A stretch of DNA of 64,000 nt from Geovibrio thiophilus (GTDB lineage Bacteria; Chrysiogenota; Deferribacteres; Deferribacterales; Geovibrionaceae): the NCBI RefSeq assembly GCF_004087915.1, contig NZ_CP035108.1, positions 1,426,001 through 1,490,000 of the forward strand, in the 5' to 3' direction. Numbering within the stretch: position 1 is the stretch's first letter; the number at the start of each line of letters is the position of its first letter. Both the position numbers and the translations under genes were made by a program. This document shows, in pieces, positions 1 to 64,000 of the stretch. The notes below the pieces were generated by a model. It did no database searches. It was not told the origin of the DNA and saw nothing but the letters and a program-made list of their open reading frames with translations.

Positions 1-402
1 GAAAAAGGCTCCGGCGGCTATCATCCCCATATTACCGAAGATAAGCCCGCTGCCTGTGTGAACCATCGAGCCCGCACCGAGGATGATTATGGCAAACGCG
101 GCTCCGAACGCCGCACCTTGGGAAAGCCCGAGGGTAAAGGAGGAGGCGAGAGGGTTGTTCAGTATATTCTGGAGTATTGCTCCGCTGACAGATAATGCCC
201 CGCCCACAGCGAGTGCGGCAAGGATCTTAGGCATTCGCAGATGCCATATGAAATATTCGAGATCTTCATATTCACCGCGCATAAAGAGAGCCGAGAAGGT
301 CTGACCCCATGTGCTCCGCAATGCGCCGTGCTTAAGTCCGAAAAGAACAAACAGAACGAGAAGACAGACAAGACCAAGCCAGAAAAGCAGCCTTCCCTTC
401 AT
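1..402 (-). CDS. FecCD/BtuC-type ABC transporter permease (N-terminal part, cut by window edge)
   Basis: Inner-membrane permease of the iron-siderophore/heme/cobalamin ABC importer class. Only the first 134 codons are in the window; the frame is open to base 1. The start ATG (complement of 400-402) has AAGGAA about ten bases upstream. The translation begins MKGRLLFWLGLVCLLVLFVL, a first membrane helix, and then shows the FecCD hallmarks: an RMPKILAALAVGGALS segment (family consensus RLPR..aallvGaaLa) and NPLASSFTLGLSQGA (consensus NPLA.P..LG...GA). It follows the methyltransferase and the TonB receptor on the same strand, so it probably forms the inner-membrane step of the same uptake route. 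Substrate cannot be told from this fragment. Family call is firm; partner ATPase and binding protein would lie left of the window. Confidence 0.88.
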   Translation of the reverse strand, partial: MKGRLLFWLGLVCLLVLFVLFGLKHGALRSTWGQTFSALFMRGEYEDLEYFIWHLRMPKILAALAVGGALSVSGAILQNILNNPLASSFTLGLSQGAAFGAAFAIIILGAGSMVHTGSGLIFGNMGMIAAGAFF

Positions 403-509
403 ACTGCCAGTTCCTTTTTAATAACAGTTTTTTTGAATATAAAACATTTCGTGTTACGCATATTAAATTTTATAACACAAAAATATTTTTTGTTCCGCAA
501 AAAAATAAA

Positions 510-1283
510 TTATTTTGTATTCCAGATTATAAGTTCAAGAAGCGCATGGGTTTTATCAGTCGCCATGCCTTCGGCATCGGTGATTTCATCAACTTCTTCC
601 GAGACTGTTTTCTCAGCGTTCGGAGCGTCATATCCGGAGAGAAAGTCCATGCACTGCCGTTTCATGTTTTCAGCGGTAACACGCTTTTCCCACATATGGT
701 CTATTTGTGCCGATTTATAAGTCAGACCCTTTTCATCCAACCATTTTTTAAGGACAGGAGTGTCGTTGAATCTTTTAGGAGTTATCCCGCACTTTGCGTA
801 GATCCGGTTCATTATTTCAGAATCCTTTTTCCCCGCGAAGCCGAGGTATACAACGAATTTTCCGGCGAGCTCCGTCACTCTGGCAAAATCCTCCGGAGTG
901 CGCACCGCAGGGGTGGTGGAACAGAAAACCATATCAAACTTTTCGTTTCCCGAGTCAAAGCCTTCCCAGTCCGTATGAACGGTTGTGATGTTGGTTATGC
1001 CTTCCTTTTGCGCGTCCTCTCTCAATATGCGGAGCATTTCGCCTGATATATCCGCAGCGGTCACGCTTGCCGCCTTTTTCGCCAGTCTGAGCGTATATTT
1101 TCCGCTGCCGCTGCCGACATCAAGAACTCGCAGTCCCGACAGGTTTACTCCCGCCTCCTCTGCCATTCTTAATACTTTTGCCTCAAAGGTATCTTCGGAA
1201 CTGCTGTATCTGGGGTAATCAGATGCACGTTTGTCCCACATAATCTCAGCTTTTTTCGGATCCGCATTTCTTTGAATATCCAT
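510..1283 (-). CDS. Class I SAM-dependent methyltransferase
   Basis: A 257-residue Rossmann-fold methyltransferase. Motif I is VLDVGSGSGKYTLRLA near residues 53-68, followed by an acidic motif II (VTAADISGEML) and a motif IV-like FDMVFCSTTPA; these are the SAM-binding elements of the class I fold. There is no signal peptide or membrane segment, so it is cytoplasmic. The start is preceded by AGAGGCGG. It sits between a TonB-dependent receptor and a FecCD permease on the same strand, with a hairpin between it and the receptor. That context suggests a role linked to the imported ligand (for example modifying a metallophore or cofactor), but the substrate is unknown and this is inference. Confidence 0.85.
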   Translation of the reverse strand: MDIQRNADPKKAEIMWDKRASDYPRYSSSEDTFEAKVLRMAEEAGVNLSGLRVLDVGSGSGKYTLRLAKKAASVTAADISGEMLRILREDAQKEGITNITTVHTDWEGFDSGNEKFDMVFCSTTPAVRTPEDFARVTELAGKFVVYLGFAGKKDSEIMNRIYAKCGITPKRFNDTPVLKKWLDEKGLTYKSAQIDHMWEKRVTAENMKRQCMDFLSGYDAPNAEKTVSEEVDEITDAEGMATDKTHALLELIIWNTK

Positions 1284-1307
1284 AGTCCGCCTCTCTGTTC
1301 ATAATTT

Positions 1308-1339
1308 AAATCAGGCGCGGTGTTACCCGTGCCTGATTT
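1308..1339 (-). terminator. Hairpin between TonB receptor and methyltransferase genes
   Basis: A 13-bp stem (AAATCAGGCGCGG / CCGTGCCTGATTT, one G-U pair) with the 6-nt loop TGTTAC lies in the 98-bp gap after the receptor stop codon. The minus-strand tail is only weakly T-rich (AAATTATG), so it may act as a partial terminator or an mRNA 3' stabiliser that lowers expression of the downstream genes relative to the receptor. Confidence 0.6.
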
Positions 1340-1381
1340 CGTATTATACTCTTTTTTGTATTTATTAAAATGGTTTAAATA

Positions 1382-3460
1382 TCAGTATGTCCATCTTACA
1401 CTTGCGCCCGCGTTGAATCCCATTGACTCATAACCGGATGCCTCTTCGTACTTTTTGTCGAATATGTTGTCCGCATAAACCTCAAGAACGGTATTTTTTA
1501 CCACTTCGTAAGCTATGCTCGCATCCGCAAGAGTGTATGATGAAAGAGTTTTCTTTTTTCCATCCTCATATTTGGGGCGCTCGCCTATGTAGTTCAATCC
1601 CATGTCGAAGGTGAGCTTGTCGGTGATTTTCCAAACGAATCCGGCATTGCCTTTATATTCAGGTATATTGTCAACCTCGTCTGATGATGAGCTGAAATCC
1701 TTGTCCGTGGGATCACCGCTTTTTTCAGATTTCTGATAAGACACTCCCGCATTGAGGGTAAGGCTTGAAAGAACCTTGTACTCGCCGCCGAGAGATGTGC
1801 CGATAAATTCGGCGTTATCCACGTTGTACTGAGCGTTTACTGTTGTTGCGGGATCGGCTGTAGTGGGGATGGTTCTTCTTATGGAGTAGTTATCAATGTC
1901 ATAGTACCACGCGGAGAACTTGACGAAGCCTTTGCCGCTGAAATCATGCCTGTACACGAAATCCAGAGCGTTCACCTCTTCGGGTTTTATGCCTCTGTCC
2001 CTGAGCTCGTCCACAGCGTCTCCGTTAGCGTAATGCACTGTGTCCGGCATGGTGGGTATCCTGTAGCTCTGGTACATATAAACTGCCGCCTTATCCTGCG
2101 GGGTTATGGTGTAAGTCAGCCCTGCCTTGGGCGAAAGCTTGCTGTCGTCAAAATTGTGGGTAAAGTTTTCGGTTTCGTATGTGTCATACCTTACGCCGAG
2201 ATCAAGGGTGAACATGCTGTTTATATCCCATGAATCCGCAAGGAACACTCCGTCTGTTATGATTTCCTGCTTGCTGTCCGTTTTGCCGAGGGCACGTTGC
2301 TGGTTGCCGTTATTAGGATTTATACTGACTTTGATGTCGGTTTCTCCGCCGTGAAGGTTTTTGCGTTCGGCGCCGAAGAGGACTGTATGGTCACTTATTT
2401 TCACTTCTGTTTTGGCTTTGAAACCGTAGCTTCTGTCCATCTCCAGCTCACGTTCGTATATCACGTCACCGTCTTGCACAAGTCCGTTATTGCTGTCTTT
2501 GGCGGCGAAGTTTTTATCCGTTCTGTCTTCGTATACCTTGTATGCGCTGAGCTCAAAAAAAGCGTTGTCGGTGATGTCCTGAGTGTAGGCTGCGTTGTAG
2601 ATGAACCGTTCCTTTTCCTGATATGCACCCTCGTTCGGGGTCATGTCCGGTCCGCCGCCGCCTGCGAATCCGTCTGAGGTTTCAATTGTCGGAAAGTCTG
2701 AATCATAATCAGCAGTGCCGGGCACGTTTGCGATTATCATACCCCTGCGTGATTTTGTATAATCCACTCCGGCGGTGAGCTCCGCTTTCCACGGCAGTCT
2801 GAGAAAAAACTTAGGGGCTATGTGGGTTACCTTGTAATCACTGTTCTTGAAATATTCATCGGCTTCCTGACGGCTCATGCCGAGGCTTACGCCGAAGTTG
2901 CCGAACATCTGTGAGTAGCTGCCGCGTATGTTGTAAAAATCATCCGCTTCGTCCCAGCCGCCCATTGTGGCGTAAATGCTCGCCTTGGGTTTTGATGTGG
3001 GGTGCGCCGTGTATGCGTTGATAACACCGCCTATTACGTTGCCGTATTCTGCGGAGCTGCCGCCTTTGATAACTTCGATCCTTTCTATGTTATCGAGAGG
3101 GAGCATGTTGAAGTCTATGTACCCTGCGCCTATATTGCCTGTGGAGTTCATGTTTACTCCGTCAATATTGACCTGTATTCTCTCGCTGCTCTGACCTCTG
3201 ATGGTCAGGGTGTTTGTTCCGTCACCCACGCTGCTTTTTCTGGTGAGGTTGATTTCGGGGTCTTTAGCAAGGAAGTCCGCTATGTTGTTGCTTCTCTTTT
3301 TTTCAACGACTTTCGCTTCCGATGATTTCAGATCGTCTTCCACTGCGCCGGACACTGTGACTTCCTCAAGATAAATCGTGTCCTGCATCAGTGTTTCCGA
3401 CATGGCTGTGGTGTTTATAAAAAATAAACATATCGCCGCCGCAAACGGTATTCTCCTCAT
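1382..3460 (-). CDS. TonB-dependent outer-membrane receptor
   Basis: A 692-residue outer-membrane receptor for energised uptake of a metal chelate, heme or cobalamin-like ligand. A signal peptide (MRRIPFAAAICLFFINTTAMS) is followed by a TonB-box-like stretch (EEVTVSG) and a plug domain at about residues 45-155 with typical RGQSSERIQVNIDGV and DNIERIEVIKGGSSAEYG motifs. The remainder is a beta-barrel rich in alternating aromatic strands that ends in the aromatic residues VRWTY, as usual for outer-membrane insertion. The start has a good AAGGAGAG ribosome site. Downstream on the same strand are a methyltransferase and a FecCD permease. No Fur box or cobalamin riboswitch is recognisable upstream, so the ligand stays open. 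Confidence 0.95.
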   Translation of the reverse strand: MRRIPFAAAICLFFINTTAMSETLMQDTIYLEEVTVSGAVEDDLKSSEAKVVEKKRSNNIADFLAKDPEINLTRKSSVGDGTNTLTIRGQSSERIQVNIDGVNMNSTGNIGAGYIDFNMLPLDNIERIEVIKGGSSAEYGNVIGGVINAYTAHPTSKPKASIYATMGGWDEADDFYNIRGSYSQMFGNFGVSLGMSRQEADEYFKNSDYKVTHIAPKFFLRLPWKAELTAGVDYTKSRRGMIIANVPGTADYDSDFPTIETSDGFAGGGGPDMTPNEGAYQEKERFIYNAAYTQDITDNAFFELSAYKVYEDRTDKNFAAKDSNNGLVQDGDVIYERELEMDRSYGFKAKTEVKISDHTVLFGAERKNLHGGETDIKVSINPNNGNQQRALGKTDSKQEIITDGVFLADSWDINSMFTLDLGVRYDTYETENFTHNFDDSKLSPKAGLTYTITPQDKAAVYMYQSYRIPTMPDTVHYANGDAVDELRDRGIKPEEVNALDFVYRHDFSGKGFVKFSAWYYDIDNYSIRRTIPTTADPATTVNAQYNVDNAEFIGTSLGGEYKVLSSLTLNAGVSYQKSEKSGDPTDKDFSSSSDEVDNIPEYKGNAGFVWKITDKLTFDMGLNYIGERPKYEDGKKKTLSSYTLADASIAYEVVKNTVLEVYADNIFDKKYEEASGYESMGFNAGASVRWTY

Positions 3461-3791
3461 AATTCTCTCCTTAAATCGTGTGGTGTTAATAATTCCTGAT
3501 TTCCAGAAATATAAAAATTCCCCTTTATTTCAACATGTTGCAATGGTGAATAATACTGCACAGATATATAGTCGTGTCTAACAAATTTAAAATAGGCTGT
3601 CAATGATTTTAGAAGAGATTAAAACTGTTTTAAACATATGTTTATGTTTATCTGTCTCTGAGTAAAAGAGTTATGCTACATATTTTTTATTATGTGTTAC
3701 CCGATAGTGTAATTTTTTTTGACTTTTCGGTTTTGAAGGTCTATTATTCATAAAGGCGAACACTTGTTTGCTCTTGTTGCTCCATGTGACG
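3461..3791. other. AT-rich region upstream of the TonB receptor, before repeat array A
   Basis: No credible gene. The stretch is strongly AT-rich and should hold the promoter of the minus-strand receptor. Two short perfect palindromes stand out as possible operator sites: CAACATGTTG at 3531-3540 and AAACATATGTTT near 3633-3644. Neither matches the Fur consensus. No riboswitch motif was recognised. Confidence 0.4.
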
Positions 3792-4303
3792 TATACAGAC
3801 CCATGGAAGGGGGCTGCGCCGTGCGAAGCGAAGCCGCATTTACTGCGGCGCGAGCGTGTACATCAAACTGACAGGATGTGCAGTTTGATGTTATTGAATG
3901 AGAGGTTGCTTCACCCTTTCAGGGTTCGCAATGACGCATTACTGTGTCACTGCGAGGAGCTGAAGCGACGAAGCAGTCTCTGAATAAGCAGGGATATACA
4001 GACCCATGGAAGGGGGCTGCGCCGTGCGAAGCGAAGCCGCATTTACTGCGGCGCGAGCGTGTACATCAAACTGACAGGATGTGCAGTTTGATGTTATTGA
4101 ATGAGAGGTTGCTTCACCCTTTCAGGGTTCGCAATGACGCATTACTGTGTCACTGCGAGGAGCTGAAGCGACGAAGCAGTCTCTGAATAAGCAGGGATAT
4201 ACAGACCCATGTAAGGGGGCTGCGCCGTGCGAAGCGAAGCCGCATTTACTGCGGCGCGAGCGTGTACATCAAACTGACAGGATGTGCAGTTTGATGTTAT
4301 TAA
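3792..4303 (+). repeat. Tandem repeat array A: 203-bp unit, two full copies and a truncated third
   Basis: Units start at 3792, 3995 and 4198. Copies 1 and 2 appear identical; copy 3 has one substitution (4212) and diverges after GTTATT near 4302. Each unit has a core with GCGCCGTGCGAAGCGAAG, hairpin 1 (3833-3849: GCCGCA-TTTAC-TGCGGC), the spacer GCGAGCGTGTAC and hairpin 2 (3861-3890: CATCAAACTG-ACAGGATGTG-CAGTTTGATG). The core is followed by a linker (about 3896-3988) that is a long imperfect inverted repeat containing GAGGAGCTGAAGCGACGAAG, a widespread REP-like sequence. Array B near 52.5 kb has the same core with different but still complementary stems. The third copy runs straight into the lexA ribosome binding site. 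Confidence 0.93.
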
Positions 4304-4319
4304 ATAGGAGGTTGTTTAT

Positions 4320-4931
4320 ATGTCAGAACCGACAAAAAGGCAGAAACAGTTTCTGGATTTTATCGAAAGCTTCATTGAAGAAAAAGGGTATTCGCCCTCC
4401 ATGCGGGAGATAGGCGAAGGGCTGAAGCTCTCGTCCACTGCGAGCGTCAAAAAGATGCTGGACAGGCTTGCGGAAAGCGGCTTTATCCGCCGCGCGTCCT
4501 CCTCCGCCAGAGGTATAGAGCTTTCCAGAAGGCACTCCATACCCATAATAGGGCGAATCAAAGCGGGCATGCCTGTTATGTCAGAGGAGAACCTCGAAGG
4601 TTATATCTCCGTGAAAGACCTTGTCCGGTCTGATTCCTTTTTCCTCCGTGTGGAGGGAGACAGCATGAAGAACAAGGGGATTCTGGACGGTGATTTTGCT
4701 CTTCTTCGCCCTAGTCCGGTCATCGATAACGGCAAAATAGGCGCATTCCGCCTGAACGGAGAGATTACCCTGAAAACTTTCCGCAGAAACAGGGACGGCA
4801 TGTTCCTTGTGCCGGAAAATGATGATTATCCCATTATTCCCGTTCATGACGGGGATGATTTTGAGGTGATCGGTATTCTGGATATGGTTCTCCGCTTCTT
4901 TAAAGGAAATTATGATATTAAATATTCATGA
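4320..4931 (+). CDS. lexA: LexA SOS transcriptional repressor
   Basis: A 203-residue LexA, the self-cleaving repressor of the SOS regulon. The N-terminal winged helix-turn-helix (residues 1-65, YSPSMREIGEGLKLSST) binds DNA. The cleavage bond Ala82-Gly83 lies in GRIKAGMPV, and the catalytic dyad is Ser115 (VEGDSMKNKG) with Lys152 (EITLKTF). Length is normal for the family. The start ATG has the strong site AGGAGG nine bases upstream, and that site lies where the third copy of repeat array A fades out. lexA overlaps the next small ORF by 20 bp and is clearly co-transcribed with dinB. A LexA operator could not be recognised because the class-specific consensus is unknown to me here. Confidence 0.96.
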   Translation: MSEPTKRQKQFLDFIESFIEEKGYSPSMREIGEGLKLSSTASVKKMLDRLAESGFIRRASSSARGIELSRRHSIPIIGRIKAGMPVMSEENLEGYISVKDLVRSDSFFLRVEGDSMKNKGILDGDFALLRPSPVIDNGKIGAFRLNGEITLKTFRRNRDGMFLVPENDDYPIIPVHDGDDFEVIGILDMVLRFFKGNYDIKYS

Positions 4932-5160
4932 AAAGATCCGTGTCGGCGCTGTTTTTGACGGCGGATTTCCGAAGCCTGTATGGTTTGGTCTGCACGGGGA
5001 AAAGGTGCTGATTAAGGAAGTCTGCTACAAATGGAAAGAGCGCGAGGGAACGGATGTTATATACAAATTTACCGTGACTGACGGTTTCAACATATTTGAG
5101 ATCATGTTCAGCAGCGTGGAAGTCTGCTGGTATCTGGTCGCCATGGATCAGGCGTCATGA
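4912..5160 (+). CDS. Small protein of unknown function between lexA and dinB
   Basis: An 82-residue ORF that overlaps lexA by 20 bp and dinB by 4 bp (ATGA), the spacing of a translationally coupled gene. It is short, lacks signal or membrane segments, and looks like a small beta-rich domain: KPVWFGLHGEKVLIKEVCYK, then YKFTVTDGFNIFEI and a C-terminal EVCWYLVAMD. The pattern (basic and aromatic strands, then a short hairpin ending in WYL) resembles the small DUF6504-like proteins found next to Y-family polymerases, but that similarity is by eye only. Its position points to a role in the SOS or translesion response. Coding status is well supported by the double overlap; function is not known. 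Confidence 0.75.
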   Translation: MILNIHEKIRVGAVFDGGFPKPVWFGLHGEKVLIKEVCYKWKEREGTDVIYKFTVTDGFNIFEIMFSSVEVCWYLVAMDQAS

Positions 5161-6371
5161 TTCTCTGTATGGATATGGATGCTTTTTTCGCATCGGTTGA
5201 GCAGGCTTCAAATCCGGCTCTGCGCGGAAAGCCCATCGCCGTTGTCGGGGCGAAGGAGCGCACTGTTGTTGTGACTTCTTCATATGAAGCCCGCAAATAC
5301 GGTGTTAAAACAGGCATGAGCAAATACGAGGCGCTGAAGGTCTGTCCTTTTCTGACAGTTGTGGCGGCACGCAACAGAAAATATACTTATGTATCAAGGG
5401 AAATAACCGCATTCTTATATAAAATCACTCCCTGTGTGGAGCCTTACTCCATTGACGAGGCGTTTTTGGACATCAGCGGTACGGGAATAGCCCCGCAGGA
5501 CGCGGCTTATATGATAAAAAGCTTTGTTAAGAAAAACTTCGGCATAACCTGCTCAATAGGTGCGGGTTCTAACAAGTTCATAGCGAAGATGGCGAGCGGA
5601 GTTAAAAAACCGGACGGCTATTACTGCGTCGAAAATGATAAGGCGATCGAGTTTCTGGACAGGTTCCGCCTGAAGGACTTCTGGGGAATAGGGCGGAGGC
5701 TGGCGAAGCGCTTTGCGGATATGGGCGTTTTCACTCCTGCGGATCTGCGGGCAATGGGCAGGGAAAGGCTGGTGGAGATATTCGGCGTTAACGGGGGTTA
5801 CCTTTACGGGCTTGCCTGCGGAGAACATACTTCCGCTGTGAAGACAGAAGAGGAACCGATGAAATCCATCGGTCACAGCCTCACACTGCCGGAGAATATT
5901 TCAACAAGGGAAGAAGCGGCGGGCTATCTGCTTCAGCTTTCGGACATGGTGTCTTCAAGGGCGAGGCGGCTCAGGTATTCCGGCAAAACCATTACTGTAA
6001 CCATACGCTATCCCGATATGGGCACTTTTTCTCAGGCGCATACTATACCTTTTTTCACATCCGCCACACATCATATATATGCCGAAGCTCTGGAGGTTTT
6101 CGATAAGCTTTGGAACGGCAAGGATATAAGGCTTCTGGGAGTGTGCATCTCAAGCCTTGTGCCGGACTGCGTGACCCTTTACAATATAGAGGACAGCGGC
6201 AAAAACTGGGAAGGACTGTATTCGGTGATGGACGAGATCAACACTAAATACGGTGAACGCACTCTCCAGTTCGGTTCAGTGCTGAACTGCCGCCGCAAGG
6301 GTTCCAGCGTTATCTCCCCCGCTTGGCGTCCCTCCGGCGACAGGCATGTGAATATTATGGACGGGAATTGA
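5157..6371 (+). CDS. dinB: DNA polymerase IV, Y-family translesion polymerase
   Basis: A 404-residue Y-family polymerase for lesion bypass. The catalytic acidic residues are Asp6 and Asp8 (MILCMDMDAFFASVE) and Asp100-Glu101 (PYSIDEAFLD); the fingers contain VTSSYEARKYGVKTGM, and the thumb carries helix-hairpin-helix-like segments (GIGRRLAKRFADMGVFTP). The little-finger domain follows from about residue 240. A canonical C-terminal clamp-binding motif is not obvious; the protein ends GDRHVNIMDGN after ISPAWRP. It overlaps the upstream small ORF by 4 bp and is the last gene of the lexA cassette, so it is presumably induced by DNA damage when LexA is cleaved. Confidence 0.95.
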   Translation: MILCMDMDAFFASVEQASNPALRGKPIAVVGAKERTVVVTSSYEARKYGVKTGMSKYEALKVCPFLTVVAARNRKYTYVSREITAFLYKITPCVEPYSIDEAFLDISGTGIAPQDAAYMIKSFVKKNFGITCSIGAGSNKFIAKMASGVKKPDGYYCVENDKAIEFLDRFRLKDFWGIGRRLAKRFADMGVFTPADLRAMGRERLVEIFGVNGGYLYGLACGEHTSAVKTEEEPMKSIGHSLTLPENISTREEAAGYLLQLSDMVSSRARRLRYSGKTITVTIRYPDMGTFSQAHTIPFFTSATHHIYAEALEVFDKLWNGKDIRLLGVCISSLVPDCVTLYNIEDSGKNWEGLYSVMDEINTKYGERTLQFGSVLNCRRKGSSVISPAWRPSGDRHVNIMDGN

Positions 6372-6500
6372 TTCCGAAAAATTTTCTCCTCCCGTCCTTG
6401 CAATCCGCAAAATTCATATTATAATAATCTTCGTACCGGGCCCCTCTGGCATTTTGTCCCCGAAATGCGATGTCGGTATGTTCCGTTCGGAACCTTAATC

Positions 6501-7499
6501 ATGGGGCTGAGATGTTCTGTGAATACCTTACATGCGTTCCTTTTTTCCGATTTTCTTCACAAACCTGTGTGGATGTGGCTTGTTTTTCTGGCTGTTGTTT
6601 TGTTCCTTCTTATTCTTGATCTGGGTGTTTTCAACCGGAAGGATCATGAGATAGGCGTTAAGGAAAGCCTGTTGATGTCTGTGTTTTACATAGGCATAGG
6701 TCTTCTTTTCAGTCTCTGGGTAGGCAAAATTCTCGGGCAGGAAAAAGCCTTTGAATACCTCACCGGTTTTGTGGTGGAAAAGACCCTTGCTATGGACAAT
6801 ATATTTGTCATAGCGATGATTTTCTCCTACTTCCGCGTACCCCGAATATACCAGCACAGAGTGCTTTTCTGGGGTATTCTCGGAGTCATAGTCCTCCGTG
6901 GAATAATGATAGGTGTCGGCGCTAAGCTGGTCAGCGAGTTTGAGTGGGTGCTTTATCTGTTTGCCGCTTTCCTTATTTACTCCGGCGTGAAGATGCTGTT
7001 TAAGCAGGAGGACGAAGCTGATATAGGCGCAAATCCGGTGCTGAGGTTCATCCGCAAAAGGATAAGAGTGACAAGAGATTTTCACGGGCACAGCTTTCTT
7101 ATATACCGCACGAATCCCAGAACGGGGCATAAGTTTCTGTATGCTACGCCGCTTCTGATGGCGCTTATCTTCATTGAGATTGCCGACGTTATCTTCGCCG
7201 TTGATTCCGTGCCTGCGGTGTTCAGCATCACAACGGACGCTTACGTTGTTTACACCAGCAACATATTCGCTATTCTCGGCTTGAGGTCGCTTTATTTTGC
7301 CCTCTCAGCAGTGATTTCAAAGTTTCACTACCTCAAGTACGCTCTTTCAGTTGTGCTGATATTCATAGGCGCTAAGATTTTTGTTTCCGAGATGCTGCAT
7401 CTGGTGAAAATTCCTCCGGCAGTGAGTCTTGGTGTAACTCTTGCCATACTCGCTGCCGGTATTGTCGTGTCTCTGGTTAAGGGGGATAAAGAGGCTTAG
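6501..7499 (+). CDS. TerC/Alx-family integral membrane protein
   Basis: A TerC-family protein, a group of multi-helix inner-membrane proteins linked to manganese or other metal export and to tellurite or alkaline stress. Visible marks are VFFLLILDLGVFNRK-like helix 1 with conserved DLG, the EKTLAMDNIFVIAMIF segment with its acidic membrane residues, and FIEIADVIFAVDSVPAVFSI, the second acidic family signature. About nine helices are predicted. The start is uncertain: ATG at 6501 has GGAA upstream, but ATG 6465 and GTG 6519 are in frame. The 3' end overlaps the convergent phoR by 4 bp. TerC genes often follow a manganese riboswitch; I did not find its motifs here. Confidence 0.9.
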   Translation: MGLRCSVNTLHAFLFSDFLHKPVWMWLVFLAVVLFLLILDLGVFNRKDHEIGVKESLLMSVFYIGIGLLFSLWVGKILGQEKAFEYLTGFVVEKTLAMDNIFVIAMIFSYFRVPRIYQHRVLFWGILGVIVLRGIMIGVGAKLVSEFEWVLYLFAAFLIYSGVKMLFKQEDEADIGANPVLRFIRKRIRVTRDFHGHSFLIYRTNPRTGHKFLYATPLLMALIFIEIADVIFAVDSVPAVFSITTDAYVVYTSNIFAILGLRSLYFALSAVISKFHYLKYALSVVLIFIGAKIFVSEMLHLVKIPPAVSLGVTLAILAAGIVVSLVKGDKEA

Positions 7500-8938
7500 G
7501 CTTCTTCCTCTTCAATAGTTCTGGCGGGTCTTTCAAACAGGGTGGCGACAAAGGTGTTGCCGCCTTTTTTATTTTTCTCCAATGTGATTGAGCCGTCGTA
7601 AAGCCCTGTAATGTGCTTAACTATTGACAGACCGAGACCTGTGCCGGTAAGGTTTCTGTTTTTAGATTTATTTACAGTGTAGAAGCGTTCAAATATCCGT
7701 TCCTTTTCCTCATCGGGAATGGCGGGACCCTCATCCGATACACGTATCACCGTTTCATCATCCTTTCTGCTTACGTTTATCTCTATGACTTTGCTGCTGC
7801 TGTATTTGTGTGCGTTGTCAGTGAGGTTTGTGAGCAGTGTCATAAAATGCTCTCTGAGCACAGGCACTTCCGTGCAATCCGCATTGAGAACTGTTTTTAT
7901 TTCAAATCCCTCGTACCGTTCTTCAATCTCCGCCAATGCGGAATCAAGCTGCAAAGGTTCGTCCACACTGAACCCATCCGGAATATGCTCAAGCCTGTGG
8001 AGCTCCAGAATGTCGTTTATTATATTATTCAGCCGTTTTGAGTTGCTGTGGATGATAGTGAGAAACTTCTCAAGGTTTTTCTTATCCACCGAGGTGTTGC
8101 CGAGAAGTGTCTCCGCATAGCCCATAATCATGGCAAGAGGAGTCTTGAGCTCGTGGGTAATGTTGCCGATAAGTTCAGTTTTAAAGTCCTCATACTGGGT
8201 TCGTTCGGTTATGTTGTAGAGAACTATGAGGATTTCATTGTCGAGATAGCGCACATGAACATCGAACATCTTCTGTCTCAGTTCAAGGTGATGTATGCTG
8301 TCCTCTGTTTTTTCCAGAATCCTGCTTATAAAGCTTATTACATCCATATTGTTGACGGAATCCACAATATTCCTGCCGAGGGTCAGTTCGGCGCCCAAGT
8401 GTTCCACTGCCTTCCGGTTGAAGTGCTTTATTCTGTATGATGTGTCCAGAAGAATGATTCCTTCGTTGAGGATAGTGAAAACATGCTGGAGTTTGTGGCG
8501 TTCGTTTTCAAGCTCATTCTGCTTTTTTGTCATTGAACTGTACATACGGTGAAAGATGTCTGAGACTTTTGACATGGTTTTGTCGCCGAAAACAGGGAAG
8601 TTTATGTTTTTATCCCCCGCTTCTATCCGGTCGGCGATTTGGGCGAGCTTCCGCATGGGAACGGAAATTCTGCCCGCCAGAAGAAAAGATATAAGACCGG
8701 ACGTGGCGACTGATAAAAGAATCAGCCGGAAGTTGTAGTCAAGGGTTCTGCGGTTATGCTCCGACGCTTCGGTTTCGGTGAGGTTCTCTGAGAGGATTTC
8801 GCTTTTGCCTCTGAGTTCGTGGGCGTGAGGCGCAGTCAGAGCATCTTCCGCCAGCCTGCCGGAATAGTGCAGAGTAAGCATCAGCACTAAAGTGACAGGA
8901 ACGAATATGGTGAAAAAGATGCTGACGAAGAGCCTCAT
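7496..8938 (-). CDS. phoR: PhoR-like membrane sensor histidine kinase
   Basis: A 480-residue sensor kinase. Two membrane helices (about residues 3-24 and 71-88) flank a short periplasmic loop; a HAMP segment (89-140) and a PAS-like domain (about 148-245) follow. The HisKA motif IGNITHELKTPLAMIMGY carries the phosphorylated His262. The ATPase domain shows an N box (TDNAHKYSS), a G1 box (VSDEGPAIPDEEKERIFERF) and a G2 box (GTGLGLSIVKH). It overlaps the response regulator gene by 4 bp, and phoU lies upstream on the same strand, which points to phosphate sensing. The gene name rests on this context and on the TM-HAMP-PAS layout. It ends in a 4-bp convergent overlap with terC. Confidence 0.88.
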   Translation of the reverse strand: MRLFVSIFFTIFVPVTLVLMLTLHYSGRLAEDALTAPHAHELRGKSEILSENLTETEASEHNRRTLDYNFRLILLSVATSGLISFLLAGRISVPMRKLAQIADRIEAGDKNINFPVFGDKTMSKVSDIFHRMYSSMTKKQNELENERHKLQHVFTILNEGIILLDTSYRIKHFNRKAVEHLGAELTLGRNIVDSVNNMDVISFISRILEKTEDSIHHLELRQKMFDVHVRYLDNEILIVLYNITERTQYEDFKTELIGNITHELKTPLAMIMGYAETLLGNTSVDKKNLEKFLTIIHSNSKRLNNIINDILELHRLEHIPDGFSVDEPLQLDSALAEIEERYEGFEIKTVLNADCTEVPVLREHFMTLLTNLTDNAHKYSSSKVIEINVSRKDDETVIRVSDEGPAIPDEEKERIFERFYTVNKSKNRNLTGTGLGLSIVKHITGLYDGSITLEKNKKGGNTFVATLFERPARTIEEEEA

Positions 8939-9606
8939 GTATCGGCGCGGTAGCCTATTTTCGGTACTGATTTGATGATTTTCCCCCTATCTCCCAGCTT
9001 CTTTCTCAGTGAGGATATGTGAGTGTCCACTGTTCTGGAGTATACATCGGTGTCATATCCCCATACCGCGTTTAAGAGCTGGTTTCTGGTGAAGACTCTT
9101 TTCGGGTTGCGCAGGAAGGTGACAAGCAGCTCGTATTCCTTGTTGGTGAGGACTATTTCGTCTCCGTCCGCCTTTACTGTGTAGTTGACCGTGTCGATGG
9201 TAATGCCCGATTCGGAGATGATTTTGTTTTCCATGGCGGGTGTACGGCGGAGGATCGCCTTAACCTTCGCCGCGAGAATATTCATGCTGAAAGGCTTGGT
9301 GAGATAATCATCAGCGCCGTTTTCCAGTCCTTTGATTATGTCGTTCTCTGTGTTTTTAGCGGAGATTATTATTACGGGTATGTGGATGTATTTCTGGTTA
9401 TGGCGGACTATGCTGAGGAAATCCATCCCTTTGAGCCCGGGAAGCATCAGATCGAGAAGTATAACATCAGGGCTGAAGTTTTCGAGGTGGATTAGTCCGT
9501 CATTAGCGTCCGCGGAACAGATTACTTCATAGTTTTTCTGTTCCATGTTGAATTTGATGAGGTCGCTCATCTCCTCGTGGTCTTCAATTACCAGTATTTT
9601 TATCAT
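8935..9606 (-). CDS. phoB: PhoB-like OmpR-family response regulator
   Basis: A 223-residue two-domain regulator. The receiver domain (1-120) has the acidic pair near residues 9-10 (IEDH), phosphoacceptor Asp52 (VILLDLMLPG) and the conserved Lys in DDYLTKPFS. The C-terminal winged helix (about 128-223) has the OmpR-type VLTNKEYELLVTFLRNP and RTVDTHISSLRKKLGD. The start is preceded by AAAGGAG. It overlaps the kinase by 4 bp and follows phoU by 54 bp; a bulged hairpin (9626-9648) lies in that gap. Most likely it activates phosphate-starvation genes, though no pst transport genes are in the window. Confidence 0.9.
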   Translation of the reverse strand: MIKILVIEDHEEMSDLIKFNMEQKNYEVICSADANDGLIHLENFSPDVILLDLMLPGLKGMDFLSIVRHNQKYIHIPVIIISAKNTENDIIKGLENGADDYLTKPFSMNILAAKVKAILRRTPAMENKIISESGITIDTVNYTVKADGDEIVLTNKEYELLVTFLRNPKRVFTRNQLLNAVWGYDTDVYSRTVDTHISSLRKKLGDRGKIIKSVPKIGYRADT

Positions 9607-9660
9607 ATAGACTCCTTTCCGGCACGCCTGCGGGCAGACCCGTCAGGCATGCTGCGTCCG

Positions 9661-10320
9661 TCAGTCCAGTTTCTGGTGGCGTACAATCTTTCCTTCCACC
9701 ATGAAATAGACAAGCTCGGCTATGTTTGTTGCGTGGTCGGCTATGCGCTCTATGCACCTTGTTATCTGCATCAGGGATATTACCCCTGTTGTTTTTTTGA
9801 TGTCTTCGGCGATGTAGGTGAGCAGCTCACGGATTATCTGCGAGTGCAGACCGTCAATTATATCGTCTCTTTTTATGACGTGATAGGCAGCGCCGGTGTC
9901 CTTGTTGAAGTAGGCGTTCACGGCGTCATTCAGCATAACGGCGGATGCCTCGCCCATTTTAGGCAGGTCAATGTACGGCTTTATCTGCGGTATTTCATTC
10001 AGCCTTAATACTTCCTTCGCTATATCAACGCTGTAGTCGCCTATGCGTTCAAGATCGACAATAATTCTGGAGGCAGTGAGGACAAAGCGGAGATCCACTG
10101 CCTTCGGTTCGTACAGGGCAAGTATCTTGCGGCAGAGGGCGTCCACCTCTATATCGAGGTTGTCTACCTTGTCATCCCACGCGATGATTTCTCTCGCGAG
10201 ATCGCTGTTGCGATCAACAAGGCTTTTTACTGAGCCTTCGATCATGGTTTCGCACTCTTTTGCCATTTCCGCTATCAGAGCCTTAAGCCTGATATAATCA
10301 GTTTCATGCTGCTGTGACAT
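9661..10320 (-). CDS. phoU: Phosphate signalling regulator PhoU
   Basis: A PhoU protein made of two three-helix bundles, the negative modulator that links phosphate transport to PhoR. Repeat signatures are LERIGDYSVDIAKEVLRL (first half) and IERIADHATNIAELVYFMVE (second half), with the metal-coordinating E/DxxxD patterns typical of the family. The start is placed at ATG 10320 (MSQQHETDYI) because AAGGGG precedes it; an in-frame ATG 18 bases upstream lacks a ribosome site. Length (219 residues) is normal. It leads the phoU-phoB-phoR minus-strand unit and is divergent from the DtxR-type gene. Confidence 0.94.
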   Translation of the reverse strand: MSQQHETDYIRLKALIAEMAKECETMIEGSVKSLVDRNSDLAREIIAWDDKVDNLDIEVDALCRKILALYEPKAVDLRFVLTASRIIVDLERIGDYSVDIAKEVLRLNEIPQIKPYIDLPKMGEASAVMLNDAVNAYFNKDTGAAYHVIKRDDIIDGLHSQIIRELLTYIAEDIKKTTGVISLMQITRCIERIADHATNIAELVYFMVEGKIVRHQKLD

Positions 10321-10638
10321 ATAACACCCCTTCATCAAACATAAATGTTATATTCATCCGCATATGCAGGGTTTGAAGTCTGTACATATTGCCTGTGGAG
10401 AATACTTAAAATCATTATATCAAAGACGCCGGCTTATGAAACAGGTTTAAGCCGCACTTTGAAAAACAATTTAACATATTTTAATTCTGTGGAGTCAATG
10501 TGAGAGAAATGTCAAATAGATGTTAATTAATTTATTTTCTCCGGCGTATGAAACTTTTTTGAACCTATATACATAATTTGGCTTTCAATTCTTTTTAGAC
10601 TGTATTAAACTTTGTTAGACAAAAACGCAGGAGTGTTT
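10321..10638. promoter_or_regulatory. Divergent promoter region between phoU and dtxR-type gene
   Basis: About 320 bp, AT-rich, without a gene. It must contain the promoters for the two divergent genes. Two copies of TTAGAC (near 10597 and 10614) flank the stretch just before the dtxR-type start and could be a half-site pair for an autoregulatory protein. No Pho-box consensus could be recognised with confidence. Confidence 0.35.
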
Positions 10639-11067
10639 ATGAGAGACAGAGAACTTTCCGGCAGCATGGAAGATTACCTTGAAACCATTCTGCTGCTTCA
10701 AAAGGAAAACCCCGTTGCCAGAGCGAAAGAGATTTCGGAAAAGCTCGGTGTTAAGATGTCGTCGGTAACCAACGCACTCAAGCATCTTTCCGAAAAAGGA
10801 TTCATTAACTACGACCGCTACAGCTTCATCACCCTCACAAAAGAGGGCGAAAAATACGCTGAGAACATCTTCCTCCGTCATGAGGTTCTTAAAAAGTTCC
10901 TTAAGACAGTTGTGGGCTTGAGCGAAGACCACGCAGAGGAGAACGCCTGTCGTATGGAACACGTCATGGATATGGACGTAATCAGCAGGATCAACAAGCT
11001 TGTGGAGTTTCTTGAGAGGGAAAATGTCTCTCAGGAGTTTAAAAAGTATCTCGACGAAAAAAATTAA
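10639..11067 (+). CDS. DtxR/MntR-family metal-dependent transcriptional regulator
   Basis: A 142-residue iron- or manganese-responsive repressor. The N-terminal winged helix (SGSMEDYLETILLLQ ... AKEISEKLGVKMSSVTNALKHL) has the metal-site Asp and Glu of the SMEDYLE motif. The dimerisation helix carries RHEVLKKFL and ENACRMEHVMD; the Cys-x2-Glu-His arrangement is closer to iron-type DtxR/IdeR (CRWEH) than to manganese-type MntR, which has Glu in place of Cys. It lacks the C-terminal SH3-like domain of full-length DtxR. The start at 10639 is chosen for AGGAG six bases upstream; the longer reading from 10612 has none. Target genes are not evident in the window. Confidence 0.9.
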   Translation: MRDRELSGSMEDYLETILLLQKENPVARAKEISEKLGVKMSSVTNALKHLSEKGFINYDRYSFITLTKEGEKYAENIFLRHEVLKKFLKTVVGLSEDHAEENACRMEHVMDMDVISRINKLVEFLERENVSQEFKKYLDEKN

Positions 11068-11154
11068 ACATGCTTCACCGGGGCGGTCTGTAAGAGTCTG
11101 CCCTGACTGATTACAAAAGATGTAACAGGCTTGTTGGTATCTATTCTCACTCAA

Positions 11155-11184
11155 TCCCCCTTTATTAAAGGGGGAAGTTATTGC
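11155..11184 (+). repeat. CCCCCTTTATTAAAGGGGG palindromic repeat, copy 1
   Basis: A near-perfect palindrome with TCCCCCTTTA pairing with TAAAGGGGGA, followed by AGTTATTGC. The same 30 bases recur at 52331-52360. A degenerate second arm (CCTCCTTTCTCAAAGGAG) follows at about 11201. It is of the short intergenic REP-like type found in many genomes. Confidence 0.8.
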
Positions 11185-11282
11185 CGTAAAAATAAACCTT
11201 CCTCCTTTCTCAAAGGAGTACAGGAGAGGATTTATGCAGATATATACTTTTTTACTTTTGAAAGGATTTTATCAACAAGATG

Positions 11283-11313
11283 GGCAGCCTTAAAGAGGCT
11301 GTCTTTATTTTTT
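11283..11313 (+). terminator. Intrinsic terminator between convergent dtxR-type and trmJ genes
   Basis: An 8-bp stem (GGCAGCCT / AGGCTGTC) with loop TAAAG is followed on the plus strand by TTTATTTTTT. It would end transcripts arriving from the dtxR-type gene; its T-run overlaps the last codons of the convergent trmJ. Confidence 0.75.
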
Positions 11314-12039
11314 CAGGGTTCTGATCTCCCTGAGCAGCTTTCCCGTTACAGAAGTGAGCAGATTCATTTCCCTTTCCGACCATTCCTTAGAATCGAAAAG
11401 CAAGCCTATTTCCCGTAGCCGGACATCATTATTCTGGCTGTTCAGGTAGCCTGAAATCCTGAGCAGTTCAGCCAGCTTGCTCTTGAAACGCTGTTTTTGC
11501 TCAACAGAGGCGAAATCGGGCTTGCCTGCTTTTATTTCCGTATTCGTCATGGCGTCTCTCAGCCCCCACAGTACGGCTAGTACGGCGTGAGACAGGTTCA
11601 TGCTCGGACAGGCGTCCTCCGTGGGCAGGGCGACCCTGTAGCGGCACGCTGAGAGGTGTTCGTTGGAGAGTCCCCGTGCTTCGTTGCCGAAAAGCAGACC
11701 GACTGTCTTCCCTGCCGTTATTTCGGTTTTGACAGCCTCGGCAAGAGCGGAGTAGGGGAGCGACAGCCCGTCATTCCATGGATTTCTGGGACTGAATCCT
11801 ATTATGGTGTCTGTTTGGGAGACAAGTTCCGTGAACGAGCCTTGCTTAACTGCGCCGTCAAGGATGCGGGAAGCATGCACCGCATACATTGACGCACCCA
11901 GTTCCCTTCCGGAAAGAGCGCCGGTGAAGCTGAGCCTGTCAAATCCGGTATTTGCCATTATTCTGGCTACATATCCCAGATTAACCGCTCCTTCTGTTTC
12001 AGATAAAAGTACGGTGATTCTTTCCTTCGGGTCTGTCAT
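11305..12039 (-). CDS. trmJ: TrmJ/SpoU-family RNA 2'-O-methyltransferase
   Basis: A 244-residue SPOUT methyltransferase of the TrmJ type, which 2'-O-methylates position 32 in certain tRNAs. The trefoil-knot SAM site is shown by VLLSETEGAVNLGYVARIM at the N-terminus, GLLFGNEARGLSNEHL (motif 2) and ACPSMNLSHAVLAVLWGL (motif 3). The C-terminal helical extension (about 165-244) is the TrmJ-type tail. It directly abuts the transglycosylase gene upstream (stop and start adjacent), so the two are co-transcribed. The TrmJ rather than TrmL assignment rests on the length and the C-terminal extension. Confidence 0.88.
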   Translation of the reverse strand: MTDPKERITVLLSETEGAVNLGYVARIMANTGFDRLSFTGALSGRELGASMYAVHASRILDGAVKQGSFTELVSQTDTIIGFSPRNPWNDGLSLPYSALAEAVKTEITAGKTVGLLFGNEARGLSNEHLSACRYRVALPTEDACPSMNLSHAVLAVLWGLRDAMTNTEIKAGKPDFASVEQKQRFKSKLAELLRISGYLNSQNNDVRLREIGLLFDSKEWSEREMNLLTSVTGKLLREIRTLKK

Positions 12040-12732
12040 TCAGGCTTTATTGCTGAGACTCAGCATCAGACGGTAGTTTTTCATTACTTTGCTGTAATAC
12101 ACCTGCGGCAGTCCTGTTCCGCTCTGGAGCTTCTTGCGCAGGTTCCCCGGCCCGAGGTTATAGGCGATGATGGCGTGTTTCTGATTGTCGTATTTATCCA
12201 TGAGGTATGAGAGATAGCCTATGCCGAGTTTGATATTTGTGACGGGGTCAAAAAGCTCGTCAGCCCTTCGTATGTTCACATCCGCCTTTTGGTCGGAGAT
12301 GTAGCGGGCGGTGCCGGGCAGAAGCTGCATAAGCCCCATTGCGCCCTTGTTTGACACTGAATGCCTGTTGAATGAGCTTTCCGTCTTGATTACCGCAAGC
12401 ACGAGATACGGATCCAGATTGTGCTTGCGTGATTCGCTGACTATTAAATAAGCCAGATCCATTGTGGTCAGCCCGCCCTGAGAGCGGCTGAATGTTGATA
12501 AAATATCCCTGACATCCAAAACCTGTGTTGCGAATGTCATTTTTTCCCTTTCGGCGTTCAGTTTCTCTGATACGCTTACCATTTTGCTCTGCTGTTCCTG
12601 CGCTTTTTCTTCCATGCCGCCGAGATTGTAGTTTACGATGTTGAGGAAGAAGAAGTTCACGGCAAGCAGGAAGAATATAAACACTGACAGCATCAGCGCT
12701 ATAGGTCTAGCCTGCATTTCGATAGCTTTCAT
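12040..12732 (-). CDS. Membrane-anchored lytic transglycosylase (SLT domain)
   Basis: A 230-residue peptidoglycan-cleaving enzyme. One N-terminal membrane helix (about residues 12-32) is followed by a short coiled stalk (EEKAQEQQSKMVSVSEKLNA). The SLT domain begins near residue 90: AVIKTESSFNRHSVSNKGA carries the catalytic Glu in ES-S-F, then GLMQLLPGTAR, and AIIAYNLGPGNL with the conserved YN-GPG. It is therefore held at the periplasmic face of the inner membrane. trmJ follows immediately on the same strand. The match to the SLT family is clear; the specific paralogue name is not. Confidence 0.9.
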   Translation of the reverse strand: MKAIEMQARPIALMLSVFIFFLLAVNFFFLNIVNYNLGGMEEKAQEQQSKMVSVSEKLNAEREKMTFATQVLDVRDILSTFSRSQGGLTTMDLAYLIVSESRKHNLDPYLVLAVIKTESSFNRHSVSNKGAMGLMQLLPGTARYISDQKADVNIRRADELFDPVTNIKLGIGYLSYLMDKYDNQKHAIIAYNLGPGNLRKKLQSGTGLPQVYYSKVMKNYRLMLSLSNKA

Positions 12733-12937
12733 TCTTTAAATGACGCTCCTTGCGTAAATTAGGTTCGTATTAACGGACAAATCATTCTCTGAAGAATTCA
12801 GAGTACAAAACCTTAATTTTTATATCGTCATGCTTCTTGTTGCGAAAAAATAGTCCATGGAGTATGAACTGTAAAGTGAAAAAATTACACTTCGCTCAAA
12901 AACACTGACAGAATAAAGGAAAAAAAGTTAAATTTTT

Positions 12938-13618
12938 ATGTTTATATTTCCTCCGCTCTTCAAAGCCGAATTTGTAAAACGCTATAAAAGGTTTTTCACC
13001 GATGTGATGAAGGATGACAATATAACGGTGGTTCATAACCCCAACACCGGTTCCATGAAAAACCTCCTCACTGCCGGAAATCCCGTGCTGTGCTCCGTTT
13101 CCGACAACCCTGCCCGCAAGCTGCCCTGCACTCTGGAGGCTATGTGCGTAAACAGGGAGTGGCTCATTGTCAATACTATGGTTGTCAACCGAATCGCCGA
13201 AAGCGCCATAACGGACGGCGAGATAGATGAATTAGGCAATGTGAGCCTGTGCCGCAGGGAGTATGCGTATGATGAGGCGAGGCTTGACTTCTATGTGGAG
13301 TCCGACAGGGGAAAGTTCCTGATAGAGGTGAAGAACTGTACCTTGTATGATGATGAAACGGTTATGTTCCCCGATGCGGTTACAACGAGAGGAAAAAAGC
13401 ATCTTGAAGTGCTTCAGAGAGCGGTGAAAGAGGGCTACACCGCCTGCATGCTTTATATGTGTCAGGTCAGGCGGAAGTCTTTCCGTCCGGCTCATGAGAT
13501 AGATCCCGCATACGCCGCCGAATTTGAACGGGCGAAAGCCGCCGGAGTAAAAATTCTGGTTTATTACACTGACTTTGATCCTGAGGAGGGAACGGTGAGG
13601 CTGAGGAAGATGGTTTAA
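12938..13618 (+). CDS. sfsA: SfsA family protein
   Basis: A 226-residue SfsA (sugar fermentation stimulation) homologue. The N-terminal OB-like part shows KAEFVKRYKRFF and HNPNTGSMKNLL (family consensus HvpNtGrm); the C-terminal nuclease-like part has ARLDFYVESDRGKFLIEVKN (the D...EVK core of PD-(D/E)XK folds), FPDAVTTRGKKHLEVL and AAGVKILVY. Length and motif order are normal. The family is broadly conserved and proposed to bind or process nucleic acid; its cellular function is not settled. The gene stands alone between a divergent transglycosylase and convergent holA. Confidence 0.92.
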   Translation: MFIFPPLFKAEFVKRYKRFFTDVMKDDNITVVHNPNTGSMKNLLTAGNPVLCSVSDNPARKLPCTLEAMCVNREWLIVNTMVVNRIAESAITDGEIDELGNVSLCRREYAYDEARLDFYVESDRGKFLIEVKNCTLYDDETVMFPDAVTTRGKKHLEVLQRAVKEGYTACMLYMCQVRRKSFRPAHEIDPAYAAEFERAKAAGVKILVYYTDFDPEEGTVRLRKMV

Positions 13619-13885
13619 GTCTGCTGAGTCCTGCTCTGCTTACGGATGAATGCGTCGGTTTTGTCTTTATCTTTAATAGGTGAAAGTATAAGTATCTGTC
13701 CGTCTGTGGTTATTTAAAAAGCTGTTTCTGAGTTTGCTCCAAGCAGTTGCAGAATGGGATTTTCAATAACGAGTGCCAGACTGTTCCCGTGTTTTGTCAG
13801 GTTTTTTATCATGCCACGCTCCGAAGGCTGTACAATGTTATAATGTTTTTATGGCACCAATCTGTACATGCTGTCAGAGTAACGC

Positions 13886-14773
13886 TTACATACACCCAAT
13901 CAGCGTATAAACCGCGTCTGTGTCTCTGATTTGTCCGGTTTTGATTTTGTAGTCCAGCTCGGCGAATTGTCCGGCAAGGACGGCAAGTTCAGAGGGCTTC
14001 CATTTGGATGCGTCCGATTTGATTTTATTGAGAATAAACATCCGCTCCTGAAGGGCGGAAGGAACTTTTTTCTGTAAGTATACCTGTTTCATTCTGCGGG
14101 CAAGGAGAACAAATATGATAGTTACCGCTTCGCCCCCTTTTATAAGGCTGTTGAGGATTCGGACGCACGCCTTGCGGTCGCGTCCGGCGAAGCTGTCAAT
14201 AAACGCGAATATATTTTCCTGCTTTTCGGCAGTGATAAGCTTGAGAATATCGTCCGATGAAGCGGGCTTTTTGTGGGCGTAATACAGTGAGAGCTTGTCA
14301 ACTTCGCTTCTTATCTGCTTTATATCTCCGCCGAAGATGTCATATATTTCGTCCGCACAGCCTTGGTTGCAGGGGAGGGAGTGCTTCTCAAACGCAGCCT
14401 TGACTTCCATAACGCTGTCACGGCGGGTTTTCTTCTTCTCAATTATTGTCCTGAATCCCTGAAACGCTCCCAGTTTCTTTTCGGCGTCGGCAGCCGCAGT
14501 GAGAACTATCACCGCCTCAGGGCATCTGTGTGCCTGATTCATGAAGGCTTCAAGCTCTTTTATTTTATCGGCGTTATGCACAACTGCGAGCTTTACCGGA
14601 TTGAAAAGGGAAGGGGAGGAGACAAAACTGAAAAAATCGGACAGGTTAATTTCGTCTCCGAACCATACCGTGTCCTCCGGATCGTCCATGGACGCACGCA
14701 CTTTTTCTGTTTCCTCATCAATAAACCCTGCCGAGCCGAGGACTATAAGCTTGGAATCATGGTCTGAAGGCAT
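13886..14773 (-). CDS. holA: DNA polymerase III delta subunit
   Basis: A 295-residue HolA, the clamp-loader subunit that opens the beta sliding clamp. It has the AAA+-like N-terminal domain without a working P-loop, as usual, with an early LFNPVKLAVVHNADKIKE stretch, and the conserved central DIYDIFGGDIKQIRSEVDKL region followed by ENIFAFIDSFAGRD. The C-terminal helical collar holds RRMKQVYLQKK and AELDYKIKTGQI. It overlaps lptE by 17 bp; leuS-lptE-holA in this order is a common conserved block in Gram-negative bacteria, which supports the assignment. Confidence 0.92.
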   Translation of the reverse strand: MPSDHDSKLIVLGSAGFIDEETEKVRASMDDPEDTVWFGDEINLSDFFSFVSSPSLFNPVKLAVVHNADKIKELEAFMNQAHRCPEAVIVLTAAADAEKKLGAFQGFRTIIEKKKTRRDSVMEVKAAFEKHSLPCNQGCADEIYDIFGGDIKQIRSEVDKLSLYYAHKKPASSDDILKLITAEKQENIFAFIDSFAGRDRKACVRILNSLIKGGEAVTIIFVLLARRMKQVYLQKKVPSALQERMFILNKIKSDASKWKPSELAVLAGQFAELDYKIKTGQIRDTDAVYTLIGCM

Positions 14774-15254
14774 GGTAAAAATCCGTTAAAGACTGCTTGA
14801 TAACATAATTTATAGCGTCTGTTCTGTTCCGTTTGTTTGTACCTATGTCGCTTGTGAGGTCGTATACAGTTCTGCCGGAGAAATTTCCGGTGAAGACTTC
14901 CTTTCCGGTTCTGTCATGTATTATTATTTCCAGCTCGCAGGTAACGGACGAGGTTCCTGTCTGTCCCGTTTTTGTTACGATTCTGGATTCAAAATTGAGC
15001 TTTCTGAGGCGGAGATCCGCTATGTATCTGCTTTTGCCGTTATCTCCCAGTGCGCTTCTGCCGCTGAAGAAGTTGACGGCGACATCCTCAATCTCTCTTT
15101 CAAGATCCGGTTCGGAAGACATGTTATAGACGCTGTTGATGCTCAGGGTATAGTTTGCCCTTTCCTCCAGACCGGCTATTTTGTATCCGCAGCCGCTTAT
15201 CACGAAAAAAGTGAGAATAAGGGCGGTCAGCCCGCCCCTTAAGCTTTTGAACAT
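14757..15254 (-). CDS. lptE: LPS-assembly lipoprotein LptE
   Basis: A 165-residue outer-membrane lipoprotein that plugs the LptD barrel in lipopolysaccharide export. The signal peptide ends in a lipobox (VISGCGYKIAG), where the mature N-terminus C-G-Y-x-(A/F) is typical of LptE. The rest is the alpha/beta fold with SINSVYNMSSEPDLEREIED and a late DLTSDIGTNKRNRTDAINYV stretch. It sits directly after leuS and overlaps holA, the classic neighbourhood. Its presence indicates an LPS-bearing outer membrane. Confidence 0.9.
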   Translation of the reverse strand: MFKSLRGGLTALILTFFVISGCGYKIAGLEERANYTLSINSVYNMSSEPDLEREIEDVAVNFFSGRSALGDNGKSRYIADLRLRKLNFESRIVTKTGQTGTSSVTCELEIIIHDRTGKEVFTGNFSGRTVYDLTSDIGTNKRNRTDAINYVIKQSLTDFYHAFRP

Positions 15255-17813
15255 TTATTTCACCACGATATTTATCAGTTTATTCGGAACGAAGATCTGC
15301 TTAACAATCTCCTTTCCGTCAGTATAGCCCTTGACTTTTTCATCAAGGAAAGCCGCCGTAAAAGCGTCATCCTGCGCGCAGTCACGGGGGAGCGAAAGCT
15401 GTGAGCGCACCTTTCCGTTTATTTGCACCACTACTGTTACCTCATCCGTTTTGGTATATTCCTCAACATATGAAGGCCAGTCGCTTCTGGAAAGGATTTC
15501 CTTCATTTCCGCCTCTTCCCACAGTTCCTCTGTTATATGAGGGGTGAAGGGGTTAAGAAGTTTTAAAAGAGCTGTAAGAGCATCCTTAAAAACCTGCTTT
15601 TCGCCGTCAGCACTGAGTCTGGTTTCAGCCTTGTAAAGGAAGTTTACGAACTCCATAAGCGCCGCCACAGCAGTATTGAGGTGATATTTATCTATATCCT
15701 GAGTAACCTTTTTAATTGTCGAGTGTGTGTGGTACAGCATTTCTTTTATGAATGTCTCGTCTCCGCCCGTGCCGAAGCTCTGCTGCAAGAGCTCAAGATT
15801 GTTTTTCACAAGCCTCCACACTCTTCCGAGGAAACGGAATGAACCTTCAACGCCCTGATCGCTCCACTCAAGCTCATTTTCGGGAGGAGCGGCAAAGATG
15901 ATGAAAAGCCTTGCCGTGTCTGCGCCGTATTGCTGAATAAGCTTATTGGGGTCAACCACGTTTTTTTTGGATTTGCTCATTTTCTCTACTCGTCCGACTG
16001 TAGCGCTTTTACCGCACTTGCAGCATTTGCCGCCCTCTGCCTCCTCAGGAAAAAGCCAGCCGTGCTCCTCGCATTTGTAGGTCTCTTTGCAGACCATGCC
16101 CTGAGTGAGAAGACGCTTAAAGGGTTCGTCAAAGTTTATGTAGCCGAGATCCCTCAGAACCTTGGTGAAGAATCTTGAGTAAAGCAGGTGGAGGATTGCG
16201 TGCTCGATGCCGCCGATATACTGATCAACCGGCATCCAATAGTTCGCTTCATTCTTTTCAAAGGGCGCAGTTTCACACTTGGGTGAGCAGTAACGGAGAA
16301 AATACCATGAGGATTCCACAAAGGTGTCCATGGTGTCGGTTTCCCTTTCCGCCGCGCCGCCGCATTTGGGGCAGGTTGTGTTGAGGAATGCCGCTGATTT
16401 TCTCAGCGGGCTGCCGCCTGTGCCTGAGAGCTCGACATCCTCCGGCAGCCTGACCGGAAGCTGATCCTCCGGTACGGGCACTGTTCCGCATTTGGGGCAG
16501 TTTATGAAGGGAATGGGCGCGCCCCAGTATCTCTGGCGTGAGATCTGCCAGTCGCGCAGGCGGAAGTTTACAGTGCTTTTTGCCATGCCCTTTTCCGCAA
16601 GGAACTCAACGACTTCCGTTTTTGCTTTCTCATTGTGCATGCCTTCAAACTGTGCGGCGTCAACAAGCCTGCCGGGACCAGTGTAGGCTTCGTACATGGC
16701 TTCGGGAACAAGCTCCTGTTCTTCGGGCATGATGGCGATTACTATATCCAGATCGTATTTTTTCGCAAATTCAAAGTCTCTCTGATCGTGGGCGGGAACG
16801 GCCATGACAGCGCCTGTTCCGTAATCCATTAGTACAAAGTTTGCTATGTAAACCGGCATTCTGCGTTTATTCAGCGGGTTCATGACGTATTTTCCGGTGA
16901 AGAAGCCTTTCTTCTCTTTGTCGTCAGCCATGCGGTTGATTTTGTCCTCTTTGAGTATGTCCTCTATGAAGACGAGACCGTCCTTCTCCTGAGCGGTTCC
17001 CGAAAGGAGCCTTTTCGCAGCGGGGTGTTCGGGCGCTATTGACATGAACGTGGCGCCGAAGAGGGTATCCGCCCTTGTGGTGAACACGGTGATTTTTTCG
17101 TCAGTATTTTCAATTGCGAAATCTATCTCAGCGCCGAATGACTTTCCTATCCAGTTCTGCTGCATGGTGAGAACTTTTTTCGGCCAGCCGTCCATGCTTT
17201 CCGTGCAGGAAAGGAGCTCTTCTGCGTAATCGGTGATTTTAAAGTACCAGCCGTCCAGCTCTTTGATTCTCACTTCGCCGTCACAGCGCCAGCATTTGCC
17301 GTCCTCAACCTGTTCGTTGGCGAGAACCGTCTGGCAGGATTCGCACCAGTTAAGGTGCGATGTTCTTTTGTAGACAAGTCCCTTCTCAAACATTTTGATT
17401 ACAATAAGCTGTTCCCACTTATAGTATTCGGGATCGCATGTGGCTATTTCCCTGTCCCAGTCGTAGGAGAGACCGAGCTGCTTAAGCTGCGTTTTCATGT
17501 ATGCAATATTGCTTTTTGTCCAGATAGCCGGATGGGATTTGTTTTCTATAGCCGCGTTTTCAGCGGGCATCCCGAAGGCGTCCCAGCCCATGGGGTGTAT
17601 AACATTGAAGCCTTTCATGAATTTGAAGCGGGAGATAACATCGCCTATGGCATAGTTGCGCACATGACCCATGTGGATTTTTCCCGAAGGGTAGGGGAAC
17701 ATTTCAAGACAGTAAAACTTTTCTTTGGAGTTATCCGCTTCGACTTTGAAAAGCTTGTCATCCTCCCATTTTTTCTGCCATTTATGCTCAATTTCTGCGG
17801 GATTGTATCTCAT
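15255..17813 (-). CDS. leuS: Leucyl-tRNA synthetase
   Basis: An 852-residue class Ia synthetase that charges tRNA-Leu. It starts [18 protein letters not shown] with the HIGH-type motif in [18 protein letters not shown] and the KMSKS motif ([15 protein letters not shown]). A zinc-ribbon insertion with CESC and CWRC pairs, the CP1 editing domain ([12 protein letters not shown]) and the C-terminal anticodon-binding part ([16 protein letters not shown]) are present. The start at 17813 is chosen for GGAGGA eight bases upstream and the family-typical N-terminus; an in-frame ATG at 17921 would add 36 unlike residues. A terminator-like hairpin lies in the 5' leader. Confidence 0.96.
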
Positions 17814-17833
17814 CTTCTTATTCCTCCGGCTAT

Positions 17834-17860
17834 AAAAAAAGACGGAACGGACGCTCCGCC
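17834..17860 (-). promoter_or_regulatory. Terminator-like hairpin in leuS leader (possible attenuator)
   Basis: Read on the minus strand, GGCGGAGC-GTCC-GTTCCGTC forms an 8-bp stem (two G-U pairs) followed at once by seven T residues, then the leuS ribosome site 13 bases later. No gene lies upstream on this strand (the next gene at 18021 is divergent), so a terminator here would stop leuS transcription before the gene. That is the arrangement of an attenuator. No T-box motif and no leucine-rich leader peptide were found. Confidence 0.5.
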
Positions 17861-18020
17861 TGATCCGCAAAAAGTTAACACATATACGCCTCTGTCTGCA
17901 AGGGCAAAAAGTGCTGTACATCTGTTCTTATAACTATTAAATCTGGCGGAATTCGTGATTTTTTATTATAACTTCTGTTTTGAATACCGGCGATTATTGC
18001 TATAATTGCTAAAGAATATA

Positions 18021-19490
18021 ATGATTCTTCTTACGGAGTCTGAATTGAAGATTACAGGCGAAAGTTTTCTTGAACTGGCATATACACTTGTGAGGATACG
18101 TGACCTTGATGTGCTTCTGGAAACCATTCTCAAAAGGATAAGAGGGATGCTGGGCGCGGACGCCGGAAGCATCTTTATTTATGATGATGAAAAGGACGAG
18201 CTGATCTTCAAATACACTCAGAACGATTCTGTTCAGCTTCCCTTCAAAGAGTTTTCCATTCCCGCAAACGAAGAGAGCATAGCCGGTTACGTGGCAAAGA
18301 CCGGCAGCACCCTGAGGCTGAAAGACGTCTATCATCTGGAGGACGAGTACCCCTTCGGTTTCAATGTCAGCTTTGACAAGATGTCCGGGTACAGAACAAA
18401 ATCGGTTCTCGCCTTTCCTATTACTGACCTGAACGATCAGCTGACGGGCGTGCTCCAGATAATAAACAAGAAGCGCTATGAGGTTCCTCTCACGCTTGAA
18501 AACGTAAACAGAATAGTGCTCCCGTTTAATGATAATGACGAAATGGTAGCCGAATCCCTCACGGGGGTCATCAGTCTCGCCCTTGAAAACGGCGTGCTGT
18601 ACGACAATCTGGAAAAAATGAATGAGAGCTTTATCACCGAGCTCTCAAAAGCTCTGGAAAACAGGGAGCCGTTCAGCATGGGGCATGTAAACAGGGTCAC
18701 CGCCATCTGCGAGACCTTAGCTTCGGAGATGCACAGGGATCTGGATGATTTTCCAGATTTTTTCATGAACAGGCTTAAGGATAAGATACTCCGGTATTCA
18801 TGCCGCCTTCATGATATAGGAAAGCTGTTTGTTCCGGAGAAAATATTTGCCAAGAGCGGGAAGCTTTACCCCGGCATGACCGAAAATATAGAAAACAGAT
18901 TCAGACTCGCAAAAGCCTGCGCAAGGCTGGGCGGGAGACCGAAGGTGCTGACAGATGAACTGGACAGGCTCCTTGCGGTGATAAAAGATGCGAACATTTC
19001 CGATATTGATGATAAAATAGCTGAGGATCTGGCTAAGTGTGTCGGCTACATCTTTGAAGACTCTGACGGGGAAGACGTAAAGCTTCTTTCTGAGGAAGAG
19101 TATGCGCTGCTCAGCATCCGAGAGGGCATATATACAGAAGATGAGCTTAAAAGCCTGCGGTTTCATGCACTGGGAACTTACGAGTTTCTGCGGAATATCC
19201 CGTGGACAGCGGAGCTGAGAGATGTTCCCGTTATAGCCGCCAGCCATCATGAAAAGCCTGACGGAACCGGATACCCGTTCGGAACGACAGACGCTGATCT
19301 GCATATATTTTCAAAGATAATGGCTGTCGCTGAAGGCTACGACCACTACACGGCAGACCCCCGTCCCTGCGGTCAGTCAATGATGCCGGAAGAGGCAGCG
19401 AAAGCGCTGAGAAAGGACGCAGAAAGCGGCGCGCTGGACAAAAAGATTGTTAACTTTTTTATAAACAAGGAAATATACAAAAGATTCTGA
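18021..19490 (+). CDS. GAF and HD-GYP domain protein (probable c-di-GMP phosphodiesterase)
   Basis: A 489-residue cytoplasmic signalling protein. An N-terminal GAF domain (about residues 15-185, GADAGSIFIYDDEKDELIFK ... VLQIINKK) is followed by an HD-GYP domain: REPFSMGHVNRVTAICETLA, the metal-site HDIGKLFVPEKIFAKSGKL, and HHEKPDGTGYPFG. Between these lies an insertion of some 75 residues, then LSIREGIYTEDELKSLRFHA, the layout of the HD-GYP subgroup with a split helical core. Metal-binding His/Asp residues are intact, so hydrolysis of cyclic di-GMP is likely. Start: ATG 18021 chosen; TTG 18006 is in frame and neither has a strong ribosome site. A lone receiver gene follows 41 bp downstream. 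Confidence 0.9.
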   Translation: MILLTESELKITGESFLELAYTLVRIRDLDVLLETILKRIRGMLGADAGSIFIYDDEKDELIFKYTQNDSVQLPFKEFSIPANEESIAGYVAKTGSTLRLKDVYHLEDEYPFGFNVSFDKMSGYRTKSVLAFPITDLNDQLTGVLQIINKKRYEVPLTLENVNRIVLPFNDNDEMVAESLTGVISLALENGVLYDNLEKMNESFITELSKALENREPFSMGHVNRVTAICETLASEMHRDLDDFPDFFMNRLKDKILRYSCRLHDIGKLFVPEKIFAKSGKLYPGMTENIENRFRLAKACARLGGRPKVLTDELDRLLAVIKDANISDIDDKIAEDLAKCVGYIFEDSDGEDVKLLSEEEYALLSIREGIYTEDELKSLRFHALGTYEFLRNIPWTAELRDVPVIAASHHEKPDGTGYPFGTTDADLHIFSKIMAVAEGYDHYTADPRPCGQSMMPEEAAKALRKDAESGALDKKIVNFFINKEIYKRF

Positions 19491-19531
19491 GCTCTCCCCC
19501 TTCCGGACAGAGAGATAAGCAGGAGGAACAC

Positions 19532-19885
19532 TTGAAAACCGTACTGGTAATTGATGATGATGAGAGCCTCAGGCTCCTTCTCAGAGACGAATTCACTGAC
19601 AGAAACTTCAACGTAGTCACCGCGGGCGACGGGGAAGAAGGGCTTGTCAGTTTTAATGAGGAGAATGTGGATTTGGTTATACTGGATCTCAATCTTCCCA
19701 AGATAAACGGAAGAGAAGTGCTTGAGCACCTTAAGGCACAGTCTCCGGATATTCCTGTGATTATTTATACCGCCAACCCCGACATGATTTTCGACACCGC
19801 AGACCTTGCCCATGTGGAAGTAATTCTCAAATCCACTGATGTTGAAGAGCTTATGGAGTGTTCGCAGAAACTTGCGTATGTTTAA
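19532..19885 (+). CDS. Single-domain response regulator (receiver only)
   Basis: A 117-residue CheY-like receiver. It begins KTVLVIDDDESLRLLL with the acidic pocket, has the phosphoacceptor Asp in LVILDLNLPKINGREVLEHL and ends with the conserved Lys in EVILKSTDVEEL; there is no output domain. The start codon is TTG with an AGGAGG site six bases upstream. The Lys is followed by Ser-Thr rather than the usual Pro, a small departure. It lies between the HD-GYP gene and birA and overlaps birA by 8 bp. It may pass phosphorylation to the HD-GYP protein or a remote partner; that is inference. Confidence 0.88.
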   Translation: MKTVLVIDDDESLRLLLRDEFTDRNFNVVTAGDGEEGLVSFNEENVDLVILDLNLPKINGREVLEHLKAQSPDIPVIIYTANPDMIFDTADLAHVEVILKSTDVEELMECSQKLAYV

Positions 19886-20642
19886 CGAAAATATCTACCG
19901 CGGATTTCTTACGGCAGAAAATTTCGGCAGAAACATACTCGTTTTTGATGAAACCGATTCCACGACAATCCGCCTTCTGGAAGCAGATACACCTTATTAT
20001 ACTGTTGCCGTTGCGGAAAGCCAGACGGCGGGCAGGGGGCGAAGCGGAAGAAAATGGATCTCCGAAAGCGGAGTGAATCTTTGTTTCTCCGTGAATCTTC
20101 CCCCTATGAAGATTGAGCATCTGCTTCCGTTTAATATCGCCGTGGGCTTTGCCGTGTGCGATGTTCTGCGGAGCACGGCGGATGTGAAGCTTAAGTGGCC
20201 TAATGATCTTATGGCGGGAGGAAAAAAGCTCGGCGGCATACTGTTTGAAACCTCCCTCAGCGGCTCTGTTACCGAAAAGGTAATCTTAGGCATAGGCATC
20301 AACGTGAATATGACTGATTTCCCGGCGGAAATAAAAGACATCGCCACATCTCTCAGGGAGGAAACCGGACTCAGCTATTCCAGAGAGGAGTTGCTGGCGG
20401 AGCTTATGAACAGGCTTGACGCTTTTTCAGAGGCTTTTCTTAAGGGCAGTATAAATATCGGGAGCGAGTGGAAAAAATATTCGGCTTCCCTTGACAAAAA
20501 AATAGCTGTGCACAAGAATGGGGTGAAAACCGTTTTTACGGAAAGAGGCATAACCCCTTCGGGCTTTCTCATAGCTGAGGACGAAAAGGGGCTGATAACC
20601 GAAATAGTTACCGGTGACGTGGGATATGATTTTAGCGGTTGA
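19878..20642 (+). CDS. birA: Biotin--[acetyl-CoA-carboxylase] ligase, single-function
   Basis: A 254-residue biotin protein ligase that activates biotin as biotinyl-AMP and attaches it to carboxylase BCCP. The catalytic core shows ESQTAGRGRSGRKW (the GRGRxG biotinyl-AMP loop), NLCFSVNLPP, KLKWPNDLM with the key Lys, and GKKLGGILFE; the small C-terminal SH3-like domain ends VTGDVGYDF. The N-terminal DNA-binding domain of E. coli BirA is absent, so it should not act as a repressor. ATG 19878 overlaps the receiver gene; a longer in-frame start at 19839 would be buried in that gene. Confidence 0.92.
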   Translation: MFNENIYRGFLTAENFGRNILVFDETDSTTIRLLEADTPYYTVAVAESQTAGRGRSGRKWISESGVNLCFSVNLPPMKIEHLLPFNIAVGFAVCDVLRSTADVKLKWPNDLMAGGKKLGGILFETSLSGSVTEKVILGIGINVNMTDFPAEIKDIATSLREETGLSYSREELLAELMNRLDAFSEAFLKGSINIGSEWKKYSASLDKKIAVHKNGVKTVFTERGITPSGFLIAEDEKGLITEIVTGDVGYDFSG

Positions 20643-21396
20643 TATAGGCAATACAAATATAGTTTTAGGAATATTTGAAGGGGAGAAGATACGTTGTAGC
20701 TTCCGCCTTCATACAGATACACAGCGCACCACAGACGAATACGCCTCCACCATAATGCTCCTTCTCAAAAGCAAAGAGATCGAGATTAAGGACATCAGAG
20801 GCGTTATCATCTCAAGCGTTGTTCCTCAGCTTATCTATTCTTTCACTAAGTTCTCCATGAAATACATGAATCTTGAGCCTATGGTGATAGCTCCCGGAGT
20901 GAAAACAGGCATGCCGATCCGCTACGAAAACCCCAAAGAGGTCGGAGCGGACAGAATAGTGAACTCTGTCGCCGCAAGGGATAAGTTCGGCGCTCCGGTT
21001 ATCGTTGTGGATTTCGGCACCGCCACAACCTTTGACGTTGTAAACGCCAAGGGTGAGTACATAGGCGGGGTTATATGCCCGGGGGTCAAGCTCTCTGCGG
21101 GAATCCTCCATTCAAAAACAGCGAAACTTCCTGAAATAGAAATAGAAAAAGTGGAAAAGGTAGTCGGAAAAAATACTATACATTCACTCCAGTCAGGGAT
21201 ATATTACGGCTATCTGTCCATGCTGGACGGGCTTCTGGAAAGGATCATGACGGAAGAGTTCGGACGCTGCGACATAAAAGTCGTGGCGACAGGCGGTCTC
21301 GGAAGTATTTTTTCCAGAGACTCAAAGTATATCGAACACTACGACCCCGACCTGACTCTCACGGGACTGAGGCTGATATATGAAAAAAACCTTTAG
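20626..21396 (+). CDS. coaX: Type III pantothenate kinase
   Basis: A 256-residue CoaX that phosphorylates pantothenate, the first step of coenzyme A synthesis. It starts MILAVDIGNTNIVLGIFEG (phosphate-1 motif DxGNT) and contains GADRIVNSVAA, VVDFGTATTFDVV (phosphate-2) and IGGVICPGVKLSAGIL. These are the acetate-kinase/ASKHA-fold marks of type III enzymes. It overlaps birA by 17 bp; birA-coaX adjacency is common in bacteria. The GTG at 20614 is in frame but the family-typical start is ATG 20626. Confidence 0.95.
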   Translation: MILAVDIGNTNIVLGIFEGEKIRCSFRLHTDTQRTTDEYASTIMLLLKSKEIEIKDIRGVIISSVVPQLIYSFTKFSMKYMNLEPMVIAPGVKTGMPIRYENPKEVGADRIVNSVAARDKFGAPVIVVDFGTATTFDVVNAKGEYIGGVICPGVKLSAGILHSKTAKLPEIEIEKVEKVVGKNTIHSLQSGIYYGYLSMLDGLLERIMTEEFGRCDIKVVATGGLGSIFSRDSKYIEHYDPDLTLTGLRLIYEKNL

Positions 21397-22147
21397 TCTG
21401 TTTTTAGCTTTGCTGACAGTAGGCTGCGCGGCAAAGAATGTGGAGTCTCAGGTGCCCGACAGGGCGGCTCTCGCTGAATCTCACTATAAAATGGGCGTGG
21501 CGTACCTCAACACATCTACAGACTACAAGGCTTATCAGGAACTGGAAAGCGCTCTTCAGCTTGCTCAGGATAATGATAAGTATCTCTACACAATGGGGCT
21601 CTTCTTTATGAAGAAGGAGCGCTACGCGGAGGCGGAGCCCTTTATCAAAAAAGCCCTTGAGAAAAAGCCGAACGATTCGGAATACATGAACGCCTACGCA
21701 GCCATCATGGCGGGAACAGGCAGGCTCAATGAAGCGGTTGACTACTGGGACAGAGTAATAGCCGATCCGGGTTATCCGTACCAGATCATGGCGCTGTACA
21801 ACGCCGCCAACGCGCTTTATGACGCAGGAAGATACAGCCGTGTCCCTTCTTATCTGGACAGGGCTCTGAACATAAACAGAAGATACGCGGACGCCTACAG
21901 GCTTCTTTTTAATACGTATATAAAACTCGGCGACAAGGCAAAGGCAGAGAAAACAATGCTGAAAACAGCGGAGATGATTTCAGATGATCCGGAAAACCAC
22001 CTTACCGCTGCGGAATTTTATTTTGACAGCAGAGAGTATTCCAAAGCCGTCCCTTTCCTTGAGCATCTTCTTGAGGTTTTTCCCGATACGCCTCAGAGCA
22101 AAAGGGCGGGCGAGCTAATGAAAAGATTGGGGTTGATGAATGAGTAA
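21380..22147 (+). CDS. TPR-repeat lipoprotein
   Basis: A 255-residue secreted lipoprotein made largely of tetratricopeptide repeats. The signal peptide has a lipobox (LLTVGCAAK), so the mature protein is lipid-anchored. Helical pairs follow from about residue 30 (SHYKMGVAYLNTSTDYKAYQ, YLYTMGLFFMKKERYAEAEP, YMNAYAAIMAGTGRLNEAVD, MALYNAANALYDAGRYSRVP, AYRLLFNTYIKLGDKAKAEK). Overall layout resembles PilF/PilW, the pilotin for type IV pili, but no pilus genes are nearby, so this stays a possibility. It overlaps coaX by 17 bp and the RodZ-like gene by 8 bp. Confidence 0.85.
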   Translation: MKKTFSLFLALLTVGCAAKNVESQVPDRAALAESHYKMGVAYLNTSTDYKAYQELESALQLAQDNDKYLYTMGLFFMKKERYAEAEPFIKKALEKKPNDSEYMNAYAAIMAGTGRLNEAVDYWDRVIADPGYPYQIMALYNAANALYDAGRYSRVPSYLDRALNINRRYADAYRLLFNTYIKLGDKAKAEKTMLKTAEMISDDPENHLTAAEFYFDSREYSKAVPFLEHLLEVFPDTPQSKRAGELMKRLGLMNE

Positions 22148-23051
22148 ACTCGGTGAGCTTCTTAAAAACGAAAGAATAAACAAGAATATAAATTTTGACA
22201 CTATTACCGAAAAAACCAGAATAAGCGAAGAGATACTTCTCAGGCTTGAGGCAGGGGATTTCAACAGGCTTCCCAGCTATATTCATGCCAGAAATTTTGT
22301 AAAAACCTACGCAAACTTTCTCAAACTTGCGCCGGAAGAAGTGGAAGTTCTCTTTGACGAGGAATGCACAAGGGAATCGTTCGACAGGGAGATTCATTAT
22401 GTCTCCTCACCTGTAACCCACGAACCCATAGACAGGAAAAGCCCTGTGGGATTTGTGACCGCTCTCATCATAGTTATCGTGCTTGTGATTGCCGCCGCTT
22501 ATTTCTTTATGTCCATGAAAAACAATGACGCTATGAATAAAAAGGAAACGAAAATAAATATAACCGAAACCGAGCCGGTTCAGAACGATGCCGGACCGCA
22601 GGATGTTATCCCTCAGGCTGAGCCTATGGATAACTCCTCCGCTGTTTCTCCGGATGTTGTGGAAAGCCCTGATGCTCCGTCGGAAACCAAGCCCGCCGAC
22701 AGTACCCCCGCATCTGTTCAGTCGGCTGCGGCTCAGCCTCAGCCGCTCCCCGCGAGTGTTCCTTCTCCGGCGCCCGGAATGAGAGCTGTTGTTCTGACTT
22801 TCAGCGATGTCTGCTGGGTGAATATAGAGGTGGACAACGGAACGGTTTATGACTTCATAGCGGAAAAAGGTATCGAAAGAACTGTGGAGTTTAAGGATTA
22901 CTTTATACTCAACCTCGGCAATGCCGCCGTGGCTGAGGTGCATGATAAAAACAACCGCTACAGAGGCTTCGGCGAGTACAGAAAGCCGGTCAAAAATCTG
23001 AAATTTTCATATGACGCCGCTGGAAAGCTTATTTATCAGAAGCAGAATTAA
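22140..23051 (+). CDS. RodZ-like protein: helix-turn-helix, one membrane helix, DUF4115
   Basis: A 303-residue RodZ-type cell-shape protein. The cytoplasmic Xre-like helix-turn-helix (residues 1-70, SKLGELLKNERINKNINFDT) binds MreB in known RodZ proteins. A single membrane helix (about 103-126, FVTALIIVIVLVIAAAYFF) is followed by a long Pro/Ala/Ser-rich linker and a C-terminal DUF4115 beta domain (VLTFSDVCWVNIEVDNGTVY). It overlaps the TPR gene by 8 bp. mreBCD-mrdA-rodA lie in the same window near 55.5 kb, so the likely partners are present, although not in the same operon. Confidence 0.88.
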   Translation: MSKLGELLKNERINKNINFDTITEKTRISEEILLRLEAGDFNRLPSYIHARNFVKTYANFLKLAPEEVEVLFDEECTRESFDREIHYVSSPVTHEPIDRKSPVGFVTALIIVIVLVIAAAYFFMSMKNNDAMNKKETKINITETEPVQNDAGPQDVIPQAEPMDNSSAVSPDVVESPDAPSETKPADSTPASVQSAAAQPQPLPASVPSPAPGMRAVVLTFSDVCWVNIEVDNGTVYDFIAEKGIERTVEFKDYFILNLGNAAVAEVHDKNNRYRGFGEYRKPVKNLKFSYDAAGKLIYQKQN

Positions 23052-23110
23052 TCCTTGCAATTTAGTATCCGCAAACTTATTCTAAAAGAGACATTTATGG
23101 TGCGAATAAT

Positions 23111-23929
23111 ATGAAAGGCATGAAAGCTGCCGTTTACGCTAACGATTCACTCCTGCTCGGCGAAGTTCTGGGCAGGATAGAAGAAGAACTTCCCCTGCTT
23201 GGGGTCAGCATCTACTCTTCTGAGGACTTTTTGCCCGCTATAGCAGCGGAAAAACCCGCTTACGAGGCGAAAAACATAAAAGACCTCGGGGATGAGGAAA
23301 TAGCAGTAATACTCGGCGATCCGGGAATCCATGCTGACACCTTACGGAAGCTGGACGGCTCAATAATAGACTGTACTGGGATTTTCAGCGGTTATGATGA
23401 TCTTTATGAAGTAGCTGAGCCCATTGAGTACATTGCCCGCCGTTTTCAGGGCGACAGATCTAAAGTGAGGGGCAGTCTGCTTATGCCTGCTGCTCTTTTC
23501 GGCAGAAATGCCATAGACGATCTGATCAGCCAGACGAGAAACCTATTCTCCTTCGGGCGGGACAATTCAAAAGTTTTTGAGGAGAGGGTAGCCTTTAATG
23601 TTCTTCTCGGCGGGGACGACAGCCGAAACATTATGAGCGGTTACAAAAAAAGGCTTGAAGAAACCACAGGGATGACCTTTAATTTCAGAATCATTCCGGT
23701 TTCCACCGTTTTCCTTGCGGATTTTTTCCTCGGGGATAATGTTGTTTTTGCGGAAGAAGGCGGCATGTTTTACGAGTTTACCGCCTCAAGTCTGGAAGAA
23801 GCCATGGAGAATGACGGCATCGGAGTTATAAAGCATCCGTCCGGAAGCATGATAAGCTTCACGGGCGATTATATAAAAGTTCTGACGGGTCAGATAGTAT
23901 CACACCTGAAAGAACTGACAGGAGAATAG
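23111..23929 (+). CDS. Aspartate-semialdehyde dehydrogenase-related protein (Usg-like), probably non-catalytic
   Basis: A 272-residue protein whose body resembles the C-terminal domain of Asd/Usg proteins: RGSLLMPAALFGRNAIDDLI (Asd-type helix after the active site), RVAFNVLLGGDDS, and FRIIPVSTVFLADFFLGDNV. The N-terminal part looks like a Rossmann fold without a GxxGxxG loop (VYANDSLLLGEVLGRIEE). The active-site Cys motif of true Asd enzymes is missing; the only cysteine is in IIDCTGIF. It is therefore probably not a dehydrogenase. It lies one base before the IscS/NifS homologue, in the same operon, which links it to Fe-S cluster assembly by position. The family call is by eye. Confidence 0.55.
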   Translation: MKGMKAAVYANDSLLLGEVLGRIEEELPLLGVSIYSSEDFLPAIAAEKPAYEAKNIKDLGDEEIAVILGDPGIHADTLRKLDGSIIDCTGIFSGYDDLYEVAEPIEYIARRFQGDRSKVRGSLLMPAALFGRNAIDDLISQTRNLFSFGRDNSKVFEERVAFNVLLGGDDSRNIMSGYKKRLEETTGMTFNFRIIPVSTVFLADFFLGDNVVFAEEGGMFYEFTASSLEEAMENDGIGVIKHPSGSMISFTGDYIKVLTGQIVSHLKELTGE

Positions 23930-23930
23930 G

Positions 23931-25112
23931 ATGGCTTTTTTAGATAATGTTGCCGGAACCAGACCCGACAGCAGAGTGGTTGATAAAATGCTCCCGTTTC
24001 TTACGGAGTATTACGGCAACCCCAGCGCCCACTTTTACCCCCTCGGCAGAGAATCCTTTGAGGCGGTGCAGGAGGCGAGAAGGCACGTTGCAGAGCTTAT
24101 CGGAGCGGAGGAAGAGGAAGTGATCTTCACCTCCTGCGGCACAGAGTCCAACAACCTTGCGGTAAAAGGGGTGCTTAAGCGTCAGGACAGCAAAAAACAC
24201 GTTATCATAAGCGAAATTGAGCATTTTTCCGTGCAGAACCCGCTTATATCCTTCATGAACGACGGCTATGAAATAACCAAGCTCAGAGTGGCGGAGAACG
24301 GTCTCATTAACCTTGAAGACCTCAAAAAAGCTATCCGCTCCGACACGGCTCTTGTTTCAGTGATGCTCGGCAACCCCGAGATCGGCACTGTTCAGCACAA
24401 TGAGGAAATAGGCAGAATTTGTAAGGAAAAAGGCGTTCTTTATCATATAGACGCAATTGCCGGAGCAGGGCATATCGAAGTTGACGTTAATAAGCTTAAC
24501 TGCGATCTTCTTTCTCTCTCCGCGCAGAATTTTTACGGACCCAGAGGAGCGGCGGCTCTTTACATAAGACAAGGGACAAAAGTCGCCTCTCTCATGCAGG
24601 GCGGACATCAGGAGTTCGGCTACAGAAGCGGCTCTGAAAATGTTGCGGCAATTGTGGGCATGGGCGAAGCGGCACGCATAGCCAAGGCGGAAATGCACCT
24701 ATACTCCGCTGAAATGAAAAGGCTCTCAAAACGGCTCTGGGAAGGGCTTGCAAATATGTTTGACTTTTTGCATTTTACGGGGCATCCTGAACGCCGGCTC
24801 CCCGGACACGTCAGTTTCTGGATAGAGTTTATAGAGGGTGAATCGCTTCTTATGTGGCTTGCTCTTAAGGGAATATATGCGGCGAGCGGCTCAGCCTGCT
24901 CATCAAACATCCTTGCCGAAGACGAGGAAGACCTTCAGGCCTCTCCTGTTCTGACGGCGGTTGGGGTACCGAGCGATATTTGCGCCGGATCAATTACTTT
25001 CTCCCTTTCCCGTTATACAACTGACGCGGAAGTGGACAAGGTTCTTGAGGAGCTGCCCGGTATCGTTACAAGACTTTGCGAAATGTCTCCCGCTTACAAC
25101 AAAGGAAACTAG
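23931..25112 (+). CDS. IscS/NifS-family cysteine desulfurase homologue lacking the PLP lysine
   Basis: A 393-residue class V aminotransferase-fold protein in the sulfur-donor position of a Fe-S operon. The family frame is clear: FLDNVAGTRP, YYGNPSAHF, TSCGTESNNLAVKG, SEIEHFSV with His98, HIDAIAGAG with Asp174, SLSAQNFYGPRGAAALY, GGHQEFGYRSGSENV, and the mobile-loop Cys323 in ASGSACSSN. In active enzymes the fourth motif reads SGHKxYGPKG, with Lys bound to PLP; here the pair is Gln199-Asn200 (AAT codon at 24528-24530). The Gln of the HxDAxQ motif is also changed (Ala177). The Cys and the IscU neighbour are kept. Archaeoglobus fulgidus IscS also lacks this Lys. Fold call is firm; classical activity is doubtful. 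Confidence 0.9.
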   Translation: MAFLDNVAGTRPDSRVVDKMLPFLTEYYGNPSAHFYPLGRESFEAVQEARRHVAELIGAEEEEVIFTSCGTESNNLAVKGVLKRQDSKKHVIISEIEHFSVQNPLISFMNDGYEITKLRVAENGLINLEDLKKAIRSDTALVSVMLGNPEIGTVQHNEEIGRICKEKGVLYHIDAIAGAGHIEVDVNKLNCDLLSLSAQNFYGPRGAAALYIRQGTKVASLMQGGHQEFGYRSGSENVAAIVGMGEAARIAKAEMHLYSAEMKRLSKRLWEGLANMFDFLHFTGHPERRLPGHVSFWIEFIEGESLLMWLALKGIYAASGSACSSNILAEDEEDLQASPVLTAVGVPSDICAGSITFSLSRYTTDAEVDKVLEELPGIVTRLCEMSPAYNKGN

Positions 25113-25121
25113 GAGGTTACA

Positions 25122-25568
25122 ATGGCAAAAGGACCATACAGCGAAAAAGTGATGGATCACTTTATGAATCCCCGCAACATGGGTGAAATAGAGGGCGCAA
25201 ACGCTGTCGGAGAAGTGGGAAACCCCGCCTGCGGCGATGTTATGAAAATTTTCCTCGACATAGATGACGCAGGAATAGTTAAAGACGTTAAATTCAAGAC
25301 ATTCGGCTGCGGAGCGGCTATAGCTTCCAGCTCAATGGCTACTGAACTTATAAAAGGTAAAAAGGTTGAGGAAATCCTCGCCCTTACAAATCAGGCGATA
25401 GTTGACGCACTCGGCGGTCTTCCCCCTGCGAAAATCCACTGCTCGGTAATGGCGGAGGAAGCTATTGAAGAAGCTCTTAAGGACTTCTACATCAGAAAAG
25501 GCGAAGACCCCGCAATAGTTCAGAAAATGAAAGAAGAGATAAAAAGCGCTGCAACCGGAGGAAATTAA
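25122..25568 (+). CDS. iscU: Fe-S cluster scaffold protein IscU/NifU-N type
   Basis: A 148-residue scaffold on which nascent Fe-S clusters are built. All three ligand cysteines are visible: Cys37 in GNPACGD (with Asp39), Cys63 in TFGCGAAIASSS and Cys107 in KIHCSVMAEEA. It starts PYSEKVMDHFMNPRNMG, the usual N-terminus, and has an AGGAGG site. It lies 9 bp after the IscS/NifS homologue and overlaps nfu by one base, so the three form one unit. The C-terminal extension beyond residue 125 is short and charged; there is no fused ferredoxin or Nfu domain. Confidence 0.95.
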   Translation: MAKGPYSEKVMDHFMNPRNMGEIEGANAVGEVGNPACGDVMKIFLDIDDAGIVKDVKFKTFGCGAAIASSSMATELIKGKKVEEILALTNQAIVDALGGLPPAKIHCSVMAEEAIEEALKDFYIRKGEDPAIVQKMKEEIKSAATGGN

Positions 25569-25795
25569 TGAGCTTGAAAGAAAGAGTTGAAGCAGTCCTT
25601 GAGCAGGTAAGACCCGCTCTTCAGGCGGACGGAGGCGATATAGAGCTTCTCGGTGTTACTGAAGACGGAATAGTTAAAGTACAGCTTACCGGCGCGTGCG
25701 GAAGCTGCCCCTTCAGCACTATGACGCTGAAGCATGCAGTTGAAGGCAGACTCAAAGACCAGATTCCCGAAGTTAAAGAAGTTCAGTCATTTTAA
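25568..25795 (+). CDS. Nfu-type Fe-S carrier protein
   Basis: A 75-residue single NifU C-terminal (Nfu) domain that carries a 4Fe-4S cluster to target proteins. The cluster-binding CxxC is Cys44-Cys47 in LTGACGSCPFSTMTLK, preceded by the signature VRPALQADGGDIELLG. It overlaps the scaffold gene by one base and is followed by a strong terminator, so it closes the Fe-S operon. Confidence 0.95.
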   Translation: MSLKERVEAVLEQVRPALQADGGDIELLGVTEDGIVKVQLTGACGSCPFSTMTLKHAVEGRLKDQIPEVKEVQSF

Positions 25796-25805
25796 AAGAT
25801 GATAC

Positions 25806-25829
25806 GGTGCGGGAAGCCTTTCCCGCACC
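25806..25829 (+). terminator. Terminator after the Fe-S operon
   Basis: A perfect 10-bp stem (GGTGCGGGAA / TTCCCGCACC) with loop GCCT starts 10 bp after the nfu stop codon. It is followed by TGTTAAATATCTGTTTT, a moderately T-rich tail. Confidence 0.75.
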
Positions 25830-25947
25830 TGTTAAATATCTGTTTTCCCGTATGTCGTCATTGAGCCCCGCCGTTTAAAATAATGCTTTTTTCCATGTCA
25901 TAATTGTTTTATAATCTTATCTTTAATAATCGGTCGGGATAGTGGTG

Positions 25948-27858
25948 ATGAACAAAAAAAACAAGAACCCTGAAACCCTTTTTCACTCTTTTATTCAGTC
26001 AGTGGACAGACATAAAAATAACACGGCATTCATATACAGATCAGCAGAGCAGGAACACAAAGTAACTTTTGAGAAGCTTTTTGAGGATGTTCTTCTCCTT
26101 TCCCGCTCTTTTGCGGAAAAAAAGATAGTCAAGGACACACGTGTTCTTCTCCTTTCCGATAACAGATATTCATGGATAGTGACCGACCTTGCCCTTGTTT
26201 CGCTGGGCGCAATCAGTGTTCCCCGAGGCAGCGAATGTCCGGAGCAGGAGCTTTCCTTCATCATGGAGCACTCGGGCTGTGAGTTCATTATCTTCGAGAC
26301 GGAGAAGCTCTATGATGATCATAAAGCCTTTGTAAACACTCTGGAGAGAGTGAAGGGCGTATTCATCATGGAAGGAGAGCACAGACACAAAATTTTTTCC
26401 CGCATATATACGTACAACGATCTTCTCACTGACCGGACAATCTCAGATGAGGACATAGCCCGTTTCAGGGCGAGGAAGCACAAGCTTTTCAAGGAAGATG
26501 TCTTCACTCTTATCTATACATCAGGTACAACGGGTGTTCCCAAAGGGGTTATGCTCACCCATGACAATATTATGTACAATCTTGAGGTTATTCCGTGGCT
26601 GATAGCTCTCAGACCCGACGACACATGGCTTTCGATCCTTCCCACATGGCACATATTTGAACGCGCTGCGGAATATGCGGCACTTATGAGCGGCTGCTGT
26701 ACGATATATTCATCCATTAAAACCTTCTCCGCTGACCTTGAGCATTACAAACCGACAATCGTTGCCACCGTTCCCCGCCTGTGGGAGTCCATGTACACCA
26801 AGGTTAACGCTGCTCTTGAGAAGCAGGGAAAGACGAAGCACAGAATTTTCACTTCGCTTGTGGCGGTCTCAGCCGCTTATAAAAGAAACAAGCGCCGACT
26901 GAAAGGGCATCTTCCCGTATTTGAGAAAGAACCGAAAATGACTAAACTAATAAATGATTTTAAGGCTTTTGCCGCGTGTTGCGCTCTTTACCCGCTGAAT
27001 CTTCTGGCGGCGAAGAAGCTTAAGGCTGTTCAGGCAAAGTTCGGCGGCAGAATGAGGCTTGCCATCAGCGGCGGCGGCAGTCTGCCCCAGTATCTGGATG
27101 AATGGATCGACGCTCTGGGTATCAGAATCATCAACGCGTACGGTATGACCGAATGTGCCCCCGCCATAGCGGGCAGGGCACTTAACTGTGAAATCTTCGG
27201 AACCCTCGGACCTGCTGTGGGAAACACGCTGCTGAGAATAACCGACGACGAGAACAGACCTCTCCCCGCAGGGGTTGAGGGAGAGATTCAGGTTAAGGGC
27301 AGGCAGGTCATGCCCGGCTACTATGATAATGATGAAGAAAACGAAAAAACTTTCACAGCGGACGGTTATCTGAAAACAGGCGATCTCGGCAAGCTTACCC
27401 GCACCGGAGAGCTTGTGATAACCGGACGCATAAAGGAGATAATAGTTCTTGCCAACGGGGAAAATATTGACCCCAGCCGCATCGAATCCACCATCACCAA
27501 GCTGCCCTTCGTTAAGGATGCCGTTCTCGTCGGTCAGGACAGGAAGGGGCTCGGAGCGCTCATTGTCCCTGACCTTGAAAAGCTTAAGGAAGCGTTCCTG
27601 CCCAAGATTGAGAACATGGTGCACGATGCTCAGGACATGCTGAAGGACAGCAGAGTCATAGAACAGGCAAAACGGGAGATAAACAAGCTCCTGAATGCCA
27701 AAAAAGGTTTTAAGCCCCACGAAAAAGTGCATAACATTCACTTCATGGAGAATGATTTTGAACCGGGAAAAGACCTCACCAACACACTGAAAAAGAAGAG
27801 ACATGCCATAGAGAAAAGGTATCAGAGCATCATACAGAAGCTTTTCGGCAAAGATTAA
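25948..27858 (+). CDS. Long-chain acyl-CoA synthetase (AMP-forming)
   Basis: A 636-residue ANL-superfamily ligase that activates fatty acids to acyl-CoA via acyl-AMP. Motifs are complete: the P-loop TLIYTSGTTGVPKGVMLTHDN (residues about 189-208), LPTWHIFERAAEY, the A5 motif NAYGMTECAP, GYLKTGDLG, and the A8 hinge ITGRIKEIIVLANGENIDP. A late basic segment (LTNTLKKKRHAIEKRY) provides the C-terminal lysine region. Long-chain synthetases of this type act at the inner face of the membrane. Start at ATG 25948; two in-frame GTG codons lie just upstream. It is followed 19 bp later by a universal stress protein gene. Confidence 0.92.
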   Translation: MNKKNKNPETLFHSFIQSVDRHKNNTAFIYRSAEQEHKVTFEKLFEDVLLLSRSFAEKKIVKDTRVLLLSDNRYSWIVTDLALVSLGAISVPRGSECPEQELSFIMEHSGCEFIIFETEKLYDDHKAFVNTLERVKGVFIMEGEHRHKIFSRIYTYNDLLTDRTISDEDIARFRARKHKLFKEDVFTLIYTSGTTGVPKGVMLTHDNIMYNLEVIPWLIALRPDDTWLSILPTWHIFERAAEYAALMSGCCTIYSSIKTFSADLEHYKPTIVATVPRLWESMYTKVNAALEKQGKTKHRIFTSLVAVSAAYKRNKRRLKGHLPVFEKEPKMTKLINDFKAFAACCALYPLNLLAAKKLKAVQAKFGGRMRLAISGGGSLPQYLDEWIDALGIRIINAYGMTECAPAIAGRALNCEIFGTLGPAVGNTLLRITDDENRPLPAGVEGEIQVKGRQVMPGYYDNDEENEKTFTADGYLKTGDLGKLTRTGELVITGRIKEIIVLANGENIDPSRIESTITKLPFVKDAVLVGQDRKGLGALIVPDLEKLKEAFLPKIENMVHDAQDMLKDSRVIEQAKREINKLLNAKKGFKPHEKVHNIHFMENDFEPGKDLTNTLKKKRHAIEKRYQSIIQKLFGKD

Positions 27859-27877
27859 AACCTGAGAGGGGTTTATT

Positions 27878-28336
27878 ATGGAATATAAAAAAATACTGGT
27901 TATGACCGATTTTTCAAAGGACTCAAACCTTGCTGTGGAGACAGCGGCAGCGCTTGCCATGAAGTTCGGCGCTGAGCTCAGCGTTCTGCATGTAGCTCAT
28001 GACGAGGCTCATTTCGATCTTTATGTATTTGAAAAGGAGCTTGATGCCATAAACAGGAAGATAATAGATGAGGCGGAAGCCTCCTTCTGCCGCCTTGAAG
28101 AGGAAGTTCCGCTTCTTAAGGAAGTTACATGGGACTCTCTTGTCAGAAGGGGTGTGCCTTATGAGGAAGGGCTGCACGAGATAGAGAGCAAGTCTTACGA
28201 CCTGCTTGTTATAGGTTCTCACGGCAAAAGAGGCGTTAAACGCTTTCTTTACGGGACAACGGCGGAGAAGATGATCCGCAACTGCCCGGTGAGTGTGCAT
28301 GTTACCAGACATGAATGCACGGGACTTAAAAAATAA
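27878..28336 (+). CDS. Universal stress protein (UspA family)
   Basis: A 152-residue single Usp domain. It starts YKKILVMTDFSKDSNLAVET and carries the ATP-binding signature IGSHGKRGVKRFLYGTTAEK, matching G-2x-G-9x-G(S/T), then a closing NCPVSVHVTR strand. ATP binding is therefore expected. It follows the acyl-CoA synthetase by 19 bp and has a GAGAGGGG site; a terminator follows. The role is in general stress or starvation survival; the specific trigger is unknown. Confidence 0.93.
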   Translation: MEYKKILVMTDFSKDSNLAVETAAALAMKFGAELSVLHVAHDEAHFDLYVFEKELDAINRKIIDEAEASFCRLEEEVPLLKEVTWDSLVRRGVPYEEGLHEIESKSYDLLVIGSHGKRGVKRFLYGTTAEKMIRNCPVSVHVTRHECTGLKK

Positions 28337-28344
28337 AAAATCAG

Positions 28345-28369
28345 GCGGGGTGTCATACCCCGCTTTTTT
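28345..28369 (+). terminator. Terminator after the universal stress protein gene
   Basis: Stem GCGGGGT / ACCCCGC with loop GTCAT followed by TTTTTT, a classical intrinsic terminator nine bases after the stop codon. Confidence 0.88.
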
Positions 28370-28468
28370 CTCTCTGACATTCGGAACTTTTCTTTAACTT
28401 TAAGATAACAATTTTCAATATAATTACATGTAGCCTTCACTCAGCAATTAATTTGGAGGTTGCATTCT

Positions 28469-30334
28469 ATGTTCATGAGGAACAGAAAAAAAATGCTTCT
28501 GACCGCTCTGGCGGTACTTTGTGCTGTGGTCATTACCGCATGCGGAAGCGGAAGCAGCAAAAAAGCCGAAGAGCACTCGCCTGTTTCTGTCAGGCTGATT
28601 CACACCAATGATCACCACTCATACCTTGACAGCGGAAGCTACGATCTCAAGATCGACAATATCACAACCAGAATGGAGCTGGGCGGATTCGCCCGCCTTG
28701 CAACCGTTATCAAGGAGAAAAGGAACGCTAACAGTATAGTTGTGAACAGCGGCGAGCTTGCCGGAACTCTGTACTTCTCTCTTTTTCACGGAGAGGTTGA
28801 TTTCAAGGTGTTCAATGAACTCGGACTGGACAGCTACACCCTCGGGAATCACGAATTTGATGACGGTGACGAGCGTCTGGCGGAACTCATCGAAATGACA
28901 GATTTCCCCATTCTCTCCTCAAATATGCACCCTGAATCCGCAAGCCCTCTCTACAGAGTTAAAGACCGGATAAAACCTTATATAATCAAAGAGATAGACG
29001 GAGAGAAGGTAGGTATTATCGGCATATTGAAGGTCGAAAAAACCAAAAACTCCTCCATGGCTTCAGACAACATCACTTTTGATGATGAAATTGAATCTGC
29101 TAAGGCGAACGTGGCGGAGCTTGAGGCTCAGGGCATAAACAAGATCATCCTTGTGAGCCATGTAGGGTATTACAACGACATACTCTTCGCAAAAAATGTT
29201 CCCGGAATTGATATAATTGTCGGCGGGGATACCCATGACCTTCTCGGGGATACAGATGACCTCGCCGAAATAGGTCTCGCCCCTTCCTTCGGCAGCCAGA
29301 CAGGTCCGTTTGACGGCTACACTCACGACGGATTCGAGAACGAAGATCTCGGCGCGTACCCCACAACTGTAACCGGAGCGGACGGCAAGCCTGTTCACAT
29401 AGTTACCGCATGGTGCTACGCATACGGAGTCGGTGTTCTGGATATTGACTTCAACAAAGACGGCGTTGTGACAATGGTAAACGGCAGCATTATTCTCCCT
29501 GTGAGCGACGTTTTTCAGAGAGACGGCGGCTCCGGATTTGCCGAAGTCACCGCCGAAGTTAAGACTCAGATACTCGCAGCAATAGAAAGATCTCCGATAC
29601 TCACTGTAGCGGCAGTCGATCAGACTATAGACGACATCATTGAACCCTATCGGGCTCAGAAGGATGCTTCTCTTAACGAAGTCATAGGCACTGTGACAGT
29701 GACTATGGACAATACGCGGGTTCCCACTGTCTTCACCGCCTCCCAGACTCCGACGGGAAGCTATGCGGCATGGGTTGTGGCTGAAGCCTTCAAAAACACC
29801 AACCATAAAATCGATGTGGCAATCCAGAACGCAGGCGGTGTGAGGACTCCTCTTATGTCAGGTCAGCTCACAGCAGGCGACGCCATAGCTGTTCTCCCGT
29901 TTTCAAATACTGTGGTAATGCTTGATATGAAAGGTTCCGATATAGTGCAGGTGCTAAACGAGGCGGCGTGGTATTCGATACATTCCGGCTCTTCCGGCGC
30001 TTTCCCTTATTCTTCGGGACTCCGCTACGATGTTAACCTCAGCGGGGACAACGTGAGCATTATTACAAATGTGGAAGTTCAGGATCGTGACACTGAGGCT
30101 TGGTCGAATATATCGGCGAATACTGTGTATACTGTGGCTACAAACTCATTTACAGCTCTCGGTAAGGACAACTATCTTTCCTTCGCCAGAGTGAGGGAGG
30201 ATGATCCTACTATTTTCGAGGACACAAGCATACTCTACAGCGTGCCTCTGGTGGATTACCTGAAAGGTCTTCCAGCGCAGACTCTTCCACCGCTGGATAT
30301 TTCGCTCTACTGTCTGAAATCTGTTACCAACTGA
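28469..30334 (+). CDS. 5'-nucleotidase/UshA-family lipoprotein
   Basis: A 621-residue exported metallophosphoesterase that releases phosphate from nucleotides or related esters outside the cytoplasm. The signal peptide ends in a lipobox (VVITACGSG). The N-terminal metal-binding domain shows IHTNDHHSYL, TLGNHEFDDGDERLAEL, LVSHVGYYND and VGGDTHDLLG; the C-terminal substrate domain has QNAGGVRTPLMSGQLTAGDA and VLPFSNTVVMLDMKG. The usual active-site NHE and GGD(T/S)H residues are present. Start at ATG 28469 with GGAGG nine bases upstream; TTG 28460 is in frame without a site. It stands alone between two terminators. A phosphate-scavenging role fits the phoU-phoBR genes elsewhere in the window, but no Pho box was identified. 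Confidence 0.93.
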   Translation: MFMRNRKKMLLTALAVLCAVVITACGSGSSKKAEEHSPVSVRLIHTNDHHSYLDSGSYDLKIDNITTRMELGGFARLATVIKEKRNANSIVVNSGELAGTLYFSLFHGEVDFKVFNELGLDSYTLGNHEFDDGDERLAELIEMTDFPILSSNMHPESASPLYRVKDRIKPYIIKEIDGEKVGIIGILKVEKTKNSSMASDNITFDDEIESAKANVAELEAQGINKIILVSHVGYYNDILFAKNVPGIDIIVGGDTHDLLGDTDDLAEIGLAPSFGSQTGPFDGYTHDGFENEDLGAYPTTVTGADGKPVHIVTAWCYAYGVGVLDIDFNKDGVVTMVNGSIILPVSDVFQRDGGSGFAEVTAEVKTQILAAIERSPILTVAAVDQTIDDIIEPYRAQKDASLNEVIGTVTVTMDNTRVPTVFTASQTPTGSYAAWVVAEAFKNTNHKIDVAIQNAGGVRTPLMSGQLTAGDAIAVLPFSNTVVMLDMKGSDIVQVLNEAAWYSIHSGSSGAFPYSSGLRYDVNLSGDNVSIITNVEVQDRDTEAWSNISANTVYTVATNSFTALGKDNYLSFARVREDDPTIFEDTSILYSVPLVDYLKGLPAQTLPPLDISLYCLKSVTN

Positions 30335-30340
30335 TAAAAT

Positions 30341-30374
30341 AAATAAGCCGGATGTTTTAACGTCCGGCTTATTT
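30341..30374. terminator. Bidirectional terminator between 5'-nucleotidase and aminotransferase genes
   Basis: A 12-bp stem (AAATAAGCCGGA / TCCGGCTTATTT) with a 10-nt loop lies between two convergent genes. A and T runs on both sides suit termination in both directions. Confidence 0.85.
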
Positions 30375-31655
30375 CTATTTCCCGAACCATACGCTCATGG
30401 CGTCAATGGCTTCCATTGTGTTTCCGCATCTCTTTCTGAGGAAATCTTCTCCGAGAACCGCTTCAGCGCCAAGTTCGGCTGATTCCTCTATTGCCGCCCC
30501 GCCGTCAAAGTCAACGTATGACAGACGAAGGGTGAGTTCGTCCGCAGGGCGCCCGAAGCAGCTTCCGGCAAGAGTGGCAACCCCTGTTTCCTCAAGAAGC
30601 CTTTCGCACATTTCAGCGGAGTCATGTATTCCCCGTGCAGACAGCTTATCCTTGAGCGGCGAGAAGTCCGGAAAAAGGTAGAATCCGCCGTCCGGTCTCA
30701 CGAGTTCCGCTCCGGCATTTCTGAGGGTGTCAGCGCAGTATGCTCCGAGGGCTTTGAGCACTTTCCTTGAGTGAAAGAGGTAGGCATCTATCTCCTTATC
30801 AGGAGTGAACGCCTTCACTGCCGCATACTGAATCGGTGCGCTCACTGATGTGAAGGTTTCACTTGCGACAACTGCCATGGCATCGACTATTTTTCTGAGC
30901 CCCGTGGGAACAGCGAAGGTTCCGAGCCTCCATCCGCCTGCGCCGCACCATTTGCTGAGTCCGCCGGACACTATTGTGCCTTCGGGATAGAATTTGGCGA
31001 TCGATACATGGCTTCCGTCATGGTTTACTTCGCCGTAAATCTCGTCCGAGAGTATCAGCACGCCGTATCTGCGGGCGGTTTCGGCGAGGGCATGAAGCTC
31101 ATCCGCATTATATGAATAACCTGTGGGGTTGTTGGGATAGTTGAGGAGCAGGACTCTCGGTCTTGCGGGGTCTTTAGCGCACTCTGCCTCCAGTGTGTCC
31201 GGCGTGAGAAGCCATTTATTATCTCTTTCCGTATTAAGCCAGCATACTCTCCTTCCTGTCAGCGCTGCCTGAGGAGCGTAGGATACCCAGCTTGGTGAAG
31301 GGAGAAGGAGATCTGCATCGTACACAAGCTGAAGGATGAACATAAGCTCCTTTGAACCGGGACCTATGATTATATCATCCCATGTGAAGCCGAGCCCCTG
31401 AGCCCTGCCGTAGTACGCGGCAACTGCTTCTCTGAGTTCTTTCAGACCCCGCACCGGCAGATAATCCTTCTGGCGGGCATTATCCTTAAGCGCCTGTATC
31501 ACAGGAGCCGCAACGGGGAAGGGCGACTGCCCCAGACCGAGCTTATAAACTTTTTTCCCCGCCAGTATCATCGCGTTGCTGCGTTCGTTTATGCCGAGGG
31601 TAGCCGAGACGGGCATGCTTTTTATCGTATCGCTTATGGGGAGAGGTTCTTTCAT
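30375..31655 (-). CDS. PLP-dependent class I/II aminotransferase
   Basis: A 426-residue fold-type I aminotransferase. Recognisable marks are LNYPNNPTGYSYNADEL (the NPTG motif), LSDEIYGEVNHDG (Asp and Tyr contacts to PLP), and SGGLSKWCGAGGWRLGTFAV, where the Lys forms the internal aldimine; PDGGFYLFPDF and the C-terminal LRLSYVDFDGG complete the fold. Residue numbers and motifs fit the aspartate or aromatic aminotransferase branch, but the substrate is not predictable. The TRAP permease upstream on the same strand is separated by a strong terminator, so it is probably transcribed on its own. Confidence 0.9.
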   Translation of the reverse strand: MKEPLPISDTIKSMPVSATLGINERSNAMILAGKKVYKLGLGQSPFPVAAPVIQALKDNARQKDYLPVRGLKELREAVAAYYGRAQGLGFTWDDIIIGPGSKELMFILQLVYDADLLLPSPSWVSYAPQAALTGRRVCWLNTERDNKWLLTPDTLEAECAKDPARPRVLLLNYPNNPTGYSYNADELHALAETARRYGVLILSDEIYGEVNHDGSHVSIAKFYPEGTIVSGGLSKWCGAGGWRLGTFAVPTGLRKIVDAMAVVASETFTSVSAPIQYAAVKAFTPDKEIDAYLFHSRKVLKALGAYCADTLRNAGAELVRPDGGFYLFPDFSPLKDKLSARGIHDSAEMCERLLEETGVATLAGSCFGRPADELTLRLSYVDFDGGAAIEESAELGAEAVLGEDFLRKRCGNTMEAIDAMSVWFGK

Positions 31656-31664
31656 ATTTCACCT

Positions 31665-31695
31665 GAAAAAAGTAAGGCGGGGTTTTCGCCCCGCC
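31665..31695 (-). terminator. Terminator after the TRAP permease gene
   Basis: On the minus strand GGCGGGG-CGAAAA-CCCCGCC is a 7-bp GC stem followed by TTACTTTTTT. It ends the TAXI-TRAP unit ten bases after the permease stop codon. Confidence 0.85.
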
Positions 31696-31705
31696 CGTGT
31701 TTTCT

Positions 31706-33745
31706 TTATGCAGTCTGTCTTCCCGCTCTGAACTTCTGTTCCAGATAAAGAAGTCCCATAACTCCGAGACCAATCAGGTAAACAAGGTATCTGCTGCTTT
31801 CGGGTATGTTCAGATACTCATTTATCGAGCCCGGATGGAAAAGTACAAGGCACGCAAACAGGAAGAAGGGTATTTCATACCACTTGTTCCTTGTTATATA
31901 CCAGCCCTGAACGGCGCTTGTAAAGGCAAATGCTCCGCAGCATGCCATCACGAAAACCAAGATGCCCTGAGTCCAGCTGAAAATATCATGCAGGATAAGG
32001 TCAGTGTTGAATACGAAAAAGAACGGAATAATCGCCGTGCGCATGTCATACGCAAAGCCCTGAAGTCCGGTCTTTATGGGGTCGGAATCCGCTATTGCCG
32101 CCGCAGCGTACGCCGCAAGCCCCACAGGGGGAGTATCGTCCGCCAGTATGCCGAAATAGAAGCAGAAGAGGTGTGCCGCCATGAGCGGAACAACAAATCC
32201 GTACAAACCTCCCACCTCAACAATGATCGGCGCGGTGAGAGATGCCATGACTATGTATGTGGCGGTTGTCGGAAGCCCCATGCCGAGAAGAAGGCTGGCA
32301 ATAGCTGTTATTATAAGAAGCAGGAATATGCTGCCTCCGGAAAGCTGCTCAACGATCATAGTGATCATGCCGCCGATGCCCATGTTCACAACACCGACTA
32401 TGATGCCTGCGGATGCTGTGGCAAGGGCAACGGCAACCATGTTTCTGCTGCCCGCTATAAATCCCTGACACATTGTCATCACTGAATCGAAAAAGCCTTT
32501 GCCGAGTCCTATGGCTTTATCCTTCAGTCCGTTTCTTATCCCGCGCACAAGTATTATGGCGATAAGAACAATGATAGCGTTGAACGCCGCTTTTTCCGGC
32601 GAGTGACGGAGAACAACAAGCTCATAAACAAGCATGGCAATGGGGAGCATATAATGCAGACCGCCCTTAAGCGTGGCAAAAAAACCGGGTATCTCCTCTT
32701 TTGGAAGCCCCTTCATGCCGAGCTTGCTTGCTTCGAGATGTACAACGTAGAAAAGCGCCGTGTATGAAACAAAAGCCGGTATCGCAGCCGCTTTAACCAC
32801 CTCAAGGTATGGTACATTGACGTACTCCGCTATGATGAAGGCGGCAGCGCCCATGATAGGGGGCATTATCTGCCCGTCCGTGCTGGCGGCAACTTCGATG
32901 GCAGCCGCTTTCTTGGCGGGGTAGCCGACTTTTTTCATGAGAGGTATAGTGAATGTTCCCGTTGTTACCACGTTGGCGATACTGGAACCGGAGACAAGTC
33001 CGGTGAGCCCGCTTGCGACTATTGCCGCTTTAGCCGGTCCGCCCTTGTATTTGCCGAGAAGAGAAAGTGCCAGATCGATAAAAAACTTGCCCGCTCCCGC
33101 TTTGTCAAGCATGGAGCCGAGAAGAACGAACAGATAAACTATAGAAGCGGAAACTCCGAGGGGGATTCCGTATATTCCTTCCGTGGAAAGTGAGATCTGG
33201 TTGAGATATTTATTAAGAGAAACACCCTTGAACGCCAGAACATCGGGCATGTGGGGTCCGAGGAAGGCGTAAGCTGTGAATGCGAGTGCTATCACTGTGA
33301 GTGCCGGTCCTATTGAGCGTCTTGTAGCTTCCAGCAGAAGCACAAGGATAGCGAGACCCGCTACAATGTCTATGGTAATCGGCGCACCCTGACGGGTAGC
33401 CAGCCCTTCCCACGCCAGCATGATGTAAAGCGCGGAAACGGCTCCGACTGCTGCCAGAGTGTAGTCCAGAATACTTATCTTATTTAATGATACTAGTTTT
33501 TTAAGCCATCCCGAGGGTTTTTTCACTATAGGGATGTTAAGAAAAAGAAGAACGATCGCAAATGCGAGGTGTATTGCCCTTGTTTTTGTGCTGTCAAGAA
33601 TGAGCCAGCTTGCCAGTGAAAGCTGGAAGAGAGCCCATGCCACTGCTATGACGCCGATAAGAATGCGCTCAAATTTGCGGAGGTGCCTTATCTCCCCCGT
33701 TTCCTCTCGCAGAAACTCTTCTGCTGATTTAATTTTTCTGCTCAT
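31706..33745 (-). CDS. TRAP transporter fused permease (4TM/12TM)
   Basis: A 679-residue TRAP permease in which the small (4-helix) and large (12-helix) membrane subunits are fused, the form that works with TAXI-type binding proteins. It is highly hydrophobic; the large-subunit signatures GLVSGSSIANVVTTGTFTIP and EVAASTDGQIMPPIMGAAAF are present, as is LLLGMGLPTTATYIVMASLT. It is a secondary, sodium- or proton-driven importer in the inner membrane. The binding-protein gene lies 64 bp upstream with a hairpin between them. The solute is unknown; TAXI systems include glutamate and other organic acid carriers. Confidence 0.95.
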   Translation of the reverse strand: MSRKIKSAEEFLREETGEIRHLRKFERILIGVIAVAWALFQLSLASWLILDSTKTRAIHLAFAIVLLFLNIPIVKKPSGWLKKLVSLNKISILDYTLAAVGAVSALYIMLAWEGLATRQGAPITIDIVAGLAILVLLLEATRRSIGPALTVIALAFTAYAFLGPHMPDVLAFKGVSLNKYLNQISLSTEGIYGIPLGVSASIVYLFVLLGSMLDKAGAGKFFIDLALSLLGKYKGGPAKAAIVASGLTGLVSGSSIANVVTTGTFTIPLMKKVGYPAKKAAAIEVAASTDGQIMPPIMGAAAFIIAEYVNVPYLEVVKAAAIPAFVSYTALFYVVHLEASKLGMKGLPKEEIPGFFATLKGGLHYMLPIAMLVYELVVLRHSPEKAAFNAIIVLIAIILVRGIRNGLKDKAIGLGKGFFDSVMTMCQGFIAGSRNMVAVALATASAGIIVGVVNMGIGGMITMIVEQLSGGSIFLLLIITAIASLLLGMGLPTTATYIVMASLTAPIIVEVGGLYGFVVPLMAAHLFCFYFGILADDTPPVGLAAYAAAAIADSDPIKTGLQGFAYDMRTAIIPFFFVFNTDLILHDIFSWTQGILVFVMACCGAFAFTSAVQGWYITRNKWYEIPFFLFACLVLFHPGSINEYLNIPESSRYLVYLIGLGVMGLLYLEQKFRAGRQTA

Positions 33746-33758
33746 AGAAACCCCTTGA

Positions 33759-33787
33759 ATAAAAAGAAAACCCGCCCCTGAGGGCGG
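33759..33787 (-). terminator. Internal hairpin between TAXI binding protein and TRAP permease
   Basis: CCGCCC-TCAG-GGGCGG followed by GTTTTCTTTTT on the minus strand. It lies between two genes of one system, so it probably allows partial read-through and keeps the binding protein in excess over the permease. Confidence 0.75.
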
Positions 33788-33809
33788 ATGCTCTTTAAAA
33801 ATTTTTAGA

Positions 33810-34805
33810 TTACTGGATAAGAGACTTGTCTATGAACTTATCGAGTCCCGCCTCTTTGTAGTACTTAAGCGCGCCGGGATGTATCGGAGCGGAAAGACCC
33901 TGAAGCAGTTCCTCTTTCTCAAGGTTTGCGAAAGCAGGGTGGATTTTCTTAAATTCTTCAAAGTTATCGAAAACCTCTTTGGTGATGGCGTAAACCACGT
34001 TAGCGTCCACATCTGCCGAGGTAACGAGAGTAGCCTTCACGCCCACGCTCTCAATATCTGTTTTATTAATTGCGGTGGGGTAGTCCTTAAGAGATATTTT
34101 AGCCTTCGCGTAGTATGGGTACTTGGCAATGAGCTTGTCAACGGGGGCGCCGGTTATGGGCACTATCATAACCTTGATTCTGCCTGAGGTAGCTTCCTTT
34201 ATATTGCCGTTGGGGTGTCCCACTGTGTAGAAGAAAGCGTCAAGCCTTTCATCCTGAAGAAGACCGGGGGCTTCAACAGCTTTGATATATTCCGCTTTGA
34301 GGTCGCTTTCCTTAATCCCGAAGGCTTCAAAAAGGTCTTTGGAGTTCTGGAGCTGACCGGAACCGGGGTTGCCCACATTTACTCTTTTGTCTTTGAGGGT
34401 CATTATGTCTTTGATACCGCTTGCCTCTGAAGCAATGAGGGTGATTGTTTCGGGGTGAACGGAGAAAACGGATCTGAGTTTTTTCTGAGGTCCTTTGTCT
34501 TTCCATTCATCCTGTCCGTAGAATGCTTTATATTGAATGTCTGACTGGGCGATGCCGAACTCAAGGTCTCCTGCGAGGACGGCGTTGACGTTGTAAACTG
34601 AACCGCCTGTTGATTCAACAGTGGCTTTGATGCCGTATTCTTTTGACTTTGTGTTTACCATGCGGCTGATTGCTCCGCCTGTGGGATAGTAAACCCCGGT
34701 AACGCCGCCTGTACCTATCGTAACGAAAGTAGTTTTGGCGAAAGAAACGGGAACTGCTGCTGCGACTATGAAAAGAGCCGCAATAAGAACTGTAAGTTTC
34801 CTCAT
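33810..34805 (-). CDS. TAXI-family TRAP transporter solute-binding protein
   Basis: A 331-residue periplasmic binding protein. A signal peptide (about residues 1-23, KLTVLIAALFIVAAAVPVSF) is followed by the TAXI signature VTIGTGGVTGVYYPTGGAIS. Further family features are GSVYNVNAVLAGDLEFGIAQ, VNVGNPGSGQLQNSKDLFEA and DAFFYTVGHPNG. It captures the solute and delivers it to the fused TRAP permease encoded next. The start has the ribosome site AAAGGAGG. The upstream leader of about 200 nt contains several possible hairpins. Confidence 0.95.
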   Translation of the reverse strand: MRKLTVLIAALFIVAAAVPVSFAKTTFVTIGTGGVTGVYYPTGGAISRMVNTKSKEYGIKATVESTGGSVYNVNAVLAGDLEFGIAQSDIQYKAFYGQDEWKDKGPQKKLRSVFSVHPETITLIASEASGIKDIMTLKDKRVNVGNPGSGQLQNSKDLFEAFGIKESDLKAEYIKAVEAPGLLQDERLDAFFYTVGHPNGNIKEATSGRIKVMIVPITGAPVDKLIAKYPYYAKAKISLKDYPTAINKTDIESVGVKATLVTSADVDANVVYAITKEVFDNFEEFKKIHPAFANLEKEELLQGLSAPIHPGALKYYKEAGLDKFIDKSLIQ

Positions 34806-35238
34806 GCTTTTCCTCCTTTATTTGTCCCCGAGCCGCACCACAGAGTTTAGCTGTGCTGTAATCCGGTTCAGGGAATTACATACTGTTTAACTTATTGAGA
34901 AAAAAGGTAAGACCGCCGCAAAAAAGAACGGTCAAGAGGGAACAGGCGCAGGTCCGCAGCGCTCCCCTATATCTAAGAATAGCTGATTGCGCCTTTATGT
35001 GTCAACATTTTCCTTAAGATGGAAATAATAAAATAACCTTTAATTATCAATCATTATGCTTAATTTTTACTCACTCCCTCATATCATCGGTTAAATGTTA
35101 ATCAGGTTTGACCTCCGGACAATCTGCGGGCTGTTCAGCGTAATTGAAAATATAAGCCTATTTATCAACGGACTGCTTGAATAGCTGTTATTTTAAGTGT
35201 AGTATTAAAAAATATAATTTTTTTCCGGTGTGTGGATA
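34806..35238. promoter_or_regulatory. Divergent region upstream of the TAXI gene, with a structured leader on the minus strand
   Basis: No gene. On the minus strand the roughly 170 bases before the TAXI start can fold into several hairpins: a GC-rich element at about 34939-34970, GACCG...CGGTC around 34911-34933 followed by TTACCTTTTTT, and GCACAG...CTGTGGTGC around 34833-34853. This could be an untranslated leader with regulatory function, but no known riboswitch consensus was recognised. The right-hand part (34990-35238) is AT-rich promoter-like sequence for the PilZ gene. Confidence 0.35.
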
Positions 35239-35601
35239 ATGGGTCTGTTTGAAAGAGAAAAGCGTTCTCATCAGCGAACGCAGCTTCGTACTGAGTTTTT
35301 TATACGAAAGGAAGGTGAGGGCGAGTTGTTTGAATCCTTCAAGGTCGTGGACATATCAGAAAACGGCATGCGTGTCAAAGACAACGGAAAACTGAGAGGC
35401 TCGGCTGTTCTTGAAATCGGAACCTATGACAAGGTGAAAAATTTAGGAATCGGAGACGCGGGTGAGCACCCGGGGTACGATACTCTGTTTGTGGGGATCA
35501 TGAAGGGGCGTGCCGTGTGGTTCGACGAGCACTGGACAGGCATAGAAATATATGAAATATCAAAAGAATGCGCCGAAAAGCTGCGCATGCTTGCCGATTA
35601 G
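35239..35601 (+). CDS. PilZ-domain protein (probable c-di-GMP receptor)
   Basis: A 120-residue protein consisting essentially of one PilZ domain. The c-di-GMP-binding elements are visible: an N-terminal Arg-rich stretch (REKRSHQRTQLRTEF, RxxxR) and VVDISENGMRVKDNG, matching (D/N)hSxxG. A second beta segment (GRAVWFDEHWTGIEIYEIS) is typical of the barrel. There are no other domains, so it is an adaptor that acts through partner proteins. Start at ATG 35239; GTG 35230 is in frame. mtnA follows after 28 bp. Other c-di-GMP genes in the window are the HD-GYP protein and a diguanylate cyclase. Confidence 0.85.
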   Translation: MGLFEREKRSHQRTQLRTEFFIRKEGEGELFESFKVVDISENGMRVKDNGKLRGSAVLEIGTYDKVKNLGIGDAGEHPGYDTLFVGIMKGRAVWFDEHWTGIEIYEISKECAEKLRMLAD

Positions 35602-35629
35602 GTTATTATAAATTTTCATCCGGTGAATA

Positions 35630-36685
35630 ATGAATACTTCTTTTAAGCTGCCCGGAACCGTTGAATGGAAAAACGGTGAACTCTATTTCCTTGACCAAAC
35701 CCTGCTCCCTCTTGAGATAATATCCGAGAAACAGGAAAACGCCGAACAGGTCTGGGACTCCATAAAAAGGCTCAAGGTCAGGGGGGCTCCGGCAATAGGC
35801 ATAGCAGGGGCATACGGTCTTGCCGTAGGGATGAGGAATAAGCTTCGTCTTTCTGCGGACGGATTTCTGAAAGAGCTCGCCCGCTGCGCCGAATATCTTA
35901 ATTCATCACGCCCTACCGCAGTTAACCTGAGCTGGGCGTTAAAGAGGATTGTCGGCAGAGTGAGCGAAAGCGGTCTGGACAGTGCGGAGGCGATGTACAG
36001 GCTCCTTGTGACCGAAGCGGAGCTCATACACGCCGAGGATCGCGCCATATGTGAGGGCATAGGCAGGCACGGCGCAGGACTGATTAAAGAAGAGGCAGGG
36101 GTGCTTACCCACTGTAACGCGGGCTCTCTTGCCACATCGGGTATAGGCACGGCAACCGCGCCGATGTATACAGCTCATGCTGAGGGGCGCAGGTTCAGGG
36201 TTTTTTCCGATGAGACACGACCGCTTCTTCAGGGCGCGCGACTTACGTCATGGGAGCTTCAGCGCGCAGGGCTCGATGTTACGCTGATATGCGACAATAT
36301 GGCTGCCTCTGTAATGGCAAAGGGATGGATAAATCTTGTGATAGTCGGAACTGACAGGGTAACCGCCAACGGGGATGTCGCCAATAAAATAGGCACACTG
36401 GGTGTCGCTGTCATGGCGAAGCATTTCGGCATACCCTTCTATGTTGCCTGCCCTTCATCAACTGTGGATCTTGCCACCGCTTGCGGCGCTGATATTGAGA
36501 TAGAAGAACGGGATGCCGAGGAAGTAACATCCTTCGGGGAGAGACGCACGGCACCCGAGAATATTAAGGTGTGTAATCCGGCTTTTGATGTAACGCCGAA
36601 TGAACTGATAACCGGAATTATCACAGAGAAAGGCATTATAAAAGCTCCGTACGGAGAGACACTGGTAAGGCTGTTCGGAAAATAG
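35630..36685 (+). CDS. mtnA: S-methyl-5-thioribose-1-phosphate isomerase
   Basis: A 351-residue MtnA of the methionine salvage pathway, converting methylthioribose-1-phosphate to methylthioribulose-1-phosphate. Hallmarks are KVRGAPAIGIAGAYGLAVG near residue 50, the catalytic Cys in LTHCNAGSLATSGIGTA, SDETRPLLQGARLTSWEL and the catalytic Asp in VIVGTDRVTANGDVANKIGT. The length is normal for MtnA and distinct from eIF2B subunits. No other salvage gene is in the window, so the rest of the pathway must be elsewhere or replaced. Confidence 0.95.
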   Translation: MNTSFKLPGTVEWKNGELYFLDQTLLPLEIISEKQENAEQVWDSIKRLKVRGAPAIGIAGAYGLAVGMRNKLRLSADGFLKELARCAEYLNSSRPTAVNLSWALKRIVGRVSESGLDSAEAMYRLLVTEAELIHAEDRAICEGIGRHGAGLIKEEAGVLTHCNAGSLATSGIGTATAPMYTAHAEGRRFRVFSDETRPLLQGARLTSWELQRAGLDVTLICDNMAASVMAKGWINLVIVGTDRVTANGDVANKIGTLGVAVMAKHFGIPFYVACPSSTVDLATACGADIEIEERDAEEVTSFGERRTAPENIKVCNPAFDVTPNELITGIITEKGIIKAPYGETLVRLFGK

Positions 36686-36698
36686 AGCAGGCGCTGTT

Positions 36699-36730
36699 TT
36701 TCGGGACTGCCTATGACCGCAATCCCGAAA
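36699..36730. terminator. Hairpin between convergent mtnA and CBS genes
   Basis: TTTCGGGA / TCCCGAAA, an 8-bp stem with a 16-nt loop, with T-rich sequence on its left side. It probably terminates one or both convergent transcripts. Confidence 0.5.
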
Positions 36731-36742
36731 TCTCTTATGATT

Positions 36743-37150
36743 TCAGCGTGAGAGAGCTTTCAGTACATCACCGAGAGAAACCAGCCCGATAAGTTCTTCG
36801 TTTTCTATTACTGGAAGACGATGGACATATTTTTCAAGCATGATCCTTGCCGCTTCCTTAACATCGGCATCAGGGCTCACGGTGTATCTCGGCTCAGACA
36901 TAACCATGCGGACAGAATTGTCCGTAAGTTCTTTGATGTCGATGAGCGGAATGGCGTCCGCATCGTTAAGGATGTCGGGCAGCGCCATCATAACATCCGA
37001 CTCACTGAAAACACCCACTATTTTGTTGCTGCTGTTAACAACAGGAAGACCCGAAATTTTGTTTGTTCTGAGGCGTAGAATAACCTCTTTTATCGTCTCG
37101 TCAGGTCTTGCGGTAACGACCTTTGTTGTCATTATGTCTCTGATCTTCAA
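36743..37150 (-). CDS. CBS-domain pair protein
   Basis: A 135-residue protein made of two CBS motifs (a Bateman module): IRDIMTTKVVTARPDETI with SGLPVVNSSNKIVGVFSESD, then MSEPRYTVSPDADVKEAARI with HRLPVIENEELIGLVSLGDV. Such modules bind adenosine nucleotides and act as energy or ligand sensors. It lies 12 bp after an acetyl-CoA synthetase homologue on the same strand and near a larger cNMP/CBS/DUF294 protein, suggesting that this cluster senses nucleotide state. No effector domain is present. Confidence 0.92.
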   Translation of the reverse strand: MKIRDIMTTKVVTARPDETIKEVILRLRTNKISGLPVVNSSNKIVGVFSESDVMMALPDILNDADAIPLIDIKELTDNSVRMVMSEPRYTVSPDADVKEAARIMLEKYVHRLPVIENEELIGLVSLGDVLKALSR

Positions 37151-37161
37151 ATTAAACCCCT

Positions 37162-39039
37162 TTACATCTGCATTGCTATATCTTTAAGCAGATCGCGGAG
37201 AATTACCCCGTCGGGAGATTTCGGCAGTGTCCTTGTGAAACGTATTTCACTGGGCAGGGCGATTTCTCCGATTTCTTCAATAATCCGCTCTCTCAATTCT
37301 CTGACAGTGGTGTCGTGGTAACTTTCGTCTATCTCTTTTTTAAGAACGCAGAACGCAATAAGGGCATCCCCGCGTTTCTCATCGGGAATGCTGACCACGG
37401 CGCAATCTTCAACATTGTCGTGTGTTTTTATCGCTTCTTCAATCTCAATCAAGCTGAGCCTTTTACCGCCCAGATGGAGAACATCGTCCAGCCTGCCTTT
37501 GAGGGTGAGATAACCCTCTGAATTGATTTCGGCGGAGTCTCCTGTTTTGAAGAATACATTATTATTATAAGATTTCCAGTAAATTTTTTTATAAGTGTCA
37601 TAGGAATTATTTATAGTTCTGCATAGTGAAGGCATAGGCTTGTCCAGAACCAGAGCGCCCTGAGTGCCCGGTTCGGGGAGAATTTCACCGCTGGCGCTGT
37701 TTATAATTTTCACAGACACTCCGGGAAGGGGCTTTGCCACTGTACCCGGGCGGCATTCCTCATAACCGGGTATGGCTGACGCAATAGCGCCTCCTGTCTC
37801 GGTAATAGAGTATATGTCGAAAAGGGCGGCGTTATAATTACCCAGCGCCTTTGCTGTCCATTCTCTCACATCGTCGGTCATTTTTTCACCGCCGGTGGCT
37901 ATCAGCTCAAGGGTGTCCAGCTTCATATACTTTTTCTTTTTCTGCGATGCGTTCATAAGAGATTTCAATATCGACGGTCTGGTGTAGAGTTTGTTTACGC
38001 AGAATTTATCGCATATATCGTAAAATCTGTGTGCGTTGTCCATGTCTATGGTGTCTTCAAACACCAGAACAGTTTCACCCGCCATCAGCGGACCGTACAC
38101 AAGGTAGGAGTGTCCGGTTATCCACGCTATGTCCGCCGTGCACCAGAAGGTATCCGTGTCCCGCGCGTCAAACATCAGCAGATAAGAGAAATACGCCCAA
38201 AGGAGATAGCCCGCGGTATGGAACACAAGGGCTTTGGGGTCTTTCATATTGGTCGAGGTATACAGCATGAACATCGGGTCTTCCGCCCGCGCGTATTCCT
38301 GTCCATGGTTTTTGGCTATGGAGTAGTGCTCATCGCTTATCAGATCATGGAACCAGATGTCTCTCAGCGGTTTCATGTGTACCCTTTTTGATACCCGCTC
38401 AACAACTATGCAGTACTGAGGCTGATGATCCGATATGATGAGGGCGTTGTCCAGTTTGCTTTTCAGGTTCTGATTGGCTGTTACCGTTCCGTCCGCCGTG
38501 ATTATTACCTTCGGACGGCAGTCGTTTATTCTGTCCGCAAGAGAGTCTGTGGAGTAGCTTGTGTGATAAACAATGTGCACCGCGCCCAGTTTGACACAGG
38601 CGAGCATGGAAATGATAAGCTCGGGTATGTTCGGCAGATGCAGAAGAACTTTGTCCCCCTTTTTCAGTCCGAGTTTTTTCAGCGCGGAGGCGCATTTTAT
38701 TATTTCGGAGTAAAGTGACTGGTATGTGTATACCATCTGAGCGTGGTCGGCGCCTTTCCATATTATAGCTGCTTTGTTTTTCTTCGTTGTCGTCAGGTGC
38801 TTACCCAGAATATTTTCAAGCGGGCAGAGGGTTCCGTTTTCGTAAAATCTCGGCGCTTGCTTCTCTCCCCAGTACAGGGAGGTGTATTCCTTTTCCCAAA
38901 CAAGATATTTCTTCGCCAGATAATCATGGAGTTTTTCGTAGTCTCCGCTGAGGGAGCGTATTTTATCCATCTCTGCTTTATCAAGGGAATGTCTCTGAAA
39001 ATTTTTGCAGTTTTCTGTCAGTCTGGAATAAACGGACAT
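37162..39039 (-). CDS. Acetyl-CoA synthetase-like protein with degenerate catalytic motifs
   Basis: A 625-residue protein with the full-length Acs framework: LPNIPELIISMLACVKLGAV, FWCTADIAWITGHSYLVYGP, ATGGEKMTDDVREW, ITETGGAIAS and KGRLDDVLHLGGKRLSLIEI. Two elements needed for adenylation are changed. The P-loop (consensus YTSGSTGKPKG) reads YTSTNMKDPKA at residues 260-270. The C-terminal catalytic Lys (consensus LPKTRSGKIMRR) is Val612 in LPKSPDGVILRD (codon at 37204-37206). The start at 39039 is preceded by AGAGGTGG; the ORF extends further without a site. With CBS and DUF294 genes around it and an acetate-type symporter nearby, a regulatory or altered function is likely. Confidence 0.85.
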   Translation of the reverse strand: MSVYSRLTENCKNFQRHSLDKAEMDKIRSLSGDYEKLHDYLAKKYLVWEKEYTSLYWGEKQAPRFYENGTLCPLENILGKHLTTTKKNKAAIIWKGADHAQMVYTYQSLYSEIIKCASALKKLGLKKGDKVLLHLPNIPELIISMLACVKLGAVHIVYHTSYSTDSLADRINDCRPKVIITADGTVTANQNLKSKLDNALIISDHQPQYCIVVERVSKRVHMKPLRDIWFHDLISDEHYSIAKNHGQEYARAEDPMFMLYTSTNMKDPKALVFHTAGYLLWAYFSYLLMFDARDTDTFWCTADIAWITGHSYLVYGPLMAGETVLVFEDTIDMDNAHRFYDICDKFCVNKLYTRPSILKSLMNASQKKKKYMKLDTLELIATGGEKMTDDVREWTAKALGNYNAALFDIYSITETGGAIASAIPGYEECRPGTVAKPLPGVSVKIINSASGEILPEPGTQGALVLDKPMPSLCRTINNSYDTYKKIYWKSYNNNVFFKTGDSAEINSEGYLTLKGRLDDVLHLGGKRLSLIEIEEAIKTHDNVEDCAVVSIPDEKRGDALIAFCVLKKEIDESYHDTTVRELRERIIEEIGEIALPSEIRFTRTLPKSPDGVILRDLLKDIAMQM

Positions 39040-39188
39040 GTTCCACCTCTGTAATGCTGGAAAATAACACGTTTGTTTAAAAATGTACAAGGACAAAATA
39101 TATATTTATTATGCCAATAGGCGTGTTGAGAATAAAATATGTAATTTTATGTTTTAAGCTGTGCTGTTAAAATGCCCATGTTCTGTTT

Positions 39189-41108
39189 TTATCGTCCTAT
39201 TATTTTAGAGAAATACCTCTTTGTTGAATCCTGAAGCTTACTTGTCGCCTTAAACGCCTCTTTGAGAAGATCCGCCTCCTGCTCGCTCAGGGTGTCGGGA
39301 TCCATGTAATGGCTGGGGCTCTCACCCTGTTCTATAAGGTTTATCTCATTCTGAAGACGCAGATAGGTAAATGACTCAAAGGCTGCCTTAAGGTTCTCAA
39401 CGGTAGATTTGTTGAACAGCCTCCTTTCAAGGAGAACATCAAGCCTGTCAAGGGTTGTGACTGCGTGCACACCCTCCTGAAGAGTGAACATGCGGGCGCA
39501 GTCAACTATAAAGATGCTGCCGTTCTCCTTAAGGGATAGCTTGCCTTTGTGTTCCTTCTCGCCGGAGGTTATGAATCTGCCGATGAGATTCAGGGGAACC
39601 TTGTGCTTGAAATCCAGCTCCATCATCTGGAAAAGGAAAAGAGGGTTGGCTTTTATTTCCTGAAAAACGGTTTCCCTGAGGCTTGCGCACAGCGATTCCT
39701 CACCGATAATCGGCATGAAGTCGAAAAATATGGACGAATAGCGTACTCTCTGCGGTTCGGGCACACGTATCCACCTGCTTACTCTTTCCTTCCATTCCGA
39801 AAGCCGCCCGCGCCAGCTTGGGTTGTTCACCATCACCTTTCCGTTGCAGAGGTGATAGCCTATGTCCGCAAGCGCAGAAACCAGCCTTTCGGCGAAGGGG
39901 TCGAAGAATGCCTCCACCTGTTCATGGAGCTCCTCCGGATAGTCTTCAAATATGAAGCCGTTGTCCTGATCGGGTCCGAGGAGCATCTCCTTACGCCCTC
40001 CGCTGCCCATGATTATGAAGGTGTATTTTATCGGCGGAACACTGTGACCTTCTTTTACCATAGACTGAAGCACCACCTCAAAGCAGCGGCGTATTATGCT
40101 GTGGTGAATGTATGAGAGTATCTCCATTGTTTCCACATGGGAGCGGTTTTCGGCCAGAAGTATCTTGGCGACCTTGACTATTTCGCCTCTTATGCGGGTA
40201 AGCTCCTCAATCGTTTCCGCCTCTTTTGCGCTGCCCACGAGGAGCATTGATTTCTGGCTGCGGAACTTCATCAGATCCTGAATGGAGACTATGCCGACAA
40301 TATTCTGCCCGTCAAGGATCGGCAGATGTCTTATGCTGTGGCGGAGCATGAAGGTTGCCGCTTCATACATATAAGTGTCCGGTGTCATGAAATAAGGTTC
40401 AGGAGTCATTACGTCTTTGGCTGTAAAATGCCTCAGGCAGTTTTCCGTGTCGGTGGCAAGCACCTTGCGCACCATGTCTCTCTCTGTGATGATGCCCGTC
40501 ATCTTCCCCGTTCCGTCGCATACCACAAGGGCTGCTATGTCCTGCTCGGTCATCTTCATGGCTATTTCCCGCACAGAGGTTGAGAGGGAGCATGTTTCGA
40601 CAGGTCTGGACATTATTTCAGTCAGGCGCTTCTGAAACGGGTAAGCCTCAATCTGCGCCATGGGGTCAAGGGATTTGTGCTCCGTCATTTCTCGATAGAG
40701 CTTTCTGATCTGCGAATAGATCGCTTTGCTGAAATAGTTCGATATTATAGGGTGCTGCTGGGCAAGACTGAGCAGCGGCTCTTTCGGAATAAGCAGACAA
40801 TGAGTGGCTTCCGTGGTTTTTGCTCCGGCGGCATAGCTCTCGCTTGTGAATATGGGCGACCAGCCGAAGAATCCTCCGGATTTCCGGTAGTCAACAATCA
40901 TCTCCACGCCTTCGCTTGTTTCCGCTGTTATTTCCACCTGACCTTTTTGAATGAAATAAAGATAACCGCTTGGCTCAGACTTCTGAGTGAAAATAACGAC
41001 GCCGTCGGGGTAAACAACAGTTTCGGACAGCGCCTCAAGCTCATCCGCGGCTTTTGCGGGAATATGTTTAAAGGGCTCGCACTCGTAAAGTCTCTTAAGC
41101 TCGCTCAT
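39189..41108 (-). CDS. Cyclic-nucleotide-binding, CBS and DUF294 nucleotidyltransferase-like protein
   Basis: A 639-residue multidomain regulator. Order: cNMP-binding fold (about 15-135, GYLYFIQKGQVEITAE), two CBS motifs (about 165-290, IMSRPVETCSLSTSVREIAM and VMTPEPYFMTPDTYMYEAAT), a DUF294 nucleotidyltransferase domain with IIMGSGGRKEMLLGPDQDNG (the GS-GR-E...DQDN core), and a C-terminal DUF294_C helical part. The fold is that of GlnD-like nucleotidyltransferases. Genes of this architecture commonly accompany sodium:acetate symporters, as here. Start ATG 41108 is chosen for GGGGT upstream; a 41141 start lacks one. A terminator separates it from the symporter genes. Confidence 0.92.
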   Translation of the reverse strand: MSELKRLYECEPFKHIPAKAADELEALSETVVYPDGVVIFTQKSEPSGYLYFIQKGQVEITAETSEGVEMIVDYRKSGGFFGWSPIFTSESYAAGAKTTEATHCLLIPKEPLLSLAQQHPIISNYFSKAIYSQIRKLYREMTEHKSLDPMAQIEAYPFQKRLTEIMSRPVETCSLSTSVREIAMKMTEQDIAALVVCDGTGKMTGIITERDMVRKVLATDTENCLRHFTAKDVMTPEPYFMTPDTYMYEAATFMLRHSIRHLPILDGQNIVGIVSIQDLMKFRSQKSMLLVGSAKEAETIEELTRIRGEIVKVAKILLAENRSHVETMEILSYIHHSIIRRCFEVVLQSMVKEGHSVPPIKYTFIIMGSGGRKEMLLGPDQDNGFIFEDYPEELHEQVEAFFDPFAERLVSALADIGYHLCNGKVMVNNPSWRGRLSEWKERVSRWIRVPEPQRVRYSSIFFDFMPIIGEESLCASLRETVFQEIKANPLFLFQMMELDFKHKVPLNLIGRFITSGEKEHKGKLSLKENGSIFIVDCARMFTLQEGVHAVTTLDRLDVLLERRLFNKSTVENLKAAFESFTYLRLQNEINLIEQGESPSHYMDPDTLSEQEADLLKEAFKATSKLQDSTKRYFSKIIGR

Positions 41109-41146
41109 AGTATTACCCCGTGAATGAATGCTTTGAGTCATTATAA

Positions 41147-41174
41147 CAAAAAAGTCTCCAGTCGGAGACTTTTT
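41147..41174. terminator. Terminator between symporter cluster and DUF294 gene
   Basis: AAAAAGTCTCC-AGTC-GGAGACTTTTT is a symmetric intrinsic terminator with A and T runs on both sides; on the minus strand it ends the symporter unit. Confidence 0.85.
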
Positions 41175-41213
41175 CGGAAAAAAACATGAATATAAAGACG
41201 GTTCAGCAGTCGC

Positions 41214-41588
41214 TTATTCGGCTGTCGCTTCCTTCTTCTTCCTGCCGAACACAAAAGGGTGCGCCTGCTGACGGAGAATGAAGTCCGCGAAAATCTTACC
41301 CCATATGGTTATTCCTGCCATTGCAGACCACTTATCATAGGGATAGCCGAGTGCTATTACACCAAAGGCGGTCCAGAGAGTGAAAAGTCCCGCAACGAGG
41401 TTTATTGTCCCTGCGAACGGAGCCCATTTTTTGGGGTTCGCAGGCGGTTCGCCGCGTTTGACAGCGACCTCAGAGTAATTATTCTGTATTAAAATACGCC
41501 ACGCGCGGCGGAGCCAGAAAAAGGTCAATGGGAACAGCGCAAGAAACAAAACCCATGTGAGCGCCAGACTAACGTAAGAATAATGCAT
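41214..41588 (-). CDS. Small integral membrane protein in the symporter cluster
   Basis: A 124-residue protein not recognised at family level. Three hydrophobic segments are visible: SLALTWVLFLALFPLTFFWL near the N-terminus, TINLVAGLFTLWTAFGVIAL and a weaker ITIWGKIFADFIL. The C-terminus is basic and cytoplasmic-like (FGRKKKEATAE). It has an AAAAGGAG ribosome site and follows the symporter large subunit on the same strand with a hairpin between them. It may be an accessory subunit of the symporter; that rests only on position. Confidence 0.75.
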   Translation of the reverse strand: MHYSYVSLALTWVLFLALFPLTFFWLRRAWRILIQNNYSEVAVKRGEPPANPKKWAPFAGTINLVAGLFTLWTAFGVIALGYPYDKWSAMAGITIWGKIFADFILRQQAHPFVFGRKKKEATAE

Positions 41589-41637
41589 GTAAAAACTCCT
41601 TTTAATATTACGGCAACCTGTACCTTCTTCTTAAAGC

Positions 41638-41665
41638 GCTCCGCCGGAAGACGCTCCGGCGGAGC
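41638..41665 (-). terminator. GC-rich hairpin after the symporter large subunit
   Basis: An 11-bp stem (GCTCCGCCGGA / TCCGGCGGAGC) with a 6-nt loop follows the symporter stop codon. The tail on the minus strand is short (GCTTTAAG), so termination may be partial. Confidence 0.6.
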
Positions 41666-41702
41666 ATTGGTTAATCAAGCTTGGTCAAAGGAAAGAGGTC
41701 TA

Positions 41703-43508
41703 TCAGTGTCCGCCAGTGGCTTCGCCGGCGCCTCTGGGGATACGTACGCTTTCTACCATCTCAGCTATATGAGAGGGAACGGGTGCTGTCATGTTCTTCA
41801 CAGCGAAAGCCACTGCGAAGTTGATAACTGCGCCTATTGCTCCGAAGGCGTTGGGAGATATTCCGAAGAAGAAGTCCTTACCGCCGAAGAGGGCATAAAA
41901 TTCAGTTCCTTTGACGTAGAATATTCCGGTGTGAGCAAAGACATAGAACATTGTGGCGAGAAGACCCGCGAGCATGCCCGCTATTGCGCCCTGTTTGTTC
42001 ATTGTTTTGCTGAATATTCCCATCATCAGAGCAGGGAAGATGGATGATGCCGCAAGACCGAACGCTATCGCCACCGTGCCTGCCGCGAAATCGGGCGGGT
42101 TCATGCCGAGGTAGCCTGCGCCGACTATTGCCGCAGCCATTGCGATTCGTCCTGCCATCAGCTCGCCTTTTTCTGTGAGATCCTTCATGAACATGTTTTT
42201 CAGAAGGTCATGTGAAACGGCGGATGATATAGCAAGGAGAAGACCCGCAGCCGTTGAGAGAGCCGCCGCAAGACCGCCTGCCGCCACAAGTGCTATGACC
42301 CAGTTAGGGAGCCTTGCGATTTCAGGGTTTGCGAGAACCATAATATCGTTGTTAACTGAGAGTTCGTTGCCCTGCCAGCCTGCTGCTTCTGCCTGTGCGA
42401 GGAATTCAGCGTTCTTTGATTTATCGTTGTAGTACTGGATGCGTCCGTCTGCGTTTTTGTCTTCATACGTGAGGAGTCCTGTAACTTCCCAGCGTTTGAA
42501 CCATTCGGGACGGCTGTCATACTGAACGCTTGCCTCTTCGGCGAAAACATCGCCGCCGGACTTAACGGCTGTGTTGATTGTGGCGTGAAGGTTAAGACGA
42601 GCCATAGCCGCAACTGCGGGGGCAGTTGTGTAAAGGATCGCTATGAAAACAAGCGCCCAGCCTGCTGAGGAGCGGGCGTCCTTAACCTTGGGAACAGTGA
42701 AGAAGCGGATAATAACGTGGGGCAGACCCGCAGTACCGATCATCAGCGAAACAGTGTACACAAACATATTCAGCCTGTCCCCGGGGAGTGCGGTTGTGTA
42801 CTTCCCGAAGCCGAGGTCGTTTACGATGTGGTCAAGCTTTTCGAGCATGTGCATGTCTGAACCGCTGAAAGTTGAACCGAGACCGAGCTGAGGAATGGGG
42901 TTGCCTGTGAGCTGGAATGATATGAATATCGCGGGGATTGTATACGCGAGGATCAGTACGCAGTACTGGGCAACCTGAGTATAGGTAATCCCTTTCATAC
43001 CGCCGAAAACCGCGTAAACAAAAACTATCGCCATACCGACTACAACACCTACGTTATTGGAGACACCGAGAAAGCGGGAAAATGCCACGCCGACACCGGT
43101 CATCTGACCGATAATATACGTGGTTGAAGCTACCAGAAGACAAATTACCGCCACAATTGTTGCTGTGTCGGAGTAGAAACGTGCTTTAAAGAAATCAGGT
43201 ACTGTAAATTTTCCGAACTTTCTGAGATAAGGTGCCAGAAGCATAGCGAGGAGAACATATCCTCCTGTCCAGCCCATAAGGAACAGAGCGCCGCCGTAGC
43301 CCATATAGCCGATCATGCCCGCCATAGAGATGAAGGACGCAGCAGACATCCAGTCCGCTCCGGTCGCCATACCGTTCATGATGGGGTGAACGCCGCCGCC
43401 TGCTACATAAAACTCTTTAGTACTGCCGGCGCGCGCCCAGAATGCTATACCTATGTAAAGGGCGAATGTTAAACCGACTACCAGATAAATCGTTGCTTGC
43501 AAACTCAT
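41703..43508 (-). CDS. Sodium:solute symporter large subunit (VC_2705/ActP-like)
   Basis: A 601-residue member of the sodium:solute symporter family with about 13 membrane helices. Early segments include FWARAGSTKEFYVAGGGVHP and GMATGADWMSAASFISMAGM, the helix 2-3 signature; VFGGMKGITYTQVAQYCVLI and AGGLAAALSTAAGLLLAISS are later family signatures. A hydrophilic insertion of about 70 residues (about 310-380) interrupts the core, as in the subfamily that pairs with a DUF4212 small subunit. The small-subunit gene lies 10 bp upstream. Acetate or a similar short-chain acid is the usual presumed substrate; it is not proven by the sequence. Confidence 0.93.
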   Translation of the reverse strand: MSLQATIYLVVGLTFALYIGIAFWARAGSTKEFYVAGGGVHPIMNGMATGADWMSAASFISMAGMIGYMGYGGALFLMGWTGGYVLLAMLLAPYLRKFGKFTVPDFFKARFYSDTATIVAVICLLVASTTYIIGQMTGVGVAFSRFLGVSNNVGVVVGMAIVFVYAVFGGMKGITYTQVAQYCVLILAYTIPAIFISFQLTGNPIPQLGLGSTFSGSDMHMLEKLDHIVNDLGFGKYTTALPGDRLNMFVYTVSLMIGTAGLPHVIIRFFTVPKVKDARSSAGWALVFIAILYTTAPAVAAMARLNLHATINTAVKSGGDVFAEEASVQYDSRPEWFKRWEVTGLLTYEDKNADGRIQYYNDKSKNAEFLAQAEAAGWQGNELSVNNDIMVLANPEIARLPNWVIALVAAGGLAAALSTAAGLLLAISSAVSHDLLKNMFMKDLTEKGELMAGRIAMAAAIVGAGYLGMNPPDFAAGTVAIAFGLAASSIFPALMMGIFSKTMNKQGAIAGMLAGLLATMFYVFAHTGIFYVKGTEFYALFGGKDFFFGISPNAFGAIGAVINFAVAFAVKNMTAPVPSHIAEMVESVRIPRGAGEATGGH

Positions 43509-43518
43509 TATGCCCTCC

Positions 43519-43773
43519 TTACTTTTCTTCTACATCAAATTCTTCGTCAATTTTGCCCATCAGCTTTGCATAGATGAAGATGAGAGCGACAAAGATATAG
43601 ATGGAGCCCTGCTGTGCAAACCAGAAACCGAGGGGATAACCGCCGAGTTTGATTTTGTCCAGCGCGCTTGCGAACATAATTCCTGCTCCGTAAGAGCATA
43701 AGAACCATACGATCAGGACGTTGCGAATGAGTCCTAATACTTTTTTCCAGTAAAGCTCATGTGACTTTTCCAT
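43519..43773 (-). CDS. Sodium:solute symporter small subunit (DUF4212)
   Basis: An 84-residue membrane protein with two helices: VLIVWFLCSYGAGIMFA and FWFAQQGSIYIFVALIFIYA; it has the conserved GYPLGFWFAQQGSIY sequence of the DUF4212/TIGR03647 small subunits. It is encoded just before the large subunit on the same strand and must pair with it in the inner membrane. Its C-terminal tail is acidic. Confidence 0.93.
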   Translation of the reverse strand: MEKSHELYWKKVLGLIRNVLIVWFLCSYGAGIMFASALDKIKLGGYPLGFWFAQQGSIYIFVALIFIYAKLMGKIDEEFDVEEK

Positions 43774-44580
43774 AAAAACAACACCTCGCTAAGTTAATTC
43801 TGTACTCCTGTGGTTTTCTGACCTTGTTTAAGCGTGGGCAGCCTCCCTTAATCATTGTAAAATACAGGTTAATATATAAGTTTATAATTAACCTTCTTTT
43901 CTGTTCAGATAATAGTAAACCGTTTTAAAATTGTCAACACTAAAAAATCCTGTATTATAGGGTGTTTGTGTGCAGTATACAATTTTACCATTATAAGTTA
44001 CGGTAAAAATTAAATATTGGTATGCAGGCTGGTCTTCATTCTGCCTGAAAAAAAAGTTTATAAGAGCAGAAATTACTCATTCTTCACATCCTTTTTGCAG
44101 TAAAGCCTCCTGTGAGGCGTATTATGTATAATAGCCTATCTATTAGCATATTATATGCTTTTTAAACTTGCTCTTACACTTGTTTACTGTGCTATAAATT
44201 TATTTAACATTAAAAACCGCATATGCAGGTTTACGTAATATGAAGATGTTTTCCTGCATTTGTTTGTTTTAATCTGTTACATAAATAGAACCATGTTATT
44301 GATTGATGGTATTGTGAGTGCAAGGGGTCTTCTGTTTGAGCGCCCCGATTCAGATTCTTCTGTTTACAGTCAGGAAAAATGATTCAAATAAAGTATTGTG
44401 TATGGATAGGGTATGAGCAGTCCATATTATTACTTAAGACAGACCTCTGTTATTATTTTAACACGGAAAATATCCATCTATTGTAAAAAAAGTAAATTTA
44501 AGGGAATTGCCGAAACATCGAAAATAGGTTGGAGGAAAATTTACTGCCCTCTTCAGGTGTTTGAGGAGGGCAGGTGAAGA
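43774..44580. other. 807-bp AT-rich intergenic region without a credible gene
   Basis: The stretch is low in GC and holds no convincing ORF; a 29-codon ORF at 44293-44382 has no ribosome site. The right half must contain the promoter of the symporter unit on the minus strand side (43774-43950), with several AT-rich boxes. At the other end the terminator of the next minus-strand operon lies at 44544-44573. The remaining 500 bp are unexplained. Confidence 0.5.
44544..44573 (-). terminator. Terminator of the hemE-to-lipoprotein operon
   Basis: A 12-bp stem (CTGCCCTCTTCA / TGAGGAGGGCAG, one G-U pair) with loop GGTGTT lies 8 bp after the lipoprotein stop codon; the minus-strand tail is TAAATTTT. 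Confidence 0.75.
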
Positions 44581-45090
44581 TTATTTCTCTTTTTTGGTAA
44601 GAAGAAGCCTGATTTTTCCTTTTATAGGCTGAAAGAAGAAATCTGGTGTTTCAGCGGATGTCTGTCCCTGTTTAACGAACGTATCCTCTTCTGCTGGCAT
44701 AAACTCATATGCTATGACCAGCTCTTTTTCATCCTTTGATGGAACATAAAATTCAAATGCTTTATGGCTGAGCATTTTTATGCTGCCCAGATTCCTGAAT
44801 ACGTGTGATTTTTCCTGATACTGACCGCTCAGTGAGTCGGAAACATCGAGGGTTACGTTGCTGGCAAAGCTTCTGCTTATATTTTGAATAACCCCTTTCA
44901 CCATTATCCCGCTGCCCATGGGCGCAAAGTCGTAAAATGCCCTGAAGTGCTCTGAAGCGGCAATGTAGCCGTAATCCTCACGCAGTTCGTTGGCAGGCTT
45001 GTAGTTCAGCGGTGCGCCCGCGCATGAAACTGTGAAAACACACACGCATAGAAGAGCGCTAAATTTTAAAAAGTTCTTTTTCCTTTTCAT
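44581..45090 (-). CDS. Lipoprotein of unknown function
   Basis: A 169-residue lipoprotein; the signal peptide KRKKNFLKFSALLCVCVFTV ends in a lipobox (TVSCAG). The mature part is a beta-rich domain with GSGIMVKGVIQNISRSFASN, reminiscent of FxLYD-like small domains found in secreted proteins, and a charged C-terminus. I cannot name the family. Start at 45090 is the methionine before the signal peptide; it overlaps the HDOD gene by 32 bp. A longer start at 45120 would add ten residues inside the neighbouring gene. It is the last gene of the minus-strand operon. Confidence 0.8.
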   Translation of the reverse strand: MKRKKNFLKFSALLCVCVFTVSCAGAPLNYKPANELREDYGYIAASEHFRAFYDFAPMGSGIMVKGVIQNISRSFASNVTLDVSDSLSGQYQEKSHVFRNLGSIKMLSHKAFEFYVPSKDEKELVIAYEFMPAEEDTFVKQGQTSAETPDFFFQPIKGKIRLLLTKKEK

Positions 45091-45907
45091 ATATGTCCAT
45101 AAGTGCCGACTCAAGTTCATCTCCGTCCTCCGGCGTCATTCCGAGATATTTCATAGAGTGCTGAAACTTCTCAATATCGTGATGGTTGTTGATTCCTATC
45201 AGTTTGGACTTGGTCAGGTTGTTGGCAAAGCATATGAGATGCGCCAAATCCCTGTATTTGCTTTTATCAGGCTGATGATGCCAGCGGACGACATCCGTAA
45301 GGTGAGCGGGCATTCCCCATTTTTCAAGGGCGAGTCCGCCGACATCGGTATGATCAAATCCGAGGTTCTCATTTTCCATCTGCCGCAGATCAAGCTTTTT
45401 GTTGTAAGCATCCTGCACAATTGCCTCATAGCTGTGCACCTCTTTAGCCAGTATAAGCTGTCCGAGGTCATGCAGAAGTCCTATGATGAAGCATTCCTCC
45501 GCCAGAGCGGGTCTGACCCTCAGTGCCGTGAGCCTTGCGCTTATGGCAACTGTGAGGGAGTGCTCCCAGAGCTTCTGCTCCAGAAGACGCAGATTGCCGG
45601 AGCCGAAAAGAGCCTTTGAGGAGAGGGAGATAACAAGGTTTTTCACCGTGTTCATGCCCAGATAGGTTATCGCCTGCTTTATGGTGGATATTTTGGTGGA
45701 GGGGTTATACAGAGCGGAATTCGCCAGACGCAGAATCTCCGTTGTAAGTCCCATATCCTTTGAAACGCAGTAAACCAGATCCGTTACATGGTATTCAGGA
45801 TTTTCAAGGATTTTCACCACCTTAAACGCTGTCTGAGGTATGGGGGGAAAATCCCTGACCGAGTCCAGTATGCTTTTCAGTTTGTCAGACTCATTAATCC
45901 GTTGCAT
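45059..45907 (-). CDS. HDOD-domain protein
   Basis: A 282-residue HDOD (HD-related output) protein. The domain spans about residues 12-215: FPPIPQTAFKVVKILENPEY, DMGLTTEILRLANSALYNPS, QAITYLGMNTVKNLVISLS and IIGLLHDLGQLILAKEVHSY. Parts of an HD-type metal site remain (HDLG, GFDHTDVGG, WHHQ), which is not usual for plain HDOD proteins, so some hydrolase-like residues are kept. Such proteins act in signalling, often in motility or c-di-GMP networks, without known enzymatic activity. It is 24 bp after the coiled-coil gene. Confidence 0.88.
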   Translation of the reverse strand: MQRINESDKLKSILDSVRDFPPIPQTAFKVVKILENPEYHVTDLVYCVSKDMGLTTEILRLANSALYNPSTKISTIKQAITYLGMNTVKNLVISLSSKALFGSGNLRLLEQKLWEHSLTVAISARLTALRVRPALAEECFIIGLLHDLGQLILAKEVHSYEAIVQDAYNKKLDLRQMENENLGFDHTDVGGLALEKWGMPAHLTDVVRWHHQPDKSKYRDLAHLICFANNLTKSKLIGINNHHDIEKFQHSMKYLGMTPEDGDELESALMDIYEKEKELFKI

Positions 45908-45931
45908 TCATCTACCGCGGGAGGCTTATTT

Positions 45932-46516
45932 TTATTCGTCGTCTTTGTCGTCGAGAGGGATCGATTTCGCCTCAATTGCTTTTCTGGCTGAGTCCGCGGA
46001 ATCTTTTGCCGCAGGCTGTTCTTTGGTTTTCTTTTTAATATCAGTAATATCCAGATTTTTATCAGCTATTTCGGCTTCAATGGATTTGATCATGGAGTAT
46101 TCGGGCTCGATCATATCCACTTCAAGGTATCCTTCTTTGACAAGCTCAATGGCTTTTTTGCCGAGGAGTTTAAGTCTTTCGTCCTTTTTCTTTTTAAGAG
46201 CGACAATATCAAGCTTGATTTTGGCTATTTTTGTAAGGCGGAGAACCTCTTCCTTGCCTTTTTCATAGCTTTCCTTCAGCCAGTCGCCCATTTTTTCGCC
46301 GGTATTGTGGACTTTATCTTCAAATGAGCCGTGTCTGTGCTTGTAGTTGCCGTAGTTGCTGCGTTTTTTAGCCTGCTCACTTGGGTCTTCCTTTTCTTCC
46401 GCGTCTTCATCAAGATCAACGTCCGAGCAGCAGGATGAATCATGGGCAAACTTTTTGCGTGCCTCAAGCTCTTCGGTTTCTTCTGTCTCTTCCTGACTGC
46501 GTTTTTCTTTATCCAT
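45932..46516 (-). CDS. Charged coiled-coil protein of unknown function
   Basis: A 194-residue highly charged, predicted helical protein. The first third is acidic (KRSQEETEETEELEARKKFA, then DVDLDEDAEEKEDPSEQAKK); the middle is a predicted coiled coil (about residues 80-165, EEVLRLTKIAKIKLDIVALK and AEIADKNLDITDIKKKTKEQ). There is no signal or membrane segment. No family recognised. It has a clear AGGAGG site 12 bp after the zinc-ribbon gene and is co-transcribed with it. Low-complexity acidic residues make database matches unreliable. Confidence 0.75.
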   Translation of the reverse strand: MDKEKRSQEETEETEELEARKKFAHDSSCCSDVDLDEDAEEKEDPSEQAKKRSNYGNYKHRHGSFEDKVHNTGEKMGDWLKESYEKGKEEVLRLTKIAKIKLDIVALKKKKDERLKLLGKKAIELVKEGYLEVDMIEPEYSMIKSIEAEIADKNLDITDIKKKTKEQPAAKDSADSARKAIEAKSIPLDDKDDE

Positions 46517-46528
46517 AATTTCCTCCTG

Positions 46529-46930
46529 TTATCTTGTTAAAATCTCTATTTTTTCCTGCTGCAAATGTATTATGCAGATCAGGATTATGTTTATCAGAAG
46601 TGAGAATATAAACAGCACATACCCTGCAATATATGCCTTAGACTCTTTTACCGCAGCTTTTTTTGAGGGAAAAAGGTTTTTTATTTCTGTCCATGGCGTA
46701 TAGACTGTCGCTGCCATATCGGTTTCAAGCAGTGTTCCTTTTTCCAGAGCTTCACGGATTTCTTTTTCACTGAGCCCCTGCTTAGTCTCCTCACCGGTCA
46801 TGATGTCAAACTTGGCAGCCTTCTTTTTAACCGGATATGTGCGTCCGCAGGACGGGCACTCGGTTTTCTTTCCCGCTTTGTATGAAAACTCGGCGGAGCA
46901 GTTTTTGCAGATACCCTTTATCATTCCCAT
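46529..46930 (-). CDS. Zinc-ribbon protein with a C-terminal membrane helix
   Basis: A 133-residue protein. The N-terminus carries a zinc ribbon of the MJ0042 type (CKNCSAEFSYKAGKKTECPS then CGR; two CxxC pairs about 15 residues apart). A middle segment has a GYF-like feel (LSEKEIREALEKGTLLETDM, ATVYTPWTEI). One hydrophobic helix (about 100-122, YVLFIFSLLINIILICIIHL) anchors it near the C-terminus. The start codon is within the end of ubiX (10-bp overlap), with an in-frame ATG two codons later. Function unknown; it is conserved in arrangement with the coiled-coil gene here only as far as I can see. Confidence 0.8.
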   Translation of the reverse strand: MGMIKGICKNCSAEFSYKAGKKTECPSCGRTYPVKKKAAKFDIMTGEETKQGLSEKEIREALEKGTLLETDMAATVYTPWTEIKNLFPSKKAAVKESKAYIAGYVLFIFSLLINIILICIIHLQQEKIEILTR

Positions 46931-47478
46931 CTTTTAAAAAGCCTGTGGTCTGTTTTAAGTATATCAAATATTTTCCCGATCATGAAAGAGATAAGATCAT
47001 CTATGGATTCCGGTTTGTGGTAAAAGGCGGGTGCGGCGGGGATTATCACCGCTCCGGCTTTAGCCAGTTTCGTAAGGTTTTCAAGGTGTATCAGGTTCAG
47101 CGGAGCCTCCCTGAACAGAATCACAAGATCCCGCTTTTCCTTCATTGCCACGTCAGCGCAGCGTTCCACAAGGTTTGAACTCACACCTGAGGCTATTCTG
47201 CCCACACAGCCCATTGAGGCGGGGGCGATTATGTAATGATCCACCATGAACGAACCGCTGGAAACAGGAGCGGCGAAGTTTCGGCTGTCGTGGAATATCA
47301 CGTTTCCGCCGAACTCTGCTCTATCAAGCTCTTTCCCTGTTTCGATCAGTATATTTTCGTGTCCGTCAGGCGTTATGCAGACATGGACTTCCGCGTCAAG
47401 CTTCGTCAGCTCATCCAGAAGCTTCAGTCCGTAAACAGCGCCGCTCGCGCCGGTTATGCCGAGAAAAAACTTTTTCAT
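46921..47478 (-). CDS. ubiX: Flavin prenyltransferase UbiX
   Basis: A 185-residue UbiX that makes prenylated FMN, the cofactor of UbiD-type decarboxylases. It begins FFLGITGASGAVYGLKLLDE, the flavin-binding motif, and has the typical SGSFMVDHYIIAPASMGCVG region and a late REAPLNLIHLENLTKLAKAG stretch with the conserved P-L segment. Length is normal. It follows a UbiA-family prenyltransferase by 8 bp; both act in quinone biosynthesis, and in futalosine-type menaquinone producers a UbiX/UbiD-like pair follows MqnP. Confidence 0.95.
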   Translation of the reverse strand: MKKFFLGITGASGAVYGLKLLDELTKLDAEVHVCITPDGHENILIETGKELDRAEFGGNVIFHDSRNFAAPVSSGSFMVDHYIIAPASMGCVGRIASGVSSNLVERCADVAMKEKRDLVILFREAPLNLIHLENLTKLAKAGAVIIPAAPAFYHKPESIDDLISFMIGKIFDILKTDHRLFKRWE

Positions 47479-47486
47479 AAGTTATA

Positions 47487-48335
47487 TTAAAGAAATATAT
47501 CGACGGCTGTAAAGAGGAATATGGTAACACTGATGTATGCGTTCAGATTGAAGAACGCCATATCCAGCTTTGAGAGATCATTCGGCTTGAGGATAGCGTG
47601 CTGATACAGCATGAAAATACCTGTGAGAAGAACTCCTGCGAGGTATATCCACCCGAGCCCGAACATGAACTTGGCTGAAAAGAAAATCAGGAAAGCCAGA
47701 GCGTGCAGGACACGGGCGAGGTTCAGTGAACCTGTGACGCCGATGTATCTGGGGATCGAGTGAAGATTTTCCTTTCTGTCGAAGTCTATGTCCTGACAGG
47801 CGTAAACTATGTCGAACCCTGCCGCCCATAGAAGAACCGCAAGTCCGAGCATCACTATGGATGTGCTCACTTCACCCCTTACTGCAACCCATGCGCCTAT
47901 GGGAGCAAGCCCCAGTGCCACGCCGAGAACAACATGGCAAAGGAAAGTAAAGCGCTTGGTGTATGAGTAAAGCATAAATATTCCCAGCGGGATAGGGGAG
48001 AGCCAGAAGCAGAGCGGATTCAGCATATACGCGGCGAACAGATAAACCGCAAATGATATTGCCGTGTAGATTCCCGCTTCTTTTCTGCTTATTCTGCCTG
48101 CGGGTATGTCTCTCTTTGCTGTTCTGGGGTTGCGGGCATCAATTGCCGCATCCGCCAGCCTGTTGAAGCCCATAGCGCCGGAACGTGCGCCGAGCACGGC
48201 TGTTACTATCCATAAAACTGTTGAAAGGGAAGGCAGACCCTCAGCCGCAAGAAGCATTCCCGTGAAGGCGAAGGGGAGGGCGAACAGAGTATGTTCCACC
48301 TTTATCATGCTTAAAAATGTCTTAAATTTTTCCAA
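47487..48335 (-). CDS. mqnP: UbiA-family prenyltransferase, MqnP-like
   Basis: A 282-residue membrane prenyltransferase with about eight helices. Both aspartate-rich prenyl-diphosphate motifs are visible: GFNRLADAAIDARNPRTAKR (first) and VYACQDIDFDRKENLHSIPR (second). The AxDxxxD-like spacing and the GFNRL start fit the UbiA/MqnP branch that attaches a polyprenyl chain to an aromatic quinone precursor in the inner membrane. The adjacent ubiX and heme genes support a respiratory-cofactor role. Choice of MqnP over UbiA is by context and similarity to futalosine-pathway enzymes, so moderate. Confidence 0.85.
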   Translation of the reverse strand: MEKFKTFLSMIKVEHTLFALPFAFTGMLLAAEGLPSLSTVLWIVTAVLGARSGAMGFNRLADAAIDARNPRTAKRDIPAGRISRKEAGIYTAISFAVYLFAAYMLNPLCFWLSPIPLGIFMLYSYTKRFTFLCHVVLGVALGLAPIGAWVAVRGEVSTSIVMLGLAVLLWAAGFDIVYACQDIDFDRKENLHSIPRYIGVTGSLNLARVLHALAFLIFFSAKFMFGLGWIYLAGVLLTGIFMLYQHAILKPNDLSKLDMAFFNLNAYISVTIFLFTAVDIFL

Positions 48336-48348
48336 TTTTAGTCACCAA

Positions 48349-49302
48349 TCAACTGAGAATGATATTATAAATGCTTTCGGCGAAGTCGTCCGAAGCGTTG
48401 AGGCTTTCTGTTCTCGTTATATTTATTCCCTTAGTCTTTATGTGGCTGATATATTCCTCATCAAGCTCAATGAGCGTTTCAATATGATCTGAAATAAATG
48501 AGATCGGCACCACTATTATATTATCCGTGCCCGCGTCCGCAAGCTGCTCAAGTTTTGCCGAGGTTTCAGGTCCCAGCCATTTCACCGGACCCGTGCGGCT
48601 CTGGTAGGCGAGGGAGTGGTTGTAGTGGCGGAGCATATCCTTGATATAGCTGATCTGCTCCTCCAGATGTACTGTGTAGAGATCCCCTTTTGCGAGGGTG
48701 TATTCCGGCAGCGAGTGGGCGGAGTATAGGATGTGGCATTCTGTGAGAGGTTTCCCGAGAGATTCCGCCGCCTTGTATATTCTGGCTATGAGACAGCTGT
48801 TGTAGCTTTCGTTGAGGTGCCAGAAGGGGATACGTTTCATATGCCCTTTGACGCTCACGGTTTTGAGCTTTTCCTCAAACCTTTTGAAGCAGAGTCCGCT
48901 TGTGGTATAGGAATCCTGCGGGTACATGGTCATCACATATATATTGCCGAACTCGGAGCCGTCCAGCCTGTCCAGCTCGTCTTCAATATACGGATGGTAG
49001 TAGCACATGCCTGTTCTGACCTCAAGCTCTCTGCCTGTTTTGGCATAGTATACTGCGGCTGTTTTTTCCAGAACGGTTTTCATGTGTCTTAGCTGAGGTG
49101 AGGAGCCGCCCATTTTTTCATATAAGGGGGCGACTTTTTTGGAACGGGATTTCGCTATGACTCCCGCAAGAATATTCTGCGCCCATGTGCCGATCCTGAA
49201 ATCTATTATGGTGCGGTCTGAAAAAAGATTCTTAAGAAAGGGGCGGATCGCCTCAATCGAGTCGGGTCCGCCCATGTACATAGCGAAGAGAAGGTCTTTC
49301 AT
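48349..49302 (-). CDS. hemH: Ferrochelatase
   Basis: A 317-residue HemH that inserts iron into a porphyrin in heme synthesis. Family marks are LLFAMYMGGPDSIEAIRPFL at the N-terminus, YSAHSLPEYTLAKGDLY with the metal-handling His, AYQSRTGPVKWLGPET and VVPISFISDHIETLIELDEE with the catalytic His-Glu. It overlaps hemE by one base (TAATG), so the two are translationally coupled. It could insert iron in protoporphyrin or in coproporphyrin depending on pathway; the neighbours do not decide this. Confidence 0.95.
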   Translation of the reverse strand: MKDLLFAMYMGGPDSIEAIRPFLKNLFSDRTIIDFRIGTWAQNILAGVIAKSRSKKVAPLYEKMGGSSPQLRHMKTVLEKTAAVYYAKTGRELEVRTGMCYYHPYIEDELDRLDGSEFGNIYVMTMYPQDSYTTSGLCFKRFEEKLKTVSVKGHMKRIPFWHLNESYNSCLIARIYKAAESLGKPLTECHILYSAHSLPEYTLAKGDLYTVHLEEQISYIKDMLRHYNHSLAYQSRTGPVKWLGPETSAKLEQLADAGTDNIIVVPISFISDHIETLIELDEEYISHIKTKGINITRTESLNASDDFAESIYNIILS

Positions 49303-50309
49303 TAAACGCCTTTAACTATATCCACAAGGTGCTTAACATTTTCAACCGGAGTCTGCGGCATTATACCGTGACCGAGGTTGAAGATGTGCCCCTTAAGTGA
49401 TTTTCCTTCTTCAAGGATGATGTTTGCGTATTTTGTTATAGTGGCTTTATCCGCAAAAAGAAGCGCCGGATCCATGTTCCCCTGAAGGACAAACTTGTGC
49501 TCCAGTGCGGCATCCGCCTGTTTAAGACTGGTTTTCCAGTCTACGCCGAGGGCAGCGCAGTTCAGGTTTTTGATCAGCGGGTAGAAGGATGAACTGTCCT
49601 TAGCGAAGTAGATGAAGTGTGCGCCCTTTACGGATTCGGCGACTCTCTGTACATAGGGGAATATGAATTCTTCATATTCATAGGTGGAAACAAGCCCTGC
49701 CCATGTGTCAAACATCTGCACAACGGGGCAGCCGCTGTCGACCTGTGCCTGAAGATAGGAGATGGTGTTGTCCGTGAGTTTCTCCATCAGCACGGTATAG
49801 GCTTTTGTATTGTTGTGCATAAGCTTTTTAACTTCAAGGAAGCTTTTTGAGCCTTCACCCTCTATCATGTAGCAGGCGAGGGTGAACGGAGCGCCGGAGA
49901 AGCCTATAAGCGGTACATTCAGCTTGCTGATCATAAGCTTGATGGCGTCCATGACGAACTTAAGCTCTGTTTTGGGGTTGACAAGCCTCATCCTGTCGGC
50001 GTCCTCAAGGGTTCTTACAGGGTTTGATATATATGGAGCGGGTTTAAAATCCAGATTAACGCCCATAGGCTCAATCGGAACAAGAATATCGGAAAAAAGT
50101 ATAGCGCAGTCCAGTCCGAAAGCGTCTATGGGCTGAAGTACAACTTCGCAAGCCAGTTCGGGTGTTTTGCAGAGCTCAAGGAAGCTGACCTTGCTTCTTA
50201 CGTCTCTGTATTCCTTCATGTATCTGCCTGCCTGTCTCATAAGCCAGATGGGCGGTCTTTCTGTTTTTTCCCCGTTCAGCGTTCTTAATAAAAGGTCATT
50301 GAAAGCCAT
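49302..50309 (-). CDS. hemE: Uroporphyrinogen decarboxylase
   Basis: A 335-residue HemE that converts uroporphyrinogen III to coproporphyrinogen III. It has the N-terminal substrate loop ERPPIWLMRQAGRYMKEYRD, DCAILFSDILVPIEPMG, and GFSGAPFTLACYMIEGEGSK, all diagnostic, with the catalytic Asp in SDIL. It is the first gene of the minus-strand operon that runs through hemH, mqnP and ubiX to the HDOD and lipoprotein genes. The promoter should lie in the 267-bp gap shared with divergent serA. Confidence 0.96.
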   Translation of the reverse strand: MAFNDLLLRTLNGEKTERPPIWLMRQAGRYMKEYRDVRSKVSFLELCKTPELACEVVLQPIDAFGLDCAILFSDILVPIEPMGVNLDFKPAPYISNPVRTLEDADRMRLVNPKTELKFVMDAIKLMISKLNVPLIGFSGAPFTLACYMIEGEGSKSFLEVKKLMHNNTKAYTVLMEKLTDNTISYLQAQVDSGCPVVQMFDTWAGLVSTYEYEEFIFPYVQRVAESVKGAHFIYFAKDSSSFYPLIKNLNCAALGVDWKTSLKQADAALEHKFVLQGNMDPALLFADKATITKYANIILEEGKSLKGHIFNLGHGIMPQTPVENVKHLVDIVKGV

Positions 50310-50576
50310 TTAGTTCTCCGTGAAATTTTTTTGATACCATTACGATTGCCATGAAACTATACCAACACATAAGCGGGTTGCCAAGTTAATTAGTAAAGCT
50401 CCGTATGTAAAAATTATGATTCGGATAAATTAAAGGTGTTTTCATTTGTTAATTCCGTTCTATTTCGGTTAATATTTAGTATCTTATTGCGATCCGGCAG
50501 GCGTTTTGTTAATCTGTACGCTCCCCCTGAAGCATACACGGCGGGACGTAAACTATAGCTATGAAGAGGGCAGCGA

Positions 50577-52199
50577 ATGGCACAATTTGATGTAATAATT
50601 ACGGATCATATCTCCGAGGAAGGGGTTAAGATACTTCAGAACGCAGGGGATATTAACGTTGACATCAGAGCCGGCATTAAAAATGACGACCTGAAAAAAA
50701 TCATAGGCAACTACGACGCGGCAATCACCAGAAGCGGAACAACCGTTACCGCTGATTTAATCGAAAATCCCGGAAAACTCAAGCTTCTCGGACGCGCGGG
50801 TGTCGGTCTTGATAACGTGGACATCGAAGCTGCCAGCAAAAAAGGCATAATCGTTATGAACGCCCCCACAGGCAACACTCTTGCCGCGACGGAGCTTACC
50901 ATGGGCATGATGCTTGCGGCTGTGAGGAAAATCCCCGCTGCGAACGACTCTGTAAAATCCATCAAATGGGACAGAAAGAAGTTTATGGGTATTCAGCTCC
51001 ACGGCAAAACCCTCGGCATAGTCGGGCTCGGACGCATAGGCGGAAATGTTGCTATCAGAGCGAAAAGCTTTGGCATGAAGATTGTCTCCTTTGATCCTTA
51101 TATAAAACAGGCTAAGGCTGATGCTTTGGGTGTTACTCTCTGTGAAAGCCTTGAGCAGGTTCTTAAGCAGGCGGATGTAATCACCTTCCACACTCCGCTC
51201 ACTGATGAAACCAAAAACCTGATCACTAAGAAAGAAATAGATATGATGAAGGACAATGTCGTGATCATAAACTGCGCCAGAGGCGGCATAGTTAATGAGG
51301 ACGATCTCTACGATGCCCTTGTCTCCGGCAAGGTGTTCTCTGCCGCTGTGGATGTTTTCACGAAAGAACCGCTCGGCGAAAACAGGCTCCTTACCCTTGA
51401 CAATCTTTTTGTCACACCTCACATAGGCGCAAACACGGAGGAAGGGCAGAGGGATGTTGCGCTTCTTATCTGCCAGCAGGTGGTAAATGCTCTGCACGGC
51501 AAATCATATGAAAACGCTGTTAATATTCCCTTTATGAAGTCTCAGCTCAGCATCGAAATGCAGAAGTACTTTGAACTCATCGAAAGAATGGGGCATCTTC
51601 TCGCACAGCTCACAAAAGGTAGACCTGAAAGAGTGGAAGTGACAATGGTGGGTCACAAGTTTGACGAAGACTTCTTTGAGAGAACCTTTGACACTCCCTT
51701 CAATTTTCAGGCTTTCACTATCGCGGGTCTCAGAGGACTTCTTGAGTTCAACGTGAAGGAGACTGTTTCCTACATAAACGCTCCCTACATCGCAAAAGAC
51801 AGAGGGATCGACATTCAGGAAAGCAAAACCCACGCATACGGTAAATTTAACGATCTGCTTGTTATGAAAGTGAAAACCGACAAGGAAGAGAAGGTGATAG
51901 GCGGAACCGTTTTTCCCGACGGCTACGGACGCATTACCATATTTGATCAGTTCTTTCTTGATATGATATGTCAGGGTACATACATCTATATCAGAAACAG
52001 CGACACCCCCGGCGTTGTGGGCAAGATAGGAACTCTTCTAGGCAACAACAACATCAACATAGCAGGCTTTGAACTCAGCCGTCTGAAAGGCGGGGATGCC
52101 ATATCCTTCATCTCCGTTGACAGTGAGGTTCCGAAGTCTGTTCTTGATCAGATTCAGGCGATCCCCGGCATAATTGAAGCCAAGGTCGTTACTCTTTAA
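50577..52199 (+). CDS. serA: D-3-phosphoglycerate dehydrogenase
   Basis: A 540-residue long-form SerA, the first step of serine synthesis. The NAD-binding domain shows GKTLGIVGLGRIGGNVAIRA, the active-site residues lie in INCARGGIVNEDDL and TPHIGANTEEGQRDV, and the C-terminal part has the intervening ASB domain (about 320-455) and an ACT domain (RNSDTPGVVGKIGTLLGNNN onward) that binds serine for feedback control. The start has AGAGGG eight bases upstream. It is monocistronic; a hairpin (52239-52266) and then repeat sequences follow. Confidence 0.96.
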   Translation: MAQFDVIITDHISEEGVKILQNAGDINVDIRAGIKNDDLKKIIGNYDAAITRSGTTVTADLIENPGKLKLLGRAGVGLDNVDIEAASKKGIIVMNAPTGNTLAATELTMGMMLAAVRKIPAANDSVKSIKWDRKKFMGIQLHGKTLGIVGLGRIGGNVAIRAKSFGMKIVSFDPYIKQAKADALGVTLCESLEQVLKQADVITFHTPLTDETKNLITKKEIDMMKDNVVIINCARGGIVNEDDLYDALVSGKVFSAAVDVFTKEPLGENRLLTLDNLFVTPHIGANTEEGQRDVALLICQQVVNALHGKSYENAVNIPFMKSQLSIEMQKYFELIERMGHLLAQLTKGRPERVEVTMVGHKFDEDFFERTFDTPFNFQAFTIAGLRGLLEFNVKETVSYINAPYIAKDRGIDIQESKTHAYGKFNDLLVMKVKTDKEEKVIGGTVFPDGYGRITIFDQFFLDMICQGTYIYIRNSDTPGVVGKIGTLLGNNNINIAGFELSRLKGGDAISFISVDSEVPKSVLDQIQAIPGIIEAKVVTL

Positions 52200-52238
52200 T
52201 ATTAATTATTGCGTCAGCAGTATAACTTCGGCAGGAAT

Positions 52239-52266
52239 CCGGACGGCGGACAAGCCCGCCCTCCGG
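52239..52266 (+). terminator. GC-rich hairpin after serA
   Basis: CCGGACGGCGG-ACAAGC-CCGCCCTCCGG forms an 11-bp stem with one mismatch. It starts 40 bp after the serA stop. There is no T-run, so it may be a weak terminator or another intergenic palindrome. Confidence 0.5.
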
Positions 52267-52330
52267 AGGAAGCCTTACACGGATAGAAGGGCGGTATTAT
52301 TGCCGCTTCAATCTTATAAATCCCCCTCTG

Positions 52331-52360
52331 TCCCCCTTTATTAAAGGGGGAAGTTATTGC
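52331..52360 (+). repeat. CCCCCTTTATTAAAGGGGG palindromic repeat, copy 2
   Basis: The same 30 bases as at 11155-11184, including the flanking AGTTATTGC; a degenerate CCCCTCTG stretch precedes it. Confidence 0.8.
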
Positions 52361-52387
52361 AGTTAAAATCATAACAGCTTTTTCCCG

Positions 52388-52458
52388 GTCATTCTGAACG
52401 AAGTGAAGAATCTCCTGTTTGATTAGGCCGGGGCTCTTCGCTCGTGCTCAGAGTGACG
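52388..52458 (+). repeat. Imperfect inverted REP-like repeat (TCATTCTGAACGAAG type)
   Basis: Left arm TCATTCTGAACGAAGTGAAG and right arm CTTCGCTCGTGCTCAGAGTG are imperfect reverse complements. This sequence type recurs in intergenic regions of many bacterial genomes; only one copy is present here. Confidence 0.65.
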
Positions 52459-52489
52459 CATGGGGCGGGGATAAGAATATTTTTGATTT

Positions 52490-52887
52490 TTCCACGGATG
52501 GAAGTGCGCCGTGCGTAGCGAAGGTTTGCTTTGCAAACCGCGAGCGTGTACAGAAATCCGACAGGATGTGCGGATTTCTGTTATAAAATCAGAGATTGTT
52601 TTATCCTATAAGGGTTCGCAGAGACGCAAATGGTCTACATTTCCACGGATGGAAGTGCGCCGTGCGTAGCGAAGGTTTGCTTTGCAAACCGCGAGCGTGT
52701 ACAGAAATCCGACAGGATGTGCGGATTTCTGTTATAAAATCAGAGATTGTTTTATCCTATAAGGGTTCGCAGAGACGCAAATGGTCTACATTTCCACGGA
52801 TGGAAGTGCGCCGTGCGTAGCGAAGGTTTGCTTTGCAAACCGCGAGCGTGTACAGAAATCCGACAGGATGTGCGGATTTCTGTTATA
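52490..52887 (+). repeat. Tandem repeat array B: 151-bp unit, two full copies and a truncated third
   Basis: Units start at 52490, 52641 and 52792; copies appear identical where they overlap. The core has GCGCCGTGCGTAGCGAAG, hairpin 1 (52523-52539: GGTTTGC-TTT-GCAAACC), GCGAGCGTGTAC, and hairpin 2 (52551-52580: CAGAAATCCG-ACAGGATGTG-CGGATTTCTG), then GTTATAAAAT and a short linker (GAGATTGTTTTATCC ... GGGTTCGCAGAGACGC) homologous to the first part of the linker in array A. Copy 3 stops just after GTTATA, inside the stop codon of the minus-strand diguanylate cyclase gene. Conserved and changed positions relative to array A are described under findings. Confidence 0.93.
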
Positions 52888-53809
52888 AGACGGTCACTCT
52901 GTCCCTGCCGTCACGTTTGCTTATGTAGAGAGCCTTGTCTGCATTCTGGATCATCTCTTCGGAATGGGAAAATTTCGGGTCAAACTCTGTAACGCCTGCG
53001 CTGAAGGTTATTTTGAAGCAGCCTGTCTCACTTTCAAAAACTATGCTTTTCAGCCCTTCCTTGATCCTTTCTATGGCGATTACGGCGTGTGCCGTATCTG
53101 TTTCGGGAAAAACTATTGCAAATTCCTCTCCGCCGTATCTGGCTGCTATGTCGGTTTCACGTATATTTTCGCCGATGATAACCGCAAAGGCTCTGAGAAC
53201 CTCATCCCCTTTGGGGTGCCCGTAAGTGTCGTTGACTTTTTTGAAGAAGTCCAGATCAAGCAGGGTTACGGTGAATTTATTGCCGTATCGTTTTGATTTA
53301 TCAAATTCGCTTTTAAGTTTGTCTTTAAAATAGGAGTGGTTGTACAGAAGTGTGAGACCGTCTTTCTTCGCCATCTGCTCAAGAAATTCGTTCTGCTCAA
53401 GAACGTTTGTGGATGCGAAAGCCAGTTCAAACACCGTGTTTTCGAGTTCTTCGGTTTTTTTCTGAAGCTCAACGGTCATGGCAAAGTATTTCACAAGGGT
53501 ATTGTAATGGATTATGAGATCCTCCACAGGGTCATCCGTGTGAGTGAACTCAAAGAAAAAGTCCTTGGAAAGTGACAGAAACTGATGATCAAACTCCCTG
53601 TTTGCTATGAAAAGGAAGAAGTTTTCATTCACCATCATCGAAGCGAGCTTTTCAACTGTGTCCGTTTTGCGCACCTCATAAATGATAACCCTAGGACCGT
53701 CCTCAGACTGTGCGCAATCCCATTCGACGCTTTCCGGAAAAAGCTGTTTCAGTGTTTCTGTTGTTTCTTCACTTTGTGTGCAGCGGTAAACTGTAGGGTT
53801 AACCTGCAT
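52883..53809 (-). CDS. Diguanylate cyclase (GGDEF domain)
   Basis: A 308-residue protein with a C-terminal GGDEF domain that makes cyclic di-GMP. The active site reads ARYGGEEFAIVFPETD, the GGEEF variant, and the inhibitory I-site RETD lies five residues before it, so feedback control by product is likely. The domain start DGLTLLYNHSYFKDKL is typical. The first 150 residues form an unrecognised N-terminal module with a coiled segment (VELQKKTEELENTVFELA) linking to GGDEF; no signal or membrane segment. The stop codon lies in the end of repeat array B. It overlaps lysS by 11 bp and is co-transcribed with it. Confidence 0.93.
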   Translation of the reverse strand: MQVNPTVYRCTQSEETTETLKQLFPESVEWDCAQSEDGPRVIIYEVRKTDTVEKLASMMVNENFFLFIANREFDHQFLSLSKDFFFEFTHTDDPVEDLIIHYNTLVKYFAMTVELQKKTEELENTVFELAFASTNVLEQNEFLEQMAKKDGLTLLYNHSYFKDKLKSEFDKSKRYGNKFTVTLLDLDFFKKVNDTYGHPKGDEVLRAFAVIIGENIRETDIAARYGGEEFAIVFPETDTAHAVIAIERIKEGLKSIVFESETGCFKITFSAGVTEFDPKFSHSEEMIQNADKALYISKRDGRDRVTVL

Positions 53810-55274
53810 CCTCCGGTCTCATATGGGGGAAGAGAATGACTTCTCTTATGGACTGGCTGTCTGTGAGCAGCATCACCAGTCTGTCTATACCGAGTCCTGC
53901 GCCTGCCGTGGGCGGAAGTCCGTATTCAAGCGCACGGATGTAGTCACTGTCCATAGCGTGGGCTTCTTCATCGCCCGCTTCTTTTTCAGCAACCTGTTTT
54001 TCAAATCTTTCCTTTTGGTCTATGGGGTCGTTAAGCTCATTAAAACCGTTGGAAATCTCGAATCCGCCGATGAAAAGCTCATAGCGCTCGGTAATTTCCG
54101 GATTATCCTTTTTTGATTTGGCAAGAGGGGAAACCTCTTTAGGATAATCTGTAATAAATATCGGATCAAAAAGTTTTTCCTCAACTGTATTTTCAAAAAT
54201 TTCCAGAACTATTCTTCCTCTGCCCCAACTGTCATTGATGAAAATGCCTAAGCCCTCTGCGGTTTTTCTTGCCGAGTCGTAATCCGCAAGCTGCTCCGGA
54301 GTAATGTCTTTTCCGCCGAGTTCAACGACAGCCTGTTCCATCGTCATCCTTTTCCAAGGAGACTCAAGATCTATTATACGCCCGTTGAAGGGGATTTTCG
54401 CTGTTCCGCATATTTTCACGGCAATATTTCTCACGAAGGTTTCGATCATGTCCATAAGGTCATGGTAGTCGGCATATGCCATGTACCACTCGATCATGGT
54501 GAATTCGGGGTTGTGGCGTGTGGACAGTCCTTCGTTGCGGAAGCTTCTGTTTATCTCAAAAACACGCTCAAAGCCGCCGATGACAAGCCTTTTCAGGTAA
54601 AGCTCCGGCGCTATGCGCATGAACAGGGGCATATCCAGCGCATTGTGGTGAGTAACAAAAGGTTTTGCCGTGGCGCCGCCCGCTATTGGCTGCATCATAG
54701 GTGTTTCGACCTCCATGAAGTCTTTGGACAGGAAGAAGTTTCTCACTTCCTGTATGATAGCGCTTCTTTTGCGGAAAATGTCACGGACATTATCATTAAC
54801 TATGAGATCGACATATCTTCTGCGGTATCTCTGCTCAACGTCTTTAAGACCGTGAAACTTCTCCGGAAGGTCTCTGAGAGCCTTGGTCAGGAGGCTGAAT
54901 TTTTCTGCGTAAACGGTAAGCTCGCCTGTTTTTGTTTTGAAGAGGAAGCCGGAGATGCTCACAAAGTCGCCGACGTCGGTGAGCTCAAATACATTGTACT
55001 GCTCCTCCGTTATGTCGCCTTTCTTGATGTAAGCCTGAAGATTTCCCGTTCTGTCTTTAAGGTTCAGGAAAGTTATTTTGCCGAACTGCCTGACCGCCAT
55101 GATGCGTCCGGCAACGGTAAATGTGTATTTCTTTTCAAGAAGTTCATGTCCGTCAGTGTTTTCAAACCTTTCGGACACTTCTTTTATACTGAATGGAACC
55201 TTGAATGAGTTTACATAGGGTTGAACTTTATTTTCTGCCAGTTTTTGAAGCTTTTCCAGACGGTGCTGATCCAT
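53799..55274 (-). CDS. lysS: Lysyl-tRNA synthetase, class II
   Basis: A 491-residue class II LysRS. The N-terminal OB-fold anticodon domain (about residues 45-150) includes VAGRIMAVRQFGKITFLNLK; the catalytic domain has motif 2 (FRNEGLSTRHNPEFTMIEWY) and motif 3 (GLGIDRLVMLLTDSQSIREV), with the typical C-terminal PTAGAGLGIDRL. Length and domain order are standard. It is upstream of the diguanylate cyclase gene on the minus strand (11-bp overlap). Confidence 0.96.
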   Translation of the reverse strand: MDQHRLEKLQKLAENKVQPYVNSFKVPFSIKEVSERFENTDGHELLEKKYTFTVAGRIMAVRQFGKITFLNLKDRTGNLQAYIKKGDITEEQYNVFELTDVGDFVSISGFLFKTKTGELTVYAEKFSLLTKALRDLPEKFHGLKDVEQRYRRRYVDLIVNDNVRDIFRKRSAIIQEVRNFFLSKDFMEVETPMMQPIAGGATAKPFVTHHNALDMPLFMRIAPELYLKRLVIGGFERVFEINRSFRNEGLSTRHNPEFTMIEWYMAYADYHDLMDMIETFVRNIAVKICGTAKIPFNGRIIDLESPWKRMTMEQAVVELGGKDITPEQLADYDSARKTAEGLGIFINDSWGRGRIVLEIFENTVEEKLFDPIFITDYPKEVSPLAKSKKDNPEITERYELFIGGFEISNGFNELNDPIDQKERFEKQVAEKEAGDEEAHAMDSDYIRALEYGLPPTAGAGLGIDRLVMLLTDSQSIREVILFPHMRPEDAG

Positions 55275-55540
55275 GTTGAATGTGTTTTCTCCTTAATGAT
55301 TGCCTGCGGTGAAACCCTTTGCTGCGGCAGATTCCAAAGGCAGGATATAATATATGAATAGTGTGTTTTACTCATCTTAATGTGTTGACTTGTTATACAA
55401 AAATCTTTAATCTATTACAAGAAAGAAATTTTTTATGACCTTTCCGGCATTTTAACTTGTCTTTATTTTGCCGAAACCGTCACAATAATTGTTGCATAAG
55501 CATGAGTTTTGATTTATTTCACCATGCAAGCCGGAGGTAA

Positions 55541-56569
<1,029 letters not shown>

Positions 56570-56576
56570 TTCGCCA

Positions 56577-57368
56577 ATGACCGGCTGGAAAAAAATAGCG
56601 GGAATAACAGCCTTTCTATTTTTCCTTATTCTGCTTCAGGTGCAGAACCCTGAAATTAACGGACCATTCAAAGGGATTTTCGGCAACGTCGTAAATCCCT
56701 TTATTTATTACTCTTCCAAGACATCAGCCTTTTTCAGGGATGTCTGGAGCGGGTATATAAATCTTGTTTACGTACGTCAGGATAACCTTGAGCTGAAGGA
56801 TAAGAACGACAGGCTGAAGATGGAAAACTCCCTTCTTCGCGAAAAGGTTCTGGAATATGAAAGGCTGAAAAAGCTCCTTAATTTTAAAGAGGCTTACAGC
56901 TTTCAGTCTGTTGCGTGCAATGTCGTGGGCAGAAACGTTGACGGTTACCTGAAATATATAATCATCGACAGGGGCTCTGAAGACGGAATCGAGATTAAGG
57001 ATCCGGTGATCAGCTTTGAGGGTCTGGTGGGTTCCGTCAGTGAAGTGTACAAAAACACTGCCCGTGTGGACGTTATCCTTAACATTAAGAACAACGCCAG
57101 CGTTATGAACAAACGCACAAGAGCGGTGGGCATAATAAGAGGCAACGGCGAAGGTCAGCTTGTGGTTGACTACTACGACAGGCTGGACAAGGTTCAGATA
57201 AAGGATGAGCTTATAACATCCGGTCTCGGCGGCGTTTATCCCAAGGGGATAGCTGTCGGCGTGGTGGACAGGATTGATGAAAAGGACACAGGGCTTTTTC
57301 AGGATCTGTTTGTCCGCCCCGTGGTGGATTTCTATAAGCTGGAAAATGTTCTGGTGCTGAAAAGGTAG
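56577..57368 (+). CDS. mreC: Rod-shape-determining protein MreC
   Basis: A 263-residue MreC, the periplasmic scaffold of the elongasome. One N-terminal membrane helix (about 5-22, KIAGITAFLFFLILLQ) is followed by a coiled coil (about 60-95, DNLELKDKNDRLKMENSLLR) and the two beta-barrel domains with VACNVVGRNVDGYLKYIIID, GLVGSVSEVYKNTARVDVIL and GLGGVYPKGIAVGVVDRID, the MreC signature. It is 7 bp after mreB and 5 bp before mreD. Confidence 0.95.
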   Translation: MTGWKKIAGITAFLFFLILLQVQNPEINGPFKGIFGNVVNPFIYYSSKTSAFFRDVWSGYINLVYVRQDNLELKDKNDRLKMENSLLREKVLEYERLKKLLNFKEAYSFQSVACNVVGRNVDGYLKYIIIDRGSEDGIEIKDPVISFEGLVGSVSEVYKNTARVDVILNIKNNASVMNKRTRAVGIIRGNGEGQLVVDYYDRLDKVQIKDELITSGLGGVYPKGIAVGVVDRIDEKDTGLFQDLFVRPVVDFYKLENVLVLKR

Positions 57369-57373
57369 CGCTG

Positions 57374-57853
57374 ATGTATTATGTGCTGCTGATTCTCACT
57401 CTTCTTGTTCTCCATGTTCTGGCGAATTCGGTTTTCGGTTTTCTGAATCCTGTTTCCTACATTCTGATTGTTTACATCGCCATGCTTGAAAAGCTGGATG
57501 AGACAAACTACATATGGCATGCGGTTATTTTCGGACTTTTCAGCGATTTTGTCAGGGGCGGATACTTAGGACCCGGGGTTCTTATCTACTTCTTTTACGG
57601 AGTGCTCACTCTGAAGGCGGGTGTGTTTTTCGATATGCAGAAGTTCTTCTCAAGGTTCTTCTTCCGCTTGGGGCTCATCGCTGTTCACGTCTTTCTTAAT
57701 ATGGCAATGAACGATTATCTGAAAACACCGTTCTTAGGCGCATACCTGTATTATCTGTTAATAAACACTCTTGCTTTGGTAGCGCTTGTGTTGGTCACGG
57801 AGGTAACCGGTGCTTTTAAAAGTGCTGAAAGACGAAGTTCTGGAGTATTATAA
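57374..57853 (+). CDS. mreD: Rod-shape-determining protein MreD
   Basis: A 159-residue integral membrane protein with about five helices (YYVLLILTLLVLHVLAN, ILIVYIAMLEKL, VLIYFFYGVLTLKAGVFF, LGLIAVHVFLNMAMNDYL, YLLINTLALVALVLVTEV). The FGLFSDFVRGGYLGPGVLIY segment with an acidic residue and glycines is typical of MreD. It lies between mreC and mrdA and overlaps mrdA by 44 bp. Confidence 0.9.
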   Translation: MYYVLLILTLLVLHVLANSVFGFLNPVSYILIVYIAMLEKLDETNYIWHAVIFGLFSDFVRGGYLGPGVLIYFFYGVLTLKAGVFFDMQKFFSRFFFRLGLIAVHVFLNMAMNDYLKTPFLGAYLYYLLINTLALVALVLVTEVTGAFKSAERRSSGVL

Positions 57854-59645
57854 GCACAGAACCTACTGGTTTATAGGCATAATTATAGTTATGTTTGCCG
57901 GTCTTATAATGCGTCTGGTCTATCTTCAGATATATGAATACGACAAATATAAAAAGCTGTCCGAAAACAACCGTATCCGAATTGTCAAAGTACGGGCGGA
58001 CAGAGGCTTTATCCTTGACCGCAAGGGAAGACTCCTTGTAAAAAACACACCCAGCTATGAGCTTAAAGTGGTTAAGGAGGACGCAGGCGATATTGACGGG
58101 CTGCTCCGGAGCCTTTCAAAATATGTTCAGATTGACCGTGAATACGCGTTGAAGTCAATCCAGCGCTCCTACTTTTACGAGCCTGCTGTTATCGCACGCG
58201 GGCTCACCTTTGAGCAGGTTGCGGAAATTCTCGAAAATTACAATGACTTCAAAGGGCTTGAGGTGGATATAGAATCCGTAAGGGAATATATTGACAGTAA
58301 GGCTCTCAGCCATATACTCGGTTATCTTTCCGAGGTTACGGAGAATGATCTCAAAACAGATTCCTCCTACTCCAGCGGGGATATGATCGGCAAAACCGGA
58401 ATAGAGAAGGTCTACGAGCAGGAACTCAGAGGAGTGGACGGAGCCAGACAGGTTGAGGTTGACAGCTACGGGCGTCCGATCAAGACTCTTTCCGAAAAGC
58501 ACACAATAACAGGAAACGACCTTGTGCTTACCCTTGATATGGACCTCCAGAGGGCACTTCACAGTATATTCGAGGGCAAGAAGGGCGCCGCCGTGGTGCT
58601 TGATATTGAAACCTTCGGTGTTATGGGGCTCTACTCCGCGCCGACTTTTGATCTTAATATATTTTCTCCCTTTCATACTTCCGGTGAGAGAATGTCAATT
58701 ATGACCGATCAGACTAAACCGCTGCTCAACAGGGCAATAGAGGGTGCTTATCCGCCGGGCTCGGTATACAAGATTCTCATGGGCATGGCGGGTCTGCTGG
58801 AAAGGAAAGTAACGCTTGACACTGTTGTTAACTGTACAGGCGAGCTGCGTTACGGCAACTTCACATACAGATGCTGGAAAAAAGAAGGGCATGGTCCCAT
58901 GCGGCTGATCGATGCCATAGCTGAATCCTGCGATGTGTATTTCTATCAGCTGGGGCTTAATCTGGGCATAGATGATATAGAAAAATACTCCTCAATACTG
59001 GGGCTGGGCAAGACAACAGGCATCGACCTTCCTAACGAAAAATCGGGCTTTTTTCCCGGAAGAGACTGGAAAAGGCGTAAATTCAAGGAATCATGGTATC
59101 CGGGTGAAACAATCATCACAAGCATAGGGCAGGGGTATATGACCACAACCCCGCTTCAGATAGCCGTGATGATGGCGGGCATATTCAACGGCGGAACAGT
59201 GATGAAGCCGAAAATAGTTGAGTTCGTGCATAATCCGGTTACGGATGTTAAGATACACACGCCCATGGAAACAGTTGCCGAGATAGAGATTCCCAAATGG
59301 ATTGTAGATGCGGTCATGGACGGCATGGTAAAGGTTATTTACGGAAACACGGGAACAGGCTACAGAGCAAGGGTTGAGGGTGTGAGCTACGGCGGCAAAA
59401 CAGGAACCGCTCAGGTTGTTTCCCTGAGCAAAACGGAGCACATGGAAGAGGATGAGATACCCGAGTTCATGCGTGATCATGCGTGGTTCGGCGCTGTGGT
59501 GCCTGAGGAAAAACCGAAATACGCCATAGCGGTGCTGATGCAGCATGGAGGATCTGGAAGCAGGAGCGCAGCGCCCGTCGCTGGGGCCATAGTTAATAAA
59601 CTTGTGGATTTAGGATATGTTAGGGCTGAAGAAAAAGGAAATTGA
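57810..59645 (+). CDS. mrdA: Penicillin-binding protein 2
   Basis: A 611-residue class B transpeptidase for side-wall synthesis. A membrane helix (about 19-40, TYWFIGIIIVMFAGLIMRL) precedes the dimerisation domain with VRADRGFILDRKGRLLVKN. The transpeptidase domain has the active Ser in PPGSVYKILMG (SxxK), a later SCDV (SxN-type) and KTGTAQVV (KTG). It starts at GTG 57810, which has GGAGGT five bases upstream inside mreD, giving a 44-bp overlap. It overlaps rodA by 29 bp; its partner glycosyltransferase is RodA. Confidence 0.95.
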   Translation: MLLKVLKDEVLEYYKHRTYWFIGIIIVMFAGLIMRLVYLQIYEYDKYKKLSENNRIRIVKVRADRGFILDRKGRLLVKNTPSYELKVVKEDAGDIDGLLRSLSKYVQIDREYALKSIQRSYFYEPAVIARGLTFEQVAEILENYNDFKGLEVDIESVREYIDSKALSHILGYLSEVTENDLKTDSSYSSGDMIGKTGIEKVYEQELRGVDGARQVEVDSYGRPIKTLSEKHTITGNDLVLTLDMDLQRALHSIFEGKKGAAVVLDIETFGVMGLYSAPTFDLNIFSPFHTSGERMSIMTDQTKPLLNRAIEGAYPPGSVYKILMGMAGLLERKVTLDTVVNCTGELRYGNFTYRCWKKEGHGPMRLIDAIAESCDVYFYQLGLNLGIDDIEKYSSILGLGKTTGIDLPNEKSGFFPGRDWKRRKFKESWYPGETIITSIGQGYMTTTPLQIAVMMAGIFNGGTVMKPKIVEFVHNPVTDVKIHTPMETVAEIEIPKWIVDAVMDGMVKVIYGNTGTGYRARVEGVSYGGKTGTAQVVSLSKTEHMEEDEIPEFMRDHAWFGAVVPEEKPKYAIAVLMQHGGSGSRSAAPVAGAIVNKLVDLGYVRAEEKGN

Positions 59646-60729
59646 AAATATAGACAAAGCGCTCGTGACGATCATCGCAATAGTTCTGACTATGAGCTGT
59701 GCGGCAGTTTACAGCGCCTCGTTTGACGCGCAGGCGGATGTTATAAGAGATTTCTACGAGAAACAGGTTCTCTGGGTCGTTCTGGGGTTCGCTGTTTTCT
59801 TTTTCATATCTTGGGTCGGGCACCAGCGTTTTGTAAAATATCTCCCCGTGCTTTATGTCATAGGCTGCGTGGCGCTTTTTTTTGTTCTTCTCATGCCGCC
59901 TATCATGGGGGCGAGAAGATGGCTTATAATAGGCGGATCCAGAATACAGCCCTCTGAGTTTTTCAAATTTATCTGGGTGCTGACTCTTGCCAGAATGTTT
60001 ATCTCTTATGATGATCTCAAGCTGGGCTTCAAAGATATTTTTCTGAAGATGCTCCCGCTCATTCCGCCGTTTGTTCTGATATTTCTCCAGCCTGATCTCG
60101 GAACGGCGGGCAGCTTCCTTGTTATATGGGGTATTGTCATTCTTTTCATCGGTATAAAGCGCACTCCGTTTGTTTTTGCCGCGGTTTCCGCCGCTGTGTT
60201 TCTCCCTGTGATGTGGATGTTCTTCATGAAGGACTATCAGCGCCAAAGAGTAATGACTTTCCTTGATCCCGAGAAGGATCCGTTCGGTTCCGGTTACCAT
60301 GTTATTCAGTCTAAAATAGGCATAGGCAGCGGAGGAATCTGGGGGAAGGGATTTATGGAGGGCACACAGTCTCACCTCAAGTTTATTCCCGAAAGGCATA
60401 CGGACTTCATTTTCTCAGTTGTGGCTGAGGAAGCTGGGCTTGTGGGCGCCGCTATCATAATCTGCATGTTTCTGTTTATGATTGTTCGTGTTCTGAGCAT
60501 ATCAATGGAGACAAGGGAAGCCTCCGGCAAAGTGATCTGTGTTGCCGTGGCTTCGTACATATTTTTCCAGTTTTTCGTAAACTCCGCCATGACAATGGGC
60601 ATAATGCCCGTTGTGGGCATACCCATGCCCATATTCAGTTACGGCGGTTCTTCCCTGCTTACATTCATGGCGATGCTCGGTCTTGTTAACAGCGTCGCAA
60701 TGCGAAAATACAATCCAATAGGCGCGTAA
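59617..60729 (+). CDS. rodA: Peptidoglycan glycosyltransferase RodA
   Basis: A 370-residue SEDS-family polymerase with about ten helices that builds glycan strands with PBP2. Family marks are SWVGHQRFVKYLPVLYVIGC, GGSRIQPSEFFKFIWVLTLA with the SEFxK motif, FLQPDLGTAGSFLVIWGIVI, QSKIGIGSGGIWGKGF, FIPERHTDFIFSVVAEEAGL and PMPIFSYGGSSLLTFMAMLG. All are diagnostic. It overlaps mrdA by 29 bp and is followed 3 bp later by the radical SAM gene, so it ends the shape genes but not the transcript. Confidence 0.97.
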   Translation: MLGLKKKEIENIDKALVTIIAIVLTMSCAAVYSASFDAQADVIRDFYEKQVLWVVLGFAVFFFISWVGHQRFVKYLPVLYVIGCVALFFVLLMPPIMGARRWLIIGGSRIQPSEFFKFIWVLTLARMFISYDDLKLGFKDIFLKMLPLIPPFVLIFLQPDLGTAGSFLVIWGIVILFIGIKRTPFVFAAVSAAVFLPVMWMFFMKDYQRQRVMTFLDPEKDPFGSGYHVIQSKIGIGSGGIWGKGFMEGTQSHLKFIPERHTDFIFSVVAEEAGLVGAAIIICMFLFMIVRVLSISMETREASGKVICVAVASYIFFQFFVNSAMTMGIMPVVGIPMPIFSYGGSSLLTFMAMLGLVNSVAMRKYNPIGA

Positions 60730-60732
60730 TTA

Positions 60733-63165
60733 ATGCTCGATAATTCTCTTTTAACCATCTCCAAACCCTCAAGGTACGTGAATCATGAGATAAACTCTGT
60801 TCATAAGCCGAAAGAGGGCAGACTCTCATTCTGCCTCGCTTTTCCCGATGTCTATGAAGTCGGCATGAGTCACATTGGCTTTAAAATGCTTTATGAAAGG
60901 CTCAACTCCTCTGATCTGATAGTCTGCGAACGCTTCTTCATGCCGTGGACAGATGCCGTGGCAGAGCTTAAGGAAAAAGTCTTTGTCTCTCTTGAATCGG
61001 GAACAGGGCTGAAAAGTTTTGATATTCTCGGTTTCTCGCTTCAATATGAGCTTTCATATACCAATGTCCTCCACAGTATGAAGTATGCGGGTATTTCGTA
61101 TTTTTCAGCCGAAAGAGGGGAGGACGACCCGATAGTTACCGCAGGCGGTTCCTGTGTTATGAACCCCATGCCGCTGAAAGAGATTATAGACGTGTTTTTC
61201 ATTGGCGAGATGGAGGGGGAGATAGTATCTGTCTTTGAGACCCTAGCAGGCATGAAGGGGCAGAGCAGAAGAGCGAAGCTCGAATATCTCAACAGCCTCT
61301 CTTATACCTATGTTCCGCTAATACAGCCTGATAAGACTGTTAAAAGAAATATTTACACAGGCTTCAGTGAGGATGTGACCATAAACAGCCTCATTGTTCC
61401 CATGATGCCCGCCGTGCAGGACAGGGTGGCCGTGGAGATCTCAAGGGGCTGCACGAGAGGATGCCGGTTTTGTCAGGCGGGCTACATTTACCGCCCCTCC
61501 CGTGAGCGCAGCATAGAGACAATAGCTAAGGATGCCCTGTGCCAGCTTGCCTCCAGCGGATACATGGAGGTTTCCATGCTTTCCCTCTCCGCTGCTGACT
61601 ACAGCAGGCTTGAAGAACTTCTTGTCACTATGACAAGGCTCATAAGCGCCGAAGGCTCATCCCTCTCTCTGCCTTCCATCAGGGCTGACAGAATACAGGA
61701 CTTCATCTTCCGTGAGCTTGCCAAGGTGCGCAAATCAGGCTTTACCATAGCTCCTGAAGCGGGCTCGCAGAGGCTCCGCAATATCATAAACAAGAACCTC
61801 AGTGAAGAGGATATTATATCCGCCGTACTGAAAGCCGCGGATGCGGGGTGGAACGGCGCTAAGCTGTATTTCATGATCGGTCTCCCCTTTGAGACTGACG
61901 AAGATGTGCTCTCCATAGCCGACCTTGCGTTTAAGGTTAAACGTGCGGCGGGCAAGGGGCGGTTTGATATAAAGGTTTCCGCCTCCAACTTCGTGCCGAA
62001 GCCGCACACACCCTTTCAGGTTTTTCCGCAGAACACTGCGTCTGAGCTGAGGCGCAAGCAGATGCTTCTGGCTGATAAGCTGAAAAGCTACCGCATGCGC
62101 CTGAGCTGGCATGATGTTGAACAGAGCGTTATGGAGGGGGTATTCTCCAGAGGTGATGAAAGGCTCGGCAGGGTGCTGGCGCTCGCCGCTGACCGCGGGC
62201 TTATGTTTGACGGGTGGAGCGAATGCTTCGACTCAAACGCATGGAAGCAGGTGTTCCGTGATCTTGACCTGACCATGGAGGAATTCGCCTCAAGGGAGTT
62301 TCATAAGGGAGATTCTCTTCCGTGGAGCGGTATTGATTCCGGCGTTGAGGTTTCATATTTCGAGGACGAATATGAAAAAGCCCGCACGGAAGCGGTTACC
62401 GCAGACTGCCGAGAGGATGCGTGTACAAGCTGCGGAGTGTGCGACTTCAAAAATGTTCTCAATGTTTACGCAGGGGATAAGCTTCCCGAAGAACCCCCTC
62501 AGCCGGAGCAGGAAGAGACATTCCATTATGTTTTTTACATAGAGAAGCGCAAGGCGGGCAAGTTCCTCTCAGCGATAGAATCTATCCGTCTTTTTACCCA
62601 TGCGGCGAGGATAGCGGAGATAAAACTGGCATTTACTCATGGTTTCAACCCTCAGCCTAAGATGCGTTATCTCATCCCGCCTCCTGTCGGTATCGAATGC
62701 GCATGCGATCTCCTTGCCCTTGAATGCGGCAGACTGAACAACTTCGGAGAAGTGCAGAAGAAGATAAACCGGATTCTACCGGACGGTGTGAAGGTGAAGC
62801 GCATTATCCCTTACAAGGTGAATGAGAAGAGAGTGAGCTTCGCCGGACGCTACCGTCTCGGCGGAGAGCTTCCTTCCATGCTTGATAAGCTGGCGGCGGA
62901 AGACAAGGCGTATTATATTAAGAAGGATAAAAAGGGCAGGGATAAAAAGGTTGAGCTTGCCGAGTTCATGCTCCACCGATCCGGTGATGAGGTCATACTG
63001 CTTTCAGGAGAAACCGGTTCGTTCAACCTGCTTGAGTTTTTCGCTTATCACGGTCTGAGCAGGGCGGAGCTTGATGTGGAACGCAAAAATCTCTATATGT
63101 TCCAGAAACCCAGACCGGAAAAAAGCTCAGGAAGCGAAGACGAAGGAGAAGATGACGAAGGCTGA
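60733..63165 (+). CDS. Radical SAM protein (TIGR03960) fused to DUF2344 (TIGR03936)
   Basis: An 810-residue fusion. The N-terminal two-thirds is a TIGR03960-type radical SAM protein: a B12-binding-like beginning (FCLAFPDVYEVGMSHIGFKM), the cluster motif Cys-x3-Cys-x2-Cys in SRGCTRGCRFCQAGYIYRPS, SMLSLSAADYSRLEELLVTM and TIAPEAGSQRLRNIINKNLS. A late CTSCGVCDF could hold a second cluster. From about residue 595 comes the DUF2344 domain (FLSAIESIRLFTHAARIAEI, AFTHGFNPQPKMRYLIPPPV). Such fusions often sit near mre/rod genes or RNase G; the reaction is not established. A ferredoxin-like Cys set suggests an extra electron relay. Confidence 0.92.
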   Translation: MLDNSLLTISKPSRYVNHEINSVHKPKEGRLSFCLAFPDVYEVGMSHIGFKMLYERLNSSDLIVCERFFMPWTDAVAELKEKVFVSLESGTGLKSFDILGFSLQYELSYTNVLHSMKYAGISYFSAERGEDDPIVTAGGSCVMNPMPLKEIIDVFFIGEMEGEIVSVFETLAGMKGQSRRAKLEYLNSLSYTYVPLIQPDKTVKRNIYTGFSEDVTINSLIVPMMPAVQDRVAVEISRGCTRGCRFCQAGYIYRPSRERSIETIAKDALCQLASSGYMEVSMLSLSAADYSRLEELLVTMTRLISAEGSSLSLPSIRADRIQDFIFRELAKVRKSGFTIAPEAGSQRLRNIINKNLSEEDIISAVLKAADAGWNGAKLYFMIGLPFETDEDVLSIADLAFKVKRAAGKGRFDIKVSASNFVPKPHTPFQVFPQNTASELRRKQMLLADKLKSYRMRLSWHDVEQSVMEGVFSRGDERLGRVLALAADRGLMFDGWSECFDSNAWKQVFRDLDLTMEEFASREFHKGDSLPWSGIDSGVEVSYFEDEYEKARTEAVTADCREDACTSCGVCDFKNVLNVYAGDKLPEEPPQPEQEETFHYVFYIEKRKAGKFLSAIESIRLFTHAARIAEIKLAFTHGFNPQPKMRYLIPPPVGIECACDLLALECGRLNNFGEVQKKINRILPDGVKVKRIIPYKVNEKRVSFAGRYRLGGELPSMLDKLAAEDKAYYIKKDKKGRDKKVELAEFMLHRSGDEVILLSGETGSFNLLEFFAYHGLSRAELDVERKNLYMFQKPRPEKSSGSEDEGEDDEG

Positions 63166-63958
63166 AAGGTTCCGTCCGTTTTTTGAAAGCCTGTACGAAA
63201 AGTACAACAAAGCTGAGTACGTGGGCACGGATCCGATTGTGTATCCCTATACAGTTAAAGGGAATACGGAGTTTGTGGCATTTTGCTCAAGCTGCTTCGC
63301 CTACGGAAACGTGAAGGCGATTCAGGGCTTTCTGATGAGCTTTTTCAGCGAGTTCGGCACAGAACCGTCAGTTCTGGAGGACAAGCCTACCAAGCTTTAC
63401 TACAGGTTTCAGAAACCGTCTGATGTCAGAGCCTTCATACTGACCATGAAGGAGCTTTACGACGGATACGGTTCCATTGAACAGGCTTTTGCCTCTTTGG
63501 GCGGCAGTCTGGAGGAATCGCTGGTAAACTTTGTAATCCACATGAAAAAACGTGGTGCCGCGCACGGCGGTAAAAACGGTTACAACTTCCTCTTTGCAGA
63601 TCCTGTGAAGTCCGGCGCTAAGCGTTTGAGAATGTTTCTCCGTTGGATGGTCAGAAAAGATCAGGTCGATTTCGGCATATGGAAAAATTATGACTGTAAG
63701 GACTTGCATTTTATCATAGACACACATATATTAAGATTCGCATATAAGAACGGGATAATCAAAAATGATTCAGGCACGAGAAAAAATCTTGATACTGTTA
63801 CAGATTTTTTTAGGCAGATGAATCCTGACGATCCCGCTAAATATGACTTTGCAGTATCAAGACTGGGTATAGCCTTCGGCTGCACCTATGGCGCAGATGA
63901 AAAATGTATTTCATGCGCAGAGAAGGATTTGTGTCCGTTTAACGAAGTCTCAGGGTGA
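63152..63958 (+). CDS. TIGR02757 family protein
   Basis: A 268-residue member of the TIGR02757 family of unknown function. It has the family's YVGTDPIVYPYTVKGNTEFV near the start, FCSSCFAYGNVKAIQGFL, KSGAKRLRMFLRWMVRKDQV and DTHILRFAYKNGIIKNDSGT; the C-terminus has a Cys group (GCTYGADEKCISCAEKDLCP) that may bind an Fe-S cluster, in the manner of endonuclease III-like folds. Start at ATG 63152 is chosen for AAGGAG just upstream; a longer ORF from 63071 lies within the previous gene. It overlaps the radical SAM gene by 14 bp. Confidence 0.88.
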   Translation: MTKAERFRPFFESLYEKYNKAEYVGTDPIVYPYTVKGNTEFVAFCSSCFAYGNVKAIQGFLMSFFSEFGTEPSVLEDKPTKLYYRFQKPSDVRAFILTMKELYDGYGSIEQAFASLGGSLEESLVNFVIHMKKRGAAHGGKNGYNFLFADPVKSGAKRLRMFLRWMVRKDQVDFGIWKNYDCKDLHFIIDTHILRFAYKNGIIKNDSGTRKNLDTVTDFFRQMNPDDPAKYDFAVSRLGIAFGCTYGADEKCISCAEKDLCPFNEVSG

Positions 63959-64000
63959 GAATTGAGAGTGAAACAATCTTAATTCCTATGATTGACAAAC

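Follow-up and report, generated by a model that had tools for sequence, protein, structure and literature searches.

A catalytic-lysine-less IscS homologue paired with the only IscU scaffold of Geovibrio thiophilus is conserved across its order

The window analysed here is a 64,000-nucleotide stretch of the Geovibrio thiophilus chromosome (NZ_CP035108.1, positions 1,426,001 to 1,490,000), in which an ORF at 23931–25112 (+ strand) encodes a 393-aa homologue of the cysteine desulfurase IscS. A profile search identified the class V aminotransferase fold (PF00266, E 4e-74), and alignment to E. coli IscS placed Cys323 (TGC codon, 24897–24899, +) at the position of the mobile-loop cysteine (C328 in E. 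coli, C321 in Archaeoglobus fulgidus); fold and loop cysteine are those of a group I cysteine desulfurase (IscS/NifS). The Schiff-base Lys of that group is missing. Active cysteine desulfurases have the motif SGHKxYGPKG where the window protein reads SAQNFYGPRG, with Asn200 (AAT codon, 24528–24530, +) in place of K206 and Gln199 in place of H205; in addition, Ala177 replaces Q183 (motif HIDAIAG). Two further losses were revealed by the alignment, namely that of the substrate-carboxylate Arg, likewise expected of group I (R354 to T356), and that of N155 (P149). Retained, in E. coli numbering, were T76, H104, N154, D180, R240 and C328, and the motifs IEHFS and SGSACSSN are present. E. coli IscS and IscU sequences served as numbering references, with K206, C328, D180, Q183 and H104 agreeing with the published numbering. 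Activity of E. coli IscS requires K206, Q183, H104, D180 and C328, the alpha-carboxylate of the cysteine substrate is held by R354, and very low activity remains in K206A (PMC9978102). Since both the cofactor-bond site and the substrate site are gone, the loss of the Arg reinforces the observation that the Lys is missing.

Directly after the Cys loop lies an acidic insertion, NILAEDEEDL (residues 326–335; 24906–24935, +), of a type conserved in the Deferribacterota proteins and missing in other Lys-less IscS; near the assembly site, it might possibly bind iron. An AlphaFold model of the window protein was similar to NFS1, E. coli IscS and A. fulgidus IscS in Foldseek (TM about 0.9). Because its Cys loop was poorly modelled (residues 321–352, pLDDT under 50), no pocket geometry was taken from it. 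The NCBIfam cut-offs were uninformative on function, as Lys-type paralogues also score below them.

Downstream of this gene are an IscU/NifU_N scaffold of 148 aa (25122–25568, +), canonical in having three Cys, an Asp and an N-terminal Tyr (within PYS), and an Nfu-type protein of 75 aa (25568–25795, +; PF01106). Upstream is a conserved gene for a 272-aa protein (23111–23929, +) with a weak aspartate-semialdehyde-dehydrogenase (ASADH)-like match (NCBIfam PRK05671, E 4.6e-4) and no family in a Pfam search; its product may be another pseudoenzyme encoded by the Fe-S operon. The operon, consisting of rodZ, the ASADH-like gene, the Lys-less iscS, iscU and nfu, is kept across the order, the ASADH-like gene being found in the majority of the orthologous operons and the IscS-IscU-Nfu order being the same throughout the Deferribacterales. 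The original prediction, made from the letters of the window, had named this ORF and its coordinates, Asn200, Gln199, Ala177, the retained Cys323, His98 and Asp174, and the intact IscU and Nfu neighbours, all of which were borne out by the sequence and the alignment to E. coli IscS; it had overlooked the loss of the substrate-carboxylate Arg (T356).

Orthologues of the window protein were found in 42 of the 46 genomes of the order and in two further genomes of the class. Conservation of the Asn in relatives, a check proposed with the prediction, was complete: all 44 orthologues have Asn at position 200, preceded by Gln in 42 and by Thr in two. In a 15-sequence alignment with a mean column identity of 73%, N200 was invariant, and H98, D174, T71 and R232 are invariant within the order. 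Between congeners, the Lys-less gene had a dN/dS of 0.06–0.08, close to the 0.05 of its Lys-type paralogue there (NG86), showing strong purifying selection on the Lys-less iscS. With 44 conserved orthologues, intact frames in nearly all of them and low dN/dS, a sequencing error or a decaying pseudogene as the source of Asn200 was ruled out; nothing favouring either was found, and we assign this explanation a negligible probability. The idea that the trait is peculiar to one bacterial operon had to be abandoned, as it is order-wide and recurs in many phyla.

The genome is a single contig of 2,997,552 bases (100% complete). A family search of it revealed one NifU_N protein, the IscU adjoining the Lys-less iscS, and no SufBD; one IscU without SufBD was likewise the rule in most of the order. 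As far as these families can show, Fe-S clusters built on a scaffold must therefore all be built on the window IscU. No frataxin that could act as iron helper was found in the genome by a search whose positive control matched only in E. coli. Also, the genome has no DsrE2 (PF13686) protein, by which DsrE2 was rejected as the sulfur donor there, and none scored over the cut-off in the order.

Two Lys-containing IscS paralogues, of the kind that the prediction had recommended looking for, are encoded elsewhere in the genome, where positions 352001–353137 hold a gene for a Lys-type IscS. One (SGHK) lies in a cysE-iscR-iscS cluster, the regulator of which shows the IscR arrangement C-x5-C-x5-C in its sequence, and the other (SAHK) lies beside mnmA; no physical link of a Lys-type IscS to the Lys-less operon was present within the window. 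With these two paralogues, the Lys-less protein was rejected as the cell's only desulfurase. Of the 25 Deferribacterota genomes read, all have Lys in the counterpart of the cysE-cluster iscS, which adjoins cysE in 22 and a similar Rrf2 regulator in 18. Since Lys-type paralogues exist, one of them in an order-conserved cysE-iscR-iscS cluster, cysteine-derived sulfur is available in trans. In two order members that have no Lys-less protein (G021 and G032, drafts of 88% and 78% completeness, respectively), a Lys-type iscS is located directly 5′ of iscU. We infer from this pattern that work done by a single IscS elsewhere may here be divided between the Lys-less protein and the Lys-type IscS linked to cysE. 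At two loci from two genomes of the same order (L057 and L058), a Lys-type iscS beside an iscR-like gene and iscU replaces the Lys-less one.

A scan of one genome per species detected Lys-less IscS in Desulfobacterota, Chloroflexota (Dehalococcoidia), Omnitrophota, Aminicenantes, Endomicrobia, Margulisbacteria and Smithella/Syntrophobacteraceae, the Lys being replaced by Q, V, A, L or P; most Lys-less genes adjoin iscU. In an alignment of 71 proteins, all 35 Lys-type sequences had the Lys, R354 and H205, and none of the 36 Lys-less sequences had any of the three. Q183 was gone in most Lys-less sequences, and C328, H104 and D180 were kept in all, the Cys in 36/36 Lys-less proteins. A Lys-type IscS was also found in 15 of the 17 Lys-less genomes of other phyla; the two exceptions are MAGs (G066, 1.3 Mb; G068, 1.7 Mb) for which completeness is not given, and three Endomicrobium genomes of 0.5–1.0 Mb retain both types.

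In nine loci from Chloroflexota, Desulfobacterota and Margulisbacteria (L086, L087, L089, L091, L097, L098, L099, L101 and L225), the Lys-less iscS/iscU genes are closely followed by a DsrE2-like gene; those products tested matched PF13686 with E about 1e-48 and the NCBIfam sulfur carrier DsrE2 below its cut-off. One of these, the Dehalococcoidia locus L098, has a Lys-type IscS, NadA (which we take it to be from its sequence), the Lys-less IscS, IscU and DsrE2 in one cluster. The IscU of this locus (6181–6672) carries an extra Cys-rich tail (CPFCEHEEGEADENSICGSCH) that the window IscU lacks. In Methylophilales/Nitrosomonadales (L116, L121, L123 and L137), two adjacent IscS genes, both with Lys, were observed 5′ of iscU. 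A very divergent Lys-less IscS-like protein (ANGFYGP, DGWGY) was observed in another phylum at L077, with no IscU found within that locus. For the origin of the trait, trees were built with the diagnostic columns omitted. The free tree needed two changes of the Lys label; a tree in which the Lys-less proteins, among them A. fulgidus IscS, were kept in one group scored 16.5 log units higher and was not rejected (p-AU 0.79). L077 is on a long branch. Judged from these trees, a single origin of the Lys loss, shared with A. fulgidus IscS, is possible.

The closest precedent, also cited in the original prediction and confirmed here from the letters of PDB 4eb5, is the IscS2 of A. fulgidus (PDB 4eb5, 4hvk, 4r5f). 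It reads SSNDIYGPKG and DATAS, having Asp199 for the Lys, Asn198 for the His, Ala176 for the Gln and Leu347 for the substrate Arg, with Cys321 kept. The window protein shares this pattern of losses and the kept Cys, its gene adjoins an IscU with three Cys, and the two proteins are 41% identical in the Foldseek alignment (TM-score about 0.9). The A. fulgidus protein works with IscU, as is proposed for the window protein, and differs in being archaeal, in having Asp rather than Asn and in having no acidic insertion after the Cys loop. It has no desulfurase activity, owing to the Asp at the Lys site, and one of its Cys is a ligand of the IscU cluster (PMC7585200; PMC9769115). Likened by its description, Methanosarcina acetivorans IscS1 is a second case: it is reported to lack the catalytic Lys and to belong to an iscSU cluster, with paralogues of the Lys type alongside (PMC7585200). 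Methanosarcina, however, has three iscSU clusters and SufBC, whereas in the window genome the Lys-less protein goes with the only IscU and SufBD is absent. E. coli IscS and human NFS1 (group I) share with the window protein the fold, the Cys loop and the IscU partner, but are active and have Lys206, His205, Gln183 and Arg354 (E. coli numbering). The IscS-IscU-DsrE2 operons of Chloroflexota, Desulfobacterota and Margulisbacteria show the same losses and an adjoining IscU, but mostly have Gln, or else Leu or Pro, at the Lys site, and are followed by DsrE2, with no Nfu directly after IscU.

In G. thiophilus the catalytic set is lost, the protein is paired with the sole IscU, SufBD is absent and Lys-type IscS co-occurs. 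We consider it probable that the window protein is a catalytically dead IscS kept as a platform for IscU and a donor of Cys, with sulfur delivered in trans. A former cysteine desulfurase would have lost PLP-dependent desulfuration and, presumably without activity of its own, would dock the cell's only IscU as its dedicated IscS-fold partner. Cys323, carried by the mobile loop, would serve transiently as the fourth ligand of the cluster being formed, by analogy with the A. fulgidus IscS-IscU structure; alternatively, it may act as a relay for incoming sulfur. The complex would receive its sulfur from elsewhere, and the Lys-type IscS of the cysE-iscR-iscS cluster, supplying it as persulfide or sulfide, is a more likely source than ambient sulfide by itself.

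The original prediction had instead proposed sulfide, in place of cysteine, as the supply of the scaffold. Such a supply is possible, but is not supported as stated, given two Lys-type IscS, one in a conserved cysE-iscR-iscS cluster. In this reading, the complex would take free sulfide directly and the cysteine desulfurases would serve only tRNA and other thio-cofactors. A. fulgidus IscS, which gives a Cys ligand without having desulfurase activity (PMC7585200), agrees with such a supply, as do SMS, a different minimal system able to use sulfide (PMC12192291), and the location of one Lys-type paralogue next to mnmA, which indicates a tRNA role. We nevertheless regard it as rather unlikely, because most of the order keeps a Lys-type IscS linked to iscR and cysE, an arrangement that couples cysteine desulfuration with Fe-S status, and the gene for the sulfur carrier DsrE2 in related Lys-less operons points to sulfane sulfur.

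The Lys-less subunit could also be a heterodimer or transpersulfidation partner of the Lys-type IscS, which would load Cys323 directly. IscS enzymes are dimers, the two types co-occur in nearly all genomes and both genes stand in one cluster in the Dehalococcoidia locus; yet at 39% identity between Lys-less and Lys-type proteins, and with genes mostly unlinked, such a partnership seems improbable. A different objection to the platform reading is that the PLP-contacting H104 and D180 are invariant, so that the pocket may bind PLP or another ligand non-covalently. The protein might then still be an enzyme, with non-covalent PLP or another substrate in a rebuilt pocket, for which the invariance of H98, D174, T71 and R232 within the order could speak. 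However, none of the Lys-less sequences has the substrate Arg and most lack the Gln, and no new catalytic residue is shared, since the Lys site varies by clade (N, Q, D, V, L, T, P); we hold a remaining enzymatic role to be very improbable.

In textbook ISC, cysteine desulfuration and cluster building are coupled in one IscS-IscU complex. Lys-less IscS is already known from two archaea. What appears to be new, judged from the open-licence literature, is that a Lys-less IscS is fixed throughout an order of bacteria and is paired there with the sole Fe-S scaffold, together with the joint loss of the substrate Arg and the Lys, the occurrence in many anaerobic phyla and the DsrE2-linked version. 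No description of Lys-less IscS in Deferribacterota or of the IscS-IscU-DsrE2 operon was found in that literature, which is weak evidence of novelty. Tentatively, and with slightly less than even confidence, we propose that these proteins form a family of dead IscS, widespread in bacteria and archaea and possibly of single origin, that serve as dedicated IscU partners; desulfurase and platform would then be separate in whole anaerobe lineages, and sulfur would be supplied in trans by a Lys-type IscS or, in the Chloroflexota and Desulfobacterota operons, by DsrE2. In many anaerobic phyla, Lys-less genes annotated as cysteine desulfurases are probably misnamed, and the window protein provides a bacterial case, besides A. 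fulgidus, in which the contribution of a non-catalytic IscS and the source of sulfur can be tested. In G. thiophilus and its whole order, cluster assembly and the extraction of sulfur from cysteine appear to be divided between two proteins.
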